Notes under the pieces: model-generated
Databases searched by the model: none
What the model saw: the letters and a program-made list of their open reading frames with translations, nothing else
Told to the model about the DNA's origin: nothing
Shown: in pieces, positions 1-64,000 of the stretch
How the letters are laid out: each line of letters starts with the position of its first letter
Numbering within the stretch: position 1 is the first letter of the stretch
DNA from: Tsukamurella sp. M9C
Lineage (GTDB): Bacteria; Actinomycetota; Actinomycetes; Mycobacteriales; Mycobacteriaceae
Assembly: GCF_020169415.1 (NCBI RefSeq)
Contig: NZ_JAIULG010000018.1
Coordinates: forward strand, 1-64,000
DNA: 64,000 nucleotides
Reading direction: 5' to 3'
Position numbers and translations under genes: made by a program

Positions 1-1
1 G

Positions 2-1018
2 CTCTGGTCCCTCGACCGCGACCCGCCCGCCCTGCTCGTCCCGGGCGCGCGCGTGCGGTTCACCGCGATCCGCGCGCGCATCGAGGTCCCGGTGGGGACG
101 CCGCCGCGCCCGCCCGCGCCGCGCGCGGGCCGGGGGCTCGTCGTGCGGGAGACGGGGCTGCAGAGCCTCGTCGAGGACCTCGGGCGGCCGGGGCGCGCCG
201 CGATCGGCGTCACCCGGTCGGGCGCCGCGGATCGCGGTGCGCTGCGGCAGGCCAATCGGCTCGTGGGCAACCCCGCCGGGGCCGCGGGGATCGAGAACGC
301 CGGGGGCGGGATGGAACTCGTCGCCGCGGGGGAACAGGTGGTCGCCGTGACCGGCGCTGAGGCCGCTCTCGTCGTCGAATCGCCGGACGGGCGATGGCGC
401 ACCGTCGAGCGCGGTCGTCCCTTCGCTCTCGACGACGGTGACCTCCTCGAGGTCGGCCCGGTGACGGCGGGCCTGCGCGTCGTCGTCGCCGTGCGGGGCG
501 GTGTCGACGTCCCCGCGGTACTCGGCAGCCGCAGCACGGACGTCCTCGCGCACCTCGGGCCCGCGCCGGTCGCCGCCGGCGACGTGCTGCCCGTCGGCCG
601 CGCGCCGCGCACCGTCGTCGGGGAGCCCGAAGCGCTGCCCACCCTCCCGGACGGGAGCAGCCCGACGGTGCTCGACGTTGTTCCCGGGCCCGACGCGGAC
701 CTGTTCCCCGACGGCGCCTGGGCGCACCTTCTCGACGAGTCGTGGGAGGTCACGCCGCAGAGCGACCGTGTTGGCGTCCGGCTCGCCGGTACACCGCTCG
801 CGCGCGCCGACGGCGAGGTGCAGAGTCAGGCGCTCGTGCCCGGCGCGATCCAGGTCCCTCCGTCCGGCGAGCCGGTCGTCTTCGTCGTCGACCACCCGAC
901 GACCGGCGGCTATCCGGTACTCGCCGTCGTGGCGGAGCACCACCTGGACCGGCTCGCGCAGCTGCCGCTCGGATCGTCGGTGCGGTTCGCGGCGACGGAC
1001 GCGACGTCCGATGGGTGA
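2..1018 (+). CDS. PxpB-PxpC fusion (5-oxoprolinase / urea-amidolyase family), 5' end missing
   Basis: The reading frame is open from base 2, so the gene starts before the window. The first 20 or so residues (LWSLDRDPPALL, then PGARVRF) look like the C-terminus of PxpB/KipI. A proline/arginine linker follows, then a biotin-dependent-carboxylase-like PxpC/KipA domain (ETGLQSLVEDLGRPG near its start, GGYPVLAVV near its end). PxpA-PxpB-PxpC of other bacteria form the ATP-dependent 5-oxoprolinase that opens pyroglutamate to glutamate; here PxpB and PxpC seem to be one chain. The frame ends at TGA 1016-1018. The fusion is inferred from frame continuity only, because most of the PxpB part lies outside. 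A urea-carboxylase-associated relative is the main alternative. Confidence 0.8.
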   Translation, partial: LWSLDRDPPALLVPGARVRFTAIRARIEVPVGTPPRPPAPRAGRGLVVRETGLQSLVEDLGRPGRAAIGVTRSGAADRGALRQANRLVGNPAGAAGIENAGGGMELVAAGEQVVAVTGAEAALVVESPDGRWRTVERGRPFALDDGDLLEVGPVTAGLRVVVAVRGGVDVPAVLGSRSTDVLAHLGPAPVAAGDVLPVGRAPRTVVGEPEALPTLPDGSSPTVLDVVPGPDADLFPDGAWAHLLDESWEVTPQSDRVGVRLAGTPLARADGEVQSQALVPGAIQVPPSGEPVVFVVDHPTTGGYPVLAVVAEHHLDRLAQLPLGSSVRFAATDATSDG

Positions 1019-1118
1019 GTGAAAGCGCCGGTCCGCAGCGCCGGGATGTGGTTACGTCGGGTCACGAGCGGTTCCGGAAGCACCGCTCGGTCGACTCGGA
1101 GCACCACCGGAAGGACCC

Positions 1119-1820
1119 ATGAGGAAAAACGCAGCTCGACGGACCATCGGCGTCGTCGCAGGCCTCGCGGCCGCAACCCTGATCGCTGCGGGGTGCGGGA
1201 ACAGCGGCCCGAGCGAGGACGTGGCCGCCACCTCGGCGGCGGTGGCGTCGACGACGTCCGCAGCGGCGGCGTCCGGCGGGGCGTCGACAGGGCCGTCCGC
1301 GGCGTCGTCCTCCGCCGCGGCGTCCCGCGCCTCCACTGTGGCCGGCTCCTCGGCGAAGGCTCAGCCCGGCGCGGTGAAGGTCAAGGGGGCCGACGGCAGC
1401 GAGGTGACGCTGACCGGCCCGATCGCCGCGAAGTACTCGGCCGCGACGCAGGCGCAGCGCACCGCGCTGGGCGTGGTCCTGACGGGCGATCACAACGCCG
1501 GGACCCGCGACAGCGGCGTGATCTTCCAGCAGTTCAAGGGCGGCGTCATCACCGCGAAGAACGCCGCCGCCGGCACCCCCGCATACATCACCTGGGGCCG
1601 GATCCGGGACGCGTGGAACATCGAGCGCGGCCCGGACGGCACGCCCTCCCCGAGCGGGGCGAACGGTTCCGCGGGGCCGCTGGGCGCCGTGACCAGCGAC
1701 GAGACCACGTCGGGCGCGGTCAAGCAGACCACTTTCGAACACGGGAAGATCACCTTCAACACCCAGACCAAGAAGGTCGAGGTCACCGTCAACGGCAAGG
1801 TGGTCCCGGCCGGGCTGTAG
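1119..1820 (+). CDS. LGFP-repeat lipoprotein
   Basis: A 233-residue exported lipoprotein. Residues 1-26 form a signal peptide with lipobox AAGC and acylated Cys26. Residues 27-80 are a Ser/Ala/Thr-rich linker. The C-terminal half carries two LGFP-like repeats (GVVLTGDHNAGTRDSGVIFQ and PLGAVTSDETTSG), each followed by a short F..G.IT stretch, as in PF08310. LGFP repeats occur in mycolic-acid bacteria, often on envelope proteins, and may anchor proteins to the cell wall; that role is inferred for this one. The ATG at 1119 has a purine-rich GGAAGGACC just upstream. It stands alone, about 100 bp after the PxpB-PxpC gene. Confidence 0.75.
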   Translation: MRKNAARRTIGVVAGLAAATLIAAGCGNSGPSEDVAATSAAVASTTSAAAASGGASTGPSAASSSAAASRASTVAGSSAKAQPGAVKVKGADGSEVTLTGPIAAKYSAATQAQRTALGVVLTGDHNAGTRDSGVIFQQFKGGVITAKNAAAGTPAYITWGRIRDAWNIERGPDGTPSPSGANGSAGPLGAVTSDETTSGAVKQTTFEHGKITFNTQTKKVEVTVNGKVVPAGL

Positions 1821-1841
1821 GAGGCGCCGGCGCCGACGTGC

Positions 1842-2498
1842 TCAGCGGGCCAGGACGCCGGTCGCGAGCCGCTCGGCCGTCTCGGCGACGGTGCGCCGCC
1901 ACGTCGCGGGATCGACGGCGCGCGTCCCGGATCCGCCCGCGAAGGCGCTGGAGACGACGAGGTCGGGTTCGAGGCCGCCGAGCACCTCCAGGCTGGCGAG
2001 CAACTGCTCCCCGTCGCTCATGCCGGGGATGTAACCGGCGTTCCACCGCCCGTCCGCGCCCCGGTACAGGGTGTCGCCGGTGAACAGGTAGCGCGCACCG
2101 TCGGACCCGGTGACGACGAAGGACGTGCTCCCGGGCGTGTGCCCGGGGGTCGGGATGATCTCGACGCCGTTCGCGTCGACGGTCCGCTCGGCGAGGAGGA
2201 CGCCCGGGGTGGCGTGCTCGGCGATGCCGTCGAGGTCCCGCTCCGGCGCGTGCAGGACGACGCCGAAGCGCTCGGCGATCGCGCCCAGCATCGGGCCCGC
2301 CTCGTCCTGGTGGCTGAGGTACTGGTGGGCGACGCCGCCGCGCTCGGCGATGTCTCCGAAGTCGGCGTCGTCGCCGGGGGAGTAGAACAGGACGTTCCCG
2401 CCGGTCCGGGGCGTCCAGAGGTAGGCGTGGGTCGTGAGTCCCGGGAACGGGGAGTAGGTCGGGGTCTCGAGCAGGTCGGGCCGGATCGTGGTGAGCAT
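1842..2498 (-). CDS. MBL-fold hydrolase with degenerate metal site
   Basis: 218 residues with metallo-beta-lactamase-fold landmarks: PTPGHTPGS (third metal-site His) and FTGDTLYRG in the second half. The usual HxHxDH motif is replaced by SHQDEAG, so the canonical first metal site is not intact. The nearest relatives by pattern are hydroxyacylglutathione-hydrolase-like proteins. It lies 49 bp downstream of the DUF998 gene on the same strand and is probably co-transcribed with it. Fold assignment is fairly sure; activity and substrate are unknown and may have been lost or changed. Confidence 0.7.
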   Translation of the reverse strand: MLTTIRPDLLETPTYSPFPGLTTHAYLWTPRTGGNVLFYSPGDDADFGDIAERGGVAHQYLSHQDEAGPMLGAIAERFGVVLHAPERDLDGIAEHATPGVLLAERTVDANGVEIIPTPGHTPGSTSFVVTGSDGARYLFTGDTLYRGADGRWNAGYIPGMSDGEQLLASLEVLGGLEPDLVVSSAFAGGSGTRAVDPATWRRTVAETAERLATGVLAR

Positions 2499-2547
2499 CG
2501 GATGTCCTCTCGTCGGGTGTCTTCGACGCTAGGACCTCAATAATGAT

Positions 2548-3300
2548 TCAGGTCAAGGCCGGTTCCGGCGTCGGGCGTAGGAGCGCCCGCCACGCGGTCA
2601 TGAGCAGGGCGATCCCCAGGGCGCAGCGCCACCACAGGAACGGGTCGATCGCCGCCCGCTCCGTGCCGCCCGCGCCGAGGGGGTTCGCCCACGGGATGAT
2701 CAGGGCGGCCAGCCCGGAGACCGCGATGCAGGCGACTGTGATCGCGGCGACCCGGGCGCGCGAACGGAGCAGCAGGAGTGCGGCGAGCGTCATCAGCGCC
2801 ATCCCGGTCACGTGCTCGACGTACGCCGCGATCGGATGGACGATGATGCGCGACTGCGGCCCGCCCGGGAACTCGCCCGCGCTCCCGGGGAAGAGGCCCA
2901 CGCATGCCAGTGCGACGCCGTTGACCGTCGCGAGGGCGACGGCGGCGGTGTCCCAGCGGCGGGGGAGGAGCGGGCCCAGTGCGATCGCGGCCGCGATTCC
3001 GAGCGCGCCGACCGCCACGAACGTGATGTTCATGAGCGGGTGCCAGGGCGAGCAGACGAAGCGGTCCGAGACCGCCAGGCCGCCGTCGCGGCTGAGGTCG
3101 CCGAGGCACTCGGGAACGCCCAGGTCGCTGATCATGTTGTGGGACCAGCTGTACGGGCGGGCCCACTGTCGCGCGACGATCAGCTCGGCGAGGAAGTAGA
3201 TCAGCGTGGCGGTCAGTAGTGCTCCGGCCAGCACGGTGCGCCGTGTGCTCAGCGCGTCGACCGGCCGGGCCTGAGGGAGTGCTTCGATCGTTAGCTGCAT
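2548..3300 (-). CDS. DUF998 integral membrane protein
   Basis: 250 residues with about six hydrophobic helices (first near residues 25-42, last near 225-240). The loop YSWSHNMISDLGVPEC and the later GLFPGSAGEFPGG are typical of DUF998 (PF06197), a family of unknown function. It is the first gene of a likely two-gene unit with the downstream MBL-fold gene. The ATG at 3300 faces away from the small SAP/Rho-N-type gene at 3372; only about 70 bp separate the two starts, so the promoters must lie there. Family membership is good; function is not known. Confidence 0.75.
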   Translation of the reverse strand: MQLTIEALPQARPVDALSTRRTVLAGALLTATLIYFLAELIVARQWARPYSWSHNMISDLGVPECLGDLSRDGGLAVSDRFVCSPWHPLMNITFVAVGALGIAAAIALGPLLPRRWDTAAVALATVNGVALACVGLFPGSAGEFPGGPQSRIIVHPIAAYVEHVTGMALMTLAALLLLRSRARVAAITVACIAVSGLAALIIPWANPLGAGGTERAAIDPFLWWRCALGIALLMTAWRALLRPTPEPALT

Positions 3301-3371
3301 TCAGTATGTCTACGCGAACTCGGCGCTGCACGCTGTGGTGTGCATCTCGCTCGCGGCGTACGGTCGGAAGC

Positions 3372-3641
3372 ATGGCGAAGAAGAACCCGGGGCCGTCCGT
3401 GAAGGACGGTGAACTGTACGAAGAGCTCCGCGACAAGGGGGACTCGAAGGAGAAGGCGGCGCGGATCGCGAACGCCGCCGCGAACCGGGGTCGGTCCGCG
3501 GTCGGCGCCGCCGGCGGTCGCTCTCGCCCCTACGAGGAGTGGACCGTCGAGGAACTCAGGGCGAGGGCGAAGGAGCTCGGCCTCTCGGGCTACTCGTCGA
3601 AGCGCAAGGCGTCCCTGATCGCAGACCTGCGCGACCACTGA
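3372..3641 (+). CDS. Small Rho-N/SAP-like nucleic-acid-binding protein
   Basis: 89 residues, very basic at the N-terminus (MAKKNPGPSVKDGE). A helix-rich middle (ELYEELRDKGDSKEKAARIA) is followed by a C-terminal EWTVEELRARAKELGLSG segment that matches the Rho termination factor N-terminal / SAP-like fold. Such small proteins (DUF7218-like) are common in actinobacteria and are thought to bind nucleic acid. The ATG at 3372 was chosen over upstream in-frame starts because homologues begin MAKKxPGPSVK. It is monocistronic and divergent from the DUF998 gene. Confidence 0.7.
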   Translation: MAKKNPGPSVKDGELYEELRDKGDSKEKAARIANAAANRGRSAVGAAGGRSRPYEEWTVEELRARAKELGLSGYSSKRKASLIADLRDH

Positions 3642-3663
3642 GAGCCGCGGCCCTCAGCGCCGA

Positions 3664-4533
3664 TCACTCGGCCGTCGCGGGCTCCGCCGCCCGGCCGGCG
3701 CGCGATCGGACGTCGAGCGCGAGGACCAGCTCGACGACCGGGCGATGATGGGCGGTGATCACGTCGAGGACGGGGTTGATGAGCCCGCGCAGGAGGCTGT
3801 AGCCGGTCCAGCGGGCGGGCGCGATCGTTCGCGCGGCCCGGCGCTCGATTCCGCGGACGGTACTCTCCCCGGCCTGCTCCGGCGTGATCCGGGCGGTCAG
3901 GAACGAGGGCAGCAGGTCGGTCACCGCGGAGGCGAGCGGATCCTCGTCGAATCCGACCTTGACCATGTGGGTGTCGACGAAGCCGTAGTAGACGACGCCG
4001 GCCGTCGCGCCGTAGGGCGCGAGCTCGACGCGCAGCGCGCGCCCGAGCTGCTCGACGCCGGCCTTCGCCACCGCGTAGGGGGAGACGCCGACGCCGTTGA
4101 CGAAGGCGTACACCGAGGACGTGAGCAGGAGGTGTCCGCCGGTCTTCAGGACGTGCGGCATCGCGGCCAGCACCGTGTTGTAGACGCCGTGCAGGTTGAC
4201 GGCGAGCACCCGGTCGAACTCCTCGGGGGCCATGCCCTGCACCGTCGCCCCGCGCGGTGCGATGCCCGCGTTCGCGACCACCACGTCGATCGCGCCGAAG
4301 CGATCGGCGACGGCCGTGAACGCGTCGGCGAGCCCGGCGCGGTCGGTGACGTCGGCCGCGAGGCCGATCGCGCCGTCGCCGATCTCAGCGGCGGCGGCGT
4401 CGACGTCCTCCTGTCGGAGGTCGAGCACGGCGACCCGGGCGCCGCGCGCCGCGGCGGCTTTCGCGGTCCCGAGGCCGATGCCGCGCGCGGCTCCGGTGAT
4501 GACGACGGTCCGGCCGGCGAGGTCGAGGTTCAT
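3664..4533 (-). CDS. Short-chain dehydrogenase/reductase
   Basis: 289 residues, classical SDR. The cofactor motif TGAARGIG is at residues 13-20 and NAG at 88-90. The catalytic residues Ser139/140, Tyr153 and Lys157 sit in TSS and YAVAK. The C-terminal 60 residues are longer than usual for the family. The gene lies 26 bp downstream of a flavin monooxygenase on the same strand and is very probably co-transcribed with it, so the pair could interconvert an alcohol and ketone and then oxygenate the ketone. The substrate is unknown. The start ATG follows a GGAGAACC-type ribosome site. Confidence 0.85.
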   Translation of the reverse strand: MNLDLAGRTVVITGAARGIGLGTAKAAAARGARVAVLDLRQEDVDAAAAEIGDGAIGLAADVTDRAGLADAFTAVADRFGAIDVVVANAGIAPRGATVQGMAPEEFDRVLAVNLHGVYNTVLAAMPHVLKTGGHLLLTSSVYAFVNGVGVSPYAVAKAGVEQLGRALRVELAPYGATAGVVYYGFVDTHMVKVGFDEDPLASAVTDLLPSFLTARITPEQAGESTVRGIERRAARTIAPARWTGYSLLRGLINPVLDVITAHHRPVVELVLALDVRSRAGRAAEPATAE

Positions 4534-4559
4534 GTGCGGTTCTCCTTGGTGGTGGTTCG

Positions 4560-6059
4560 TCAGCCCGCGAAGGCGTAGTCGGTGAGGGGGAAGCGGCGAC
4601 TGTGCCACGCCGCCTCGACGGTCGTGGAGGCCCGGAACGGGACGTCGCCCTGCTTGGTGAAGTAGTAGCTGTTGGCGCCCGCGCAGCTGGGATTCGAGAA
4701 CACCTGCAGCGGTCCGCGGGCCAGGATCGAGTTCATGTACGACTCCTGGGCGGCCGTCGTGACCTCGGCGGTGGTCGCGGCGCGGCGCCGGGCCTCTTCG
4801 AGCACCCGGACGATGTGCGCGGCGCTGTTCTCGACCAGGGTGAAGAACGAGGATCCGTTGTACCCGTAGGGCCCGAAGACGGTGAAGAAGTTCGGGAAGC
4901 CCGCCGTCGCGACGCCCTGGTACGAGTGGAATCGTCCCTCTTCCCAGTGCTCGGCGAGGTCGGTGCCGTCGGCGGCGGTCAGCCGGTACGTCGGGAGCGC
5001 GTCGCGGTCGGTGACCTTGAAGCCGGTCGCGAGGATGAGCACGTCGAGCGGGTGCTCCACGCCGTCGGCGGTGCGGATCCCGGCTGGCGTGACGGCCTCG
5101 ATCGACGTGGTCTCGAGCACGACGTTCTCGCGGTTGAAGGTCGAGAGGTACGAGTTGTGGAAGCTCGGCCGCTTGCAGCCGAGCGCGTAGGTGGGCGTGA
5201 GCTTCTCGCGCGTCGCGGGATCGGAGACCTGCGTCCGGATGTAGTTGCGCGCCGCGACCTCGAGGACGTCGGTGCCGGGGATCCACTTGTGGAAGTGGGC
5301 GAGTACGGGGAAGGTGGCCTCCACGAACGCTTGGCTGGCGAGCCGGGCCGCCTGCCGGACGCCGGGGATCGCGGCCAGGCCGGTGCGGCCGACGCGGCCG
5401 AGCGGGAAGTCGGGCTTGGGGAGGCACCAGATCGGGGTGCGCTGGAAGACGGTGAGTCGCTCGGTCGCGGGGGCGATCTCGGGAATGACCTGCACGGCGG
5501 TGGCACCGGTGCCGATGATGCCGACACGCTTGCCCGCCGTCGTGACGTCGTGGTTCCACCGGCTCGTGTGCATCGTCTCGCCCTCGAAGGAGTCGATGCC
5601 GTCGATCTCGGGGAGCTTCGGCTGGCTCAGCGGGCCGCCCGCGTGGATCAGCCAGCGGGCCGTGATCTCGCCCGTGCTGGTCGCGATCGTCCAGCGAGCG
5701 GTCGCCTCGTCGAAGGACGCGGCATGGACGCGCGTGCCGAACCGGAGGCGCGGCGCGAGGTCGTACTCGTCGACGATCTGCTCGGCGTAGGCGCGCAGTT
5801 CCCGTCCGGGCGCGTAGCTGCGCGACCACGTCGAGCGCTGCGCGAAGGAGAACTGGTAGCTGAACGACGGGATGTCGACGGCGACGCCGGGGTAGGTGTT
5901 CCAGTGCCACGTGCCGCCGGGACCCGCGGCATCGTCGACGAGGAGCACGTCGTCGAATCCCGCCCGGGTCAGGGCGATCGCGGTGCCGAGGCCGGAGAAC
6001 CCGGCGCCGACGATGACGACCTCGTGGTGCGGAGCGAGGGGGAGCGGTGCATCGGGCAC
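4560..6059 (-). CDS. Baeyer-Villiger-type flavin monooxygenase
   Basis: 499 residues with the FAD site GAGFSG (18-23), the BVMO fingerprint F158-x-G-x3-H164-x3-W168, and the second Rossmann motif GTGATA (183-188) for NADPH. These proteins insert oxygen next to ketones or oxidise heteroatoms using FAD, NADPH and O2. The gene heads an apparent operon with the SDR and is divergent from a TetR regulator. The 66-bp shared intergenic region holds a 30-bp palindrome that is the obvious operator. Regulation by that TetR is inferred from layout. The substrate is unknown. Confidence 0.85.
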   Translation of the reverse strand: MPDAPLPLAPHHEVVIVGAGFSGLGTAIALTRAGFDDVLLVDDAAGPGGTWHWNTYPGVAVDIPSFSYQFSFAQRSTWSRSYAPGRELRAYAEQIVDEYDLAPRLRFGTRVHAASFDEATARWTIATSTGEITARWLIHAGGPLSQPKLPEIDGIDSFEGETMHTSRWNHDVTTAGKRVGIIGTGATAVQVIPEIAPATERLTVFQRTPIWCLPKPDFPLGRVGRTGLAAIPGVRQAARLASQAFVEATFPVLAHFHKWIPGTDVLEVAARNYIRTQVSDPATREKLTPTYALGCKRPSFHNSYLSTFNRENVVLETTSIEAVTPAGIRTADGVEHPLDVLILATGFKVTDRDALPTYRLTAADGTDLAEHWEEGRFHSYQGVATAGFPNFFTVFGPYGYNGSSFFTLVENSAAHIVRVLEEARRRAATTAEVTTAAQESYMNSILARGPLQVFSNPSCAGANSYYFTKQGDVPFRASTTVEAAWHSRRFPLTDYAFAG

Positions 6060-6078
6060 GTCGGACGCCTCATTTCAG

Positions 6079-6108
6079 ATACAGTCAGTATTCGAATACG
6101 GACTGTAT
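6079..6108. promoter_or_regulatory. 30-bp palindromic TetR operator
   Basis: Arms ATACAGTC (6079-6086) and GACTGTAT (6101-6108) enclose the perfect 12-bp palindrome GTATTCGAATAC (6088-6099). Only the 6087/6100 pair is mismatched. The site lies 17 bp before the tetR start and 19 bp before the monooxygenase start, so one bound TetR dimer pair could block both promoters. Its AT-rich composition contrasts with the surroundings. Confidence 0.8.
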
Positions 6109-6125
6109 CCCGATAGGATGGCCGG

Positions 6126-6719
6126 ATGCAACGATTGTCGAGAGCGGAGGCTCAGGTCCGGACGCGCGAGCTGATCGTGGCGTCGGCGACCGAACTGTTC
6201 CTCCGCGACGGGTTCACGGCGACCTCGCTGGAGGCGGTCGCGGCCCACGCCGGGTTCACCCGGGGCGCGGTGTACTCGAACTTCGCGGGCAAGGTCGCGC
6301 TGGGGAGTGCAGTGATCGACGCGCTGTACGAGCGCGAGACCGACCGGGTTCTGGCGCTGGCCGAGGCCGCGCGGGCCGACGGGCTCGCCGCGGTGATCGC
6401 CTCCGTCGACGCGTGGGGGCGGACGATCGTGGGGGACCGGGCGTGGTTCCGGCTCGAGATGGCGGTCGCCGCGACCAATGCGGAGGACGGTGGCCAGATG
6501 GCGGCGACGGCGTCGCGCTACGAGCGCATCCGCGCGGCGACCGCGACGCTGGTCAAAGAGCTGGAGGCCGCGCACGGGTTGGAGCTCCCGGTGGACGCCG
6601 AGACCTTGGCTCTCGGGCTGTTCAGCCTGATCCTCGGGCTCGGCATGCAGCGCGCGACCGATCCGTCGGTGTCGACGGACGTCGTGGCGGTCTTCGTTCA
6701 GCGGCTGCTGGGGGAATAG
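6126..6719 (+). CDS. TetR-family regulator of the monooxygenase/SDR operon
   Basis: 197 residues. The N-terminal HTH (SLEAVAAHAGFTRGAVYSNF, about residues 34-53) is typical TetR; the rest is a helical ligand domain. It is divergent from the monooxygenase, with the 30-bp palindrome between them, so local autorepression and repression of the monooxygenase-SDR pair is likely. The 3' end overlaps the convergent DHFR-like gene by 22 bp, which is unusual for unrelated genes. Ligand unknown; the monooxygenase substrate or product is the natural candidate. Confidence 0.85.
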   Translation: MQRLSRAEAQVRTRELIVASATELFLRDGFTATSLEAVAAHAGFTRGAVYSNFAGKVALGSAVIDALYERETDRVLALAEAARADGLAAVIASVDAWGRTIVGDRAWFRLEMAVAATNAEDGGQMAATASRYERIRAATATLVKELEAAHGLELPVDAETLALGLFSLILGLGMQRATDPSVSTDVVAVFVQRLLGE

Positions 6720-7261
6720 CGGAGGAGGACGACGCCGCTGTCGAAGCGCCGCTGGTCGAGCAGATCCAGGCCGACGCGCATCCCGGTGGGGAGTCCGGGC
6801 TTGCCGCCGCCCACGACGATCGGCAGGACGTACAGCTGCACCTCGTCGATCAGGCCGGCCGCGAACGCCTGGGCGGCGAGGTCGGCGCCGCCGATGAGGA
6901 GGTCACGGTCGGCGGCGGCCTTCAGCGCGCGCACCTGCTCGGCATCGAAGGCCCGCTCGATCCGGGTGTTCGCGGTCGACGGTGCCGTCAGGCTCGTCGA
7001 GTAGACGAACTTGGCCGGCGCCTGCCAGGCCGTAGCGAACGCGGCCGCCGCGGGGGACCGTCCGGCGAGCGCGGGATCGGTCTCCCAGACCGCCATCATC
7101 TCGTAGAGGCGCCGCCCGTAGAGCAGCGTGCCGGCGGACCGCATCAGCTCGGTGTGCGCGGCGAAGACGTCGTCGTCGCCGGGTAGCCAGTCGAAGCGGC
7201 CGTCCGCGTCCTCGATGTAGCCGTCGAGCGAGACGTTCGTCGGATAGATCAATTCGGCCAT
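6698..7261 (-). CDS. Dihydrofolate-reductase-like (RibD C-terminal) protein
   Basis: 187 residues of the DHFR-like RibD-C family: start MAELIYPTNVSLDGYIED, middle LLYGRRLYEMM, and DLLIGGADLAAQAF near residues 125-138. Relatives bind NADPH, but most, including this type, have no proven folate role. It converges on tetR with a 22-bp overlap of coding ends. The ATG at 7261 is chosen because homologues begin near it and the upstream extension is Arg/Pro-rich shadow sequence. Family call good, reaction unknown. Confidence 0.8.
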   Translation of the reverse strand: MAELIYPTNVSLDGYIEDADGRFDWLPGDDDVFAAHTELMRSAGTLLYGRRLYEMMAVWETDPALAGRSPAAAAFATAWQAPAKFVYSTSLTAPSTANTRIERAFDAEQVRALKAAADRDLLIGGADLAAQAFAAGLIDEVQLYVLPIVVGGGKPGLPTGMRVGLDLLDQRRFDSGVVLLRYSPSSR

Positions 7262-7313
7262 GTGCCGCCTCCGTATCGTCGTGGGCCGTGTGTCCGCGTG
7301 GCGAGTCGACGGG

Positions 7314-7667
7314 CTAGCAGCAGGTAGCGAGGACGCCGCGGAGGGCCTCGAGCGCTCCGGCTTCCGCACGGTGAAAGACGTTGATGCCGCGACGTTCCGA
7401 GCTGACCAGCCCGGCCTTCTTGAGTTGGCCGAGGTGGTGGCTGACGGTCGCCGGAGACAGGTTCACGAGGTCGGCGAGGTCGCCCGTGCTCACGGCGCCC
7501 GGACGGGCGCCCATGAGGATCGAGATCAATTGGATCCGCGCGGGGTCGGCGAGTGCCTTGAGGCGCAGAGCCAGCTCGAGCGCCGCATCGGCGTCCATCG
7601 CCCCGGCGGCCAGCGGGGCGCAGCAGATGGGGGTGCTGATGTCGACCACGGGGAGCGTCTTGGGCAT
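7314..7667 (-). CDS. arsR: ArsR-family As(III)/metal sensor with N- and C-terminal Cys pairs
   Basis: 117 residues with a winged helix (LSPATVSHHLGQLKKAGLVS, about residues 69-88). Cysteines occur only as Cys15-Cys16 near the start and Cys116-Cys117 at the very end. Corynebacterium glutamicum ArsR is known to use adjacent N-terminal cysteines plus one from the other subunit; here the third ligand would have to come from the C-terminal pair. It is divergent from the ArsI gene over a 95-bp region with a perfect 14-bp palindrome. The sensor role is strong by context; As(III) versus Cd/Pb cannot be settled from sequence. Confidence 0.85.
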   Translation of the reverse strand: MPKTLPVVDISTPICCAPLAAGAMDADAALELALRLKALADPARIQLISILMGARPGAVSTGDLADLVNLSPATVSHHLGQLKKAGLVSSERRGINVFHRAEAGALEALRGVLATCC

Positions 7668-7688
7668 ACGCCCTAATCTACCTACTCG

Positions 7689-7702
7689 TTGACATATGTC
7701 AA
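7689..7702. promoter_or_regulatory. ArsR operator TTGACATATGTCAA
   Basis: A perfect 14-bp palindrome in the arsR-arsI intergenic region, 22 bp before the arsR start and 60 bp before the arsI start. ArsR/SmtB proteins bind AT-rich dyads of this kind. A looser ATGTATGTCGAAT element at about 7736 may be a second half-site. Confidence 0.7.
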
Positions 7703-7762
7703 AGGGTCGTCTAGAACTGAACGCGCAACAGTTAGATGTATGTCGAATTATCGGAGGTTCTC

Positions 7763-8221
7763 ATGTCCCGCGTCCAGCTCGCCCTCAACGTCGACGACCT
7801 CGATCAGTCGATCGCGTTCTACACCACGCTGTTCAGCACCGGACCGGCGAAGGTCAAGCCCGGCTACGCCAACTTCGCCATCGCCGAGCCGCCGCTCAAG
7901 CTGGTGCTGCTGGAGAACCCCGGACAGGGCGGCAGCATCAATCATCTCGGTATCGAGGTCGATTCCAGTGAGAAGGTGCACGCGGAGATCGCGCGTCTCA
8001 CCGAGGGGCAGCTGTTCACCGAGGAGGAGATCGGCGCGACCTGTTGTTTCGCCACCCAGGACAAGGTCTGGGTCACGGCCCCCGACGCCGAGCGCTGGGA
8101 GGTCTACACGGTCCTCGCCGACGCCGAGACCTTCGACGGCGCCCCGGTTCCGGAGGTGGCGCCGGCGGCCGGCACGCCGACGGCGGCCTGCTGTGCTCCG
8201 GCGTCGTCGAACTGCTGCTGA
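7763..8221 (+). CDS. arsI: ArsI/CadI-type VOC lyase (organoarsenical C-As lyase)
   Basis: 152 residues, glyoxalase/VOC fold. Metal-site candidates are Gln5, His61 and Glu113. The vicinal pair Cys94-Cys95 (ATCCFA) matches the thiolates that ArsI uses to hold trivalent methylarsenicals before cleaving the C-As bond. The C-terminal tail adds Cys143-Cys144 and Cys151-Cys152, and its CCAP word recurs in the neighbouring ArsR. The start ATG at 7763 has GGAGG seven bases upstream, better than the in-frame ATG at 7736. It is divergent from arsR1 and likely under its control. A CadI-like cadmium-induced role is the alternative. Confidence 0.85.
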   Translation: MSRVQLALNVDDLDQSIAFYTTLFSTGPAKVKPGYANFAIAEPPLKLVLLENPGQGGSINHLGIEVDSSEKVHAEIARLTEGQLFTEEEIGATCCFATQDKVWVTAPDAERWEVYTVLADAETFDGAPVPEVAPAAGTPTAACCAPASSNCC

Positions 8222-8243
8222 TCGTTCGAGGATTGTCTCTGGA

Positions 8244-8265
8244 ATCGATATCTGTCAATATCGAT
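8244..8265. promoter_or_regulatory. Inverted repeat operator before arsR2
   Basis: ATCGATAT (8244-8251) and ATATCGAT (8258-8265) are perfect arms around a 6-nt spacer, ending two bases before the GTG start of the second arsR. This is the shape of an ArsR/SmtB dyad. It leaves no room for a ribosome site, so the mRNA may be leaderless and the repressor would sit on the promoter itself. Confidence 0.75.
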
Positions 8266-8267
8266 GT

Positions 8268-8642
8268 GTGTCGAATCCACTTCCGCTCGCCGACGTGACC
8301 GTGCGGTGCTCGCCGCTGGTCCGTGAGCCACTGTCGGAGGGGCAGTCCGCCGACCTCGCGACGGTGTTCAAAGCCCTGGCCGACCCGATACGGCTGCGCC
8401 TGTTCAGCCTGATCGCCAGCCATGAGGGTGGCGAGGCGTGCGTGTGCGACATCTCGCCGGCGGTGGACGTCTCGCAACCGACGATCTCGCATCACCTCAA
8501 GGTCCTCAAGACCGCGGGCCTGGTGGGATCCGAGCGCCGTGGCTCGTGGGTGTACTACCGGGTCGTCCCGGAGGTCCTGTCGTCGCTCGCCGGCGCTCTG
8601 CAGTCCACCGGGTCCGGTGCCCCGGTCGAGGCGCTCGCGTGA
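8268..8642 (+). CDS. arsR: ArsR repressor of the type with CVC arsenite site
   Basis: 124 residues. The winged helix is preceded by EACVCDI with Cys58 and Cys60, the classic As(III)/Sb(III) site in the DNA-recognition region; Cys14 may add a ligand. The recognition helix is [13 protein letters not shown]. The GTG start abuts the inverted repeat 8244-8265, suggesting autoregulation and a leaderless message. The stop overlaps the acr3 start (GTGA), so repressor and pump are translationally coupled. This is a different sensor class from the upstream ArsR. Confidence 0.9.
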
Positions 8643-9754
8643 CGGGTACCGCGCCGACCGTCGGGCACCAGCCGGTCGTCGGCAAGCTCTCCACCCTCGA
8701 CCGATTCCTGCCGGTGTGGATCGGCGTCGCCATGGTCGTCGGCCTGCTGCTCGGCCGGATGATCCCGGGCCTGAACACCGCGCTGGAGAAGATCCAGGTC
8801 GACGGTGTTTCCCTGCCGATCGCACTCGGGCTGCTGATCATGATGTACCCGGTGCTGGCGAAGGTCCGCTACGACCGCCTCGACACCGTGACCGGCGACC
8901 GCAAGCTGCTGCTCGGTTCGTTGCTGTTGAACTGGGTCCTCGGACCTGCGCTGATGTTCGCCCTCGCGTGGATCTTCCTGCCCGACCTGCCCGAGTACCG
9001 CACCGGGCTGATCATCGTCGGTCTGGCGCGCTGCATCGCGATGGTGATCATCTGGAACGACCTGGCGTGCGGCGATCGGGAGGCGGCGGCGGTGCTCGTC
9101 GCGCTGAACTCGGTGTTCCAGGTGATCATGTTCGCGGTTCTCGGCTGGTTCTACCTGTCGATCCTGCCCGGCTGGCTCGGCCTGGAGCAGACGACGATCA
9201 GTACCTCGCCCTGGCAGATCGCGAAGTCGGTGCTGATCTTCCTCGGCATCCCGCTGCTCGCGGGCTACCTGTCGCGCCGGATCGGGGAGAAGGCCAAGGG
9301 CCGCGACTGGTACGAATCGACGTTCCTGCCCAGGATCGGGCCGTGGGCGCTCTACGGGCTGCTGTTCACGATCGTCGTCCTGTTCGCGCTGCAGGGGGAG
9401 CAGATCACTTCCCGCCCGTGGGACGTCGCGCGGATCGCGCTGCCGCTCCTGGTGTACTTCGCCGTGATGTGGGGCGGCGGGTACCTGCTCGGCGCCGCAA
9501 TGGGGCTCGGCTACGAGCGCACCACCACGCTGGCCTTCACCGCGGCGGGCAACAACTTCGAGCTCGCGATCGCCGTCGCGATCGCCACCTACGGCGCGAC
9601 CTCCGGCCAGGCGCTGGCCGGCGTCGTCGGGCCGCTCATCGAGGTCCCGGTGCTCGTCGGGCTCGTGTACGTCTCCCTGGCGCTCCGGAGGCGATTCCCC
9701 CCGAGTCCGCCGGCCGGCGGGACCGCAGTCGACCAGTCCAGGAGTGTGAACTGA
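8639..9754 (+). CDS. acr3: Acr3 arsenite efflux permease
   Basis: 371 residues with about ten membrane helices. Family landmarks are the helix-4 cysteine in [18 protein letters not shown] and the helix-9 glutamate in [14 protein letters not shown], both essential in studied Acr3 pumps. It exports arsenite using the proton gradient. It starts at GTG 8639, overlapping the arsR stop by four bases, and ends with TGATG onto arsC, so arsR-acr3-arsC is one translationally coupled operon. Confidence 0.95.
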
Positions 9755-10203
9755 TGCCCGACAACGACACCAACACGCCGAGCGTGCTGTTCGTGTGCGT
9801 GAAGAACGGTGGCAAGTCCCAGATGGCCGCCGGACTGATGCGCAAGACCGCGAGCGATGCCGTCGAAGTCCACTCGGCGGGGACGGAGCCGGGCAGCGCG
9901 GTCAACGGCCTGTCCGCCGAATCCCTGGCCGAGGTCGGCGTCGACATCACCGGCGAGACGCCGAAGCCCATCGATCCAGTAGTGCTCGCGCGCGTGGATC
10001 TGGTGGTCATCCTCGGTCGCGAGGCGACCGTTGAACCGCCCGCGGGGGTACGTCTGGTCACGTGGGATACCGACGAGCCTTCCGAGCGGGGCATCGACGG
10101 CATCGAGCGGATGCGCCTGGTCCGCGACGACATCGCCGCCCGGGTCGAGGCTCTGTGGGCCGAACTCCTGGAGCCCGGCGGGGGTCCGTTCGATCGTCCG
10201 TAG
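9754..10203 (+). CDS. arsC: LMW-phosphatase-type arsenate reductase
   Basis: 149 residues with the P-loop [14 protein letters not shown] (Cys15). The canonical CX5R arginine is replaced by Lys21, a variant I associate with actinobacterial ArsC-like proteins. The acid loop is [10 protein letters not shown]. The enzyme would reduce arsenate to arsenite, probably with mycothiol/mycoredoxin in this lineage, to feed Acr3. The ATG overlaps the acr3 stop by one base. Role is well supported by the operon; the thiol partner is inferred. Confidence 0.88.
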
Positions 10204-10257
10204 GTCGAGCGGACGGCGAGTGGACGGGGCGTTCCGGAATTCCGTTGCCGTCACCCC

Positions 10258-10577
10258 GTGCCTCGGGTCAGGATCGCACGCGTGGCAATCGATTGGAATG
10301 CAGAGATCCGTGCGCAGATCGAGGTTCACTGGGCCCGGCAGTTGCGCGTGCGCTGGACCGGCTCGACGGTGCGTACGGGGCTTGGATCTGCGGGGTCGAG
10401 GAACTCGGACTCGGCGGTCTCGCGGCTCCTGCGGGACCGCCGGGTGACATGTTCGCCGAGTGGTCCACGCTGGCGGTCGTGCTCCACACCCAGCGGGAAC
10501 TGATTCACCACGGTGCGGAGATCGCACTGCTGCGTGACCTGTTTCGCACCAGCCTGGGGGATGGCGGCAGGCAGTGA
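10258..10577 (+). pseudogene. Remnant of a DinB/DUF664-like gene (frame-shifted, internally deleted)
   Basis: The frame opened by GTG 10258 begins AIDWNAEIRAQIEVHWARQL, the usual start of DinB-like DUF664 proteins (DW.AEL..Q..WHW..QLRP). About 90 bases in, homology passes to another frame that ends GTLAVV-like text and HTQRELIHHGAEIALLRDLF before TGA 10577, the usual DUF664 C-terminus. The middle (about 60 of 170 residues) is missing. The gene is therefore broken. It sits directly downstream of arsC, at the edge of the arsenic locus. Confidence 0.7.
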
Positions 10578-11185
10578 GGCCTCAACGCTCGACGGCGTAA
10601 TACCAACGCTCGTAATGTCATAATGTAGATTATCGGCGAATCGGGGTGGTTCAGCCAAGCGCCCGACGATTCGATCCGTTGCGCGCCGGCGCGGGTCCAC
10701 CGGCAATGGTGAGCTCGTCCACACGCTACGTGTGTCGGCCCGCGCCTTATCTGGACGACTGGACCCATCGTCCGCTCACATGCCGCGAGCTCGTCCCATT
10801 GGCTTCGTTGGCCGACTGCCGTCTTAGCGACGTGGCGCCGGTGTCGGCTGCGGTGATCCCGGGCTGGCCTCTGGCTGTCGTCGCCCGTCGCTCGCCTCGA
10901 GCTCGCGACGGCGCACCCGGTGATGCCGCGGCGTCACTCTCTATTACCCCGGCCCAGCGACGCACCGGCGCCACACGCGATTACGTCACTGTGACGTAAA
11001 TACGTGCAGCGGGCCCGCGTCGGGTTCGAGCCTTCGTTCGGCGTCGCTCCGAGAACTTCTCAACAATGGCGGAAATGGACACTCGACCGTGCCTATTGCA
11101 ATAGCAAGCCCTTCTCTCCTAGTCTTGTGGCGCACGTTGAACCGCGGACGAATGGGGAATTCGTTCGTGTGGGCAAGGAGGAATT
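10578..11185. other. 608-bp gene-free, relatively AT-rich gap
   Basis: No convincing coding region on either strand; the open frames are short, Arg/Pro-rich and without ribosome sites. Visible structure: ATAAT/ATTAT arms at 10620-10633 and the perfect 19-nt palindrome at 10981-10999. AT-rich patches (10600-10635, 11075-11120) are unlike the rest of the window. A GGGTTCGAGCC word at about 11020 recalls a tRNA T-loop, but no tRNA fold can be built. It looks like insertion-scar DNA between the arsenic locus and older genes. Confidence 0.6.
10981..10999. promoter_or_regulatory. Perfect 19-nt palindrome TTACGTCACTGTGACGTAA
   Basis: Nine-base arms around a single T, in the gene-free gap, about 187 bp before the next start with a strong ribosome site (11186). 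The size and symmetry fit a dimeric regulator site, but no adjacent regulator gene is left to claim it. Confidence 0.6.
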
Positions 11186-11599
11186 ATGGGTAGGCATAGC
11201 CATGAGGAAGTCGTGGCCGCTCCGCGGGGAGATGTTTCCCTTGAAGAGACCGTGCAGTTCCGCCTCCCCGGCCTCAGTCTCGACCGTCCGACCTCCGCGC
11301 TGGCCAGTTCCGATACGCGCCAGATGGCCATAGATTCAATTTCACGCATGATCGATTTGATTGACATGATCGACAATGCGCCGGATCCTCGGGCGGCCCG
11401 GCGCGCCGCGCACCGCGGCTCGCTCGTGAACTTCCGTCAGATCGCCACGGCCGGTAACCGATTCGCGCATGCCGCGGCGACCCGCATGCGGCACCCCATC
11501 GGCGGTCGACACCGGCTCACAGGAGAATCTGCCGACGACACGCGGTCTCCTGCGGGGAACAGTAACCATCGGTGGTCGGATAACGCTATTGTTAACACC
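11186..11599 (+). other. In-frame upstream extension with strong ribosome site
   Basis: ATG 11186 is preceded by AAGGAGG (11175-11181), the best Shine-Dalgarno sequence noticed in the window, and the frame runs without a stop into the gene starting at 11600. The first 70 or so codons look genuinely coding (VSLEETVQFRLPGLSLD; DSISRMIDLIDMIDN), with lower GC than the neighbours. The last 60 or so (RHRLTGESADDTRSPAG) look like non-coding text. Either one 300-residue protein is made from here, or a truncated foreign gene has become fused in frame to the native one. Confidence 0.5.
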
Positions 11600-12088
11600 A
11601 TGACCAATGATGACCTCTCCGTCCTCAAGCGCGCTCAAGAACTCGTCCGCAAGCACGACGAGGAGCAGCGCGCACAGCGAGTCGAGCGTGAAGGCCGGGT
11701 GCGCCAGACCGGTTCGCTGATCGCGACCTACAGCGCCGACTGTGCGCTCCGCCTCGCGGAGCTGCTGGACTTCTCCACGAAGGACGGCCCCGCCGACAAG
11801 ATCAAGTGGCAGCTCTCCAGCTCCGGCGAGAAGCTGATCTCGTTCAACCCCGAGGACAACGACCTCATGGTCGACATGCATCGCATGCCGATGCTGGTCA
11901 CCAACGTCGAGGGCTACACCGTGGGCGTGCAGCACCTGCTGGGTACCGACGTCTACGCCTTCGGCCTCACCGACGGTGGGGACAACTGGAGCGGCTTCGA
12001 GGACCTCGAGGGCTTCGGTCGCGCCACCCTCACCCCGGGCAACCGCTACAAGTGGGGCGAGGTCTCGCTCTCCCAGTACAACGAGTGA
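11600..12088 (+). CDS. Hypothetical protein, 162 residues
   Basis: From the ATG at 11600 the protein reads MTNDDLSVLKRAQELVRK, a charged coiled-coil-like helix to about residue 35. A compact mixed domain follows, rich in Gly/Asp/Trp (GLTDGGDNWSGFEDLEG), ending EVSLSQYNE. No signal peptide or membrane segment. I do not recognise a family. TATTGT lies seven bases before the ATG, so a leaderless message is possible and would make this the true start; the alternative start is 11186. A good rho-independent-type hairpin follows at 12107, which supports a real transcription unit. Confidence 0.6.
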   Translation: MTNDDLSVLKRAQELVRKHDEEQRAQRVEREGRVRQTGSLIATYSADCALRLAELLDFSTKDGPADKIKWQLSSSGEKLISFNPEDNDLMVDMHRMPMLVTNVEGYTVGVQHLLGTDVYAFGLTDGGDNWSGFEDLEGFGRATLTPGNRYKWGEVSLSQYNE

Positions 12089-12106
12089 CATACTCCCCCG
12101 TCCGCT

Positions 12107-12139
12107 GAGCCGAGCACACCTGCAAGGGGTGCTCGGCTC
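12107..12139 (+). terminator. Hairpin terminator after the hypothetical gene
   Basis: GAGCCGAGCAC (12107-12117) pairs with GTGCTCGGCTC (12129-12139): 11 bp, 11-nt loop, followed by the pyrimidine run TTCTCTTC rather than a pure U tract. Confidence 0.75.
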
Positions 12140-12214
12140 TTCTCTTCGACGGGGTCCCGCGCCGATACGCCGGTACGCTGGTGCGGTTGCCGTACGAGGT
12201 CATCAGGAGCGTCC

Positions 12215-14581
<2,367 letters not shown>

Positions 14582-14641
14582 CGTCCCCGTCGGCGGTCCG
14601 CTGACAGCGAGTCCACAGCGCGTTCGCATACGATCGCTGGC

Positions 14642-15229
14642 GTGTCCACCATCGAGACTGCCGCACCGGCCACCGAGAACCGTCGTACCACCGGAATCCT
14701 GCTGCTCGTGACCGGCGTGCTGGGGCTGTTGGCCTCGGCGATGCTGACCATCGACAAGATCAAGCTGCTCGAGGACCCGAACTTCGTCCCCGGATGCAGC
14801 TTCGACCCGACGATCTCGTGCGGCTCGGTGATGCAGTCCTGGCAGGGATCGGTGTTCGGCTTCCCCAACCCGCTGATCGGCATCGCGGCGTTCTCGGTGG
14901 TGATCGTCGCAGGCGTGCTCGCCGCGGGCGGCGTCGAACTCCCCCGGTGGTTCTGGACCGGGCTCGCGATCGGCGCCGCCGCCGGCGTCGCTCTGGTGAT
15001 CTTCCTGATCTACTCGAGCCTGTTCGTGATCCACGCGCTGTGCCTGTGGTGCATGCTCGTCTGGACGATCATGCCCATCGTGCTCGCGACCGCCGTGGCC
15101 GCCGCGCTCGGCCCGAAGGCCACCCAGCAGGTCAAGCAGGGGCTCGCCGCCCTGGTGCTGCTCTGGTACATCGTCGTGCTCACGCTGATCGCGGTGCAGT
15201 TCTGGGACTACTGGAGCAGCAAGTTCTAA
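14642..15229 (+). CDS. VKOR-family disulfide-forming membrane enzyme
   Basis: 195 residues with four to five membrane helices. The active-site pair CLWC is near residues 137-140, and the loop cysteines are in FDPTISCGSV plus Cys52 (PGCSF). Bacterial VKOR homologues reoxidise DsbA-like proteins using quinones, so this should drive disulfide bonds in exported proteins. No DsbA partner is fused or adjacent. The GTG at 14642 is the start used. The 3' end is one base from the convergent MFS gene. Confidence 0.9.
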   Translation: MSTIETAAPATENRRTTGILLLVTGVLGLLASAMLTIDKIKLLEDPNFVPGCSFDPTISCGSVMQSWQGSVFGFPNPLIGIAAFSVVIVAGVLAAGGVELPRWFWTGLAIGAAAGVALVIFLIYSSLFVIHALCLWCMLVWTIMPIVLATAVAAALGPKATQQVKQGLAALVLLWYIVVLTLIAVQFWDYWSSKF

Positions 15230-15230
15230 A

Positions 15231-16469
15231 TCAGTTCCAGGTGTCCTCGAGCATGCGCGGCTTGCACGCCTGGTAGGCGCCGAGGCCGAGCACCACGAGG
15301 CAGGCGAACAGCATCATGAACGGCGCGGTCCAGCCGTGCGTCGCCTCGTGCAGCAGGCCGAAGCCGAGCGGGCCGGCGCACGCCGCGAGGTAGCCCACGC
15401 CCTGCATGAAGCCGGACAGTGCGGCCGATCCGGCGCCCGTGCGGGTGCGCAGGTTGACCAGCGTCAGCGCCATCGGGAAGGTCGTCGGGCCGAGCCCCAG
15501 CGCGATCACCCAGACCCAGGTCAGGGTCATCGGCGCGAACAGCAGGCCCAGGAAGCCCACGACGAAGCAGCCGAGGAACACGATCACCAGCGGGAACGGG
15601 TTCACCATCCGGGTGCAGAGGCCGGGCACGATCAGCGTCGCCAGGAAGCCGACGCCGGAGAACAGCGCGACCATGTTGCCGCCGAGCGCGGCACTGCCGC
15701 CGGAGTCCGAGAGGATCGTCGGGATCCAGGTGAACATCGCGTAGGTGTTCAGCGAGGTCATGCCGAACATCGCGGCCGCGCCCCAGGCCAGCGGGGAGCG
15801 CCAGATCCGGCCCGTCGGCTCCGACGGTGCCTCCCCGGTCACGTCCTCCACGTCGTGGCCGCGCCGGGCCAGGACGATGCCGAGCCAGGGCAGGAACGCG
15901 GCGATCGGGATGATCGCCCAGATCGCGAGCGAGACGCGCCAGCCGTAGGCGTCCGCGACCGGGACCGCGGTGAGCGCGGGCACCATCGTGCCGAGCTGGA
16001 CGCAGGTGAGGTACGCGGTGCTGAGCACGGCGACGTTGTCCGAGAAGTAGCGCTTGACCAGGGGCGGCAGCACGACGTTGCCGATGCCCATGCCGATCAG
16101 CGCGAGGCACGAGAACGCCAGCAGGCCGAGCGTGCCGCCCATCAGGGAGCGCACGCCGATGCCGATCGCGGTCGCGACGACGGCCACCAGCGTCGTGCGC
16201 TCGAGGCCGATCCGGCTCGTCAGGAACGGCGTCACGATGCCCGCCGCGGCGAACATCGCGGTGGGCAGCATGCCGAAGACGCCGATGATCGTCGCGCCGA
16301 AGTGGAGGTCCTCGCTGATCCGCGTGAGCAGCGGCGTGAGCGATGTGACCGCGGTCCGCAGCGTCAGCGCGAACAGCACGATCGCGAGCAGTACGAGCAG
16401 CCGCCCCTGCTTCACGGATCGCACCATGGTCTGGTCGGCCTCCTGCGGCTCGGTCGCGATGCTGGTCAT
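15231..16469 (-). CDS. MFS transporter, CynX/NimT type
   Basis: 412 residues, twelve predicted helices. The pattern LRTAVTSLTPLLTRISEDL near the start and LTLVNLRTRTGAGSAALSGFMQ-type helix 9-10 text belong to the cyanate/2-nitroimidazole (CynX/NimT) branch of the major facilitator superfamily. It exports or imports small organic anions or drugs; substrate unknown. It is divergent from a FadR-type GntR regulator 75 bp away, which probably controls it. Convergent and nearly abutting with the VKOR gene. Confidence 0.85.
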   Translation of the reverse strand: MTSIATEPQEADQTMVRSVKQGRLLVLLAIVLFALTLRTAVTSLTPLLTRISEDLHFGATIIGVFGMLPTAMFAAAGIVTPFLTSRIGLERTTLVAVVATAIGIGVRSLMGGTLGLLAFSCLALIGMGIGNVVLPPLVKRYFSDNVAVLSTAYLTCVQLGTMVPALTAVPVADAYGWRVSLAIWAIIPIAAFLPWLGIVLARRGHDVEDVTGEAPSEPTGRIWRSPLAWGAAAMFGMTSLNTYAMFTWIPTILSDSGGSAALGGNMVALFSGVGFLATLIVPGLCTRMVNPFPLVIVFLGCFVVGFLGLLFAPMTLTWVWVIALGLGPTTFPMALTLVNLRTRTGAGSAALSGFMQGVGYLAACAGPLGFGLLHEATHGWTAPFMMLFACLVVLGLGAYQACKPRMLEDTWN

Positions 16470-16494
16470 TCGCCCTCCTTACGGTCGACACAAA

Positions 16495-16517
16495 TCATAG
16501 GATGAATGGATGTATGA
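16495..16517. promoter_or_regulatory. Candidate GntR site between MFS and regulator
   Basis: Outer arms TCATA (16495-16499) and TATGA (16513-16517) flank the direct repeat GGATG-aat-GGATG. The site lies between the divergent starts at 16469 and 16545. A GACGG-ttt-CCGTC dyad follows at 16524-16536. The fit to a known GntR consensus is loose. Confidence 0.4.
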
Positions 16518-16544
16518 CGGCAAGACGGTTTCCGTCCGGATAGG

Positions 16545-17231
16545 ATGACTGTGATGCAACCGGTACGCAGGCAGACCTTGATAGCGCAGGTCACAGAACA
16601 GCTCCGCGGCGAGATCGCCAGCGGACGATGGCCCGTGGGCGGGCGCATACCCACGGAGACCGAGCTCCGCGAGCTCACCGGCACGGCGCGCAACACCGTT
16701 CGCGAGGCGGTGCAGGCGCTCGTGCACGCCGGCATGCTGGAGCGGCGCCAGGGGTCGGGCACGTACGTACTCTCCGCCTGCGCCACCTCCACGCTGGGTG
16801 ACTACTTCTCCGCCGCGCGCGACACCGACCTGCTCGAGCTTCGCGAGGCGCTCGAGGTGACCGCGGCCGGGCTCGCCGCGGAGCGCCGCGACGACGACGA
16901 CGTCACCGAGCTGCGCCGCCTCCTCGAGGCCCGGAACCGGCTCTGGGCGCCCGAGCAGGTCGCATCCGGCGCCGAGCGGGAGGCCATCGCGGCGGATCTC
17001 GCGATGCACCGCGGCGTGGTCGCCGCCAGTCACAACACGATCTACCTCGAGTTCTACGACTCGCTGGTGCCCGTCCTGCAGGAGCACCTCCAGGAGTTCC
17101 CCGTCGGATTCGCCACGTCGTACGAGTGCGCGCACATCGCGGTCATCGACGCCGTGGCCGCCGGCGATGCGTCGGCCGCCCGCGCCGCCGCCCGCGAGCT
17201 CCTCGCCGAGGTGCGGCTCCGCGAACGCTGA
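16545..17231 (+). CDS. FadR-type GntR regulator (FCD domain)
   Basis: 228 residues. N-terminal winged helix (GGRIPTETELRELTGTARNTVREAVQ-type text, about residues 31-58), then an all-helical FCD domain with metal-site histidines in the MHRGVVAASHN region and near the end. FCD proteins sense small carboxylates, often through a bound metal. Divergent from the CynX-type transporter, its probable target. An in-frame ATG nine bases later is an equal start candidate. Confidence 0.87.
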   Translation: MTVMQPVRRQTLIAQVTEQLRGEIASGRWPVGGRIPTETELRELTGTARNTVREAVQALVHAGMLERRQGSGTYVLSACATSTLGDYFSAARDTDLLELREALEVTAAGLAAERRDDDDVTELRRLLEARNRLWAPEQVASGAEREAIAADLAMHRGVVAASHNTIYLEFYDSLVPVLQEHLQEFPVGFATSYECAHIAVIDAVAAGDASAARAAARELLAEVRLRER

Positions 17232-17233
17232 CC

Positions 17234-17254
17234 AATACCCCACTGGGGTATTAT
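17234..17254 (+). promoter_or_regulatory. Copper-type operator overlapping a -10 box
   Basis: AATACCCC (17234-17241), spacer ACT, GGGGTATT (17245-17252): a perfect dyad of the ATACCC...GGGTAT kind bound by CsoR/RicR copper repressors. The overlapping TATTAT (17249-17254) is a good -10 box seven bases before the GTG start at 17262, implying a leaderless, copper-repressed promoter. Confidence 0.85.
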
Positions 17255-17261
17255 TCGGGCC

Positions 17262-17675
17262 GTGCGGACGATGCGGAGCGGATGGACGGCGGCCACCACG
17301 GCCGTGCTCCTCGCGCTCGCCGTCCTCCTGATGCACCTCGGCATGCCTCCCATGTCGATGCCCGCGGCGTCCGCGTCGACGACGCACCACGGCGCGCCCC
17401 GCGATTCCGCGACTGAGCGCACCACGATGGACCGGGCCGATCACGGCACCTCGGTGCAGAAGCAGACCGTCGATGCGGTCCACGACCACGAGTCGCACGA
17501 CTGCGTCGGCACCGTCGTCGTGCACAAGACCGTCGGCGCGCCACCGCTCGTCGCGGTCCTCCCCCTCGCCGACGGTGCCGCCCGCGCCACTCCGGCGGAT
17601 CACGCCGCCGTCGCGCGCGGTCCGCCGTCCTGGACGGTCTTCGACCTCGCCCAACTCTGCGTTCTCCGAGTCTGA
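17262..17675 (+). CDS. DUF6153-like small exported His/Met-rich protein
   Basis: 137 residues. One N-terminal hydrophobic helix (TTAVLLALAVLLMHLGMPPM) leads into a His/Asp-rich region with candidate metal ligands (THHG, MDRADHG, VHDHESHDC). The C-terminal part ends LAQLCVLRV. This pattern, next to a DUF305 gene and under a copper box, fits DUF6153-type proteins of actinobacteria; the family name is a best guess. Probable periplasmic copper binding or handling. The start is GTG 17262, placed by the -10 box. First gene of a likely two-gene operon. Confidence 0.7.
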   Translation: MRTMRSGWTAATTAVLLALAVLLMHLGMPPMSMPAASASTTHHGAPRDSATERTTMDRADHGTSVQKQTVDAVHDHESHDCVGTVVVHKTVGAPPLVAVLPLADGAARATPADHAAVARGPPSWTVFDLAQLCVLRV

Positions 17676-17757
17676 TCGACGCCCGCGCGCGGCCGCCCGG
17701 CCGCGGCGCGCTGAGCCGACCCATCAGAAGACTCCGAGACCCGTAGAGGGAACAACC

Positions 17758-18393
17758 ATGACCGTTTCACGTATCCGTATCGCCACCATGCTGTCCGCCG
17801 TCGCCGTCGGTGCGTCCCTGATCGGCGCGTGCACCACCGGCGCGTCGACCGAGACCGCCGCGTCGAGCACCACCGCCACCGGCGCCGCCGACCACGCCGG
17901 CCACAGCATGGGCTCGTCGGCCCCGTCGAGCAGTGCGGTCACCGCGCAGTTCAACGACGCCGACGTCGACTTCGCCACGATGATGTACCCGCACCACGCC
18001 CAGGCCGTCGAGATGGCCAAGCTCGTCGAGGGCAAGGGGGCACGCCCGGAGGTCGTCGAGCTCGCCGCCGAGGTCCAGGGCGCGCAGCAGCCCGAGATGG
18101 ACGCTTTCACCCGCCTGCTCGCGCAGTGGGGCAAGCCCGCCCCCAACGCCACCATGGAGCACGCCATGGACGGGATGATGACGCCCGCGCAGATGGAGAG
18201 GCTCGGCACCCTCCGCGGCGCCGAGTTCGACCGCGAGTGGCTCACGATGATGATCGCCCACCACAAGGGCGCCATCGCCATGGCCGACACCGAGCTCGCG
18301 AAGGGCGTCAATCCGGAGAACCGGAAGCTCGCCGAGCAGATCAAGAGCGGCCAGCAGGCGGAGATCGCCCGCATGGAGAAGCTCCTGGCATAG
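17758..18393 (+). CDS. DUF305 lipoprotein
   Basis: 211 residues. Signal peptide with lipobox IGAC (Cys25), Ser/Thr linker, then two ferritin-like DUF305 helical-hairpin halves. Each half has the MM.P/AHH motif (TMMYPHHAQAVEMA and MMIAHHKGAIAMADTEL) that supplies His/Met metal ligands. DUF305 proteins commonly accompany copper resistance genes and are proposed periplasmic copper binders. It lies 82 bp after the DUF6153-like gene, so both should answer to the copper operator upstream. ATG preceded by AGAGGGAAC. Confidence 0.85.
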   Translation: MTVSRIRIATMLSAVAVGASLIGACTTGASTETAASSTTATGAADHAGHSMGSSAPSSSAVTAQFNDADVDFATMMYPHHAQAVEMAKLVEGKGARPEVVELAAEVQGAQQPEMDAFTRLLAQWGKPAPNATMEHAMDGMMTPAQMERLGTLRGAEFDREWLTMMIAHHKGAIAMADTELAKGVNPENRKLAEQIKSGQQAEIARMEKLLA

Positions 18394-18411
18394 CCGACAG
18401 CGGCGTCGTCA

Positions 18412-18444
18412 CGGCCGTCGCCCGCGATCAGCGGGCGGCGGCCG
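18412..18444 (+). terminator. GC-rich hairpin after the copper operon
   Basis: CGGCCGTCGCCCGC (18412-18425) pairs with 18431-18444 over 14 bp with one G-U pair and a 5-nt GATCA loop. No U tract follows. Confidence 0.6.
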
Positions 18445-18575
18445 TCGCGCTGGACGGCGGGGCCGCTGTCGCCCTCCCGTGAGATCCGACGAAATCATTC
18501 CACCGGAACGATTTTCGGGCACAATCAGCAGCGCACCGACGACCCACGTCATTGCTTCGAGAAAGCGAGCAACTG

Positions 18576-19964
18576 ATGACAGCGAGGCATGCCCTCCGCA
18601 AGCCCCGGCCGATCGCACTCGCGGCGGCGGGAACAGGTCTCGCGGGCGTGCTCGCCCTCACCGGCGGCGGTGCGGATTTCCTCGCGCAGGTCGCGGCCAA
18701 GACGATCATCGTCGTCGGCGGGGCCAGCGATCCGACCGGCAAGGACCAGTGGGCCCGGATCGGGCGCGACTACACCGGCCCCGCGCCGGTCTTCGTCCAG
18801 CACCCCGCCGTCTTCGGCATCGGCTTCCCCGGCTTCGCCCTCAGCAGCGACGGCAAGCACACCTACGCGCAGTCGAACGACATCGGCGCGGCGGCCACCG
18901 TCGACGCGATCACCGCGGCGAAGCAGGACCCGAACGAGGAGGTCGTGATCTACACGATCTCCCAGGGCGCCGACGTCGTGGGCCTCGCGGTGCTGCGGTA
19001 CGGAAAGGATCACCCGCTGCCGTCCGGCGGGTCCGCGGGAATCACCGTCATCGAGCAGGGCAGCCCGAGCTTCATCCGCTCCGGTGCGTGGAACCTGATT
19101 CCCGCGGGGATCCCGGGTCTCCACAACGGCCCCGTCCGCAACGACGGCGCGTCCGGCGCGACGGTGGTCAGCATCTGCGTCAAGGGCGATTTCGGCTGCG
19201 GGATGGGCGTCAACCCCCTGATCGCCGCGTTCTACTTCCCGCCGGGCTTCCTGATGCACGGCACCGTTTACACCGCGGAGAACATCGGCCGCTACTCCCC
19301 GACCACCGGCGAGGCCTTCACGCCGGGATCAACTCCCGAGACGCCCGTCGGCACCCGCACCGAGACCCGCAACGGCAACACCGTCACCGTCGAGACCTAC
19401 GCGAACGGCACCGTCAAGCGGACGTGGACCGAGGACAACACGACGTGGGTGTCGATCGACACGGGCGAGAATCCGTGGGGTTGGATGCTGCGCCGCAACG
19501 GCATCGACGTGCCGAAGGAGTTCGACCAGCTCCTGAACGCACTGATTCCGGTGCCCGAGCCCGGTGACTCCGGCCTGATTCCCGGACTGCCCGTCTCCTC
19601 GCCGGACGACCGGGCCGCGTCGCCCGCACGGCACGGCGCCGCACGGCCCGACGCGGTCACCGTCGCCGAGCTGGTCGCGAGCAGCGAGCTCATGACGACG
19701 CCCGCGGTCGAGCCGGTGGCGCCGACGGAGCAGGCGACGGCCGCGGTGCCCGCACCGTCGACTCCCCCGACCGAGCCGGGCGCGACGCCGGAGCCGGTCA
19801 CCGGTGGCTCGGTCCCGTCGACCCCCTCGGACCCGCCGGCCGAGACCCCCGCGCCCGAGGCCCCGTCCACCGAGGTCGCACCGTCGGAGACCCCGGCGCC
19901 CGAGGTCTCCGAGCCCGACGCGACCGAGCAGGCCACGAGCGCCGCGGCGGAGACCGCCGCCTAG
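18576..19964 (+). CDS. Exported PE-PPE-domain serine hydrolase with PT-rich tail
   Basis: 462 residues. A basic N-terminus and hydrophobic helix (LAAAGTGLAGVLALTGGGA) form a signal sequence. The PE-PPE alpha/beta-hydrolase domain spans about residues 35-230, with the nucleophile elbow YTISQGADV and substrate-loop text NPLIAAFYFPPGFLMHG. A Pro/Thr/Glu/Ala-rich low-complexity tail occupies the last 120 residues. PE-PPE domains act as esterases on envelope lipids in mycobacteria. There is no PE or PPE domain and no ESX genes nearby. ATG 18576 is preferred to the upstream TTG. The end overlaps the convergent ADH gene by CTAG. Confidence 0.8.
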   Translation: MTARHALRKPRPIALAAAGTGLAGVLALTGGGADFLAQVAAKTIIVVGGASDPTGKDQWARIGRDYTGPAPVFVQHPAVFGIGFPGFALSSDGKHTYAQSNDIGAAATVDAITAAKQDPNEEVVIYTISQGADVVGLAVLRYGKDHPLPSGGSAGITVIEQGSPSFIRSGAWNLIPAGIPGLHNGPVRNDGASGATVVSICVKGDFGCGMGVNPLIAAFYFPPGFLMHGTVYTAENIGRYSPTTGEAFTPGSTPETPVGTRTETRNGNTVTVETYANGTVKRTWTEDNTTWVSIDTGENPWGWMLRRNGIDVPKEFDQLLNALIPVPEPGDSGLIPGLPVSSPDDRAASPARHGAARPDAVTVAELVASSELMTTPAVEPVAPTEQATAAVPAPSTPPTEPGATPEPVTGGSVPSTPSDPPAETPAPEAPSTEVAPSETPAPEVSEPDATEQATSAAAETAA

Positions 19965-21118
19965 CCGTAGACCTCGTCGTACAGGGCGACGATCTCGGCG
20001 GCGTCGGGGACGCGCGGGTTGTTGCCGGGCGAGCCCGACGCCAGGGCCTGCTCCGCCATGAGTGGGGCCAGCTCGTCCCACCGCGCCTTGTCGATGCCGT
20101 ACGCGCGCGGCGTGGGCACCGCCAGGTTGGCGCAGAGCTGCTCGATCTCGCCGACGAGCGCCTGTGCGAGGGCCTGGTCGGAGTCGCCCGCCAGCCCGTA
20201 CGCCCGGGCGCAGTCCGCGTAGCGGGCCGGCGCCGCGCCGACGGAGAAGCGCATCACCGCGGGCAGCAGCATCGCGTTCGACAGTCCGTGCGCCACATGG
20301 AAATGCGCCCCGATCGGCCGGCTCATGCCGTGCACGAGCGCGACCGAGCTGTTCGAGAAGGCGACACCGGCCTGCGTGGCGGCGAGCATCATCGCCTCGC
20401 GGGCCGGGCGGTCGGCACCGTCGGCGTAGACGGCCCGGATGTTGGCGGAGATCGTCGAGATCGCGGTGAGGGCGAAGCCGTCGGCGAACGGATTCGCCTT
20501 GCGGCTGACGTACGCCTCGATCGCGTGGGTGAGGGCGTCCACGCCGGTGTCCGCCGTGAGCCGCGCGGGCATCGACAGGGTGAGCTCGTAGTCGACGATC
20601 GCCGCGACCGGCAGGAACGCCGGCCCCGGGCAGAGCATCTTCTCGTCGCTGGCGCTGTCGGTGATGATGCTGAACTGCGTGGCCTCGCTGCCGCTGCCGG
20701 CCGTCGTCGGGATCGCGATCACCGGGAGCGCGGGCCCGACGGTGACCGTCGGGGCCTTGTAGTCCCGCATCGTGCCGCCGCCCGCGGCGAGCACCGCGAG
20801 GGCCTTCGCCGTGTCCAGGGGGCTGCCGCCGCCGAGTCCGATGACGCAGTCCGCGCCGTGCTCGCGGACAACGGCGAGGCCGGGCGCGAGCGAATCGGTG
20901 GTCGGGTCGGGCACCGTGCGGTCGAAAACCGACACCTCGCAGCCGGCGTCGGTCAGGGCCGCGACCAGCCGCGCGACGGTGCCCTGCGCGGAGAGGAAGG
21001 CGTCCGTCACGACCACCGGTCGGGAGAAGCCGAGGTCCCGGACCAGGCGGCCGGAGTCGGCGAGTGCGCCCCCTCCGACCGCGAGCCGACGGGGAAGTCC
21101 TATCTGCGCTGCAGTCAT
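19961..21118 (-). CDS. Iron-type alcohol dehydrogenase
   Basis: 385 residues, group III (Fe) ADH. NAD-site GGGSPLDTAKA is near residues 97-107, and PTTAGSGSEAT near 138-148. Metal ligands are Asp in DYELT, then DALTHAIEAYVS, HGMSRPIGAHFHVAHG and the following histidine. It oxidises primary alcohols or reduces aldehydes with NAD(P)H; substrate unknown. Monocistronic, divergent from the VIT1-like transporter with only 27 bp between starts, so the two promoters overlap. Its end overlaps the PE-PPE gene by two bases beyond the stop. Confidence 0.9.
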   Translation of the reverse strand: MTAAQIGLPRRLAVGGGALADSGRLVRDLGFSRPVVVTDAFLSAQGTVARLVAALTDAGCEVSVFDRTVPDPTTDSLAPGLAVVREHGADCVIGLGGGSPLDTAKALAVLAAGGGTMRDYKAPTVTVGPALPVIAIPTTAGSGSEATQFSIITDSASDEKMLCPGPAFLPVAAIVDYELTLSMPARLTADTGVDALTHAIEAYVSRKANPFADGFALTAISTISANIRAVYADGADRPAREAMMLAATQAGVAFSNSSVALVHGMSRPIGAHFHVAHGLSNAMLLPAVMRFSVGAAPARYADCARAYGLAGDSDQALAQALVGEIEQLCANLAVPTPRAYGIDKARWDELAPLMAEQALASGSPGNNPRVPDAAEIVALYDEVYG

Positions 21119-21145
21119 GCCACGAACGTACCTAGACTCCTTCCC

Positions 21146-21868
21146 ATGGCTGAGCAGATCGGTGAAGGCACACACGAATTCGAGCCGCACCACGCCGCGA
21201 TCGGGGACCGTCTCAACTGGCTGCGGGCGGGCGTGCTCGGCGCGAACGACGGGCTGATCTCGACGGCGGGCATCGTCATCGGCGTGGCCGCGGCCACCGG
21301 CGAGTCCTCGGCGATCCTCACCGCGGGCATCGCGGGCCTCACCGCGGGTGCGGTGTCGATGGCGCTCGGCGAGTACGTCTCGGTGAGCACGCAGCGCGAC
21401 ACCGAGGTCGCGCTCATCGCCAAGGAGAAGGCCGAGCTCAAGGAGATGCCCGACGACGAGTTCGCCGAGCTGGAGCAGATCTACCGGCAGAAGGGGCTCT
21501 CCCCCACGACGGCGCGCCTCGTCGCCGAGGAGCTCACGGCGAACGACCCGCTGCAGGCGCACCTCGACGCCGAGCTCGGCATCGACGAGGAGAACCTCAC
21601 AAGTCCGGTCGCGGCGGCGTTGTCCTCGGCCGTCTCGTTCAGCGTGGGCGCGAGCATCCCGATCCTGGCCTCGCTCATCGAGGGGCAGCGGATCCTCGCC
21701 ATCGTGCTGGCCGTGCTGGTGGGGCTCGCGCTCACCGGCTACGTCTCCGCGCGGCTGGGCGACGCGGACGTCCGGCGCGCGACGGCTCGCGTCGTGATCG
21801 GCGGCCTCATCGCGATGGCCGTCACCTACGCCGTGGGTAAGCTCCTCGGCACCACTGGAATCGCCTGA
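21146..21868 (+). CDS. VIT1/CCC1-family Fe/Mn transporter
   Basis: 240 residues. Five membrane helices, beginning with WLRAGVLGANDGLISTAGI, the family hallmark. A cytosolic Glu-rich metal-binding domain sits between helices 2 and 3 (KEKAELKEMPDDEFAELEQI). VIT1 proteins move Fe2+ or Mn2+ out of the cytosol, usually by proton exchange. It is followed after 11 bp by the gamma-carbonic anhydrase, likely the same transcript. Confidence 0.9.
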   Translation: MAEQIGEGTHEFEPHHAAIGDRLNWLRAGVLGANDGLISTAGIVIGVAAATGESSAILTAGIAGLTAGAVSMALGEYVSVSTQRDTEVALIAKEKAELKEMPDDEFAELEQIYRQKGLSPTTARLVAEELTANDPLQAHLDAELGIDEENLTSPVAAALSSAVSFSVGASIPILASLIEGQRILAIVLAVLVGLALTGYVSARLGDADVRRATARVVIGGLIAMAVTYAVGKLLGTTGIA

Positions 21869-21879
21869 GGAGGCCGCGA

Positions 21880-22398
21880 GTGATCGCTCGGTTCGCAGAC
21901 AAGACGCCCCGCATCGCCGAGACGGCGTGGGTGGCCGAGACCGCCACCGTCGTGGGCGACGTGGAGCTCGGGCCGGGCGTCGGGGTGTTCTACAGCGCCG
22001 TGGTCCGCGGCGACACGACGCCCATCGTCATCGGCGAGAACAGCAACGTCCAGGACGGCGTGGCGATGCACGCCGACCCGGGCTTCCCGCTGACCGTCGG
22101 CGAGCGGGTGTCCATCGGACACAACGCCGTGGTGCACGGCTGCACCGTCGGCGACGACGTGCTCATCGGGATGGGCGCGGTCGTGCTCAACGGCGCGGTG
22201 ATCGGCGCCGGCAGCCTGATCGCCGCCAACGCGCTGGTCCCCCAGGGGATGGAGGTGCCGCCCGGCTCGATGGTCGCGGGGGTGCCCGCCAAGGTGCGGC
22301 GCGAGCTGTCCGAGGACGAGCGCGCCGGGATCACCGCGAACGCGGCCGGCTACCAGTTCCTCACGCAGGCCCACGCGACGCAGACCGGACCGGCGTAG
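21880..22398 (+). CDS. Gamma-class carbonic anhydrase-like hexapeptide protein
   Basis: 172 residues, mostly left-handed beta-helix hexapeptide repeats. Zinc-ligand histidines are in VAMHADPGFPLTVG, SIGHNAVVHGC and its neighbour, and RGDTTPIVIGENSNVQDG is the family signature. These trimers may hydrate CO2 using Zn/Fe, though some relatives bind metal without clear activity. It starts at GTG 21880 after a GAGGAGGCC ribosome site, immediately downstream of the VIT1-like gene. Confidence 0.9.
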   Translation: MIARFADKTPRIAETAWVAETATVVGDVELGPGVGVFYSAVVRGDTTPIVIGENSNVQDGVAMHADPGFPLTVGERVSIGHNAVVHGCTVGDDVLIGMGAVVLNGAVIGAGSLIAANALVPQGMEVPPGSMVAGVPAKVRRELSEDERAGITANAAGYQFLTQAHATQTGPA

Positions 22399-22428
22399 CT
22401 CGGACCCGTCGGGCCGAGGCCGGGCGAC

Positions 22429-22914
22429 TCAGAGTCCGGACCACACCATCGTCGCGCCGGAGTGCCCGGCGGCGATCACGCCCCAGATGCACGCGGCGGC
22501 GGCGACCGTCGACAGCACGCCCAACACGACGGACCCCGCGCGACCGGACAGCACCGTCGCCCCGGAGGCGCGGGAGGCGACCGCCGGGCTGGACCCGGCC
22601 CACACCAGGACCGCGACGACGAGCAACGCCAGCGACCACAGGAACGTGGCCGTCCCCTGGGTCTCGTGGCCCGCGATCTGCTCGCGCATCCCCTCCATCG
22701 ACGGGCGCTGCTCCAGCTTCTCCCCCGACTCCTTCGCGAGGTAGCACGCCAGCGCCGCGACCAGCGCCAACACGGGCAATCCGACGCCCAACCGGGCGCG
22801 GGCCGAGGGCCACCACGCGGCGACGACGAGGGCCAGCGCGGCGAGTGGCAACAGGACCACCGCGGCATGGACCAACAGCGGATGACTCGGAATTCCCGCG
22901 ATCTCGGTGAGCAC
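22429..22914 (-). CDS. DUF2231-like membrane protein
   Basis: 161 residues, four membrane helices. The N-terminal GIPSHPLLVHAAVVLLPLA is the DUF2231 hallmark; its histidines may hold heme or a redox cofactor, but the family is uncharacterised. It is divergent from the Rieske lipoprotein with fewer than 30 bp between starts, an arrangement that suggests joint control and perhaps a shared redox role. Confidence 0.8.
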   Translation of the reverse strand: MLTEIAGIPSHPLLVHAAVVLLPLAALALVVAAWWPSARARLGVGLPVLALVAALACYLAKESGEKLEQRPSMEGMREQIAGHETQGTATFLWSLALLVVAVLVWAGSSPAVASRASGATVLSGRAGSVVLGVLSTVAAAACIWGVIAAGHSGATMVWSGL

Positions 22915-22943
22915 GCATCAATGCTGGCAGAGTGGACCCTGTG

Positions 22944-23423
22944 ATGCAGACAACTCAGCCAACCTTCTGCCCCACGCGGCGCGCGGTGCTCGCGGCCCTT
23001 CCCGGTATCGCGATCCTGCCCGTCGCGGTGGCCTGTGGAACGACCTCGAAGACCGACGACTCCTCGTCGGGCTCCACTCCAGCGAACGACACCTCGTCGA
23101 ACGGCACCTCCGGCGGCGGCACGGCGCCGGGCGGCGGCGCCCGGATCCCCGTTGCCCAGGTGCCCGTCGGGAGCGCCGTGGTGATCGCGGGCGCGAAGCC
23201 CTACGTGGTCGCCCAGCCCACCGACGGAGCGTTCGTCGCCTTCGACGCCGCGTGCACCCATCAGGGCGTGACCGTGGCGGCGCAGGACGGCCTGTCCCTG
23301 CAGTGCCCGGCGCACGGGAGCAAGTTCAACGGCGGCACGGGCGCGGTCGAGGGCGGGCCCGCGAAAACGGCGCTGGCCTCGGTCCCCGTGCGCCGCGACG
23401 GGGAGAACCTCGTCGTCGGGTGA
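22944..23423 (+). CDS. Rieske [2Fe-2S] lipoprotein
   Basis: 159 residues. Twin-arginine-like RRAVLAALPG followed by a lipobox-like VAC with Cys31. A Ser/Thr/Gly linker leads to a small Rieske domain with CTH (Cys104, His106) and CPAHGS (Cys121, His124), the complete cluster ligand set. A folded cluster protein would use the Tat route, fitting the RR pair. It is an exported electron carrier of unknown partner. GTG at 22932 is an alternative start that leaves almost no leader. Confidence 0.85.
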   Translation: MQTTQPTFCPTRRAVLAALPGIAILPVAVACGTTSKTDDSSSGSTPANDTSSNGTSGGGTAPGGGARIPVAQVPVGSAVVIAGAKPYVVAQPTDGAFVAFDAACTHQGVTVAAQDGLSLQCPAHGSKFNGGTGAVEGGPAKTALASVPVRRDGENLVVG

Positions 23424-23544
23424 CGCCGGGGTGATAGACGTAGACCCGCAAGCTACCGCGTTGTAGCATGGCGGGAACGTTATTGAATTGGTCTCAGTAG
23501 GCAGCCACCGCCGGGACCGTCACCACTTCGACGAGGAGACTCCC

Positions 23545-25029
23545 GTGGCCAATCCCGAGGCGATCTACAAGGACGTGCTCATCGTGGGCGCCGGTCTCGC
23601 CGGCATCGACACCGCCTACCGCGTGTCGAACGAGGTCCCGCACTTCAGCTACGCCGTTCTCGAGCAGCGCGCCGAGATGGGCGGCACCTGGGACCTGTTC
23701 AAGTACCCCGGTATCCGCTCCGATTCCGACATCTTCAGCCTCAGCTACCCCTTCCTCCCGTGGAAGGGCACCAACCGCCTCGCCAGCGGCCCGGAGATCA
23801 AGGCCTACATCGAAGAGGCCGCCGCGAAGTTCGGCATCACCAAGAACATCAGCTTCAACACCAAGGTCGGCACCGTCGACTTCGACTCGCGTACCGACCT
23901 GTGGTCCGTCACGGCGGAGCGCGACGGCGAGCAGGTCGTGTACCAGTCGCGCTTCCTCGTGGCGTGCACCGGCTACTACAACTACGAGGCGGGCTACGAG
24001 CCGCCCTTCCCCGGCGTGGACCGGTTCCAGGGCCAGATCGTGCACCCGCAGCACTGGCCCGAGGACCTCGACTACAAGGACAAGAAGGTCGTGGTCATCG
24101 GGTCCGGCGCCACCGCCATCACCCTGATCCCGTCGATGGCCGACGACGTCGAGCACATCACCATGCTGCAGCGCTCCCCCACGTACGTGCTGCCGGTCCC
24201 CAACGCCGACCCGCTGACGATGTTCGGCGCGAAGGTGCTCCCGGCGACCGTCTCGCACAACATCACGCGCAACGTGAACGCCGTGATCAACGTCGGCCAG
24301 TACGTCCTCGCACGGTCGTTCCCGAAGACCTCGCGCAAGTTCCTGCGCAAGCTCAACCAGGCCATGCTGCCCGAGGGCTACGACGTGGACGTCCACTTCA
24401 AGCCGAAGTACGAGCCCTGGGACCAGCGCCTCTGCGTCGTCCCGAACGGCGACCTGTTCAAGACGATCAAGGACGGCAAGGCCGAGGTGGTCACCGACAC
24501 CATCGAGACCTTCACCGAGAAGGGCATCCGCCTGACCTCGGGCCGCGAGCTCGAGGCCGACATCGTGATCACCGCGACCGGCCTGCAGCTGCTGGCCTTC
24601 GGCGGCGTCGAGGTCAACGTCGACGGCGCCCCGATCAAGCCCAACGACAAGTTCGCGTACAACGGCTACATGCTCGAGGGCGTGCCGAACTTCGCGTTCA
24701 TCATCGGCTACACCAACAACTCGTGGACGCTGCGCGCCGACATCTCGGCCCGCGGCATCGCGCGCCTGCTCAACCACATGGTGGTCAAGGGCTACACGCA
24801 CGTCGAGCCGCAGGTCGGCGGCAAGGTGCTGACCGAGCACCCCGCGCTCGACCTGAGCTCGGGCTACGTGCAGCGGTCGCCCGACGCGATGCCCAAGGCC
24901 GCCACGGAGCAGCCGTGGATGATCCGGCACAACTTCGTGCTGGACTCGCTGGACTACCAGCGCTCGCGCGTCGACGCCCCCGAGCTGAAGTTCGGCACCG
25001 TCGCGGCGGCGTCGAAGGCCGGCGTCTGA
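23545..25029 (+). CDS. ethA: EthA-like Baeyer-Villiger monooxygenase
   Basis: 494 residues, about the length of M. tuberculosis EthA and strongly like it. FAD site GAGLAG (15-20), EMGGTWDLFKYPGIRSDSD (44-62), BVMO fingerprint F161-x-G-x3-H167-x3-W171, NADPH site GSGATA (186-191), LPEGYDV and WDQRLC. EthA oxidises ketones and activates thioamide prodrugs such as ethionamide. No EthR-type repressor is adjacent, unlike in M. tuberculosis. The GTG start follows GACGAGGAG. A strong terminator at 25051 closes the unit. Confidence 0.88.
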   Translation: MANPEAIYKDVLIVGAGLAGIDTAYRVSNEVPHFSYAVLEQRAEMGGTWDLFKYPGIRSDSDIFSLSYPFLPWKGTNRLASGPEIKAYIEEAAAKFGITKNISFNTKVGTVDFDSRTDLWSVTAERDGEQVVYQSRFLVACTGYYNYEAGYEPPFPGVDRFQGQIVHPQHWPEDLDYKDKKVVVIGSGATAITLIPSMADDVEHITMLQRSPTYVLPVPNADPLTMFGAKVLPATVSHNITRNVNAVINVGQYVLARSFPKTSRKFLRKLNQAMLPEGYDVDVHFKPKYEPWDQRLCVVPNGDLFKTIKDGKAEVVTDTIETFTEKGIRLTSGRELEADIVITATGLQLLAFGGVEVNVDGAPIKPNDKFAYNGYMLEGVPNFAFIIGYTNNSWTLRADISARGIARLLNHMVVKGYTHVEPQVGGKVLTEHPALDLSSGYVQRSPDAMPKAATEQPWMIRHNFVLDSLDYQRSRVDAPELKFGTVAAASKAGV

Positions 25030-25050
25030 TCGCCTGACCCGGAACCGAGA

Positions 25051-25080
25051 GAACCCGCCCCCTCCAGAGGGGGCGGGTTC
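25051..25080 (+). terminator. Strong hairpin terminator after ethA
   Basis: GAACCCGCCCCCT (25051-25063) pairs perfectly with 25068-25080 around a CCAG tetraloop: 13 bp. Followed by ATTCGTCG, not a U tract; it may serve both converging genes. Confidence 0.85.
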
Positions 25081-25120
25081 ATTCGTCGTGTGCGGGCCGG
25101 GAGGCCCTCCGGGAAGGGGC

Positions 25121-25792
25121 CTACGAGCCCTGCACGTAGGTGCCGCCGACGGTGTTGCGCACCACGATCGGCGAGCCGATCGGGAAGTTGTCGTAGAAGT
25201 ACTTGCCGTTGGCCGTGCTCACGTTGAGGCAGCCGTGGCTCACGTTGGAGACGCCCTGCTGGTTCACCGACCACGGGGCGGCGTGCACGAAGATGCCGCT
25301 CCAGGACATGCGCGTGGCGTACTCGACGTAGGTGCGGTAGCCCTCCGGCGAGTCGACCGGCACGCCGTACGTGGACGAGTCCATGTACATGTCGCGCTTC
25401 TTCTCCATGGTGTAGTACGTGCCGTTCGGCGTGGGGTGCTTGTTGGTGCCGAAGGACGTCGGCATGGTCTTGACGACCTCGCCGTCGTGCCACACGGTGA
25501 TCTGCTTGGTGTTGTCGTCCGCGAGGGCGACCCAGCCGGTCTTGGTCGCGACGGGAGGCTCCGGCGAGGCCGCGACGGTCGTGCTCGTCTCGGTGGCGCC
25601 CGAGGGCGTGGACGGGCCGGTGGGCCGCGGCGTGGCCGGGCGCGGGGTGGTCGGGCGCGACGGGGTGGTGGGCGCTGCGCCCGCGACGGCCGCGGAGGCC
25701 GTCGCGGCGACGATCGCCGCTGCGGCGCCCGCGCCCAGGCGTGCGAAGCCGCGCCGGTCGACGCCGGTGGGACCGAGGTTCCGGTCAGTCAT
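25121..25792 (-). CDS. L,D-transpeptidase (YkuD), secreted
   Basis: 223 residues. Twin-arginine-like start (DRRGFARLGAGAAAAIVAAT), a Pro/Thr-rich stalk (41-80), then a YkuD domain ending with the catalytic SHGCLNVS motif (His186, Cys188). It has no Ig-like domains, unlike LdtMt2-type enzymes. It would cross-link peptidoglycan 3-3 or attach proteins in the envelope. Monocistronic, convergent with ethA across a shared terminator. Confidence 0.9.
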   Translation of the reverse strand: MTDRNLGPTGVDRRGFARLGAGAAAAIVAATASAAVAGAAPTTPSRPTTPRPATPRPTGPSTPSGATETSTTVAASPEPPVATKTGWVALADDNTKQITVWHDGEVVKTMPTSFGTNKHPTPNGTYYTMEKKRDMYMDSSTYGVPVDSPEGYRTYVEYATRMSWSGIFVHAAPWSVNQQGVSNVSHGCLNVSTANGKYFYDNFPIGSPIVVRNTVGGTYVQGS

Positions 25793-25830
25793 CGTTGTTC
25801 CTCCTGCGGTATCAAGCTTTGCGCACGATT

Positions 25831-26442
25831 CTACGGGTCCAGGGCCTCAGGTGAAGAAATCCCTGAACCTGAGCTGAGGATCACACCGCTCGCGTTCAGC
25901 ATCCAATGGACCACGAAGCAGGGCCACCACCTGCCGGTTCGTCGCGCGAGGGCGTCCATCAGGGCCCCGAAGCCCGCGGTGACGCCGATTGTCGGAAGGA
26001 CGGGGTCGTGAGCGCTGTGCGCTGCGCCGACGTGCCACAAACCGAACGTCAGCGGCCCCGCCACGGCGCCCGCCCGTCGGCCGTAGGCGGCCTCCAGCGC
26101 CGGCGTCAGCGACCCGCGGAAGAGCAGTTCCTCCGGCAGCGCGGTGCCCAGCGGGATGTCCACGAGGACCCACTTCGCCCGGTTCGACGGTGCCTCCCGC
26201 CGCACGGGCCGGACGAGGGCCAGACCCGCCCCGGCGAGCGCTCCCCCGGCGACGACGCCGGCCGCCGTCGGGACGTGCGACCGGGCGAGGGCGGCGTCCG
26301 CGGCGCAGAAGGCGAGCGTCGCCGCCGAGCGGGCGTCCCGGTTCCAGCCGAACCGGTCCGCGAGGCGCGGCAGCGCCGCGTTGGACCACGCCACCGCGGC
26401 GCCCGCCGCCAGCGCGGGTGCTCCCCGCCGAGCCCGGGTCAC
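25831..26442 (-). CDS. CPBP-family intramembrane glutamic protease
   Basis: 203 residues, several membrane helices. All CPBP (Abi) motifs are present: EELLFRG, FGLWHVGAAH and HWMLNAS. It is related to Rce1/MroQ-type proteases, but the bacterial substrate is unknown. GTG start overlaps the stop of the upstream hydrolase-like lipoprotein gene (GTGA), so the two are coupled. Confidence 0.85.
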   Translation of the reverse strand: MTRARRGAPALAAGAAVAWSNAALPRLADRFGWNRDARSAATLAFCAADAALARSHVPTAAGVVAGGALAGAGLALVRPVRREAPSNRAKWVLVDIPLGTALPEELLFRGSLTPALEAAYGRRAGAVAGPLTFGLWHVGAAHSAHDPVLPTIGVTAGFGALMDALARRTGRWWPCFVVHWMLNASGVILSSGSGISSPEALDP

Positions 26443-27251
26443 TGCATCGTCACCCACGAGCCGAGCGAGCGGAACAGCGTGGCGGAGAAGGGCAGGTCGC
26501 TTCCGTAGCGCGCCGGATCGCGGGAGGCGTCCTCCTGCAGGGCGTGGCTCACGCCGCGCAGCCGCACGTAGTTCGCGTGGGTGCCGGTCATCACGTCGGC
26601 GAGGTCCTGCGTGGCGGAGCAGTCGACCGCGACGTCCGCGTCCGAGCAGGTGACGATGTTGTGCTTCTGCGGCGGCAGGGTCATCGCGGTGCGCAGTACG
26701 TCGGGCGTCCCCGCGGGCAGGCCGGTCAGCACGGGCTCGATGAGGGCCATCGGCACGGCAGCGCGTCCGGTGGCGCCGGTGCCCAGCGCGAGCGTCAGGG
26801 CCGCCGACGCACCGTGCCCGACGGCCAGCAGCCGGTCGTCGCCCAGGCCGGACCGCTCGGCGAGCGCCGTGAGGCCCTTCCCCGCGCGGTCCAGCTGGGC
26901 CGCGTAGTCCGGGGCGTCCGACGGTGCGCCGTCGAACCGCAGCGAGGCCACGCCGTGCTGGGCGAGCATCACCGAGAGCTCGCGCGCGGCGATCTGCCCG
27001 GCCCGGTCGGACCCGGCGAGGATCAGCGCGGCGCGCAGTCGCTGCGGATTGCGCGGCGAGACGTAGACGGCGGCGCCCGCGCTCACGGGCACCTGGACCG
27101 TCGACTCGTTCCAGTCCGCGGGCAGCGCCGCGGGCGCGGGCGGCGCGGGCTCCTGCGAGATCACCGGGGTGGGCTTGTCCGACGCGCACGACGCGACGGC
27201 GAGCAGCATCGCGAGGAGCACTGCGGCGAACCGCGTCCGGGCGTGGGTCAT
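26439..27251 (-). CDS. Alpha/beta-hydrolase-like lipoprotein, nucleophile missing
   Basis: 270 residues with a lipoprotein signal (LAVASCAS, Cys22). The fold reads as an alpha/beta hydrolase: VYVSPRNPQRLRAALILAGS, then LLAVGHGASAALTLALG at about residues 141-157. The expected GHSxG nucleophile is GHGAS, with Gly in place of Ser. It may bind without hydrolysing, or use the serine two residues later. Coupled by GTGA to the CPBP protease gene; together they could form an envelope module. Function unknown. Confidence 0.65.
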   Translation of the reverse strand: MTHARTRFAAVLLAMLLAVASCASDKPTPVISQEPAPPAPAALPADWNESTVQVPVSAGAAVYVSPRNPQRLRAALILAGSDRAGQIAARELSVMLAQHGVASLRFDGAPSDAPDYAAQLDRAGKGLTALAERSGLGDDRLLAVGHGASAALTLALGTGATGRAAVPMALIEPVLTGLPAGTPDVLRTAMTLPPQKHNIVTCSDADVAVDCSATQDLADVMTGTHANYVRLRGVSHALQEDASRDPARYGSDLPFSATLFRSLGSWVTMQ

Positions 27252-27280
27252 CGACTTCCCTCTCGTGGTTCGGCGCGTGG

Positions 27281-27616
27281 TCAGCGCAGGCGTTCTGCGG
27301 CGCGCGCGGTCTCGACGAGCCGGTCCGCGAGCTCGGCGAGTTCGGCCGGCTCGGCGCCCTCGGCGATGGCGGTCCGCACGTCCTCCGCGGCGCATCTCAC
27401 CTCGAACATACGCTCCCCGACCGACTCGGCCTCGTCCGCGGTGAGGACCACGGAATCCGGAGGCAACGAGGTACCGGCGAGGGCGTTGCGGGACTCGTAG
27501 GCGCGCTGCCGGCAGGACCGGCGGCAGTACTTGCGGGTGCGGCCCGGCCCCTCGGAGACCACCTCGCGCCCGCACCACGCACATGCGGCGGACCTGCGAC
27601 GGCGAGCGGTGGTCAT
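27281..27616 (-). CDS. Small zinc-ribbon-like hypothetical protein
   Basis: 111 residues. A basic start leads to CAWCGREV...KYCRRSCRQRAYE, a four-cysteine Zn site with an Arg-rich tail typical of a conserved actinobacterial family located beside rbpA. The second half is an acidic amphipathic helix (EPAELAELADRLVETARAAE). Probably nucleic-acid or RNA-polymerase associated, by charge and position; this is inference. Divergent from rbpA with 65 bp between starts. Confidence 0.7.
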   Translation of the reverse strand: MTTARRRRSAACAWCGREVVSEGPGRTRKYCRRSCRQRAYESRNALAGTSLPPDSVVLTADEAESVGERMFEVRCAAEDVRTAIAEGAEPAELAELADRLVETARAAERLR

Positions 27617-27681
27617 GGGCCGCAGTCTAGTGAACCGGGTAGACTGGGAATGTTCGGCGTAGGCATGAGGTTGGGAGAAGC

Positions 27682-28017
27682 ATGGCAGATCGAGTTCTAC
27701 GGGGCAGCCGCCTTGGCGCGGTGAGCTATGAGACGGATCGGGACCACGACCTCGCTCCGCGCCGGGTGGCGCGGTACCGCACGGACAACGGTGAGGAGTT
27801 CGACGTCCCGTTCGCGGACGACGCCGAGCTCCCCGGCACCTGGCTGTGCAAGAACGGGCTCGAGGGCACCCTGATCGACGGGGTCGCACCCGAGGAGAAG
27901 AAGGCGAAGCCGCCGCGCACGCACTGGGACATGCTGCTCGAGCGGCGGTCCGAGGGCGAGCTCGAGGAGCTCCTCAAGGAGCGGCTGGACCTGCTCAAGG
28001 CGCGGCGCGGTAAGTAA
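27682..28017 (+). CDS. rbpA: RNA polymerase-binding protein RbpA
   Basis: 111 residues: MADRVLRGSRLGAVSYETDR (N-terminal tail and core), zinc-less core domain with TWLCKNGLEGTLID, basic linker, and the sigma-interacting helix WDMLLERRSEGELEELLKERL. RbpA stabilises open complexes of the housekeeping sigma factor and modulates rifampicin response. GGGAGAA lies seven bases before the ATG. TAGACT at 27640-27645 could be its -10 box. It corresponds to Rv2050 and opens the block of conserved mycobacterial order. Confidence 0.95.
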   Translation: MADRVLRGSRLGAVSYETDRDHDLAPRRVARYRTDNGEEFDVPFADDAELPGTWLCKNGLEGTLIDGVAPEEKKAKPPRTHWDMLLERRSEGELEELLKERLDLLKARRGK

Positions 28018-28039
28018 CGCGAGGTACGTCCGACGAACG

Positions 28040-28071
28040 CGAAGGGCCCCGGAGTGATCCGGGGCCCTTCG
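28040..28071. terminator. Hairpin terminator between rbpA and ppm1
   Basis: CGAAGGGCCCCGG (28040-28052) pairs with 28059-28071 around a 6-nt AGTGAT loop: 13 bp. It serves the converging rbpA and ppm1 transcripts. Confidence 0.85.
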
Positions 28072-28085
28072 GCGTTCCTGCGGTC

Positions 28086-28844
28086 CTACTTGCCGCGCAG
28101 CTTCTGCAGCTTGCGCTTGCGGGCCCGGAAGCCCCACTTCGGCACCAGGGTGGCCGCCTCCTTGAAGATCGAGCCGCTCATCTTCGAGTCGCCGATCACC
28201 CGCTCGGTGAAGGTGATGGGCACCTCGACCACGGTGAAGCCGGCCTGCACGGCGCGCCAGGTCAGGTCGATCTGGAAGCTGTAGCCCAGCGACTCGACCT
28301 CGTCGAGGCCGAGGCCCTCCAGGGTCTCGCGGCGGAAGGCCTTGTAGCCGCCGGTGATGTCGCGGATACGGGTGCCCAGCATGACCTGGCTGTACACGTT
28401 GCCGCCGCGGGAGATCAGCTGGCGCGAGAGCGGCCAGTTCACCGTCTTGCCGCCGAAGACGTACCGCGAGCCGATCACCAGGTCGGCGCCGGCGTCGACC
28501 GCGGCGAGGTGCCGCTCGAGCTGCTCCGGGGCGTGCGAGCCGTCGGCGTCCATCTCGACGATGACGCGGTAGTCGCGCTCCAGGGCCCACTTGAAGCCCG
28601 CGATGTAGGCGCCGCCGAGGCCGTTCTTCTCGGCCCGGTGCAGCACGTGGATCCGGGGATCCTCGGCCGCCAACGAGTCGGCGAGGTCGCCGGTCCCGTC
28701 GGGGCTGTTGTCGTCGACCACGAGCACGTCGACACCGGGCTGCGCGCGGTGCAGCCGGCCCACGATGAGCGGCAGGTTCTCCAGCTCGTTGTACGTGGGG
28801 ATGATCACCAGCGTCTTCGACGACGGCGCTGACGTCTCACTCAT
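28086..28844 (-). CDS. ppm1: Polyprenol-phosphate mannosyltransferase Ppm1
   Basis: 252 residues, family GT2: IIPTYNE (14-20), DDNSPDGT (44-51) and the metal-binding DAD (99-101) in EMDADGSH. C-terminal basic region [13 protein letters not shown]. It makes polyprenyl-phosphomannose from GDP-mannose for lipomannan, lipoarabinomannan and protein mannosylation. ATG overlaps the lnt stop (ATGA). In M. tuberculosis Ppm1 and Lnt are one fused protein; here they are two coupled genes. Confidence 0.93.
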
Positions 28845-30376
28845 GCAGGTTCCTCGGTCCGTGGGCGGGGCTGAAACAGACCTCCATCGTGCCTTATCGC
28901 CATCGCGATTCCGCAGAGGGTGGCCACGAGCAGTGCCACCTCGCCCCAATCCCCCAGTCGCGCGGCAGGGGTGAGGCCGTCGCGCAGGCGGATCGTCTCG
29001 ACGAGGTGGTCGTTGGTCCAGATGCTCGTCTGCCGGGTCACCTCGCCGTCGGGGCGCACCAGGGCGCTCACCCCGGTGGTGGCCGCGACCACCACGTCGC
29101 GGTCCAGCTCGACGGCCCGGACGCGGGACATGCCGAGCTGCTGGTAGGTCATCCCGGTGCGGCCGAAGGTGGCGTTGTTGGTGGGCACGGTGAGCACCTG
29201 CGCGCCGTTCTCGACGGAGCCGCGCAGCGCCCGGTCGAAGGCCACCTCGTAGCAGGTGGCGACGCCGAGCGGGACGCCGTTCGGGCGCACCACGCCCGGC
29301 CCGCTGCCCGGGGTGAAATCGTTCGCGAGGTCGACGTAGTCGCTGAACAGGCGGAAGAAGTCCCTCATCGGCATGGTTTCGCCGAAGGGCTGCAGGATCG
29401 CCTTGTCGTGCCGCTCCAGCGGGCCGCTCGCGTCGATGAGGATCATGCTGTTGTAGTAGCGGCCGGTGCCGTCGTAGTGCACGGTGCCGACCAGGATGGG
29501 GGCGCCCACGTCGGCGGCCGCCGCGCGGATCCGGGCCGCGACGTCCGGGTCGCGTTCCGGGGAGACGTCCGAGGAGTTCTCCGGCCAGATCACCACGTCG
29601 GGCTGTTTCTGCCGGCCCTCCCGGACCTCGGTCGCGAGTCGGTGCGTCTCGGTCAGGTGGTTGGTGAGCACGGCCTCCCGCTGGGTCGCGACGTCCCAGC
29701 GCTGCTCCGGCACGTTCCCCTGGATCGCGGCGATGGTCACCTCGCGCCCCGCCGACGGCGCGCCGACGGCCGGCCACGCCGCCGCCGCGCCGATCGCGAC
29801 GAGGGCGGCCGCGGCCGCGGGCAGCAGGAACGTCCGACGGTCCGCGCGACGGTACGCCGCGACGCCCGCGGCGGCGAGGGCCGCGCCGAGCAGTGCCACC
29901 ACGAACGACAGGCCCGGCGCGCCGATGTACCGAGCGAGGGCGAGCAGCGGACCGTCGGCCTGGCTGAAGGCGAGCCGGCCCCACGGGAAGCCGCCGAAGG
30001 GGAAGGAGGCGCGGGCCCACTCGGTCACGGCGAACGCCGCCGCGACCCACACGGGGCCGCCGGGGGCGCGGGCCACGCGCGTCGCGATCAGCCCGAAGGC
30101 GCCGTAGTAGAGGGCGCAGGTGATCCCGAGGCCGATCCACGGAAGTGCGCCCACCATGGAGTCGATCCACTTGAGCAGCGGGATGAACAGGCCCAGACCG
30201 GCGAGGAGGCCGTACCCGAAGCCGCCGCGGAGTGTCGGGCGCTCGCGGGTGGCGAGCACGGCGACGAGCGCCGCGACGCCGACCGGGGCGAGCCACCACA
30301 GGCCCGCGGGCGGGAAGGCGAAGAACAGCGCGACGCCGGCGAGCAGCGCGGCTCCCCCGCGGACCAGGAGTGTCAC
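28841..30376 (-). CDS. lnt: Apolipoprotein N-acyltransferase
   Basis: 511 residues. About seven N-terminal helices (to about residue 205), then a nitrilase-fold domain with the Glu-Lys-Cys triad in [17 protein letters not shown] and ATCYEVAFD. It adds the third acyl chain to lipoproteins and in mycobacteria also supports Ppm1. GTG start overlaps the amidohydrolase stop (GTGA); its own stop overlaps ppm1. The several lipoproteins in this window are its likely clients. Confidence 0.93.
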
Positions 30377-31935
30377 GCCGCGAACACCGTCCGGCCGTCG
30401 ACCACGGTGCGCAGGCAGCGCGGCAGGCGGGCGCCGGGCGCGAGGTCGGGCAGCGGCGCGACGCCGGCGCGGGGGTCGGTCGACCAGCGCTGCACGGCGT
30501 CCGACGGTGCGCGGACCACCAGCTCGTCGGCGTCCCATACCGCGAACGTCGCGGGCGCGCCGGGGACCAGGGTCCCGGCGACGCCGTCGCGGACTCCCCC
30601 GGCGCGCCAGGCGCCGCGGGTGGCGGCGGCGAACGCGGCGCGGGGCGAGACAGCGCTGCCCGGCGTGTGGTGCTGCGTCGCGGCACGCAGGGTGGCCCAG
30701 GGATCGAGCGGGGTGACGGGCGAGTCCGAGGAGAAGGCGAGCGGCACGGCGTTCTTCGCGAGCAGGGCGAAGTCGTTGAGGGTCGCGGCGCGCTCCGCGC
30801 CGAGGCGGCGCGCGTACATCCCGTCGGGGCCGCCCCACAGGGCGTCGAACTGCGGCTGCATCGAGGCGTTGACGCCCCAGTCGCCCAGCTTCGCGGCCTC
30901 GTCCGGCGTGACCATCTCCGCGTGCTCGATCCGGTGCCCGCAGGAGGCGACCCGCGGCCCGCCGAAGGCGTCGACGGCCGCCGCGAACGCGGCGACCACC
31001 CGGGCGACCGCCGCGTCGCCGATGGCGTGGAAGCCTGCCTGGATCCGGGCTCGGGTGCAGGCCAGGACGTGCGCGGTGACGGCGTCCTGGTCGAGGTAGG
31101 CGACGCCGGTCGACGGTACGTCCGCATACGGCGCGTGCAGCAGGGCGGTGCGGCTGCCGAGCGATCCGTCGACGAAGAGGTCGCCGGCCAGGCCGTCCGC
31201 CCCGGTGCGGTAGATGATCGCGCGGGCGTGGTCGGCGTCGCGGGCGGCCTCGCCCCAGTAGCGGCGCACGTGGACGCCGTGCTCGAGGGCGCCGAGGAGA
31301 GTGAAGTCGCGCTCCCCCGCGATGTCGGGCCCGCCGCACTCGTGGACGGCGGCGATGCCGGCAGCCGCGGCGGCGTCGAGGGCGGCGGTCTGGGCGGCGG
31401 TGATCTGCGCGTCGGTGAGAGCGTCGGTGGCGGCCGCGCGGACGGCGTGGTGCGCGGCGGCGGTGAGCGGACCGTCGGGCGAGAAGCCGGCGAGGCCGTC
31501 CAGGCCGGGCACGAGGGCGCGCAGCGCGGTGCTGGCCTGCGCGGAGTGCTCGTCGATGCGGGCCGCGTAGATCACGCGGTGCTCGTCGAGGTCGGTGCGC
31601 TGCAGCGGGCGTTCCCAGGTGGTGTCGTCCCATCCGCGGGCGATCACGGTGTCGCCGGAGGCGCCGGAGAGCGCCGCGCGGACGGCGTCGAGCCCGCCGG
31701 TGAGGTCGGGGCCGGTGAGCGCGAGGCCCGTCGCGGTCACGTGCACGTGGGTGTCGACGAAGGCGGGCGCGACGAAGGCGCCGGCGAGGTCGGTGACCTG
31801 CGCGTCCGGGTGCAGGGCCCGCGCCGCGCGATCCTCCCCGATCCAGCCGATCACCCCGTTCTCGACGGCGATCGCAGTGGCGGTGGTGGACGTGGGCGTG
31901 TAGATCCGCCCGCCGACGAGCAGTTCGGTGGTCAC
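30373..31935 (-). CDS. Amidohydrolase (YtcJ-like, amidohydrolase_3)
   Basis: 520 residues: VDTHVHV metal motif near residue 60, [23 protein letters not shown] and FSSDSPV, all typical of the YtcJ-like branch with one or two metals. The substrate is unknown; relatives hydrolyse N-acyl or cyclic amides. GTG 31935 is preferred to the upstream TTG because homologues start at the TELLVGGRI strand. First gene of a coupled unit with lnt and ppm1. Confidence 0.85.
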
Positions 31936-31953
31936 GAAGGACCAGTCTGCCAA

Positions 31954-32481
31954 CTACGGGGCGGGCGGCAACTCGCGGTACCCCGGGCGCGGTCCCGGGC
32001 CGCCGAAGTCGACCACGGGCTCGGCCGGCGTGCGCTGGTCGGTGACCACGTCACCGTCGACGACGGTGCCGTAGCCGCGCGGCTGGCCGGCGAGGACCGT
32101 GACCAGGCCGGACTCCTCGACGAAGGACGCGACGCGCTTGGCGCCGACGTACGCGACCGCGGGCCGGACCACCGCGCGGACCGGCTTGACCAGCAGCAGC
32201 AGGCCGAGCGCGGTGCTCACCACGCCCGGCACCGCGAGCAGGAAGACGGCGGCCGCGAGGATCGCGGTGTCCATCAGCGCGGGGCCCGCGGACCGCTGCC
32301 CGTCGAGGGCCTGCCCGAGGTCGCGGAGCACGCCCGCGGCGGTGCGGCGCAGCATGAGCACGCCGAGCACGGTGGCGCCGATCATGGCCAGCACGGCCCA
32401 GCCGAAGCCGAGCCAGGACACCAGCCCGGCGAACGCCGCGATCTCCACGACGATGTAGGTCAGGAACGCGAAGAGCTTCAT
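31954..32481 (-). CDS. fxsA: FxsA family membrane protein
   Basis: 175 residues. Three hydrophobic helices, and the conserved start (MKLFAFLTYIVVEIAAFAGL), PGVVSTALGLLLL and the proline-rich soluble tail of FxsA/YtzA proteins. In E. coli FxsA relieves exclusion of phage T7; the general function is unknown. It corresponds to Rv2053c. The 112-bp upstream region carries the paired AACGACGTT palindromes. Confidence 0.9.
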   Translation of the reverse strand: MKLFAFLTYIVVEIAAFAGLVSWLGFGWAVLAMIGATVLGVLMLRRTAAGVLRDLGQALDGQRSAGPALMDTAILAAAVFLLAVPGVVSTALGLLLLVKPVRAVVRPAVAYVGAKRVASFVEESGLVTVLAGQPRGYGTVVDGDVVTDQRTPAEPVVDFGGPGPRPGYRELPPAP

Positions 32482-32528
32482 ACCGGTACAACGGGCGAAC
32501 CGGGCGAATGGTTCCCGGCCCCCTCGCA

Positions 32529-32587
32529 ATTGAACGACGTTCTGGAGAGGAAACCCGCAGGTGGCGTTCTCCAAAACGACGTTCAAT
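32529..32587. repeat. 20-bp inverted repeat built of two AACGACGTT palindromes
   Basis: Left arm 32529-32548 and right arm 32568-32587 pair over 20 bp with two mismatches around a 19-nt loop. Each arm contains its own odd palindrome (GAACGACGTTC at 32532-32542; AACGACGTT in the right arm). The region is AT-richer than its flanks. It lies just after the cobN stop and 48-106 bp before fxsA, both leftward, so it may be a cobN terminator, a double operator for fxsA, or both. No U tract. Confidence 0.65.
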
Positions 32588-32593
32588 CGGGGA

Positions 32594-35500
32594 TCAGCGG
32601 TCCTCGAGGTCGCCTTCGGTGTCGAGGTAGGCCTGCTGGAGGGCGGCGAGGAGCTCGGGGTCCGGGGACTTCCACAGCTCGCGCTGCGAGGCCTCGAGGA
32701 GCCGCTCGGCGATGCCGTGCAGCGCCCACGGGTTGGACTCCTCCATGAACTTCCGGTTCTCGGGATCGAGGACGTAGTTCTCGGTGAGCTTCTCGTACAT
32801 CCAGTCGGCCATCACGCCGGCGGTGGCGTCGAAGCCGAAGAGGTAGTCGACCGTCGCGGCCATCTCGAAGGCGCCCTTGTAGCCGTGCCGGCGCATCGCC
32901 GCCATCCACCGCGGGTTCACGACGCGGGCGCGGAAGACGCGGTTCGTCTCCTCGCTCAGCGTGCGCGTCCGCACCGCGTCCGGCCGGGTCGAGTCGCCGA
33001 CGTAGGCCTCGGGGTCCGAACCGGTGAGGTGACGGACCGTCGCGACCATGCCGCCGTGGTACTGGAAGTAGTCGTCCGAGTCGGCGATGTCGTGCTCGCG
33101 GGTGTCGATGTTCTTCGCGGCGACATTGATCCGCCGGTATGCGGCGCGCATGTCGTCGGCGGCCGGCGCACCGTCGAGCCCGCGGCCGTAGGCGTAGCCG
33201 CCCCAGGCCGTGTAGACCTCCGCGAGGTCGGCGTCGCTGCGCCAGTTCTTCGAGTCGATGAGCTGCAACAGGCCGGCGCCGTAGGTGCCGGGCTTGGAGC
33301 CGAACACCCGCGTGGTGGCCCGACGGGGATCGCCGTGGTCCGCGAGCGCGGCGCGGGTGTGCGCGGCGACGAAGTTGGAGTCGTCCGGCTCGTCGAGCTG
33401 CGCCACCAGCTGCACGGCGTCGTCGAGCATCGCCACGACGTGCGGGAAGGCGTCGCGGAAGAAGCCGGAGATGCGGACGGTGACGTCGATGCGCGGGCGG
33501 CCGAGCTCCTCCAGTCCGATGACCTCGAGGCCGGACACGCGCCGGGACTGCTCGTCCCACACGGGCGTGACGCCGAGCAGCGCCAGCACCTCGGCGATGT
33601 CGTCGCCGGCGGTACGCATGGCCGACGTGCCCCACACCGACAGCCCCACCGACTTCGGGTACTCGCCGTGCTCGTCTCGGTATCGCGAGACCAGCGAGGC
33701 GGCCAGCTCCTGCCCCGTCGCCCAGGCGAGCCGCGAGGGCACCGCCTTCGGGTCCACGGAGTAGAAGTTGCGGCCGGTCGGCAGCACGTTGATCAGCCCG
33801 CGCAGCGGCGAGCCCGACGGGCCCGCGGGCACGAAGCCGCCGGCGAGCGCGCGCAGCACGTGGTCGAGCTCGTCGCCGGTGCGGCGCAGTCGGGGCACGA
33901 CCTCGGTCGCCGCGAAGTCGAGGATCTTGGCCACGGCCGGGTCGTCCGTGAGGCCCGGCATCGCCGACGGTGCCCAGTCGGCGGCCGCGGCGGCGACGAC
34001 GAGTTCGCGGGCGCGGGCCTCGAACTCGTCCGTCTTCGCTTTCGACGCGGTGCCGTCCTCCTCCAGGCCCAGGGCCTCGCGCAGGCCCGGCGTGTGCACG
34101 GAGCCCGCCCACATCTGCTTGGCCCGGAGCATGGCGAGCACGAGGTCGGTCTCCGCGTCGCCCGACGGTGCCGCCCCCAGGATGTGCAGGCCGTCGCGGA
34201 TCTGGACGTCCTTGATCTCGCACAGCCAGCCGTCGACGTGCAGGATCATGTCGTCGAAGGCGTCCTCGTCGGGCTGGTTCTCCAGGCCGAGGTCGTGATC
34301 GAGCTTCGCCGCCTGCAGCAGCGTCCAGATCTGCTGCCGGATCATCGGCAGCTTCGCCGGGTCCAGGCTCTGCACGTTGGCGTACTCGTCGAGGTGCTGC
34401 TCCAGCCGCGCGATGTCGCCGTAGCTCTCCGCGCGCGCCATCGGCGGGATGAGGTGGTCGACGAGCACGGCGTGCGCGCGGCGCTTGGCCTGCGTGCCCT
34501 CGCCCGGGTCGTTGACCAGGAACGGGTAGATCAGCGGGAGGTCGCCGAGCGCGGCGTCCGTGCCGCACGAGGCGGACATGCCGAGCGTCTTGCCGGGCAG
34601 CCACTCCAGGTTGCCGTGCTTGCCGAGGTGGATGACCGCGTCGGCGCCGAAGCCGTGCTCGCGGTCGGCGAGCCAGCGGTAGCTCGCCAGGTAGTGGTGG
34701 CTGGGCGGCAGGTCCGGGTCGTGGTAGATCGCGACGGGGTTCTCACCGAAGCCGCGCGGCGGCTGCACCATGACGGTGAGGTTCCCGAACCGCAGCGCGG
34801 CGATCGCGATGTCGCCCGAGCCGGTGGTGAAGAGGGATCCGGGCGCCTCGCCCCAGTGCTCGGTCACCGCGTCGCGCAGGTCCTGCGGGAGCGTCGCGAA
34901 CCAGGCGCGGTAGGTCGCGGGGTCGACGGTGACCTCGCTCCCGTCGAGCCGCTCGTCGGAGAGCCAGTCCGGGTCCTGGCCGCCGCGGGCGATGACGGCG
35001 TGGATGAAGGCGTCGGAGTCGTCGGCCTCGAGCCCCGGGATGTCCGACGGTGCGCCGACGTCGTAGCCCGCGTCCGCGAGGCGACGGATCAGCTCCAGCG
35101 CCGACTGCGGCGTATCCAGGCCGACGGCGTTGCCGATGCGGGCGTGCTTGGTGGGGTACGCGGAGAGCATGAGCGCGATCTTCTTGTCCGCGTTCGGTAT
35201 GGAGCGCAGCCGCGCGTGCCGCAGCGCGAGGCCCGCGACCCGGTCGGCGCGCTCGGCGTCCGGGACGTACGCGGGCAGCCCGTCGTCGCCGATCTCCTTG
35301 AAGGAGAAGGGCACGGTGATGATCCGGCCGTCGAACTCCGGGATCGCGACCTGTGTCGCCACGTCGAGCGGGCTGAGGCCGTCGTCGCTGCCCTCCCACT
35401 GCTCGCGGGAGGTGGTGAGCGCCAGGGCCTGCAGGATCGGGATGTCGAGCGCGGCGAGGCGGCCCACGTCCCAGGACTCGTCGTCGCCGCCGGCCGCGGC

Positions 35501-36166
35501 ACCGGCGGCGTTGACGCCGCCCGCGGCGAGCACCGTGACGACCAGGGAGTCGAGCGTGCCGAGCTCGGCGAAGAGGGCGTCGTCGGCGGTGCGCAGCGAG
35601 GCGCAGAAGATCGGCACCGCCACGGCGCCGCGCGCTTCGATCGCCGTGGCGAGCGCGTCGATGTAGGCGGTGTTGCCCGCGAGGTGCTGGGCGCGGTAGT
35701 ACAGCACGCCGATCCGCGGGCCGTCCTGCGCCGCCGCAGGCCGGTCCACGATCCCCCACTGCGGCGCCGCGACGGGGGGCTCGAAGCCGTCGCCGGTGAG
35801 CAGCACCGTATCCGAGAGGAAGTGGTACAGCTGCGCCAGATTGTCGGGGCCACCCTCGGCGAGATAGGCGTGCGCCTGGGTGGCGACGCCGGCGGCCACC
35901 GTCGAGGCCTCCATGAGGTCGGCGTCGGGCGCCTGCTCCCCCGAGACCACGACGACCGGCTTCCCGCTGGCCGCCAGCGCGTCGAGGCCGCTCTCCCAGT
36001 AGCGGCGGCCGCCGAGGATGCGCACCAGCACGATGTCGGCGCCGTCGAGCAGGCCGGGGAGGTCGAGCTCCACGCTGATCCGCGCGGGGTTGGCCCAGCG
36101 GTAGTCGGCGCCGCTGGCCTTCGCGCTGAGGAGGTCGGTGTCCGAGGTGGAGAGGAGAAGGATCAC
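32594..36166 (-). CDS. cobN: Cobaltochelatase subunit CobN
   Basis: 1190 residues, normal length for CobN, the large porphyrin-binding subunit that inserts Co2+ into hydrogenobyrinate a,c-diamide in the aerobic B12 pathway. Landmarks: MILLLSTSDTDLLSA, LGKHGNLEWLPGK, VNVLPTGRNFYS-type text, and WMYEKLTENYVLD near the end. Partners CobS and CobT are not in the window. GTG start. Corresponds to Rv2062c. Unlike M. tuberculosis, it is separated from cobG by the lut and fabH-like genes. Confidence 0.95.
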   Translation of the reverse strand: MILLLSTSDTDLLSAKASGADYRWANPARISVELDLPGLLDGADIVLVRILGGRRYWESGLDALAASGKPVVVVSGEQAPDADLMEASTVAAGVATQAHAYLAEGGPDNLAQLYHFLSDTVLLTGDGFEPPVAAPQWGIVDRPAAAQDGPRIGVLYYRAQHLAGNTAYIDALATAIEARGAVAVPIFCASLRTADDALFAELGTLDSLVVTVLAAGGVNAAGAAAGGDDESWDVGRLAALDIPILQALALTTSREQWEGSDDGLSPLDVATQVAIPEFDGRIITVPFSFKEIGDDGLPAYVPDAERADRVAGLALRHARLRSIPNADKKIALMLSAYPTKHARIGNAVGLDTPQSALELIRRLADAGYDVGAPSDIPGLEADDSDAFIHAVIARGGQDPDWLSDERLDGSEVTVDPATYRAWFATLPQDLRDAVTEHWGEAPGSLFTTGSGDIAIAALRFGNLTVMVQPPRGFGENPVAIYHDPDLPPSHHYLASYRWLADREHGFGADAVIHLGKHGNLEWLPGKTLGMSASCGTDAALGDLPLIYPFLVNDPGEGTQAKRRAHAVLVDHLIPPMARAESYGDIARLEQHLDEYANVQSLDPAKLPMIRQQIWTLLQAAKLDHDLGLENQPDEDAFDDMILHVDGWLCEIKDVQIRDGLHILGAAPSGDAETDLVLAMLRAKQMWAGSVHTPGLREALGLEEDGTASKAKTDEFEARARELVVAAAAADWAPSAMPGLTDDPAVAKILDFAATEVVPRLRRTGDELDHVLRALAGGFVPAGPSGSPLRGLINVLPTGRNFYSVDPKAVPSRLAWATGQELAASLVSRYRDEHGEYPKSVGLSVWGTSAMRTAGDDIAEVLALLGVTPVWDEQSRRVSGLEVIGLEELGRPRIDVTVRISGFFRDAFPHVVAMLDDAVQLVAQLDEPDDSNFVAAHTRAALADHGDPRRATTRVFGSKPGTYGAGLLQLIDSKNWRSDADLAEVYTAWGGYAYGRGLDGAPAADDMRAAYRRINVAAKNIDTREHDIADSDDYFQYHGGMVATVRHLTGSDPEAYVGDSTRPDAVRTRTLSEETNRVFRARVVNPRWMAAMRRHGYKGAFEMAATVDYLFGFDATAGVMADWMYEKLTENYVLDPENRKFMEESNPWALHGIAERLLEASQRELWKSPDPELLAALQQAYLDTEGDLEDR

Positions 36167-36191
36167 CTCACCAACCCTAGTGGGCGCCGAT

Positions 36192-36938
36192 TCAGACGAT
36201 CGTGCCCGAGTGCAGTCCGGGCAGGCGACCGTACGCGCCGCGGATGTGCGCCTCCGTGAGCTCGGCGGCGCGGGCGGAGTCCCCCGCCTCGATCGCGGCC
36301 AGGATCGCCCGGTGCTCCTCCTGCAGGACCGCGGTGAGCGCCGGCCAGTCGTCGATCTCCTCGAACGCGGCGAGGATCCCCGGGCGGAGGGCGCTGCGGA
36401 TGGCGACCGTCACCGTCGTGACGAGGCGGTTCCCGCAGGCCTCGGCGATCGCGGTGTGGAAATCGGTGTCGGCGTCGTTGAAGGCGGCGCGGTCGTCGCC
36501 GGCGGCATCCATCGCGGCGAGCGCGGCGCGGACCGGCGCCAGCGCCGCGGTCTCGGCGTCGCGGGCCGCGAGCGAGACCGAGGACCGCTCGAGGAGGACG
36601 CGCGCTTCGACGACCTCGGGGAACTCGAAGTTGCTGAGGGCCATGTGCAGGCGCAGGAAGTGGGAGAGGGAATCGGCGGGCACGGCGCTGACGAAGGTGC
36701 CCGCGCGGGGCCCGCTGCCGGTGCCGGACGTGACGACGCCCTGCGCCTCCAGCACGCGCAACGCCTCCCGGACCGCCGGCCGGCTCACCTCCAGCCGCGC
36801 CGCCAGGTCGCGCTCGGCGGGCAGCGCGTCACCGACGCGGAGCGAGCCCGCCAGGATCTGCTCCTCGATCGCGCTGATGACCAGGTGGTACGTGCGGGTG
36901 CGAGCGACGGGCCGCCAGTCCGGTGGGTCGAACGTCAT
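36192..36938 (-). CDS. FadR/LldR-type GntR regulator of the lut operon
   Basis: 248 residues. Winged helix (ALPAERDLAARLEVSRPAVR, about residues 43-62) with an FCD ligand domain. It is divergent from lutABC, whose promoter contains TGTGGTCAGACCACA, matching the TNGTNNNACNA consensus of LldR-type regulators. It probably represses lutABC until lactate (or a related acid) binds. The start ATG is at 36938; a longer frame exists but lacks homology. Confidence 0.88.
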   Translation of the reverse strand: MTFDPPDWRPVARTRTYHLVISAIEEQILAGSLRVGDALPAERDLAARLEVSRPAVREALRVLEAQGVVTSGTGSGPRAGTFVSAVPADSLSHFLRLHMALSNFEFPEVVEARVLLERSSVSLAARDAETAALAPVRAALAAMDAAGDDRAAFNDADTDFHTAIAEACGNRLVTTVTVAIRSALRPGILAAFEEIDDWPALTAVLQEEHRAILAAIEAGDSARAAELTEAHIRGAYGRLPGLHSGTIV

Positions 36939-36971
36939 GTCCCTCAGCCTTCCACGAGGAGCGCGCGTCGG

Positions 36972-37021
36972 TTGACATGTGGTCTCCGTCACCCTACCTT
37001 CGATCCTGTGGTCAGACCACA
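36972..37021 (+). promoter_or_regulatory. Sigma-A promoter and LldR-type operator of lutABC
   Basis: TTGACA (36972-36977), 17-bp spacer, TACCTT (36995-37000). The perfect palindrome TGTGGTC-A-GACCACA (37007-37021) begins about where transcription should start and contains TGGTCAGACCA, the FadR-family TNGTNNNACNA pattern. A half-site ATGTGGTC lies in the spacer. The repressor would block promoter clearance. Confidence 0.85.
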
Positions 37022-37045
37022 CGACATCGACCGGACGGAGGCCTC

Positions 37046-37786
37046 GTGAAAGTCGCGTTGTTCGCCACGTGCTTCAACGACACGATGTGGCCCGAGACGC
37101 CGAAGGCGGTGGTCCGGCTGCTGGAGCGCCTCGGCGTCGACGTCGAGTTCCCGCAGGCCCAGACGTGCTGCGGCCAGATGTTCACCAACACCGGGTACGC
37201 CGACGAAGCGATCCCCGGCGTCCGGCGCTTCGTCGACGTCTTCGCCGGTTACGACGCCGTCGTCGCCCCGTCGGGCTCGTGCGTCGGGTCCGTGCGGCAC
37301 CAGCACGCGGGCCTCGCGGACCGCGCCGGCGACCGCGGGCTCCGGACCGCCGTCGACGAGCTGACGCCCCGGGTTCACGAGCTCAGCGAGTTCCTCGTGG
37401 ACGTCCTCGGCGTGACCGACGTGGGCGCCTACTTTCCGCACCGCGTGACGTACCACCCCACGTGCCACTCGCTGCGCATGCTCCGCGTCGGCAACCGCCC
37501 GCTGCGCCTGCTCCGCGCGGTCCGCGGCATCGACCTCGTGGAGCTCCCCGACGCCGACCAGTGCTGCGGCTTCGGCGGCACCTTCGCCATGAAGAACGCC
37601 GACGTCTCCGTGGCGATGGGCCTGGACAAGACCGGACGCGTCCGGGACACCGGCGCCGAGTACCTCGTCGCCGGCGACAACTCCTGCCTCGCGCACATCG
37701 GCGGGCTCATGTCCCGCACCGGCGACCGCACGCGCACCGTCCACCTCGCCGAGATCCTGGCGTCCACGGAAGGGGCCCCGCGGTGA
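37046..37786 (+). CDS. lutA: LutA, Fe-S subunit of lactate utilisation complex
   Basis: 246 residues with two CCG domains (QTCCGQMFT and DQCCGFGGTF) that hold an iron-sulfur cluster or bind a heterodisulfide-like site. With LutB and LutC it oxidises L-lactate to pyruvate and passes electrons to the membrane. GTG start after GGACGGAGG. The stop overlaps the lutB start (GTGA). Confidence 0.93.
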   Translation: MKVALFATCFNDTMWPETPKAVVRLLERLGVDVEFPQAQTCCGQMFTNTGYADEAIPGVRRFVDVFAGYDAVVAPSGSCVGSVRHQHAGLADRAGDRGLRTAVDELTPRVHELSEFLVDVLGVTDVGAYFPHRVTYHPTCHSLRMLRVGNRPLRLLRAVRGIDLVELPDADQCCGFGGTFAMKNADVSVAMGLDKTGRVRDTGAEYLVAGDNSCLAHIGGLMSRTGDRTRTVHLAEILASTEGAPR

Positions 37787-39267
37787 CCACCGGACATCCG
37801 CACGTCGGCGTGACCGGCACGTTCGTCGGCATGCCGACGTTCCCGGACGCCGCCCGGGAGGCGCTGGCCGACACCACGCTGCGCCGCAACCTGGCGCACG
37901 CCACGAAGGTCATTCGGGGCAAGCGGGCCTCCGTCGTCGGCGAGCTCGACGACTGGGAGCAGCTGCGCGACGCGGCCGAGGCGATCAAGAACCGCACCCT
38001 GCGCCACCTCGACCACTTCCTCGAACAGTTCGAGGCCAACGCCACCGCCGCGGGCGCGGTCGTGCACTGGGCCCGCGACGCCGAGGAGGCGAACCGGATC
38101 GTCGTCGACCTGGTGCGCGCCGCCGGCGCGAAGGAGGTGGTGAAGGTGAAGTCCATGGCCACCCAGGAGATCGAGCTCAACGAGGCCCTCGCGGCCGCCG
38201 GGATCGACGCCTGGGAGACCGACCTCGCGGAGCTCATCGTGCAGCTCGGCGAGGACTGGCCGAGCCACATCCTGGTGCCCGCGATCCACCGCAACCGCAC
38301 CGAGGTGCGCGACATCTTCCGGCGCCGGATGAAGGAGGTCGGCCGCCCCGCCCCGGACGACCTCACCGACGAGCCCGCCCGGCTCGCCGAGGCCGCGCGC
38401 CTGCACCTGCGGGAGAAGTTCCTCCGCGCCGAAGTCGGCGTGAGCGGAGCGAACTTCGCGATCGCCGAGACCGGCGGCCTCGTAGTGGTGGAGTCCGAGG
38501 GCAACGGCCGCATGTGCCTCACGCTGCCGAAGACCCTCATCTCGGTGGTGGGCATCGAGAAGATCCTGCCGACCTTCGACGACCTCGAGGTGTTCCTGCA
38601 GGTGCTCCCCCGCTCCAGCACGGGCGAGCGCGAGAACCCGTACACCTCGATCTGGACCGGGCCCTCCGGCGACGGCGACGGGCCGGAGGTCGTGCACATC
38701 GTGCTGCTCGACAACCATCGCACCGACGTCCTCGCCGACGAGGTGGGCCGCTCCGCCCTGCGCTGCATCCGCTGCTCCGCGTGCCTGAACGTCTGCCCCG
38801 TGTACGAGCGGGTCGGCGGCCACAGCTACGGCTCCGTCTATCCCGGCCCCATCGGCGCGATCCTGACGCCGCAGCTGCGCGGCACGTCGTCCGCGGTCGA
38901 CGCCTCGCTGCCCTACGCCTCCACGCTCTGCGGCGCCTGCTTCGACGCCTGCCCCGTGAAGATCCCCATCCCGGACCTGCTGGTCCACCTGCGGACCCGG
39001 GTGGTCGACGAGGCGCGCGGCGGCGTCCCCAAGCCCGAGGCCGCCGCGATGAAGGGTGCGGCGTGGATGTTCGGCAGCGCCGGCAGGCTCGGCGCGGCGC
39101 AACGAGTGGCGACCCTCGGTGGCCGGATCTTCCGCCGTCGCACGACGTTCGGCAACCTCCCGGGTCCGATGCGCGGCTGGAGCGCCGAGCGCGACACCCC
39201 CGTCCCGCCGACGGAGACCTTCCGGCAGTGGTGGGCACGCGAACACGAGGGAGGCGACGGGCGATGA
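37783..39267 (+). CDS. lutB: LutB, ferredoxin-like subunit of lactate utilisation complex
   Basis: 494 residues. N-terminal LUD domain (EEVVKVKSMATQEIELNEAL-type text, GVSGANFAIAETGGLVV). Two [4Fe-4S] motifs: C328-x2-C331-x2-C334-x3-C338 and C383-x2-C386-x3-C390. C-terminal DUF3390-like tail ending TFRQWWAREH. Middle gene of lutABC, joined by GTGA and ATGA overlaps. Confidence 0.93.
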   Translation: MTTGHPHVGVTGTFVGMPTFPDAAREALADTTLRRNLAHATKVIRGKRASVVGELDDWEQLRDAAEAIKNRTLRHLDHFLEQFEANATAAGAVVHWARDAEEANRIVVDLVRAAGAKEVVKVKSMATQEIELNEALAAAGIDAWETDLAELIVQLGEDWPSHILVPAIHRNRTEVRDIFRRRMKEVGRPAPDDLTDEPARLAEAARLHLREKFLRAEVGVSGANFAIAETGGLVVVESEGNGRMCLTLPKTLISVVGIEKILPTFDDLEVFLQVLPRSSTGERENPYTSIWTGPSGDGDGPEVVHIVLLDNHRTDVLADEVGRSALRCIRCSACLNVCPVYERVGGHSYGSVYPGPIGAILTPQLRGTSSAVDASLPYASTLCGACFDACPVKIPIPDLLVHLRTRVVDEARGGVPKPEAAAMKGAAWMFGSAGRLGAAQRVATLGGRIFRRRTTFGNLPGPMRGWSAERDTPVPPTETFRQWWAREHEGGDGR

Positions 39268-39902
39268 CCGCACGCGAGGAGATCCTCGGCCGGGTCCGGG
39301 CCGCGCTCGCCGACGTCGGCGACCGCGACGCCGCCGAGACCCCGGTCCCCTGGACGTACGGCCGGCCCGTCGGGACCGGCGATCTCGACGTGGTCGACCG
39401 GTTCGCGGAACGAGTCGCCGACTACCGCGCCCAGGTCCGACGGTGCGCCGCCCCCGATCTCGGCGCGACGGTGCGCGAGCTGCTCGGGCCCGTCGACGAT
39501 GCGGCGGGGGTGCTCGGCGACGAGGTCGTCCGCGACCTCGTCCCCGGGCCGCTCCCCTGGCTCGACGACGACCGCCTCTCGCCGTACCGGCTCGACGCCG
39601 CCGCTGCCGTGGTGACCACCGCCACCGTCGGGATCGCCAACACCGGGACGATCGTGCTCGACCACGGCCCGGGCCAGGGGCGCCGGGCCGTCACCCTGGT
39701 GCCAGACGTGCACGTCTGCATCGTCCACGCCGACCGGATCGTCGACGACGTCCCCGCGGTCGTCGCGCGGCTGCGGGACTCCGGCGCGGACGTCCGCCCG
39801 CTCACCTGGATCAGCGGGCCCAGCGCGACGAGCGACATCGAGCTGGACCGCGTGGAGGGCGTGCACGGCCCCCGGAACCTGCGGGTGATCGTCGTCGAGT
39901 GA
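39264..39902 (+). CDS. lutC: LutC, LUD-domain subunit
   Basis: 212 residues: LUD domain with VVTTATVGIANTGTIVLDHG, LVPDVHVCIV and SGPSATSDIELDRVEGVHGP, the LutC/YkgG signature. Third gene of the lactate operon; ATG overlaps the lutB stop. Converges on the hot-dog gene with 6 bp between stops and no obvious terminator. Confidence 0.93.
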   Translation: MTAREEILGRVRAALADVGDRDAAETPVPWTYGRPVGTGDLDVVDRFAERVADYRAQVRRCAAPDLGATVRELLGPVDDAAGVLGDEVVRDLVPGPLPWLDDDRLSPYRLDAAAAVVTTATVGIANTGTIVLDHGPGQGRRAVTLVPDVHVCIVHADRIVDDVPAVVARLRDSGADVRPLTWISGPSATSDIELDRVEGVHGPRNLRVIVVE

Positions 39903-39908
39903 GCGCGT

Positions 39909-40391
39909 TCAGAGCACGGCGTCGTGCATGACGATGCCGGGAGCGGCCGCGTCGACGAGGTCGGTGTTCGCCTCGTCGCCGCCGGCATAGGCGACGACGC
40001 TCGACGTCTCGATCCGGGTCTCGCCGCCGACGCGCACGACGCAGTCCACGGTGAACAGGTCGATCCCGGCTCGCGTCACGCGGTCGGAGATCCGGGCTCC
40101 CAGCGACGCGACGTCGCCGATCCGGATCGGCGTCACCTGGCGGACCGTCTGGGAGACGTGCAGCAGCCGGCCGACGTTGAACTGCTCGATCTGTTCCGCC
40201 AGCAGCCGCGCGGCCACCTTGAACACCGGATCCGCCACGATGAGCGGCGGGACGGGCGTGTCCCGCGGGATGATCCGGCTGCTCGCGTACGGGACGTGCG
40301 GCGAGCGGGTGGCCCGGCCGTACGACCGCAGTCCCTCGGAATCGACGGAATAGCAGTCGTCCAGCCAGTGGGTGTAGTCGCCGTCGGTCAT
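39909..40391 (-). CDS. Hot-dog-fold (MaoC/FAS1-dehydratase-like) protein
   Basis: 160 residues resembling a single hot-dog domain: LLHVSQTVRQVTPIRIGDVA and RVGGETRIETSSVVAYAGG fit acyl-thioester dehydratases or thioesterases. The MaoC catalytic D.N....H set is not clear, so the reaction is uncertain. ATG overlaps the tetR stop (ATGA). Its partner across the divergent promoter is a FabH-like ketosynthase, suggesting a joint role in acyl-chain chemistry. Confidence 0.65.
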   Translation of the reverse strand: MTDGDYTHWLDDCYSVDSEGLRSYGRATRSPHVPYASSRIIPRDTPVPPLIVADPVFKVAARLLAEQIEQFNVGRLLHVSQTVRQVTPIRIGDVASLGARISDRVTRAGIDLFTVDCVVRVGGETRIETSSVVAYAGGDEANTDLVDAAAPGIVMHDAVL

Positions 40392-41005
40392 TCGGCGACT
40401 GTAGCGCCCCGCACCACGTCGGGAGCCGCCATCGTCAGGTCGAGCAGGGCCATCATCGAGTGGTAGACGTCGGTGAGCGGATAGATGTCGCGGGCGGCGC
40501 GCGCCCGGGCGACCGCGCCCTCGATCGAGCTCATGAAGACGGAGGCGAAGACGAGCGCGCCGCGCTCCTCGACGCCGTAATCGACCAGCGCGGAGGCGAA
40601 CCGCCGCTCGCACTCGGTGTACGCGGCGGTGGCGGCGTCCTGCACGCGGGGCGCGCCGTCGGCCAGGGCGGCCGCCAGGAGCGGACACCCGACCTGGAAC
40701 TCGGAGCGGACCAGCACCCGCTTCCACAGCTCGATGAACCGGCCGATCCACTCGTGGGGCTCGCCCTTGCTGGTCGCGGCGTCGATGTACCGGAGCAGGC
40801 GGCGGCCCGCGAGCGACGTGGACGCCTCCACGAGCTCGGCCTTGCCGCCGGGGAAGTACTGGTACAGCGAGTTCTTGGAGGCCTGCGACTGCGCGGTGAG
40901 TTCGGCGAGGCCGGCGTCGGCGAAGCCGTGGCGTCCGACCAGGTTGAGCGCGGTGTTGACCAGTCGCACGCGGGGGCGGGGGCGCGGCTTCGGGGCGGTG
41001 GGCAT
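40388..41005 (-). CDS. TetR-family regulator beside fabH-like gene
   Basis: 205 residues. HTH (LAELTAQSQASKNSLYQYFP) near residues 33-52, then the helical domain with the conserved RSEFQVGCPLLAAALA text of the AcrR/LfrR-like branch. GAGGAGGG precedes ATG 41005. The 168-bp region shared with the FabH-like gene has three palindromes. Probably represses both directions; ligand perhaps an acyl-CoA (inference). Confidence 0.87.
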   Translation of the reverse strand: MPTAPKPRPRPRVRLVNTALNLVGRHGFADAGLAELTAQSQASKNSLYQYFPGGKAELVEASTSLAGRRLLRYIDAATSKGEPHEWIGRFIELWKRVLVRSEFQVGCPLLAAALADGAPRVQDAATAAYTECERRFASALVDYGVEERGALVFASVFMSSIEGAVARARAARDIYPLTDVYHSMMALLDLTMAAPDVVRGATVAE

Positions 41006-41061
41006 CGTGGCCGGACCCTCCTCGACTCTTCGGAAACAGCGGACGTCCACCGAAGTGGAGT

Positions 41062-41141
41062 CCGCCACGCGGCGTGGCGGCGCTTGTTTGAACCGCTCGG
41101 TTCATGTTACCAATGACGGGTCGATGAACCGAATGGTTCAT
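41062..41141. promoter_or_regulatory. Three palindromes between tetR and fabH-like gene
   Basis: CCGCCACG-CGG-CGTGGCGG (41062-41080); TGAACCGCTCGGTTCA (41089-41104, perfect 16 bp); ATGAACC-gaat-GGTTCAT (41124-41141). The last two share GAACC/GGTTC arms 35 bp apart centre to centre and look like a repeated TetR operator. The first may be a leader hairpin of tetR or a second factor's site. Confidence 0.8.
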
Positions 41142-41173
41142 CCGCGCCACCCCTCGAACGGAGTACCTCACGC

Positions 41174-42238
41174 ATGACCGCCCCCGCCCGGATCGCCCCT
41201 CCCGCCCCCGCTGAGCAGTCGAACGTCAGCTACCTCGGGATCGGCGCGTACCGACCGCGGCGCGTGGTGCCCAACTCCGAGATCGTCGACAAGATCGACT
41301 CGAGCGACGAGTGGATCAAGACCCGCTCGGGCATCGAGTCGCGGCACTTCGCCGAGGACGACGAGACGATCCTGTCGATGTCGGTGAAGGCCGCCGAGCG
41401 CGCGATCACGGCCGCGGGCATCGATCCCCAGCTGGTCGACTGCGTCATCTCCGCGACGAACACCCGCCTGGAGCTGGGCCCCTCGCTCGCGCCGCAGATC
41501 GCCAAGGAGCTGGGCCGCGTCGGCGTCCCCGCGTTCGACATCACCGCCGGCTGCTCCGGCTTCACCACCGCCGCCGCCGTCGGCACCGACCTGATCCGGG
41601 CCGGCACCGCGAAGTACGTCGTGGTCGTGGGCGTCGAGCGCCTCTCCGATCTCATCTCGCCCGAGGACCGCACCTGCGCGTTCATCTTCGCCGACGGTGC
41701 CGGCGCGGCCGTGCTCGGACCGTCCGAGGAGGTGGGCGTCTCCCAGGTGTCGTGGGGCGCCGACGGCGACTTCACCACCGCGATCTTCCAGGACAAGGAC
41801 TTCGGCACGTACTTCGACGAGGTCCACGCCTTCCGGGACGACACCACGACCGAGGCGCCCGTCCGCCCGTTCCTGCGCATGGAGGGCCGCAAGGTCTTCC
41901 GCTGGGCCGCGACCGCGCTGCTCCCCGCGTGCCAGGAGGCGCTCAAGCTCGCCGGCCTCACCTCGAAGGACATCGACGTCTTCGTGCCGCACCAGGCCAA
42001 CCTGCGGATCACCCAGGTGCTCATCAAGGCGCTCGAGTTGCGCGACGACTGCGTGGTCGCCGAGGACATCGTGACCACCGGCAACACCTCCGCGGCGTCG
42101 ATCCCGCTCGCCGTCGAGGAGCTCCTGCGCACCGGCAAGGCGAAGCCCGGCCAGACCGCGCTCGTCATGGCCTTCGGCTCCGGCCTGGCCTACGCCGGCC
42201 ACGTCATCACCCTGCCGCCGGTCCACTTCGAGGACTGA
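41174..42238 (+). CDS. FabH-like beta-ketoacyl synthase III
   Basis: 354 residues, KAS III fold with the intact Cys127-His273-Asn304 triad in TAGCSGF, VPHQAN and TGNTSAAS. FabH condenses acyl-CoA with malonyl-ACP; in mycobacteria it links FAS-I to FAS-II. Placement outside a fas operon, under its own TetR and opposite a hot-dog protein, suggests a specialised acyl-chain role rather than housekeeping. Its stop CTGA may be read by the next gene's unusual start. Confidence 0.88.
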   Translation: MTAPARIAPPAPAEQSNVSYLGIGAYRPRRVVPNSEIVDKIDSSDEWIKTRSGIESRHFAEDDETILSMSVKAAERAITAAGIDPQLVDCVISATNTRLELGPSLAPQIAKELGRVGVPAFDITAGCSGFTTAAAVGTDLIRAGTAKYVVVVGVERLSDLISPEDRTCAFIFADGAGAAVLGPSEEVGVSQVSWGADGDFTTAIFQDKDFGTYFDEVHAFRDDTTTEAPVRPFLRMEGRKVFRWAATALLPACQEALKLAGLTSKDIDVFVPHQANLRITQVLIKALELRDDCVVAEDIVTTGNTSAASIPLAVEELLRTGKAKPGQTALVMAFGSGLAYAGHVITLPPVHFED

Positions 42239-42243
42239 TCGTC

Positions 42244-43299
42244 CTGCAGCCGAAGCAACCCGACGCCTGCCCGGGGGTCCTGCGACCGCACGCCGCGGCC
42301 GACGGTGCCCTGGTCCGGGTCCGGCTGCCCGGCGGAGCGCTCGAACCCGCTCAGCTCGTCGCCCTCGCGGAACTCGCCGGTGACGAGCCGATCGAGCTGA
42401 CCTCGCGCGGCAACGTCCAGCTGCGCGGCGTCGCCGACCTCGACGCCGCTGGCGGGCTTCTCGCCGACGCGGGACTGTTGCCCTCGCCGACACACGAGCG
42501 CGTGCGCAACATCGTCGCCTCGCCGCAGGCCGGCGAGCTCCGGGAGACCGCCGCGGCGCTCGACCGGGCGCTCGTGGCGCGCGCCGCCCTCGCCGAGCTC
42601 CCGGGTCGGTTCCTGTTCGCCCTCGACGACGGCGCCGGCGACGTCGCGGCGCTCGCCGCGGACGCCGAGTCGCGCGGCGGCGTGCTCCACCTCGCCGGGC
42701 GGCCGACCGACCTGCCCGGCACCGTCGACGCGCTGCTCGACGCCGCGCAGGCGTTCCTCGACCTGCGCGGCGACGAATGGCGCGTGCACGACCTGCCCGA
42801 CGGTGCCGACCGCATCGCCGCCGCGCTCGGCGGGCGCACCACCGGGCCCCGTTCCGTGCCCGCGCCCCCCACGCCGCCTCCCGTCGGCTGGTTCGACCGG
42901 CCCGACGGCTCGGTGACGCTCGGGATGGGCGTTCCGCTGGGCCGGCTCGACCCGCGCACCGCGCAGTTCGTCGCCGCCGTGGACCACCCGATCACGATCA
43001 CGCCGTGGCGGACGGTACACGTGCACGGCCTCGACGAGGGCGTTGCGGAGACCGTGGTGCGGGTCCTCGCGCCGATGGGCCTGATCTTCGACGCGAACGC
43101 GCCGCTCCTGCGGGTGAGCGCGTGCGTCGGCGATCACGGATGCGCCCGCGCGCACGGCGATTCGCTCGCGCACGCGGCGGACATCGCCGACGACATCGCC
43201 GACGACGAGCGGGTCCACGTGGTCGCGTGCGAGCGCGGCTGCGGCGCACCGTCGGGCGAACACCGACGGGTGGTCGTGACCGGCGAGCCCGGCGAATAG
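42244..43299 (+). CDS. cobG: Precorrin-3B synthase CobG
   Basis: About 351 residues, nitrite/sulfite-reductase-like. N-terminal CPGVLRPHAAADGALVRVRL and siroheme-type cluster ligands C-x5-C (ACVGDHGC) and C-x3-C (ACERGCG). It makes precorrin-3B with O2 in aerobic B12 synthesis. No ATG, GTG or TTG exists in frame near the N-terminus. CTG 42244 has GAGGA nine bases upstream, and CTG 42235 would overlap the FabH stop. Start therefore uncertain. Corresponds to Rv2064. Confidence 0.88.
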   Translation: MQPKQPDACPGVLRPHAAADGALVRVRLPGGALEPAQLVALAELAGDEPIELTSRGNVQLRGVADLDAAGGLLADAGLLPSPTHERVRNIVASPQAGELRETAAALDRALVARAALAELPGRFLFALDDGAGDVAALAADAESRGGVLHLAGRPTDLPGTVDALLDAAQAFLDLRGDEWRVHDLPDGADRIAAALGGRTTGPRSVPAPPTPPPVGWFDRPDGSVTLGMGVPLGRLDPRTAQFVAAVDHPITITPWRTVHVHGLDEGVAETVVRVLAPMGLIFDANAPLLRVSACVGDHGCARAHGDSLAHAADIADDIADDERVHVVACERGCGAPSGEHRRVVVTGEPGE

Positions 43300-43308
43300 A
43301 CTTCCCGG

Positions 43309-43944
43309 GTGCACGACTACCTCACCGACGGCGCCGAGATCTACCGGCGATCGTTCGCCACGATCCGCGCCGAGGCGGACCTCGCCGCCCTCGCCGCCGA
43401 CGCGGAGACGGTGGCGGTCCGCATGATCCACGCCGCCGGCCAGGTCGATCTGGATCGCGACATCCGCATCTCCGCCGGCGCCGTCGCGGCCGGACGCTCC
43501 GCGCTGCGCGCCGGGGCGCCCATCCTCGCGGACGCGAACATGGTGGTGCACGGCGTCACCCGCGCCCGCCTGCCCGAGGACAACGAGGTGCTGTGCCAGC
43601 TGCGCGATCCGCGCGTGCCCGCGCTGGCCGCCGAGATCGGGAACACGCGCAGCGCCGCGGCCCTGCAGCTGTGGGGCGAACGCATGGCGGGCGCTGTCGT
43701 CGCGATCGGCAACGCGCCGACGGCCCTGTTCCACCTGCTCGACCTGCTCGCGGCGGGCGCGCCGAAACCCGCGGTCGTCGTGGGGATCCCGGTCGGCTTC
43801 ATCGGCGCCGCCGAGTCGAAGGACGCGCTCGTCGCGGAGGCGGCGGGGCTGGGCGTCGAGTACATCACCGTGCTGGGCCGCCGCGGCGGCAGCGCGATCA
43901 CGGCGGCGGCGCTCAACGCGCTGGCGCGGGAGGAGGAGCTGTGA
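43309..43944 (+). CDS. cobH: Precorrin-8X methylmutase CobH
   Basis: 211 residues, complete family match: RMIHAAGQVD with the catalytic His, PILADANMVVHGVTR, and the C-terminal VVGIPVGFIGAAESKDAL. It moves the C11 methyl group to C12 to give hydrogenobyrinate. GTG start nine bases after the cobG stop. Its stop overlaps cobIJ (GTGA). Corresponds to Rv2065. Confidence 0.95.
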   Translation: MHDYLTDGAEIYRRSFATIRAEADLAALAADAETVAVRMIHAAGQVDLDRDIRISAGAVAAGRSALRAGAPILADANMVVHGVTRARLPEDNEVLCQLRDPRVPALAAEIGNTRSAAALQLWGERMAGAVVAIGNAPTALFHLLDLLAAGAPKPAVVVGIPVGFIGAAESKDALVAEAAGLGVEYITVLGRRGGSAITAAALNALAREEEL

Positions 43945-45413
43945 CGGGGATCCTGTACGGCGTCGGCGTGGGTCCTGGCGATCCGGAGCTGGTCACGGTC
44001 AAGGCCGCGCGCCTCATCGCCGAGGCCGATGTGGTGGCCTATCACAGTGCGCGGCACGGCCGCTCGAACGCGCGTGCGTGCGCCGCGCCGTACCTGCGCG
44101 AGGGCCAGGCGGAGATCCGGTTGATGTACCCGGTGACCACCGAGACGACCGATCACCCCGGCGGCTACCGCGGCGCGCTCGACGACTTCTACGCCGGCGC
44201 CGCGGAGGAGCTCGCCGAGCACCTGACCGCGGGGCGCAACGTCGTGCTGCTCGCCGAGGGCGACCCGATGTTCTACAGCTCCTACATGCACATGCACAAG
44301 CGGCTGCGTGATCGGTTCGAGTGCGTCGTGGTCCCGGGCGTCACGTCCGTGAGCGCCGCGGCCGCCGCCACCGGTGTGCCGCTGGTCGAGGCCGACGAGG
44401 TGCTCACCGTGCTGCCCGGCACGCTCCCCGAGTCCGAGCTGCGCCGCCGCCTCGCCGACACGGACGCCGCCGCGATCATGAAGCTGGGCAGGACCTTCCC
44501 GACCGTTCGCGGCGCCTTGCAGGACGCCGATAGGGACGGCGCGGCCTGGTACGTCGAGCGGGCCAGCCGCGCGGACGAGCGGGTGCTCGCGGTCGACGAT
44601 GTGAGCGCCGAGGACGTGCCCTACTTCGCGACGGTGCTCGTGCCCGGCCGGATCAACGCGCCCACGGCACCGTCGGGCGGCGAGGTCGTGGTCGTCGGTC
44701 TCGGCCCCGGCGACGAGGCGTGGACCACGCCGGAGGTCCGGCACGAGCTGTCCGAGGCGACGGACATCGTCGGATATCAGACCTACACCGCCCGGGTGCG
44801 CCCGCGGCCGGGCCAGCGCGTGCACGCCTCCGACAACCGCGTGGAGGCCGACCGTGCCCGGCACGCCCTGGAGCTCGCGGCCGGCGGTGCCCGCGTCGCC
44901 GTGGTGAGCTCCGGCGATCCCGGCGTGTTCGCGATGGCCTCCGCCGTCGCGGAGGTGGCCGCCGATCCGGCCTTCCACGACGTCCCCGTCCGCGTGCTGC
45001 CGGGTATGACGGCGGCGAACGCCGTCGCGAGCCGCGTGGGCGCGCCCCTCGGCCACGACTACGCGGTGCTCTCGCTCTCGGACTACCTCAAGCCCTGGGA
45101 GGTCATCGAGCAGCGGCTGCGCGCCGTCGCCGCGGCGGACCTCGCGCTGGCCGTGTACAACCCGGCGTCGAGGACGCGCCGCGAGCAGCTCGTACGGATG
45201 CGCGACGTGCTGCTCGAGGTGCGCTCCCCCGAGACCGTCGTCATCGTCGGACGCGCCGTCGGCTCGCCCGAGGAGACGCTGACGGTGACCACCCTCGGCG
45301 CGTTCGAACCCGAGCAGGTGGACATGCGCTGCCTCCTCATCGTCGGGTCCTCGCGCACCGAGGTCACCGAACGCTCCGGCGGTCGGATCGTGCACACTCC
45401 CCGTAAGTACTGA
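43941..45413 (+). CDS. cobIJ: CobIJ fusion: precorrin-2 C20- and precorrin-3B C17-methyltransferase
   Basis: 490 residues, two SAM-dependent tetrapyrrole methylases in one chain. CobI part: GVGVGPGDPELVTVKA at the start, LLAEGDPMFYSSY and VVPGVTSVSAAAAA. CobJ part from about residue 248: VVVVGLGPGDEAWTTPE, VVSSGDPGVFAMAS, VLPGMTAANAVASRVGAPLGHDY. The fusion is known in mycobacteria (Rv2066). Coupled to cobH by GTGA. Confidence 0.95.
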   Translation: MTGILYGVGVGPGDPELVTVKAARLIAEADVVAYHSARHGRSNARACAAPYLREGQAEIRLMYPVTTETTDHPGGYRGALDDFYAGAAEELAEHLTAGRNVVLLAEGDPMFYSSYMHMHKRLRDRFECVVVPGVTSVSAAAAATGVPLVEADEVLTVLPGTLPESELRRRLADTDAAAIMKLGRTFPTVRGALQDADRDGAAWYVERASRADERVLAVDDVSAEDVPYFATVLVPGRINAPTAPSGGEVVVVGLGPGDEAWTTPEVRHELSEATDIVGYQTYTARVRPRPGQRVHASDNRVEADRARHALELAAGGARVAVVSSGDPGVFAMASAVAEVAADPAFHDVPVRVLPGMTAANAVASRVGAPLGHDYAVLSLSDYLKPWEVIEQRLRAVAAADLALAVYNPASRTRREQLVRMRDVLLEVRSPETVVIVGRAVGSPEETLTVTTLGAFEPEQVDMRCLLIVGSSRTEVTERSGGRIVHTPRKY

Positions 45414-45426
45414 CAGAAGGAGACGG

Positions 45427-45720
45427 ATGATGGCGAAGGCGTATTGGATCGCGTTCTACCAGGAGATCAAGGACCCCGAGAAGATGGCGGCGTACGCGGC
45501 CATCGGCGGGCCCGCGATCACCGACGGCGGCGGGCGCTTCATCGTCCGCGGCCAGGCCGCCGTCGCCTACGAGGCGGGGAAGATCGAGCGCACCACGGTC
45601 ATCGAGTTCGACAGCCTCGAGCAGGCCGTCGCCACGCACGACTCCCCCGCCTACCAGGAGGCCCTCGCCGCCCTCGGTGACGGTGCCGTCCGCGAGATCC
45701 GCATCTGTGAAGGCTCCTGA
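45427..45720 (+). CDS. DUF1330 protein
   Basis: 97 residues, ferredoxin-like small fold of DUF1330: start AKAYWIAFYQEIKDPEKMAAY, GGRFIVRGQ, TTVIEFDSLEQAVATHDSPAYQEA. Function unknown. AGAAGGAGA precedes the ATG; 13 bp after cobIJ, so possibly the last gene of that transcript, which ends at the hairpin 45745. Confidence 0.88.
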   Translation: MMAKAYWIAFYQEIKDPEKMAAYAAIGGPAITDGGGRFIVRGQAAVAYEAGKIERTTVIEFDSLEQAVATHDSPAYQEALAALGDGAVREIRICEGS

Positions 45721-45744
45721 CCTGCGCTGACCCGCCGCCGCGGA

Positions 45745-45767
45745 GCCTGCCCCTCACAGGGGCAGGC
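45745..45767 (+). terminator. Hairpin terminator after the cobG-DUF1330 operon
   Basis: GCCTGCCCCT (45745-45754) pairs with AGGGGCAGGC (45758-45767), 10 bp, 3-nt CAC loop. No U tract. Confidence 0.8.
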
Positions 45768-45799
45768 AACCGCGCGCGTAGTGGACCAGACTCGGGGAC

Positions 45800-46645
45800 A
45801 TGATCGATGAGACCGCCCCGACCCTGGCGTCCTTCCTCCGCTCCCGGCGCGCCGCGGTGGACGCCGACGCTCTCGGCCTCCCCAGCTACGGCCGACGGCG
45901 GGTCCCGGGCCTGCGCCGCGAGGAGCTCGCCGAGCTCGCCGGGGTCTCGGTCAACTACCTGACCCGCCTGGAGCAGGGCGCCGCGGGAAATCCCTCCGGC
46001 GAGGTCCTGAGCGCACTCGCCCGCGCCCTGCAGCTGAGCGAGGTCGAGCGCCTGCACCTCCTCGAGCTGGCTCGTCCGTCGGGCGAGGGCGCGGCGCCGA
46101 TCGATCGGCACGGCGCCGGATTCGTCGGCGTGCGCCAACTCGTCGACGCGATGGAGACGCCCGCCGTGGTGCTCTCGCTCAATCAGGACATCCTGGCGTG
46201 GAACCGCCTCGGCAACGCCGTTCTGGCCCCGCACGTCCCGTACGAGGACCTGCACGCCGATCCGCCGCCGAACAAGGTGCGGCAGACCTTCCTCGATCCG
46301 GAGGTCCGGTCGCTCTTCGTCGATTGGGAACTGGAGGCCGAGCTGGCCGTCGCGTCGCTCCGCTGGGTCGCCGCCCAGTTCCCCGACGACGCGGCCCTCC
46401 GCGGCCTGCTCGGCGAGCTGGTGCTCGACCGCGACTTCGCCCGGCTGTGGGCACTGCAGGCCGTCGAGCTGTGCACCAGCGGCGTCAAGCGGTTTCACCA
46501 TCCGTGGGTGGGCCGGCTCGACCTCTGTTACCAGATGCTCCACCTCCCCGAGTCCGACGGTGCCCGCATGATCGCATTCAGCGCCGCGCCCGGCAGCCCG
46601 GACGACGACGCCCTGACGCTGCTGCGGCACCGCGTGGCCGACTGA
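45800..46645 (+). CDS. XRE-type regulator with MmyB-like ligand domain
   Basis: 281 residues. N-terminal HTH with the hallmark RRVPGLRREELAELAGVSVNYL (about residues 33-54), followed by a PAS-like MmyB ligand-binding domain (LSLNQDILAWNRLGNAVLA; DLCYQMLHLPESDGARM). In actinobacteria such regulators usually sit beside oxidoreductases or transporters and respond to fatty acids or small molecules. The next genes, hydrolase and MFS, are plausible targets. Confidence 0.88.
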   Translation: MIDETAPTLASFLRSRRAAVDADALGLPSYGRRRVPGLRREELAELAGVSVNYLTRLEQGAAGNPSGEVLSALARALQLSEVERLHLLELARPSGEGAAPIDRHGAGFVGVRQLVDAMETPAVVLSLNQDILAWNRLGNAVLAPHVPYEDLHADPPPNKVRQTFLDPEVRSLFVDWELEAELAVASLRWVAAQFPDDAALRGLLGELVLDRDFARLWALQAVELCTSGVKRFHHPWVGRLDLCYQMLHLPESDGARMIAFSAAPGSPDDDALTLLRHRVAD

Positions 46646-46677
46646 GCCGCACCCCAGCCCCAACCCTCCTCCACCAG

Positions 46678-46698
46678 GGTCGCCGAACCGCGGCGACC
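46678..46698 (+). terminator. Small hairpin between regulator and hydrolase
   Basis: GGTCGCCG (46678-46685) pairs with CGGCGACC (46691-46698) around a 5-nt AACCG loop. It could end the regulator transcript or shape the hydrolase leader. Confidence 0.4.
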
Positions 46699-46734
46699 AC
46701 TGGCGATCCCCGCTGCCCGAAGAACGGACCCGTC

Positions 46735-47643
46735 ATGCCCCTGCACCCCCAGGCCGCCGCCCACCTCGCCGCCATCGCCGGCGCCGCGCCCGTCCACGCC
46801 GGCACCGTCGCCGAGGCCCGCCGAGCGGGACGCGGCTACCTCGACCTGCAACGCCGCGCACCCGACGTCGACCACGTCCGGCACACCTACGTGATCGGCC
46901 CGGGATCGTCTCTGCCCGTGCGCGTGTACCGCGACGGCCCGCCCGGCGGACCTGTGATCCTCATGCTGCACGGAAGCGGCTTCGTGATCGCCGACATCGA
47001 GGTCAGCGACGAACCCGCGCGGCTCCTGGCGCTCGCCACGGGCTTCACCGTCGTCACCGTCGACTACCGGAAGGCGCCCGAGAACCCCTATCCTGCGGCG
47101 ATCGACGACGCCGCGGCCGTGCTCGAGTGGATCGCCTCCGGCGCGCTCGACGTGGATCCGGAGCGGATCGCGGTTATCGGCGACAGCGCCGGTGGGACGA
47201 TCACCGCCGCGCTCGTGCAGCGCGTCCGGGATCGGGGCGGACCGCCGATCGCCGCCCACGCGGTCCTCTACCCGCCGCTGCGGCCCGGTGGGTACGACGA
47301 CCTCGCCGCGGACGAGGTGAGCCTGTCGCCCGCCGACATGGAATGGTTCTGGAGCCAATACCTTCCCGACGGCGACGTGCCGACCGGCGCGGCGCCCCTG
47401 AACGCGCACGATCTCACCGGACTCCCACCGGCCTTCGTCGCGACGGCGGAGTTCGACGTTCTGCGCGGCCACGGCCGGCAGTACGCGGAGGCTCTCCGGG
47501 CAGCGGGCGGTGCCGTCGACTACCGCGATTATCCCGGCACCCTGCACGGCTTCTACTGGATGGACGCCGTGCTCGACGCCGCCACCGACCTCCAGCGCGA
47601 CCTGGCCGTCTGGCTGCGCGCGACCCTGAACGGAGCCCGATGA
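46735..47643 (+). CDS. HSL-type alpha/beta-hydrolase (esterase)
   Basis: 302 residues, hormone-sensitive-lipase branch: oxyanion motif LHGSGFVI (HGGG-like, second Gly to Ser), nucleophile GDSAGG at about residues 151-156, acid in ATAEFDVLRG, and His in GTLHGFYW. A small-ester hydrolase; substrate unknown. The end overlaps the MFS start (ATGATGA), so hydrolase and exporter are co-translated, suggesting a detoxify-and-export pair under the XRE regulator. Confidence 0.88.
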   Translation: MPLHPQAAAHLAAIAGAAPVHAGTVAEARRAGRGYLDLQRRAPDVDHVRHTYVIGPGSSLPVRVYRDGPPGGPVILMLHGSGFVIADIEVSDEPARLLALATGFTVVTVDYRKAPENPYPAAIDDAAAVLEWIASGALDVDPERIAVIGDSAGGTITAALVQRVRDRGGPPIAAHAVLYPPLRPGGYDDLAADEVSLSPADMEWFWSQYLPDGDVPTGAAPLNAHDLTGLPPAFVATAEFDVLRGHGRQYAEALRAAGGAVDYRDYPGTLHGFYWMDAVLDAATDLQRDLAVWLRATLNGAR

Positions 47644-48851
47644 TGACCGCCACCTCGCACCGTCGCCTGCACCCCGGACTGCTCGCACTCGCCATGGGCG
47701 GCTTCGGGATCGGGCTGACGGAGTTCTCCATCACCGGCCTGCTCTCCGACGTCGCGAGCGACCTGGGCGTGAGCATCCCCGTCGCCGGCGGACTGGTCAC
47801 CGGCTACGCGCTCGGCGTCGTGTTCGGCGCCTTCACCGTGACGCTCGCCCTGGTGTCGCGGCCGCCGAAGACCGCGCTCCTGATCCTGCTCGCCCTCTTC
47901 GTCGCGGGGAATGCCCTCTCCGCGGCCGGCCCCACCTACGAGCTGGTGATGGCGGGTCGGATCCTCGCGGCGCTGTGCCACGGCGGCTTCTTCGGGATCG
48001 GCGCCGTGCTCGCGGCGCGGCTGGTCACGCCCGACCGCCAGGCGTCGGCGATCGCGCTGATGTTCGCCGGGCTCACCGTCGCCAACGTGCTCGGCGTCCC
48101 CGCCGGTACCGCGCTCGGTCACCGATTCGGGTGGCGGGCCACGTTCGTCGCGGTCGCCGTGATCGGGCTCGTGGCCATGGCGGCGATCGCCGTCCTGGTG
48201 CCGAGCGTGCCCGCCGAGACGACCTCGGTGCGGACCCAACTGTCGGTGCTGTTGCGCCCGTCCGTCTGGATCGCCTGCGCTGTCACGGCTCTCGTCTTCG
48301 GCGGGCTGTTCGGCGCCTTCACGTACATCGAGCCGCTGCTGCGGTCCGTGACCGGCTTCGGCGCCGCCGCGATCCCCTGGCTCCTGGTGCTGTTCGGTCT
48401 TGGCCTGTTCGCCGGCAACCTCGTGGGCGGTCGTGCCGCCGACCGGGACGCGGACCGCGCGTTGCTCACGTTCGCCGTGCTCCTGCCCCTCGCCATCGCG
48501 GCGGTCGCGGTGCTCGCGGGCTCGCAGCCGCTCGTCGCGGTCGCGCTCGCCGTCATGGGCCTCGTCGGCTTCGCGACGGTGCCCGCCCTGCAACTGCGCG
48601 TGCTGCGGAACGCCGGCACCGCGACGCTCATCGCCTCGTCGGCCAACATCGCGGCGTTCAACCTGGGCAACGCGGTGGGTGCACAACTCGGCGGCACGGG
48701 GATCAGCCTCGGAGGCGGCCCCACGTCGCCGGTGTGGATCGGCGTCGCCCTGAGCGGTGCGGGCGCCCTGCTGGCCGCCGCGAGCATCGCCGCCGAGCGA
48801 CGGCGCCGCGCTCCTCGTCCCGGTGTGCGGGTCGACAGTGCGGCGGTCTGA
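47640..48851 (+). CDS. MFS drug/arabinose-efflux-type transporter
   Basis: 403 residues, twelve helices. The start (LLALAMGGFGIGLTEFSITGLL) and RILAALCHGGFFGIGAVLAA are the DHA1/AraJ-PbuE branch. Exports sugars, purines or drugs; substrate unknown. Translation is coupled to the esterase; a hairpin at 48858 ends the unit. ATG 47640 or the next codon 47643 may be used. Confidence 0.88.
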   Translation: MMTATSHRRLHPGLLALAMGGFGIGLTEFSITGLLSDVASDLGVSIPVAGGLVTGYALGVVFGAFTVTLALVSRPPKTALLILLALFVAGNALSAAGPTYELVMAGRILAALCHGGFFGIGAVLAARLVTPDRQASAIALMFAGLTVANVLGVPAGTALGHRFGWRATFVAVAVIGLVAMAAIAVLVPSVPAETTSVRTQLSVLLRPSVWIACAVTALVFGGLFGAFTYIEPLLRSVTGFGAAAIPWLLVLFGLGLFAGNLVGGRAADRDADRALLTFAVLLPLAIAAVAVLAGSQPLVAVALAVMGLVGFATVPALQLRVLRNAGTATLIASSANIAAFNLGNAVGAQLGGTGISLGGGPTSPVWIGVALSGAGALLAAASIAAERRRRAPRPGVRVDSAAV

Positions 48852-48857
48852 GCCCTG

Positions 48858-48891
48858 CTCGCCGGTCCCCGGAACAGCGGGGGCCGGCGAG
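48858..48891 (+). terminator. Hairpin terminator after the MFS gene
   Basis: CTCGCCGGTCCCC (48858-48870) pairs with 48879-48891 over 13 bp with one G-U pair and an 8-nt loop, 14 bp before the next ATG. Confidence 0.75.
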
Positions 48892-48905
48892 GCGTTGGAC
48901 GGTGC

Positions 48906-49337
48906 ATGGCCTCGACCGAGTTCGACCCCCGCACCCTGATCGCCGCCAGCCGGATCGGCGTCCTCGCGACGCTCCGGGCCAGTGGCATGCCGCAGCTCTC
49001 CCCCGTCACCACGGTGTACGACGTGGACGCCGACCGGATCCTCGTGTCCATGACCGCGGGCCGCGCGAAGGAGGCGAATCTGCGCCGCGATCCGCGGGCC
49101 GCGATCGAGTTCACGAGCGCCGATGGCTACACCTGGGCCACCGCCGAGGGCACCGCGACGCTCATCGGCCCGTCGACGGATCCCGATGGTGCCGAGGTGG
49201 ACGCGCTCGTCGACTACTACCGCACCGGCGCCGGCGAGCATCCCGACTGGCGCGAGTACCGCGAGGTGATGGTCGCGGACCGCCGGGTGCTGCTGGTCCT
49301 GCAGATCACGCACGCGTACGGCGCCAAGCTGCGCTGA
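48906..49337 (+). CDS. PPOX-class FMN/F420-dependent oxidoreductase
   Basis: 143 residues, split-barrel flavin/F420-binding fold: IGVLATLRASGMPQLSPVTTVYD, MTAGRAKEANLRRDPRAAI and ATAEGTATLIGPS. These proteins bind F420 or FMN and reduce varied substrates. Corresponds in type to the PPOX proteins near this point in mycobacteria (Rv2061c), but specific identity is unsure. Confidence 0.85.
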   Translation: MASTEFDPRTLIAASRIGVLATLRASGMPQLSPVTTVYDVDADRILVSMTAGRAKEANLRRDPRAAIEFTSADGYTWATAEGTATLIGPSTDPDGAEVDALVDYYRTGAGEHPDWREYREVMVADRRVLLVLQITHAYGAKLR

Positions 49338-49353
49338 GCGTCCGCGTCGGGCC

Positions 49354-49941
49354 TCAGGCGACGCCGAAGCGGGCGATGGCCTCCACGGCCGTCACGCGGC
49401 CCGCGGTCGCGAGATCCAGGTTCGCGAGCGATGCCGCGTGCACGTCCGGATCCGCCGCGGCGACGCAGTCCTCGACCACGTGCACGACGAGGCCGAGATC
49501 GGTGCCGTGCCGCGCGGTCTGCTCGACCGTGAGGTTGGTCGCGACGCCCGTCAGGTAAATCGTGTCGATCCCGTGCTCCGCGAGCCATTCCGTCGCCGGC
49601 CCCGCGAGCCCCGAGAGTCGTTGGTTGTCGTAGATCGCGGTCGGCTGGTCGGCCATCGCGGCGATGATCCGCGCGCCGTCGGCGTCCGGGCGGAACGACT
49701 CCTGCGCGTCGCCGACCGCCTGCATGAACGCGGTGTTCCGCACGAGGTCCCCCTCACCCTCGGGCACGGTGAACCGGGTGAAGATCACCGGCACGCCCGC
49801 CGCGAGCGCCGCGTCGTGGAAGGCCGCGGCTCGGTCCACGACGCCGGACTCCTCGACCGGTTCCGCCAGCATCGGACCGAAGAAGCCCTCCGGCTCGATC
49901 ACGTTCACCTGCCAATGCAGGGCCAGGACAGCAGCTGTCAT
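49354..49941 (-). CDS. Isochorismatase-fold protein without the catalytic triad
   Basis: 195 residues with the cysteine-hydrolase fold: VLALHWQVNVI, LTGVATNLTVEQTARHGTDLG and VVEDCVAAADPDVHAASL. The triad Asp-Lys-Cys is missing: Asp is replaced at His9, the lysine region reads YDNQRL, and the nucleophile Cys is Thr139 in NLTVEQTA. The cis-peptide VAT region remains. A binding or regulatory pseudo-enzyme is likely. Its coding quality is good, so it is not a decayed gene. Confidence 0.75.
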   Translation of the reverse strand: MTAAVLALHWQVNVIEPEGFFGPMLAEPVEESGVVDRAAAFHDAALAAGVPVIFTRFTVPEGEGDLVRNTAFMQAVGDAQESFRPDADGARIIAAMADQPTAIYDNQRLSGLAGPATEWLAEHGIDTIYLTGVATNLTVEQTARHGTDLGLVVHVVEDCVAAADPDVHAASLANLDLATAGRVTAVEAIARFGVA

Positions 49942-49959
49942 ACCTCGATCATGCCGCGC

Positions 49960-50760
49960 TCAGTCCACCGCCCGCAGGAACTCGGTGACCTCGACGGCCC
50001 ACTCCTCGGCCTCGGACGGCGTGAAGATGTGCCCGGCCCCGACGTAGTCGACGACGCGCGCCCCGGGGATCGCGCTGAACTCCCGGGCGATGTCGGCGGG
50101 CACCAGCCGGTCGCCGCCCGCGACGACGACCAGGGTGGGGACCGCGAGGCCGGGCAGGAGATCGGTGACGTCCACGCGCCCGGCGAGATCGATCTGCGCG
50201 GACATCCCCTCCGGCATGGTGTCGCGGACCGCGATCCGTGTCTCCTCGAGCGTCGCCGGCGGAAGCGCACGCAGCGTCGCGTCCGAGGACGCGACGGACA
50301 GCACGTACGCCGCGAGCGCGTCGTGGGCGCCGGCCGCAGCGAGCGCGCCGATCGTTTCCGTGACCGTCCGTACCCGGAAGTCGGATCGGGCGACGCCGAC
50401 CGTCAGCACCAGCGCCGAGACGTGCTCGGGGTGGCGGTGCGCGGCCGTGACCGCCACGGCCGCCCCGAGGGAGAGCCCGACGACGGGGAAGCGCTCGGCG
50501 CCGCGGCTCACGGCGGCCGCCACGACGCGATCGGCGAGGTCCTCGAGGGCGAGCGGCGCTGCGCCGAGCGGGGTACCGCCCGATCCGGGCCACGACGGTC
50601 CAACGAACCGCAGGTCGGGCGCGCGGTCGACCAGCGCGGCGAAGTTCTCGAGCACCCCGCCGCCCGCGCCGTGGGCGAGCGCGACGACGGGGCCGGCGCC
50701 GCGGTCGACGACGGCGGATGAGGAAGCGGACAGGATCTGGGCGGCACGATCGGAATACAT
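49960..50760 (-). CDS. Alpha/beta-hydrolase
   Basis: 266 residues: LAHGAGGGVLENFAAL, nucleophile elbow GLSLGAAVAVTAA, acid in VVAGGDRLVP, His in GAGHIFTPSE. Typical small esterase or lactonase; substrate unknown. Divergent from the MerR regulator, with a TTGAC/GTCAA dyad between them that may form part of its promoter. Confidence 0.85.
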   Translation of the reverse strand: MYSDRAAQILSASSSAVVDRGAGPVVALAHGAGGGVLENFAALVDRAPDLRFVGPSWPGSGGTPLGAAPLALEDLADRVVAAAVSRGAERFPVVGLSLGAAVAVTAAHRHPEHVSALVLTVGVARSDFRVRTVTETIGALAAAGAHDALAAYVLSVASSDATLRALPPATLEETRIAVRDTMPEGMSAQIDLAGRVDVTDLLPGLAVPTLVVVAGGDRLVPADIAREFSAIPGARVVDYVGAGHIFTPSEAEEWAVEVTEFLRAVD

Positions 50761-50776
50761 GCGTGCAGTGTGCGGG

Positions 50777-50798
50777 TTGACGCTGGTGTGAAGGTCAA
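50777..50798. promoter_or_regulatory. TTGAC-N12-GTCAA dyad, candidate MerR site
   Basis: TTGAC (50777-50781) and GTCAA (50794-50798), 12-nt spacer, 16 bp from the hydrolase start and 7 bp from the MerR start. MerR proteins bind dyads inside over-long promoter spacers; each arm also reads as a -35-like TTGAC on its strand. Confidence 0.5.
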
Positions 50799-50805
50799 GG
50801 GCGAG

Positions 50806-51141
50806 ATGCTGATCGGCGAGTTGTCCGAGGTCACAGGCGCGAGCGCGCGGTCCCTGCGGTACTACGAGGAGAAGGGCCTCCTGGCCGCGGAGCGCACCCC
50901 CGCCGGCTACCGCGTCTACGACGGGAACGCGGCCTCGCAGGTGCGCCGGATCCGCGGCCTCCTCGACGCCGGCTTCGACACCGACGCCATCCGGGTGATC
51001 CTCCCGTGCGCCCGGAACGAGCGGACCGTCGACCTGTGCCCCGCGATCGAGGCCGCGATGCGCGCCACCCTGTCCCGCATCGATGCGGACCTCGGCGAGC
51101 TGGCGCGCAGACGCTCCGCCGTCAGCGCGCTTCTCGGGTGA
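50806..51141 (+). CDS. MerR-family regulator
   Basis: 111 residues. HTH IGELSEVTGASARSLRYYEEKGLL at the start, hinge region GLLDAGFDTDAIRVILPC and a dimerisation coiled coil. It has no metal-binding cysteine loop at the C-terminus, so a small-molecule effector is likelier than a metal. ATG 50806 is preferred because MerR proteins begin just before the HTH. Overlaps the convergent small membrane gene by 20 bp. Confidence 0.85.
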   Translation: MLIGELSEVTGASARSLRYYEEKGLLAAERTPAGYRVYDGNAASQVRRIRGLLDAGFDTDAIRVILPCARNERTVDLCPAIEAAMRATLSRIDADLGELARRRSAVSALLG

Positions 51142-51388
51142 GCAGGCGCGCCCCCACCAGGGCCACGACGGCGCCGGGGAGGACATTGACCAGCAGGATC
51201 GGGAACTCCTCGGCCACGGTGTAGCCGTGGGAGACGCCGACGGCCAGGTTGCCGATCATCGCCAGCGTCCAGAGCACGACGAAGGCGATCGCCGCCCGCT
51301 GCGGGCCGACGGTGCCGACCTTCCTGCCGACGGCGAGGAAGATCAACGCCAACACGATTCCGAGGGTGACGATGACGATCGTCCGCAC
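51122..51388 (-). CDS. Small membrane protein, unknown
   Basis: 88 residues, three hydrophobic helices (IVTLGIVLALIFLAVG; IAFVVLWTLAMIGNLAVG; PILLVNVLPGAVVALVGA). No family recognised. GTG 51388 follows the upstream SnoaL-like gene by 5 bp; both are probably one transcript. Confidence 0.6.
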   Translation of the reverse strand: MRTIVIVTLGIVLALIFLAVGRKVGTVGPQRAAIAFVVLWTLAMIGNLAVGVSHGYTVAEEFPILLVNVLPGAVVALVGARLLTREAR

Positions 51389-51393
51389 GGTGG

Positions 51394-51723
51394 TCAGCCC
51401 TCGCGGATCGTCATGGACGCCAGGCGTTCCCCGGCGACGGCGAAGGTGAACTCGCTGAGCCCGTTGGCGTGGGTGCTGCGCCAGTCGCCCACCACGGTCA
51501 CGGTGTCGCCGTCGACGGTGACCTTCTCCGGCGTCAGCACGCCCTTCGCGCCGATGAACTCCTTCGCGCTCCACCCCTGCATCGCGGCGCGATCGCCGAA
51601 AACGCGGCCCCAGTCGTCGATGTAGCCGTCGGCGGTGAAGGCGTCGAGGAAGGCCGCCTCGTCACCGGCGTTCACGGAATCGATGAACTCCTTGACCGGG
51701 CTGGGGATCTCGATGTTCGTCAT
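51394..51723 (-). CDS. SnoaL-like (NTF2-fold) protein
   Basis: 109 residues: IEIPSPVKEFIDSVNAGDEA, FLDAFTADGYIDDWGRVFG, then two long strands GDTVTVVGDWRS and GLSEFTFAVAG. This is the cone-like NTF2 fold of polyketide cyclases and ketosteroid isomerases; many members only bind ligands. Substrate unknown. First gene of a pair with the small membrane protein. Confidence 0.85.
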   Translation of the reverse strand: MTNIEIPSPVKEFIDSVNAGDEAAFLDAFTADGYIDDWGRVFGDRAAMQGWSAKEFIGAKGVLTPEKVTVDGDTVTVVGDWRSTHANGLSEFTFAVAGERLASMTIREG

Positions 51724-51849
51724 GCGCGTCTCCTCGTCGTAGCGTCCGTGGGCTTGCAGCCCCACAGTCGCCATCGTAGGGGCGCGAGTGCGGCTGTGCC
51801 GCTCGAATACCGGTCCGATCCACAAGTCCTGCTTGTACGTCGGGCGGTG

Positions 51850-52593
51850 TCAGGCCTCCCCGACGAGGCGGGCGTAGGCTGCGGCCGCCGTCGGCACCGC
51901 GGGCACCCCCGCGGGTCGCTCGGGCCGGTCGACCACGACCACGTCGATCCCGAGCTCCCGCGCCGCGGCCAGCTTGGCCGAAACCAGGTCCCCGCCGCTG
52001 TTCTTGGTCACGAGCACATCGATCCCGTTCGCGCGCAGCAGCGCCCGCTCGGAGTCCTCCGTGTACGGGCCGCGGTCGCGGAGCAGCTCGTGCCGCGGCG
52101 GCAGGGCGCCCGACGGCGCGTCGACCACGCGGATCAGGAACCACCAGTCCTCGAGCGCCGCGAACTCGCCGACGTCCTGGCGGCCGGTCGTGAGCATGGC
52201 GCGTCCGCCGCCTCGGCGCGACAGGGCTTCCGCCGCGGCGGCCACCGTCGGCACCCGGGTCCAGTGGTCGCCCGCGACCGGCGTCCACTCCGGGCGGACC
52301 AGCGCGAGCACCGGCACCGCCGCCGCCTCCGCCGCGAGGGCGGCGTTGCGGGAGATCGTCGCCGCGAACGGATGCGTCGCGTCCACGAGCACGTCCACGC
52401 CGTCCTCCGCGAGGAACGCCGCCAGGCCCGACGGTCCGCCGAACCCGCCGATCCGCGTCTCCCCCACCGGTAGGCGCGGATTCGCCACTCGGCCGGCCAG
52501 CGAGCTGAGCACCGTGAACCGCGGGTCCTCGTGCAGGAGGCGGGCCAGTTCGCGGGCCTCGGCGGTCCCGCCGAGGACCAGCACGCGCGGCAT
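51850..52593 (-). CDS. cobK: Precorrin-6A reductase CobK
   Basis: 247 residues: MPRVLVLGGTAEARELARLL, VDATHPFAATISRNAALAA and VTKNSGGDLVSAKL are the CobK/CbiJ signature. It reduces precorrin-6A with NADPH. Last gene of cobL-cobM-cobK, read leftward, joined to cobM by TGATG. Corresponds to Rv2070c. Confidence 0.95.
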   Translation of the reverse strand: MPRVLVLGGTAEARELARLLHEDPRFTVLSSLAGRVANPRLPVGETRIGGFGGPSGLAAFLAEDGVDVLVDATHPFAATISRNAALAAEAAAVPVLALVRPEWTPVAGDHWTRVPTVAAAAEALSRRGGGRAMLTTGRQDVGEFAALEDWWFLIRVVDAPSGALPPRHELLRDRGPYTEDSERALLRANGIDVLVTKNSGGDLVSAKLAAARELGIDVVVVDRPERPAGVPAVPTAAAAYARLVGEA

Positions 52594-53351
52594 CAGTGGC
52601 TCGCCCCCGGGGCGCGCAGGCGGCGCGCCGAGTACAGGTAGCTCTCCTCGAAGGCCTCCGCGTCCAACACCTTGCCGACGAAGATCACCGCGGTCTTCGT
52701 GATCCCCTCCGCCGCGAGGCGCTCCGGAAGCTCCGCGAGCCGGCAGCGGACGATCCGCTCGTCCTCGCGGCTGGCGAAGGCCACGACCGCCACGGGGCAA
52801 TCGGAGCCGTAGTGCGGCAGCAGGTCCTCGGTCAGCGCCTGCGCACGGTGCGCGGCGAGGTGCAGGGCCAGCGTCACCCCGGTGCGGGCCAGCGAGGCGA
52901 GGTCCTCCCCCGCGGGCATGTCCGTCGAGAGCGTCGAGACACGGGTGATGAGCAGCGACTGGCCGACGCCGGGCACCGTCAGCTCCCGGCCGAGCGCGGC
53001 GGAGGCGGCGGCGAAGGCGGGCACGCCGGGGACGATCTCGTACGGCACGCCGGCCGCGTCGAGCCGGCGGGCCTGCTCCGTGAACGCGGAGTACAGCGAG
53101 ATGTCGCCCGAGTGCAGGCGCGCCACGTCGAGACCCGCCTCATGCGCCGCGACCAGCTCGTCGACGATGTCCGGCAGCGGCATCCGCGCCGTGTCCACGA
53201 GCTTCGCATCGGGCGGGCACCGGTCCAGCATCTGCTGCGGCACGAGCGATCCCGCGTACAGGCAGACGGGGCAGCGCGCGAGCAGCTCCGCGCCGCGCAG
53301 CGTCAGCAGGTCCGGGGCGCCGGGACCGGCTCCGATGAAGTAGACGGTCAC
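52593..53351 (-). CDS. cobM: Precorrin-4 C11-methyltransferase CobM
   Basis: 252 residues: IGAGPGAPDLLTLRGAELL, CLYAGSLVPQQML, LHSGDISLYSA and VPGVPAFAAASAALG, the CobM/CbiF SAM-methylase pattern. GTG start overlaps the cobL stop (GTGA). Corresponds to Rv2071c. Confidence 0.95.
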   Translation of the reverse strand: MTVYFIGAGPGAPDLLTLRGAELLARCPVCLYAGSLVPQQMLDRCPPDAKLVDTARMPLPDIVDELVAAHEAGLDVARLHSGDISLYSAFTEQARRLDAAGVPYEIVPGVPAFAAASAALGRELTVPGVGQSLLITRVSTLSTDMPAGEDLASLARTGVTLALHLAAHRAQALTEDLLPHYGSDCPVAVVAFASREDERIVRCRLAELPERLAAEGITKTAVIFVGKVLDAEAFEESYLYSARRLRAPGASH

Positions 53352-54487
53352 GCATCACCTTTCACGAACACCCATTGCACGATCGGCCGGCGAGGCTGCC
53401 ACGCGGTGCCCCCACCCAGGGGCGCGAGGTCCGCGACGGTGCAGCTGCGCAGCTCGCCGCCGTACCGGGCCCGCAGCGCCGCGGCCAGGGCCTGGCCCTC
53501 GACGGTGACGGTGTTCGCCACGAGCCGCCCGCCCGCGGGCAGCACCCCGACGCACGCCGCGGCGAGGGTCTCGGTGAGGCCGCCGCCGACGAAGATCGCG
53601 TCGGGCATCGGCAGGTCCGCGGTGAGGTCCGCCGTGTCGCCGACGACCACCTCGACGGTCACGCCGGCCCGGGCCGCGTTGCGCGCCACCCGCTCGGCCC
53701 GGTCCGCACGCCGCTCGACGGCGACGACGGAGCCGCCGCCCTGCAGCGCCCAGGTGATCCCGACGGAACCCGAGCCCGCGCCGAAGTCCCAGATCCAGCC
53801 GGGCGTCGGGCGCAGGGCCGCCACCGTCATGGCGCGGACATCGGCCTTGGTGATCTGGCCGTCGTGCTCGAAGGCGAACTCCCCCGCCGGACCGGCCGGT
53901 TCGAGCGCGACCACGTTGAGGTCGTCGATGCGCAGGTTCTTCCGGAACGGGCGGACCTTCTCACGGGGGCCGCCGAGCTGCTCCAGGACCGTCGTCGTCG
54001 CGGCGAGGCCGGCGTCGCGCAGCAGTTCCGCGAGGAGCGCCGGCGTGGTGCCGGACTCGCTGAGGACGAGGGTCCGCCGCCCGTCGCGGACGGCGCGGAC
54101 GACCGGCGACGGGTCCCGCGCCACCGTGGAGACGACCGTGACCTCCTCTGCCGGCCAGCGCAGGCGGGCGCAGGCCAGCGCGAACGACGACAGGTGCGGG
54201 ATCACGTGCAGGTCGAGCTCGGGACGGCGCCGCGCGATGGTCGCGCCGACCCCGTAGAACATCGGGTCGCCGCTGGCCAGCACGTGCACCCCGTCGGCGA
54301 GGTCGTTGATCGCGGGCAGCAGCGGCGAGGGCCACGGCCGCGCGGCCCTCTCGGCCAGCTCCTTCGGCAGGAACTCGAGCTGCCGGGGCGCGCCGTGGAT
54401 GACGGTCGCGTCGAGCAGGGCGCGGCGCGCACCGTCGGTCAGCCCGGGCCAGCCGTCGGCGCCGATGCCGACCACGGTCACCGTCAT
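53348..54487 (-). CDS. cobL: Precorrin-6Y C5,15-methyltransferase (decarboxylating) CobL
   Basis: 379 residues, the full two-domain CobL: N-terminal tetrapyrrole methylase (VVGIGADGWPGLTDGARRAL, VLASGDPMFYGVGATIA) and C-terminal class-I methylase (WDFGAGSGSVGITWAL, FVGGGLTETLAAA) that also decarboxylates. ATG overlaps the upstream SDR stop. Corresponds to Rv2072c. Confidence 0.95.
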   Translation of the reverse strand: MTVTVVGIGADGWPGLTDGARRALLDATVIHGAPRQLEFLPKELAERAARPWPSPLLPAINDLADGVHVLASGDPMFYGVGATIARRRPELDLHVIPHLSSFALACARLRWPAEEVTVVSTVARDPSPVVRAVRDGRRTLVLSESGTTPALLAELLRDAGLAATTTVLEQLGGPREKVRPFRKNLRIDDLNVVALEPAGPAGEFAFEHDGQITKADVRAMTVAALRPTPGWIWDFGAGSGSVGITWALQGGGSVVAVERRADRAERVARNAARAGVTVEVVVGDTADLTADLPMPDAIFVGGGLTETLAAACVGVLPAGGRLVANTVTVEGQALAAALRARYGGELRSCTVADLAPLGGGTAWQPRRPIVQWVFVKGDA

Positions 54488-55269
54488 CGCGGCATCCGCC
54501 GCCAGACGGCCTGCGGGACGAACCGCAGCCCGGCGTACAGCGGGCGCAGCACCGGCGGGATCCAGACGACGCGGCGGCCGCGGCGCAGCGCGTGCACCGT
54601 CGCCTCGGCGACCTGGGGCGCGGTGCGACTGAACGGCGCGGGCTTCACCCCGGACGCCATGAGCTCGCGCGTCATCGCCCCGACGATGAATCCCGGGCGG
54701 GCGAGCAACACCTGGATCCCGCTGCCGTGCAACGAGTCGGTGAAGCCCTGCACGAAGCCGTCGAGGCCCGCCTTGGTGCTGCCGTAGACGAAGTTGGCCT
54801 TGCGCACCCGGACGCCGGCGACCGACGAGAAGGCGACGATGGCGCCCCGGCCGCCGTCCCGGTCGTCCTGGGCGCGCAGCAGCTTCGCCAGCCCCAGCAG
54901 GATGGACACCTGCGCCACGTAGTCGGTCTGCGCGATCTGGACGGCGTGCGTGGGATCGGCCTCGGCCCGGGCCTGGTCGCCGAGGATGCCGAAGGCGACG
55001 ACCGCGACGCCGATGCGGCCGAACCGGTCGGCCACCTCGTCCAGGAAGGCGGCGTGCCGCTCGGTGCGGTCCGCGTCGAACTCGATCGGGAAGACGCCGG
55101 TGGCGCCGACCTCGCGCAGCGCCGCGATCTGCTCGTCCAGATACTCCGAACGGCGGGCCGCGAGGATCACGTCGCGGCCCGGTGCGATGCGCCGCGCCAC
55201 CTCCAGGCCGACCTCGCTCCGGCCGCCCAGGAGGAGCACCGCGCCGTCGGGAATCCTGTCCGCACTCAC
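54484..55269 (-). CDS. SDR, DprE2/Rv2073c-like
   Basis: 261 residues: [17 protein letters not shown] (cofactor site), [38 protein letters not shown] (Ser-Tyr-Lys catalytic set) and the C-terminal membrane-near hydrophobic tail. This is strongly like DprE2, which reduces the decaprenyl-phosphate keto-sugar for arabinan synthesis; by position it is the Rv2073c paralogue rather than DprE2. Role unproven. Divergent from the F420 enzyme. Confidence 0.88.
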
Positions 55270-55310
55270 CGGACCAGACTAGACGCGCGGCACCCCGCTA
55301 CCGTGACGGT

Positions 55311-55712
55311 GTGCCGAACGACCGCCCTGTCCTCAATCCCGACGCCTTCGCCTTCGTGACCGACCGTCACCTCGCGACGCTGAGCACCCTGCGCGCCGAC
55401 GGGACGCCGCACACCGTGGCGATCGCGTTCACCTACGACCCCGCGACCGGGGTCGCGCGCGTCATCACCTCCGGCGACAGCCAGAAGGCGCGCAACGCGG
55501 GCCGGGGCGGGTACGCCGCGCTGACCCAGGTCGACGGTGCCCGCTGGCTCACCCTGGAGGGGCCGGCGCGGGTCCTGACCGATGTGGAGTCGGTGCGCGA
55601 CGCCGAGGCCCGCTACTCGGTGCGCTACAAGCCGCCGCGGGAGAACCCGAAGCGCGTCGTGATCGAGATCGACGTGACCCGAGTTCTGGGATCGAGCACG
55701 CTCCGCGGTTGA
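55311..55712 (+). CDS. F420-dependent biliverdin-reductase-like PPOX protein
   Basis: 133 residues, split barrel: [53 protein letters not shown]. The position next to the SDR and cobL and the pattern match Rv2074, shown in mycobacteria to reduce biliverdin with F420. TACCGT lies 6-7 bases before the GTG start, so the message may be leaderless. Converges on the sugar porter. Confidence 0.85.
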
Positions 55713-55725
55713 CGGACGGGAGCGG

Positions 55726-57171
55726 CTACCGCGCGGGGATGTTCCCGTCCATGTCCTCCAGCGACTTGCCCTTGGTCTCGGGCACGAACCGGTAGACGAA
55801 GAAGAGCGACAGCAGCGCGAAGGTCGCGTACAGCCCGTAGGCCAGCGTGAGATTGCCCTCCATCTTCGGGAAGGTCACCGTGATGGCCCAGTTGGCCGCC
55901 CACTGCGCCGCCGCGGCCAGCGAGAGGGCCGCGCCGCGGATGCGGTTGGGGAACATCTCGCCCAGCAACACCCACACCACCGGGCCCCAGCTCACGCCGA
56001 AGAAGATCACGAACAGGTTCGCCGCGACGAGGGCGAGGACGCCCACCACGCCGGTGAGCGAGGGCTTACCGTCGACGATCTCCGCGGTGCTGAAGCAGAC
56101 CGCCATCGTTGCGAGCGAGAACGCCATGCCGATCGAGCCGATGAGCAGCAGGGGCCGGCGGCCGATCCGGTCCACCAGCATGATCGCGACGATGGTCACG
56201 ATGACGTTGACGATCGAGGTGAAGACGCTGATCAGGTTCGACTGCGACTCCTTGAAACCGACGGCCTGCCAGAGCATGTTCGAGTAGTAGAAGATCACGT
56301 TGATGCCCACGGCCTGCTGGAAGACCGACAGCAGCAGGCCGACCCAGACGATCGGGTAGATGCCGCCGCCGGGTCGGACCAGGTCGCGCCAGGAGTGCTT
56401 CTCCTCGCCCGCGAGGCTCTGCTCGATGCGGGTGACGGTGATGTCCATGTTCTTCTCGCCGAGCAGCATCGTGAGGACCTTCCGGGCCTCGGGGATGCGG
56501 TGCCGGGACACCAGGTAGCGCGGCGACTCGGGGATCATCGTCGACGCCACGCCGTAGACGATCGCGGGGATCGCCATCACCAGGAACATCCACCGCCACG
56601 CCTCCAGCCCGAACCAAAGGTCGTTCGACGCGCCGCCCGCGAGCGAGGCCAGCAGCCAGTCGACCAGCAGCGAGAGGAAGATGCCGAGCACGATCGCCAT
56701 CTGCTGCAGCGATCCCAGCCGTCCGCGGATCCGGGCCGGCGAGACCTCCGCGATGTACGCGGGCGCGATCACCGACGCCACGCCGACGCCGACGCCGCCG
56801 ACCACGCGGAACAGGATGAGTATCCAGGTGTGGGTGGCGAAGGCGCATCCGATGGCGCTGAGGAAGAACAGCACCGCCGCGACCTGCATGACGCGCAGGC
56901 GGCCGATCCGGTCCGCGATCCGGCCCGCCGTCATGGCGCCGGCGGCGGCGCCCAGCAGCGCGGACGCGACGGCGAAGCCGAGCGTGTAGCCGTGGATGTC
57001 GAACCGGCCCTCGATCGCCTTCGTCGCGCCGTTGATGACGGCGCTGTCGTAGCCGAAGAGGAGGCCGCCCATCGCGGCGACGATCGCGATCTGGACGACG
57101 CGGCTGCTGTTGCCCTCGCCCTCCTCGAAGATCGAAGGGCCATCGGCCGTGCTGCCGCCGCCGTGCGTCAT
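55726..57171 (-). CDS. Sugar-porter-family MFS transporter
   Basis: 481 residues, twelve helices with all sugar-porter signatures: GLLFGYDSAVING, GRIADRIGRLRVMQ, RVVGGVGVGVASVIAPAYIA, PESPRYLVSRHR, QQAVGINVIFYYS and PETKGKSLEDMD. Probably proton-coupled uptake of a hexose, pentose or polyol. It has no counterpart at this spot in the M. tuberculosis order. It lies 21 bp downstream of the M24 peptidase on the same strand. Confidence 0.93.
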   Translation of the reverse strand: MTHGGGSTADGPSIFEEGEGNSSRVVQIAIVAAMGGLLFGYDSAVINGATKAIEGRFDIHGYTLGFAVASALLGAAAGAMTAGRIADRIGRLRVMQVAAVLFFLSAIGCAFATHTWILILFRVVGGVGVGVASVIAPAYIAEVSPARIRGRLGSLQQMAIVLGIFLSLLVDWLLASLAGGASNDLWFGLEAWRWMFLVMAIPAIVYGVASTMIPESPRYLVSRHRIPEARKVLTMLLGEKNMDITVTRIEQSLAGEEKHSWRDLVRPGGGIYPIVWVGLLLSVFQQAVGINVIFYYSNMLWQAVGFKESQSNLISVFTSIVNVIVTIVAIMLVDRIGRRPLLLIGSIGMAFSLATMAVCFSTAEIVDGKPSLTGVVGVLALVAANLFVIFFGVSWGPVVWVLLGEMFPNRIRGAALSLAAAAQWAANWAITVTFPKMEGNLTLAYGLYATFALLSLFFVYRFVPETKGKSLEDMDGNIPAR

Positions 57172-57192
57172 GATGCCTCCGGTGTGTAGCTC

Positions 57193-58317
57193 CTAGAGGA
57201 TCGTCAAGCTGTGGGGCCGGGTGTTCACGCTCTCGCAGCCGTCCTCGGTGACGATGACGATATCCTCGATCCGCGCTCCCCACCGGCCACTGAAGTAGAT
57301 TCCCGGCTCGATCGAGAAGGCCATGCCCGGTTCGACCGGAATGTCGTTGCCCGCAACGATGTAGGGCTCCTCGTGGACGGACAGTCCGATGCCGTGCCCG
57401 GTTCGGTGCAGGAAGTACTCCCCCAGGCCCGCGCCGGCGAGCAGGTCCCGGCCCGCGGCGTCGATCGCCTCGGCGCTCACACCTGGCCGCACCGCCTCGA
57501 CGGAGGCGCGCTGCGCCCGCTCCAGCAGCGCGTACTGCTCGGCGACCTCCGCCGCCGGCTCGCCCATCGCGTAGGTGCGCGTGCAGTCGGAGTTGTAGCC
57601 CGACGCCAGCGGGCCGCCGATGTCGACGACCACGATGTCGCCCGCCTCGACGACGCGGTCCGAGACCTCGTGGTGCGGATCGGCGCCGTGCGGGCCCGAG
57701 CCGACGATGATGAACGCGGCCTCGGTGTGCCCCTCCTCGACGATGGCGGCCGCGATGTCGTCGGCCACCTCGCGCTCCGTGCGCCCGACCTTGAGGAAGT
57801 CGCCGACCCGGGCGTGCACGCGGTCGATCGCGGCGCCCGCGGCCCGCAGCTCGTCGAGCTCCGCCGAGTCCTTGATCATCCGCAGCCGGCGCAGCACGCC
57901 GGTCGCCAGGCCCACGCTCAGGCCCCGGTCCAGCAGCGGCACCAGGTGCAACGCGGGCACGGCGTCGGCGACGGCCACCGTCGACGCCCCGGAGAGGAGG
58001 CCGAGGACGAGGGCGTACGGGTCGTCACCGTCGACCCAGTCGTGGATGGTGAGCTCGACCCCGGCCGCGCCGAGTCCGGGTACCGAGGAGTCCTTGAGGA
58101 TCGCGAGCTCGAGGCGCGGGACCACCAGGCCGAAGCCGGCGTCGGTGATCACGAGGGCGGTGAGGCGCTCGAAGGACTCGCTGACGATGCCGGTGAGGTA
58201 CGCGAGATCGGGCCCGGGCGTGATGACGAGCGGGGTGCCCACCGCGGTCGCGAGCTGCTGGGCCCGGGTGAGACGGGTCGCGTACACCGAGGCGGGAAAG
58301 GACTGGGGGTTACTCAT
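57193..58317 (-). CDS. M24-family Xaa-Pro dipeptidase/aminopeptidase
   Basis: 374 residues. The creatinase-like N-domain is followed by a pita-bread domain with the five metal ligands visible: Asp in VVVDIGGP, Asp in NSDCTRTY, His in RTGHGIGLSVHEEP, Glu in SIEPGIY and Glu in ARIEDIV. It cleaves dipeptides with C-terminal Pro. Corresponds to PepE, Rv2089c. Divergent from the exonuclease with 17 bp between starts. Confidence 0.92.
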   Translation of the reverse strand: MSNPQSFPASVYATRLTRAQQLATAVGTPLVITPGPDLAYLTGIVSESFERLTALVITDAGFGLVVPRLELAILKDSSVPGLGAAGVELTIHDWVDGDDPYALVLGLLSGASTVAVADAVPALHLVPLLDRGLSVGLATGVLRRLRMIKDSAELDELRAAGAAIDRVHARVGDFLKVGRTEREVADDIAAAIVEEGHTEAAFIIVGSGPHGADPHHEVSDRVVEAGDIVVVDIGGPLASGYNSDCTRTYAMGEPAAEVAEQYALLERAQRASVEAVRPGVSAEAIDAAGRDLLAGAGLGEYFLHRTGHGIGLSVHEEPYIVAGNDIPVEPGMAFSIEPGIYFSGRWGARIEDIVIVTEDGCESVNTRPHSLTIL

Positions 58318-58334
58318 GATCCGATTGTGACACG

Positions 58335-59288
58335 ATGATTCCCGTGACGAACGACGCGCGCCCACTGATGCTGCTCGACTCCGCCGGGCTCTGGTTCCGG
58401 GCCTTCTACGCGATCCCCGACAAGGTGAAGGCCGACGACGGCCGCTCGGTGAACGCGCTGCGCGGCTTCCTTGACATGACCTCGCAGCTGATCACCACGC
58501 ATCGGCCCGGACGGCTCGTGGCGTGCCTCGACCTGGACTGGCGCCCCGCCTTCCGCGTGGAGCTGCTCCCCACCTACAAGACCCATCGCGTGGCGGAGGA
58601 GGGCGACGGCAGCGCCGAGGAGGTGCCCGACACCCTCTCGCCCCAGGTGGACATGATCCTCGAAGTCCTCGACGCCGTCGGGATCGCCACGGGCGGCGCC
58701 GTCGGCCTGGAGGCGGACGACGTGCTCGGCACCCTGGCCGCGCGCGAGCAGAACGACCCGGTCATCGTGGTCTCGGGTGACCGCGACCTGCTGCAGGTGG
58801 CCGACGACACCGCGCCCGGCGTGCGGTGCCTGTACATCGGCCGCGGCATCGCCAAGGCCGAGATGTTCGGGCCGGCCGAGGTGGCGGAGAAGTACGGCCT
58901 GCCCCTGGACCGCGCCGGGGAGGCCTACGCGGAGCTCGCGCTGCTGCGCGGCGACCCGTCCGACGGGCTGCCCGGCGTGCCCGGCATCGGCGAGAAGACG
59001 GCCTCCAAGCTGTTGCTGGAGTACGGCTCCCTCGCGGCGATCCGCGAGGCCGCGGCGCGGACCCCGTCGCCGCTGGCCGCCCGGGCGGCGACGTCGATCG
59101 CCGTGTCGGCGGACTACCTCGACGCCGCCTGGGACGTGGTCTGGGTGCAGCGCGACGCGGACGTCGCGCTGTCGGGATCCGATGCGATGCCCCGGGAAGC
59201 ACGCGATCCGCAGCGCCTGGCCGAACTGGCCGAGGAACTGCGGATCGGAGCGCAGGTGGAGCGCCTGCTCGCCGCCCTCGCGGGCTGA
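58335..59288 (+). CDS. 5'-3' exonuclease (FEN/PolA N-domain type)
   Basis: 317 residues, stand-alone relative of the PolA 5'-nuclease domain: [48 protein letters not shown], and the helix-hairpin-helix [18 protein letters not shown]. It removes flaps or RNA ends in replication and repair; corresponds to Rv2090. A hairpin follows, shared with the convergent DUF4333 gene. GTG 58344 is a second start option. Confidence 0.92.
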
Positions 59289-59294
59289 CCGAAC

Positions 59295-59319
59295 GGCCCG
59301 CGGAGAATCCCCGCGGGCC
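59295..59319. terminator. Hairpin between exonuclease and DUF4333 genes
   Basis: GGCCCGCGG (59295-59303) pairs with CCGCGGGCC (59311-59319), 9 bp, 7-nt loop; it can act in both directions for the convergent genes. Confidence 0.8.
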
Positions 59320-59326
59320 ACCGGTA

Positions 59327-60007
59327 TCAGGAGGGCGCGCCCACCTGGTACTTGCCGTTGTCGTCGAGCACCTTGACCTCGACGGTCTTCTGCTTGCCGC
59401 CGATGGTGGCGCTGCAGGTGAAGGTCTCGCCGGTCTTGACCTTGACGCCGTCGGTCTTGCAGTCGACGTCCTTGGTGTCGGTCTCGTTGTAGCTGTCGTT
59501 GAGGACCTTCGTCACGCCTTCGTTGACCTTGGCGTTGTCGAACTTCTTGCCGAAGAAGGCGCCGGTCAGCCAGCCCACCAGGACGACGATCGCCACGATC
59601 GCGATGATCGCCGCGGCGGCGATACCGACGACGAGGCCGGTCCTCGACTTCTTGGGGCCGCCCAGGCCGGGCTGCCCCGGCTGGCCGAACTGCTGCCCGA
59701 ACTGCTGGCCCGCGAACTGCGCGGGCTGGCCGGGCTGCTGGCCGAACTGGTCCTGCCCGAACTGCGGGGGCTGCTGCGGCTGCGGCTGCTGGTAGCCACC
59801 GCCGAACTGCTGGCCCTGCGGCTGCGGCGGCTGCTGGCCCCACTGGCCCTGGTACTGCGGCGAGATCTGGGTCTGATCACCCGCCGGCGCGCCGAAGCCC
59901 TGCTGGCCGTACTGCGGTGCGATCTGGGTCTGATCCTGCGGCTGCTGCTGGCCGGGCTGCTGCCAGCCCTGCTGCGCCCACTGGTTCGGATCCTGCGGGT
60001 TGCTCAT
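59327..60007 (-). CDS. DUF4333 membrane protein with Gln/Pro/Gly-rich arm
   Basis: 226 residues. A Q/P/G-rich cytosolic arm (1-115, with DQTQIAPQYGQQGFG and DQTQISPQYQGQW repeats), one membrane helix (LVVGIAAAAIIAIVAIVVLVGW), and an exported DUF4333 domain with Cys pair (VDCKTDGVKV, FTCSATIG). The family is common in mycolic-acid bacteria; related to Rv2091c. Function unknown. Confidence 0.85.
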   Translation of the reverse strand: MSNPQDPNQWAQQGWQQPGQQQPQDQTQIAPQYGQQGFGAPAGDQTQISPQYQGQWGQQPPQPQGQQFGGGYQQPQPQQPPQFGQDQFGQQPGQPAQFAGQQFGQQFGQPGQPGLGGPKKSRTGLVVGIAAAAIIAIVAIVVLVGWLTGAFFGKKFDNAKVNEGVTKVLNDSYNETDTKDVDCKTDGVKVKTGETFTCSATIGGKQKTVEVKVLDDNGKYQVGAPS

Positions 60008-60077
60008 GTGTCCACTCCTCCCCTGTCGCCGGCCGACGGCCCGCGACGTACGCCTCTTCGGTCAAGATACCCGATCA

Positions 60078-62828
60078 TCAGCCCGATTCCGCGACGACGC
60101 CGCGCCGGACGGCTGCGATCGCAGCGGTGGCGACGGTCGCCAACCCCGGGCGGGTGTCGAACGAGGTCTGCTTGATCTGATCGAGCAGGTCGATCACCTG
60201 CCGGCACCAGCGGACGAAGTCTCCCGCGGGCAGAGGCCGGCCGCGCTCGCCCGCCGCCAGCAGCACCGCGGCGAGGGTTCCGCCCGCGGCCCACTGGTGC
60301 ATGGGCGCGACGAAACCGATGTCGGGTTCCCGGCTGGGCTCCAGGCGGTGCGCGGCCTCGGCGGAGACGATGTCGGTCCACCGGTCGGCGATTTCGCGGA
60401 CGGCGGAGCGGATCGCGCCGGGCACCTTCTCGCCGGTGAGGAGCATGCCGCCGCGTTCGCCGCGGGACTCGAAGACGAGCGCGCTGACCACCGCGGCCAG
60501 CCCTGCCGGGTCGAGGCCGTCGAAGACGCCGTCCTCGATGCACTCGCACACGAGCAGATCGGACTCGCTGTAGACCCGGGCCAGGCGGTGCCCGGCCTCC
60601 GTGAGCTCGGACTCCCCGTCGACGGTCTCGATGTACCCGCGATCCCCGAGCAGCGCGACGATCCGCTCGAACGTCACAGCGAGAGAGGAGGTGGTGGCGC
60701 GGACTGTCGCCGCCGACGCCGTGACCTCGCGCTCGAGCCGGGCGTAGCGCTCGGCGAGCCGGTCCAGCTCGGGGGCGCGCTGCCCGGTGTGCGCGGGATG
60801 CGCCCGCATCCTGGCGCGCAGGTCCGCGAGCTGCGTGTCGGACGCGGCGGGGCGCGCCGCCTTCGCCTGCTGCCGCGGCGCGGAGATGTTGCTGTTGCGG
60901 AGCGTGGACGCCAGGTCGCGCTTGCCGCGGCCCGAGCGGTAGTCGGCGTTCTTCGGCACCCGGAGCGTGCCGAGAACCGCCACATCGCCCACGAAGTCGG
61001 AGGCGCCGACGCGGCCCGACCAGCTGCTCTCGGTCACCACCACCGGCTTGGGGTCGCGCCGGTCGCCGGACGGCTCCACGACGAGGGCGAGGCCGCGGCG
61101 GCGGCCACCGGTCACGGCGATGACGTCGCCGCGGCGCAGCTCCGCGAGCGCGGTGGCCGCCCCGTCGTGCCGGTCGGCGAGGTGTTCGCGGCGCAACGAC
61201 CGCTCCCGGGCGCGCACGGCCTCCCGCAGCCGCACGTACTCGAGGTAGTCGGCGCCGCCGGCGGCCTCGGTGATCTGGGCGCTGAGGATCGCCAGCTCCT
61301 TCTCCCCGCGCTCGACGCGCTTGGCCAGCCCGACGACGGACCGGTCGGCCTGGAACTGGGCGAAGCTGGCCTCGAGCAGCCGCTCGGCGCCGACGCGGCC
61401 GAGGCGGTCGAGCAGGTTGATCGACATGTTGTAGCCGGGCGAGAACGAGCTGACCAGCGGGAACGTGCGCGCCCCGGCGAGCCCGGCCACCTCCTGCGGG
61501 CGCACGCCGGTCTGCCAGAGCACCACGGCGTGGCCCTCGATGTCGATGCCGCGGCGGCCGGCGCGGCCCGTGAGCTGCGTGTACTCGCCGGGCGTGAGCT
61601 CGACGTGCGACTCGCCGTTGTACTTGACCAGGCGTTCCAGCACGACGGTGCGCGCGGGCATGTTGATACCGAGGGCCAGGGTCTCCGTGGCGAAGACCGC
61701 CCGCACCAGACCCTTGACGAAGAGCTCCTCGACCGCGTGTCGGAAGGCGGGGAGCATGCCGGCGTGGTGCGCCGCGAAGCCGCGGAGCAGCGCGGCGCGC
61801 CACTCCTCGTACCCGAGCAGGTCGAGATCGGCGGGCGCGAACTCGGCGACGTGCTTGTCGACGATGCGCCCGATCTCGTCGGCCTGCGCCTGGTCCGTGA
61901 GCACGACGGGCGACCGGAGGCACTGGGTCAGCGCCTGCTCGCAACCGGAGCGGGAGAAGACGAAGGTGATGGCCGGCAGCAGGCCCTCGGCGTCGAGCAG
62001 CGCGATGACGTCGGGGCGCGGGATCGGCCGGCGGGTAGCTTGCGTGCGGCCCCGGCCGCCGGTACGCCGCCCGGTGCGGCTGTTGATGCCGGGCTCGAAG
62101 CTGCGGTCCAGCGATTCCCGCTGCTTGACGTAGCGCACCAGGTCGGCGTCGAGGACCAGGTTCTTCTGCCCGGACTCCTGGGCGGTGCGCAGGGCCTTGG
62201 TGTCGAACAGGTCGAAGAGCCGCCGGCCCACGAGCATGTGCTGCCACAGCGGCACCGGCCGGTGCTCGTCGACGATCACCTCGGTGCTGCCGCGGACCTC
62301 GGTGATCCACGCGCCGAACTCCTCGGCGTTGGAGACCGTCGCGGAGAGGCTGACCAAACGCACCTCCTGGGGGAGGTGCAGGATCACCTCCTCCCACACC
62401 GCGCCGCGGAACCGGTCCGCGAGGTAGTGCACCTCGTCCATCACCACGTGGCTCAGGCCGTCGAGGGTGGTCGAGTTCGCGTAGAGCATGTTCCGCAGCA
62501 CCTCGGTGGTCATCACGACCACCGGCGCGGAGGAGTTGATCGCGGTGTCGCCCGTCAGCAGCCCGACGTTGTGCGCGCCGTAGCGGGCGGTCAGCTCGGC
62601 GTGCTTCTGGTTCGACAGCGCCTTGATCGGCGTCGTGTAGAAGCACTTGGTGCCGCCGGCCAGGGCGAGGTGGACGGCGAACTCGCCGACCACGGTCTTG
62701 CCCGCGCCCGTCGGGGCGCACACGAGCACGCCGCGGCCCTGTTCGAGCGCGCGGCAGCCCTGGACCTGGAACGGGTCGAGGGTGAACTCGAGGGCTGCGG
62801 TGAAGCTGTCGAACTCAGAGGACGTCAT
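60078..62828 (-). CDS. helY: DEAD/DEAH helicase HelY (Ski2/Mtr4-like)
   Basis: 916 residues: Walker A APTGAGKT (38-45), DEVH box (131-134), SLSATVSNAEEFG, and motif VI text LTGRAGRRGID. The C-terminal winged-helix and DSHCT domain end near IDLLDQIK. An Mtr4/Ski2-like RNA (or DNA) helicase of actinobacteria; corresponds to Rv2092c. The start overlaps the tatC end by 14 bp, so it is read from the tatA-tatC transcript. Confidence 0.95.
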   Translation of the reverse strand: MTSSEFDSFTAALEFTLDPFQVQGCRALEQGRGVLVCAPTGAGKTVVGEFAVHLALAGGTKCFYTTPIKALSNQKHAELTARYGAHNVGLLTGDTAINSSAPVVVMTTEVLRNMLYANSTTLDGLSHVVMDEVHYLADRFRGAVWEEVILHLPQEVRLVSLSATVSNAEEFGAWITEVRGSTEVIVDEHRPVPLWQHMLVGRRLFDLFDTKALRTAQESGQKNLVLDADLVRYVKQRESLDRSFEPGINSRTGRRTGGRGRTQATRRPIPRPDVIALLDAEGLLPAITFVFSRSGCEQALTQCLRSPVVLTDQAQADEIGRIVDKHVAEFAPADLDLLGYEEWRAALLRGFAAHHAGMLPAFRHAVEELFVKGLVRAVFATETLALGINMPARTVVLERLVKYNGESHVELTPGEYTQLTGRAGRRGIDIEGHAVVLWQTGVRPQEVAGLAGARTFPLVSSFSPGYNMSINLLDRLGRVGAERLLEASFAQFQADRSVVGLAKRVERGEKELAILSAQITEAAGGADYLEYVRLREAVRARERSLRREHLADRHDGAATALAELRRGDVIAVTGGRRRGLALVVEPSGDRRDPKPVVVTESSWSGRVGASDFVGDVAVLGTLRVPKNADYRSGRGKRDLASTLRNSNISAPRQQAKAARPAASDTQLADLRARMRAHPAHTGQRAPELDRLAERYARLEREVTASAATVRATTSSLAVTFERIVALLGDRGYIETVDGESELTEAGHRLARVYSESDLLVCECIEDGVFDGLDPAGLAAVVSALVFESRGERGGMLLTGEKVPGAIRSAVREIADRWTDIVSAEAAHRLEPSREPDIGFVAPMHQWAAGGTLAAVLLAAGERGRPLPAGDFVRWCRQVIDLLDQIKQTSFDTRPGLATVATAAIAAVRRGVVAESG

Positions 62829-63822
62829 CGAACCCCGAACGCGGGATCGACGTGCGCGTCAGCTTGTCCGGTTGCCCGACGGGGGCCGGGGCGGCGAGGG
62901 CGCTGCCCGACGGGCCCGTGGACGCGCCGATCGGCTGCGGGGCCGACGGTGCCGGCGACGCCGCCTCGTCGTCGAGCTCGCCCGTCCAGGCGTCCGCGCC
63001 GACGCTGCGCTTGGCCTTGCGGCGGTCGTGGAAGCGGGCGAACTGGATCGACAACTCGAGCAGCACGGCGAGCGCCGCGCCCAGCGCGAGCATCGTGAAC
63101 GGATCCCCCGACGGAGTGATCACGGCGGAGAAGATGAACATCGACAGGAGCAGACCGCGGCGCCACTTCACCAGCTTGGCGTAGGGCAGCACGCCGACCA
63201 GGTTCAATGCCACGATGAACAGCGGCAGTTCGAAGCTCACGCCGAAGATCGCCATCACCGTGAGCACGAAGCTGAAGTAGTCCGGGCCCTGCAGTGCCGT
63301 CACCTGGGTCTCGTTGCCGACGGTGAGGAAGAAGCTGAACGCGCTGGTGATCATGAAGTAGCCGAGCACCGCGCCGCTGACGAACAGGGTGCCGGCCAGG
63401 GTGACGAAGGTCGCGGTGTAGCGCTTCTCGTTGCGGTGCAGGGCGGGAACGATGAACGCCCAGATCTGGTACAGCCACACCGGGCACGCCAGCAGCACGC
63501 CGGTGGCGACGGCGACCTTCAGGCGCAGGTTGAACTGGTCGAAGACGCCGGTCGCGAGCAGCCGGCACTCACCATCGCGCGTGATCTCGGCGCGCGAGGT
63601 GGCCGGGAGGTCGCAGTACGGGCCCGTGAGCAGGTGGCCGGTCGAGGGCAGGCCGAACGGGCCGTGGCTGTACCACCAGAAGCCGACGATCGACGTGAGG
63701 ACGATCGCGGCCAGCGACCACAGCAGCCGGGCCCGGAGCTCGTAGAGGTGCTCCACGATCGACATCGTGCCGTCGGGATTGACGACGGCACGACGACGAC
63801 GCGGATCGAACGGGATCTTCAA
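62815..63822 (-). CDS. tatC: Twin-arginine translocase subunit TatC
   Basis: 335 residues, six membrane helices. MSIVEHLYELRARLLWSL (cytosolic recognition arm), PVWLYQIWAFIVPALHRNEKR, and FGVSFELPLFIVALNLVGVL with the conserved Glu. The long C-terminal tail (70 residues, Ala/Pro-rich) is typical of actinobacteria. It recognises RR signal peptides; the Rieske and LdT precursors in this window are candidate clients. 12 bp after tatA. Corresponds to Rv2093c. Confidence 0.95.
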   Translation of the reverse strand: MKIPFDPRRRRAVVNPDGTMSIVEHLYELRARLLWSLAAIVLTSIVGFWWYSHGPFGLPSTGHLLTGPYCDLPATSRAEITRDGECRLLATGVFDQFNLRLKVAVATGVLLACPVWLYQIWAFIVPALHRNEKRYTATFVTLAGTLFVSGAVLGYFMITSAFSFFLTVGNETQVTALQGPDYFSFVLTVMAIFGVSFELPLFIVALNLVGVLPYAKLVKWRRGLLLSMFIFSAVITPSGDPFTMLALGAALAVLLELSIQFARFHDRRKAKRSVGADAWTGELDDEAASPAPSAPQPIGASTGPSGSALAAPAPVGQPDKLTRTSIPRSGFDDVL

Positions 63823-63834
63823 AGGGGCAGGCGG

Positions 63835-64000
63835 CTACGCCGACTTGTGATCGGCCTCGGACGGCTGCACCGTCTGGACGTCGATCGGCTGGTCGGTGAC
63901 CTGCGCCTGCGGCTTCGGGGCGGCGGCCTTGCTGTCACCCTCGGTCTTCATCTCGTCCATCTCGCTCTTGAAGATGCGGAGCGACCGCCCCAGCCCGCGT
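63835..64000 (-). CDS. tatA: TatA C-terminal part (cut by window end)
   Basis: The last 54 codons of TatA are present: RGLGRSLRIFKSEMDEMKTE (amphipathic helix) then an Ala/Pro/Gln-rich tail ending ADHKSA and TAG (63837-63835). The membrane helix lies beyond base 64000. TatA forms the pore for folded proteins with TatC. First visible gene of the tatA-tatC-helY unit. Confidence 0.92.
   Translation of the reverse strand, partial: RGLGRSLRIFKSEMDEMKTEGDSKAAAPKPQAQVTDQPIDVQTVQPSEADHKSA

What the first reader, a model, noticed from the sequence alone, without database searches (positions are those of the whole stretch)
17232..18444. Leaderless copper-repressed operon of DUF6153-like and DUF305 proteins
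A perfect ATACCCC/GGGGTAT dyad overlaps a TATTAT -10 box placed seven bases before a GTG start. The unit has no CopA, CopZ or multicopper oxidase, only two small His/Met-rich exported proteins, so it may be a stand-alone periplasmic copper buffer.
Basis: partly seen in the sequence, partly recalled or inferred. Interest (0 to 1): 0.6.

Follow-up and report, generated by a model that had tools for sequence, protein, structure and literature searches.

The report
Copper operon with stalling-type leader protein
A two-gene bacterial copper operon appears to be switched by a copper-sensing repressor, and its first gene looks less like a copper sponge than like a small exported protein built to stall its own ribosome and so control the copper-binding protein made from the second gene.

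Summary
ATACCCC-ACT-GGGGTAT (17235-17251) overlaps TATTAT (17249-17254), seven bases before GTG 17262. The genome has four exact copies; one of the other three fronts a CopZ-like gene, and a two-mismatch copy fronts a copper-ATPase-like gene. In all 15 Tsukamurella genomes found to carry ORF1 (of 16 searched; window included), a TANNNT box ends 6-7 bases before GTG; 14 keep the dyad there. It fits the type-2 CsoR operator, so the unit should be copper-derepressed, not "copper-repressed".

The "copper buffer" reading is weak for ORF1, a DUF6153 protein. Of 52 upstream cistrons picked by profile before DUF305 genes, 51 end in R-x-PP plus 14-15 residues; here RGPP, a published ribosome-arrest motif. 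All 34 loci found through DUF6153 have DUF305 just downstream. ORF1's last codons pair with the DUF305 leader better than swapped leaders in four genera, and better than synonymous recoding mainly in two.

Best reading: a CsoR-controlled, leaderless operon in which DUF6153 is a nascent-chain, copper-sensing arrest leader (CutF/CruR-like, not a DUF2946 member) gating a CopM-like protein. CsoR binding, arrest, copper response and direction are untested. LpqS-like proteins of presumed mycobacteria show the same R-x-PP design.

The parts
17235..17251 (.). CsoR-type operator dyad ATACCCC-ACT-GGGGTAT (TAC-N9-GTA)
   Evidence: sequence; one of 4 exact sites in the genome; kept in 14 of 15 Tsukamurella orthologues; published type-2 CsoR operator definition (passages)
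17249..17254 (+). -10 box TATTAT, overlapping the right arm of the dyad and ending 7 bases before GTG (leaderless start inferred)
   Evidence: TANNNT ends 6-7 bases before GTG in 15 of 15
17262..17675 (+). ORF1, DUF6153 protein (137 aa), proposed nascent-chain copper-sensing leader
   Evidence: Pfam PF19650 30.3 bits against cut-off 27.7; conserved tail and Cys
17478..17504 (+). codons of V-H-D-H-E-S-H-D-C, His/Cys motif ending in the invariant Cys81
   Evidence: Cys in 81 of 81 aligned sequences; 37-40 residues before the Arg of the motif in 77 of 77 cistrons that have it
17616..17627 (+). codons of R-G-P-P (residues 119-122), proposed arrest motif
   Evidence: RGPP supports arrest in published assays
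17655..17661 (+). CTCTGCG in ORF1's last codons, predicted to pair with the ORF2 ribosome-binding site
   Evidence: folds; swap and synonymous tests mixed
17684..17710 (+). GC hairpin, 8 bases after the ORF1 stop codon
   Evidence: 10-pair consensus hairpin in 15 genomes, nearly invariant, one pair with a two-sided change in one sequence; one other copy in the genome, apparently inside a coding frame
17742..17748 (+). CGTAGAG, ORF2 Shine-Dalgarno region, predicted partner of 17655-17661
17758..18393 (+). ORF2, DUF305/CopM-family protein with a hydrophobic N-terminus and a lipobox-like LIGAC (211 aa)
   Evidence: PF03713 159.7 bits; NF049983 102.8 against 90; PDB relatives 3bt5 and CopM 5ffa/5fej; LIGAC read in the sequence, no signal-peptide predictor run

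Best explanation
This is a copper-derepressed, leaderless two-cistron operon with two control layers. (1) A CsoR repressor sits on the dyad that covers the -10 box; copper releases it (operator shown by sequence; binding inferred). (2) ORF1 (DUF6153) is mainly a regulatory leader: a small exported chain with a His/Cys metal motif and a C-terminal RGPP that arrests its own ribosome. Copper on the nascent chain changes the arrest and so changes translation of DUF305, whose ribosome-binding site is predicted to pair with the last codons of ORF1 (motif and conservation shown; pairing predicted; arrest, copper sensing and direction inferred). In the window the pairing strand begins 27 nt beyond the last Pro codon, so a ribosome stalled at RGPP should leave the site hidden, while one released to the stop codon would open it. 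I therefore favour arrest = DUF305 off, copper release = on. (3) ORF2, a CopM-like lipoprotein or exported protein, is the effector that binds copper outside the cytoplasm.
For: Operator: exact dyad, 4 in the genome; the other three exact copies front an HMA (CopZ-like) gene and two genes without Pfam hits; a 2-mismatch copy fronts an HMA/E1-E2 ATPase whose neighbourhood holds a CsoR with C-x24-H-x3-C. Leaderless: 15 of 15. Leader: of 80 DUF305 loci, 52 have an upstream ORF hit by a profile of the Tsukamurella ORF1s, and 51 of these 52 end in R-x-PP plus a short tail, 42 of 42 outside Tsukamurella. With a looser tail filter, which itself demands a PP or SP, 78 of 80 loci qualify and 75 of 78 have R-x-PP 14-15 residues from the stop; Cys to Arg is 37-40 residues in 77 of 77. 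All 34 loci found by DUF6153 profile or family (window excluded) have a DUF305 domain starting 59-144 nt after the leader's stop. In an unnamed genus that I take for Streptomyces, 30 of 30 loci read end RAPP plus 10 residues (28, 2 re-read) and 28 of 30 have DUF305 by profile. Arrest by RGPP/RAPP is published, and S. lividans SLIV_16130 (Cys48, His50, His58, His61, Cys66) arrests in vitro; L176 has C-x-H-x7-H-x2-H-x4-C and one of its 8 in-frame starts gives those numbers (2 of 30 have the spacing). RNA: unusual tail codons, Ile ATT 32 of 37 at -4 against 54 of 311 elsewhere, Glu GAA 32 of 36 at -7 against 76 of 214, Arg CGC 7 of 77 at -2 against 259 of 700; swaps as good as native pairing: Nocardia 0, Rhodococcus group 0, Tsukamurella 16, Mycobacterium group 45, of 3000 each.
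Against: No copper response, CsoR binding or arrest was measured. Native pairing did not clearly beat synonymous recoding in Tsukamurella (1 of 15 at p<=0.05; 2 of 9) or the Mycobacterium group (0 of 8). Predicted Shine-Dalgarno accessibility with the tail free beats its synonymous null in only 12 of 77. Tail free against ribosome at the stop it is lower in 11 of 15 Tsukamurella genomes (0.20 against 0.38) and 8 of 8 Mycobacterium-group loci, but only 20 of 34 Nocardia and 10 of 24 Rhodococcus-group loci (0.38 against 0.35). Swap tests and codon counts do not correct for relatedness. The residues after R-x-PP are conserved as protein, which simple arrest does not need. RPPP (30 of 78) and RDPP are not among the motifs whose arrest I read about; 6 of 34 distant members lack the Arg. 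The nearest solved mechanisms disagree on direction: copper relieves CruR arrest but promotes CutF pausing. DUF305 without a recognised leader is common: 11 of the best 30 class-wide.
Confidence: 0.62

Rival explanations
1. Stand-alone periplasmic copper buffer: ORF1 and ORF2 are both exported copper-binding proteins, simply co-expressed when CsoR lets go.
For: Both have hydrophobic N-termini; ORF1 has a conserved His/Cys motif and ORF2 is in the CopM/DUF305 family. Conserved residues after RGPP argue for a finished protein.
Against: R-x-PP, Cys spacing and rare codons of the tail are kept, while most His/Met positions drift; no folded domain predicted in ORF1 (mean pLDDT 64.9, helices 6-26, 111-118, 129-136 only); DUF305 follows the leader in all 34 loci checked.
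Confidence: 0.2
2. CutF-type direction: copper-bound ORF1 pauses or stalls, and the paused ribosome opens the RNA that hides the DUF305 ribosome-binding site.
For: CutF works in this sense for a detoxifying target; ORF2 would also be wanted under copper.
Against: In the window the pairing strand starts 27 nt beyond the last Pro codon, outside a stalled ribosome's footprint as I estimate it; in some species (L034, L035) part of the predicted pairing lies nearer.
Confidence: 0.3
3. CruR-type: arrest decides Rho-dependent termination between the cistrons, and the GC hairpin at 17684-17710 takes part.
For: A nearly invariant hairpin follows the stop codon in 15 genomes.
Against: No terminator by the T-run rule; gap of 82 nt against 162 in CruR; no test for Rho sites was made.
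Confidence: 0.2
4. Ordinary actinobacterial DUF6153-DUF305 copper operon with no post-transcriptional layer; R-x-PP is a relic or an export feature.
For: Some loci (L239, L240, L247) have DUF305 shortly after a CsoR-type operator and no leader, so the leader is dispensable in some lineages.
Against: R-x-PP kept in 51 of 52 profile-picked cistrons, while RAPP or RGPP occurs in about 0.16% of proteins (186,182 plus 88,578 of 168,430,932).
Confidence: 0.15

Closest known systems
CutF of Rhodobacter capsulatus (cutFOG; mBio 2023, PMC9973294)
   Same: Small exported protein, metal motif, C-terminal proline motif, first cistron, ribosome-binding site of next gene predicted to be hidden by RNA pairing, copper detox target
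   Different: Not DUF2946 over cut-off; no CxxxC; target is DUF305; CsoR-type operator; pairing strand is the leader's own tail, downstream of the arrest site
CruR of Bordetella pertussis (mBio 2022, PMC9426467)
   Same: Copper-linked first cistron with R-x-PP near the C-terminus; fixed spacing between metal motif and R-x-PP (45 there, 37-40 here)
   Different: CXXC absent here; target there is a copper-repressed TonB receptor; Rho mechanism not tested here
S. lividans SLIV_16130 (EMBO J 2025, PMC12992588)
   Same: RAPP/RGPP-containing leader before a metal gene, arrest shown in vitro; Cys/His register equal to the DUF6153 protein L176
   Different: Identity with DUF6153 is my inference; the paper's main text has no word beginning 'DUF'; copper control not shown in what I read
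CopM of Synechocystis / DUF305
   Same: ORF2 scores over both family cut-offs and matches CopM structures by sequence
   Different: CopM is controlled by the CopRS two-component system (abstract start in listing)
LpqS (NF052429)
   Same: Small leader-like protein, several under an ATACCC-GGGTAT dyad, with R-x-PP in all 22 read
   Different: R-x-PP 18-23 residues from the end; next gene in 18 of 22 looks like a CysK2-type enzyme by eye; profiles match over only 8 columns, probability 7%

Membership tests
DUF6153 (PF19650) | score over curated cut-off | tested here: met
   30.3 against 27.7 bits; 40 of 45 aligned relatives hit at E<=0.1
DUF305 / CopM (PF03713, NF049983) | score over curated cut-off | tested here: met
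   159.7 against 27; 102.8 against 90
CsoR type-2 operon | TAC-N9-GTA G-tract palindrome at the promoter | tested here: met
   17236-17250
CsoR type-2 operon | a Cu(I)-type CsoR (C-x24-H-x3-C, motif recalled) in the genome | tested here: met
   C77 protein matches; the second PF02583 protein at C25 does not
CsoR type-2 operon | copper-dependent release and induction | not testable with these tools
   needs EMSA and RNA measurements
CruR / DUF2946 | DUF2946 score over cut-off | tested here: not met
   16.1 against 23.7 bits, E=0.02; 4 of 45 relatives at E<=0.1
CruR / DUF2946 | CXXC metal motif | tested here: not met
   Cys only at 81 (H-D-C) and 133
CruR / DUF2946 | C-terminal RAPP-like motif | tested here: met
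   RGPP 15 residues before the stop
CutF-like (criteria in PMC9973294) | <150 aa, N-terminal export signal, downstream gene on same strand within 1000 nt | tested here: met
   137 aa, hydrophobic helix 6-26 (no signal-peptide predictor run), gap 82 nt
[quoted passage not shown]
   PP is residues 121-122 of 137, just outside
CutF-like (criteria in PMC9973294) | stem-loop shielding the next ribosome-binding site | tested here: inconclusive
   predicted for the window (0.01 unpaired); tests mixed
RAPP/RGPP arrest peptide | peptidyl-tRNA arrest at the motif | not testable with these tools
   needs cell-free translation

The most novel reading that the evidence does not exclude
DUF6153 is a dedicated actinobacterial copper gate with reversed geometry: R-x-PP arrest lies upstream of an RNA helix formed by the leader's own last codons with the next ribosome-binding site, so arrest keeps DUF305 off and copper-triggered release turns it on. 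With CsoR this makes an AND gate of cytosolic and extracytoplasmic copper. LpqS-like proteins, several under similar operators and mostly before CysK2-like genes, would be an independent use of the same R-x-PP device, giving LpqS a function.
Probability: 0.3. Interest if true: 0.78.

Novelty: new variant of a known kind. Interest (0 to 1): 0.62.

Why it matters
Two uncharacterised families, DUF6153 and LpqS (named in NCBIfam as putative copper homeostasis protein), get a specific, cheap-to-test job: arresting their own ribosome to control the next gene. It would extend nascent-chain metal sensing, known from CutF and CruR, to a recurrent actinobacterial arrangement under a CsoR-type operator, and it predicts a geometry opposite to CutF.

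Tried and rejected
Pattern with a 5-base spacer: my error, no hits. PF19650 search over 296 genomes missed the window's own genome, so its 5 of 296 is no census; the profile search (36 of 249) scored only 16 candidates a genome and is no census either. Membership in DUF2946 rejected (below cut-off). Homology DUF6153-LpqS not supported, and the LpqS profile finds nothing in the own genome, an empty answer without a positive control there. Tsukamurella-only RNA pairing test was negative against synonymous recoding (p 0.04-0.85), with 94 of 5000 swaps as good; I kept it and widened the set. The GC hairpin as repeat or T-run terminator rejected: one other copy, apparently in a coding frame; no T-run terminator and no TTGACA-type promoter; one Rfam hit far below its gathering score. 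One search's tail filter demands PP or SP near the end, so I re-counted on profile-picked ORFs. One search measured Cys spacing to an alignment column; one search measured it to the Arg itself and gives 37-40. In one search two of 30 loci (L159, L160) were misread near contig ends; re-read them. In one search, 8 of 30 LpqS-like loci gave no ORF by my filter (which demands the C-terminal Cys) and are not counted. The AlphaFold model was too weak for a fold search and none was run.

Full report
WHAT IS THERE. The window is from a Tsukamurella genome (nearest named relative of ORF2: T. ocularis, 87%). At 17235-17251 lies ATACCCC-ACT-GGGGTAT; its right arm is part of TATTAT (17249-17254), and GTG of ORF1 follows seven bases later at 17262. 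The dyad sits between the stop codon of a GntR/FCD regulator (16545-17231) and ORF1. ORF1 (17262-17675) is a DUF6153 protein and ORF2 (17758-18393) a DUF305/CopM protein.

OPERATOR AND PROMOTER. The own genome has four exact dyads. Besides the window: C25:1676 just before an HMA (CopZ-like) gene; C19:15260, with a second imperfect copy at 15230, before a 329-aa protein with no Pfam hit at E<=0.001; and C36:47353 before a 277-aa protein likewise without a hit. A 2-mismatch copy at C77:8480 fronts a small ORF and an HMA/E1-E2 ATPase, with a CsoR-family gene at C77:10977 that has C-x24-H-x3-C. A further 2-mismatch site, C33:50903, was not looked at. The S. lividans work defines type-2 CsoR sites by TAC-N9-GTA around G-tracts, with Cu(I) abolishing binding (passages of PMC3902906); 17236-17250 fits. 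In 15 of 15 Tsukamurella orthologues (16 genomes searched, window's own included) TANNNT ends 6-7 bases before GTG, and in 14 of 15 the dyad ends 9-10 bases before GTG: a conserved, apparently leaderless promoter under a repressor. Among 78 relatives fetched through ORF2 the pattern TACCC-N3-7-GGGTA lies 330-650 nt before the leader's stop in 9 of 10 Tsukamurella, 21 of 24 of the Rhodococcus group (two Antrihabitans included), 8 of 8 of the Mycobacterium group, 2 of 34 Nocardia and 1 of 2 others: 41 of 78, against 4 of 7800 mononucleotide-shuffled regions. Several Rhodococcus and Nocardia loci also show a TANNNT box 6-7 bases before a start, while the Mycobacterium group shows a leader with a Shine-Dalgarno sequence (read by eye). 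So the operator is not universal: most Nocardia lack it.

ORF1 IS A LEADER-TYPE PROTEIN. I fetched 80 loci by ORF2 (185 confirmed candidates, best 80 kept). A profile of the 15 Tsukamurella ORF1s hits an ORF in 52 of the 80; 51 of these 52 end in R-x-PP plus a short tail, 42 of 42 outside Tsukamurella (RAPP 30, RPPP 11, RSPP 1) and 9 of 10 inside (the tenth RGSP). A tail filter that itself asks for PP or SP near the end finds a qualifying cistron before DUF305 in 78 of 80; L061 is cut at a contig edge and L107 lacks one. Among the 78: RAPP 34, RPPP 30, RGPP 9, RSPP 2, RGSP 1, SDPP 1 and one RPPA (L090). The motif lies 14 or 15 residues from the stop. With three more members added, one Cys is kept in 81 of 81, and 37-40 residues separate it from the Arg in 77 of 77 cistrons with the motif. 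From the other side, 34 loci found by the DUF6153 family or profile in phylum- and order-wide searches (capped lists, window excluded) all have a DUF305 domain starting 59-144 nt after the leader's stop; 28 of these 34 tails have R-x-PP and six only a proline pair (read). In an unnamed genus that I take for Streptomyces 64 of 150 genomes have a match; 30 loci were read, all ending RAPP plus ten residues (28, two re-read), with DUF305 by profile in 28. Among the best 30 DUF305 loci of a class-wide search, not chosen by leader, 19 have a DUF6153-type leader at E<=0.01; of the 11 others, three (L239, L240, L247) have a CsoR-type operator 109-191 bases before the matched DUF305 domain.

WHAT R-x-PP MEANS. 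In EMBO J 2025 (PMC12992588; abstract, sections 8, 13, 14 and found passages) RAPP and RGPP support strong arrest, RGPP generally the most robust; they occur in 186,182 and 88,578 of 168,430,932 proteins and tend to lie near the C-terminus of small exported proteins, upstream of, among others, copper genes. Seven S. lividans examples arrest in vitro; SLIV_16130, before a metal-related gene, has Cys48, His50, His58, His61 and Cys66. A DUF6153 protein of the presumed Streptomyces set, L176, shows that exact spacing, and one of its eight in-frame starts gives that numbering; 2 of 30 have the spacing. I infer that SLIV_16130 is DUF6153. CruR (PMC9426467; abstract, sections 9, 10) and CutF (PMC9973294; abstract, sections 3, 10-12 and passages) are copper-sensing first cistrons with C-terminal proline motifs. 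ORF1 is not a DUF2946 protein by score, lacks CXXC, and its PP lies just outside the CutF paper's 15-residue criterion, so I file it as a DUF6153 protein that may work like these, not as a member. In the open-licence library, DUF6153 is in 0 papers; DUF305 with copper in 9, none with a title about such an operon; four of the five LpqS/arrest/uORF/Mycobacterium/copper terms in 0; and the four papers with three of six arrest and family terms mention LpqS and DUF305 0 times.

RNA LAYER. In Tsukamurella a nearly invariant GC hairpin starts 8 bases after the ORF1 stop (10 pairs, one with a two-sided change in one sequence). In the window the fold pairs CTCTGCG (17655-17661, Leu-Cys-Val codons) with CGTAGAG (17742-17748) at the DUF305 ribosome-binding site. 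Across the 78 relatives the tail codons are unusual: Ile ATT 32 of 37 at -4 against 54 of 311 elsewhere in the same genes, Glu GAA 32 of 36 at -7 against 76 of 214, Arg CGC 7 of 77 at -2 against 259 of 700; relatedness is not corrected. Of 78 cistrons 77 had a readable DUF305 start (L059 not). Native tail-leader duplexes beat synonymous recoding at p<=0.05 in 19 of 34 Nocardia, 9 of 24 of the Rhodococcus group, 2 of 9 Tsukamurella, 0 of 8 of the Mycobacterium group and 1 of 2 others; within-group swaps as good as native were 0, 0, 16 and 45 of 3000 for Nocardia, Rhodococcus, Tsukamurella and Mycobacterium. The earlier Tsukamurella test gave 94 of 5000 swaps and 1 of 15 at p<=0.05. Predicted unpaired probability of the site, tail free against ribosome at the stop: 0.20 against 0.38 in 15 Tsukamurella genomes, lower in 11 (window 0.01 against 0.47); 0.21 against 0.38 in the Mycobacterium group (8 of 8), 0.22 against 0.28 in Nocardia (20 of 34), 0.38 against 0.35 in the Rhodococcus group (10 of 24); against synonymous nulls this measure reaches p<=0.05 in only 12 of 77. 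So pairing between tail and leader is supported in two genera and suggested in two; that it gates the ribosome-binding site is a hypothesis.

MECHANISM. Shown: operator, promoter spacing, gene pair, motif and its conservation, better-than-null tail-leader pairing in some genera. Inferred: CsoR binding, arrest, copper sensing by the nascent chain, direction. The footprint of a ribosome arrested at RGPP (my estimate, about 12 nt beyond the last Pro codon) would stop short of the pairing strand, which begins 27 nt beyond it, so arrest should leave DUF305 off and release should open it. CutF argues for the opposite sign; I rate it a live rival.

LPQS. A recalled LpqS sequence found relatives in 25 of 60 genomes of one unnamed genus, presumably Mycobacterium. 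Of 30 loci, 22 were readable with a filter on the C-terminal Cys, and all 22 have R-x-PP 18-23 residues before the end. Of these, 21 were aligned; all 21 hit NF052429 (LpqS), with Arg and both Pro invariant; the invariant C-terminal Cys is partly due to my filter. In 18 of 22 the next ORF reads like a CysK2-type enzyme by eye (name recalled), and five have an ATACCC-GGGTAT-like dyad 424-446 bases before the end of the gene. Profiles show no real homology to DUF6153.

VERDICT. Observation confirmed; buffer interpretation demoted; new variant of a known kind.

Noticed in passing
L186-L215 (unnamed genus, presumed mycobacteria): LpqS-family proteins carry R-x-PP near the C-terminus in all 22 read and mostly precede a CysK2-like gene; one genome (G715) has 11 matches.
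   Followed up: partly
G000:C25:49650-49871 (L002): A second CsoR-family protein lacks the His of the C-H-C copper set, so it may sense something other than copper.
   Followed up: no
G000:C99:75144-75674 (L019): A second DUF305 gene starts at the very end of a different upstream gene and has no DUF6153 leader.
   Followed up: partly
G000:C19:15230-15276 and C36:47353-47394: Paired CsoR-type dyads before two proteins without Pfam hits that look related when I read the DNA by eye; likely further copper regulon members.
   Followed up: partly
L036/L059 (Tsukamurella sp. PLM1): The DUF305 frame appears broken after the start (match length not a multiple of three), by mutation or assembly error.
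   Followed up: no
window 18411-18445: A strong GC inverted repeat follows ORF2, perhaps the operon's terminator without a T-run.
   Followed up: no
L239 (genus g2), L240 and L247 (genus g12): DUF305 genes with a CsoR-type operator close upstream and no leader cistron: a simpler architecture for comparison.
   Followed up: no
window 18552-19964: Large protein with a weak, below-cut-off cutinase match and a Pro/Thr/Ala-rich tail.
   Followed up: no
L079 (Skermania): A natural variant in which the Arg of R-x-PP is lost (GSDPP) though the DUF305 gene remains.
   Followed up: no
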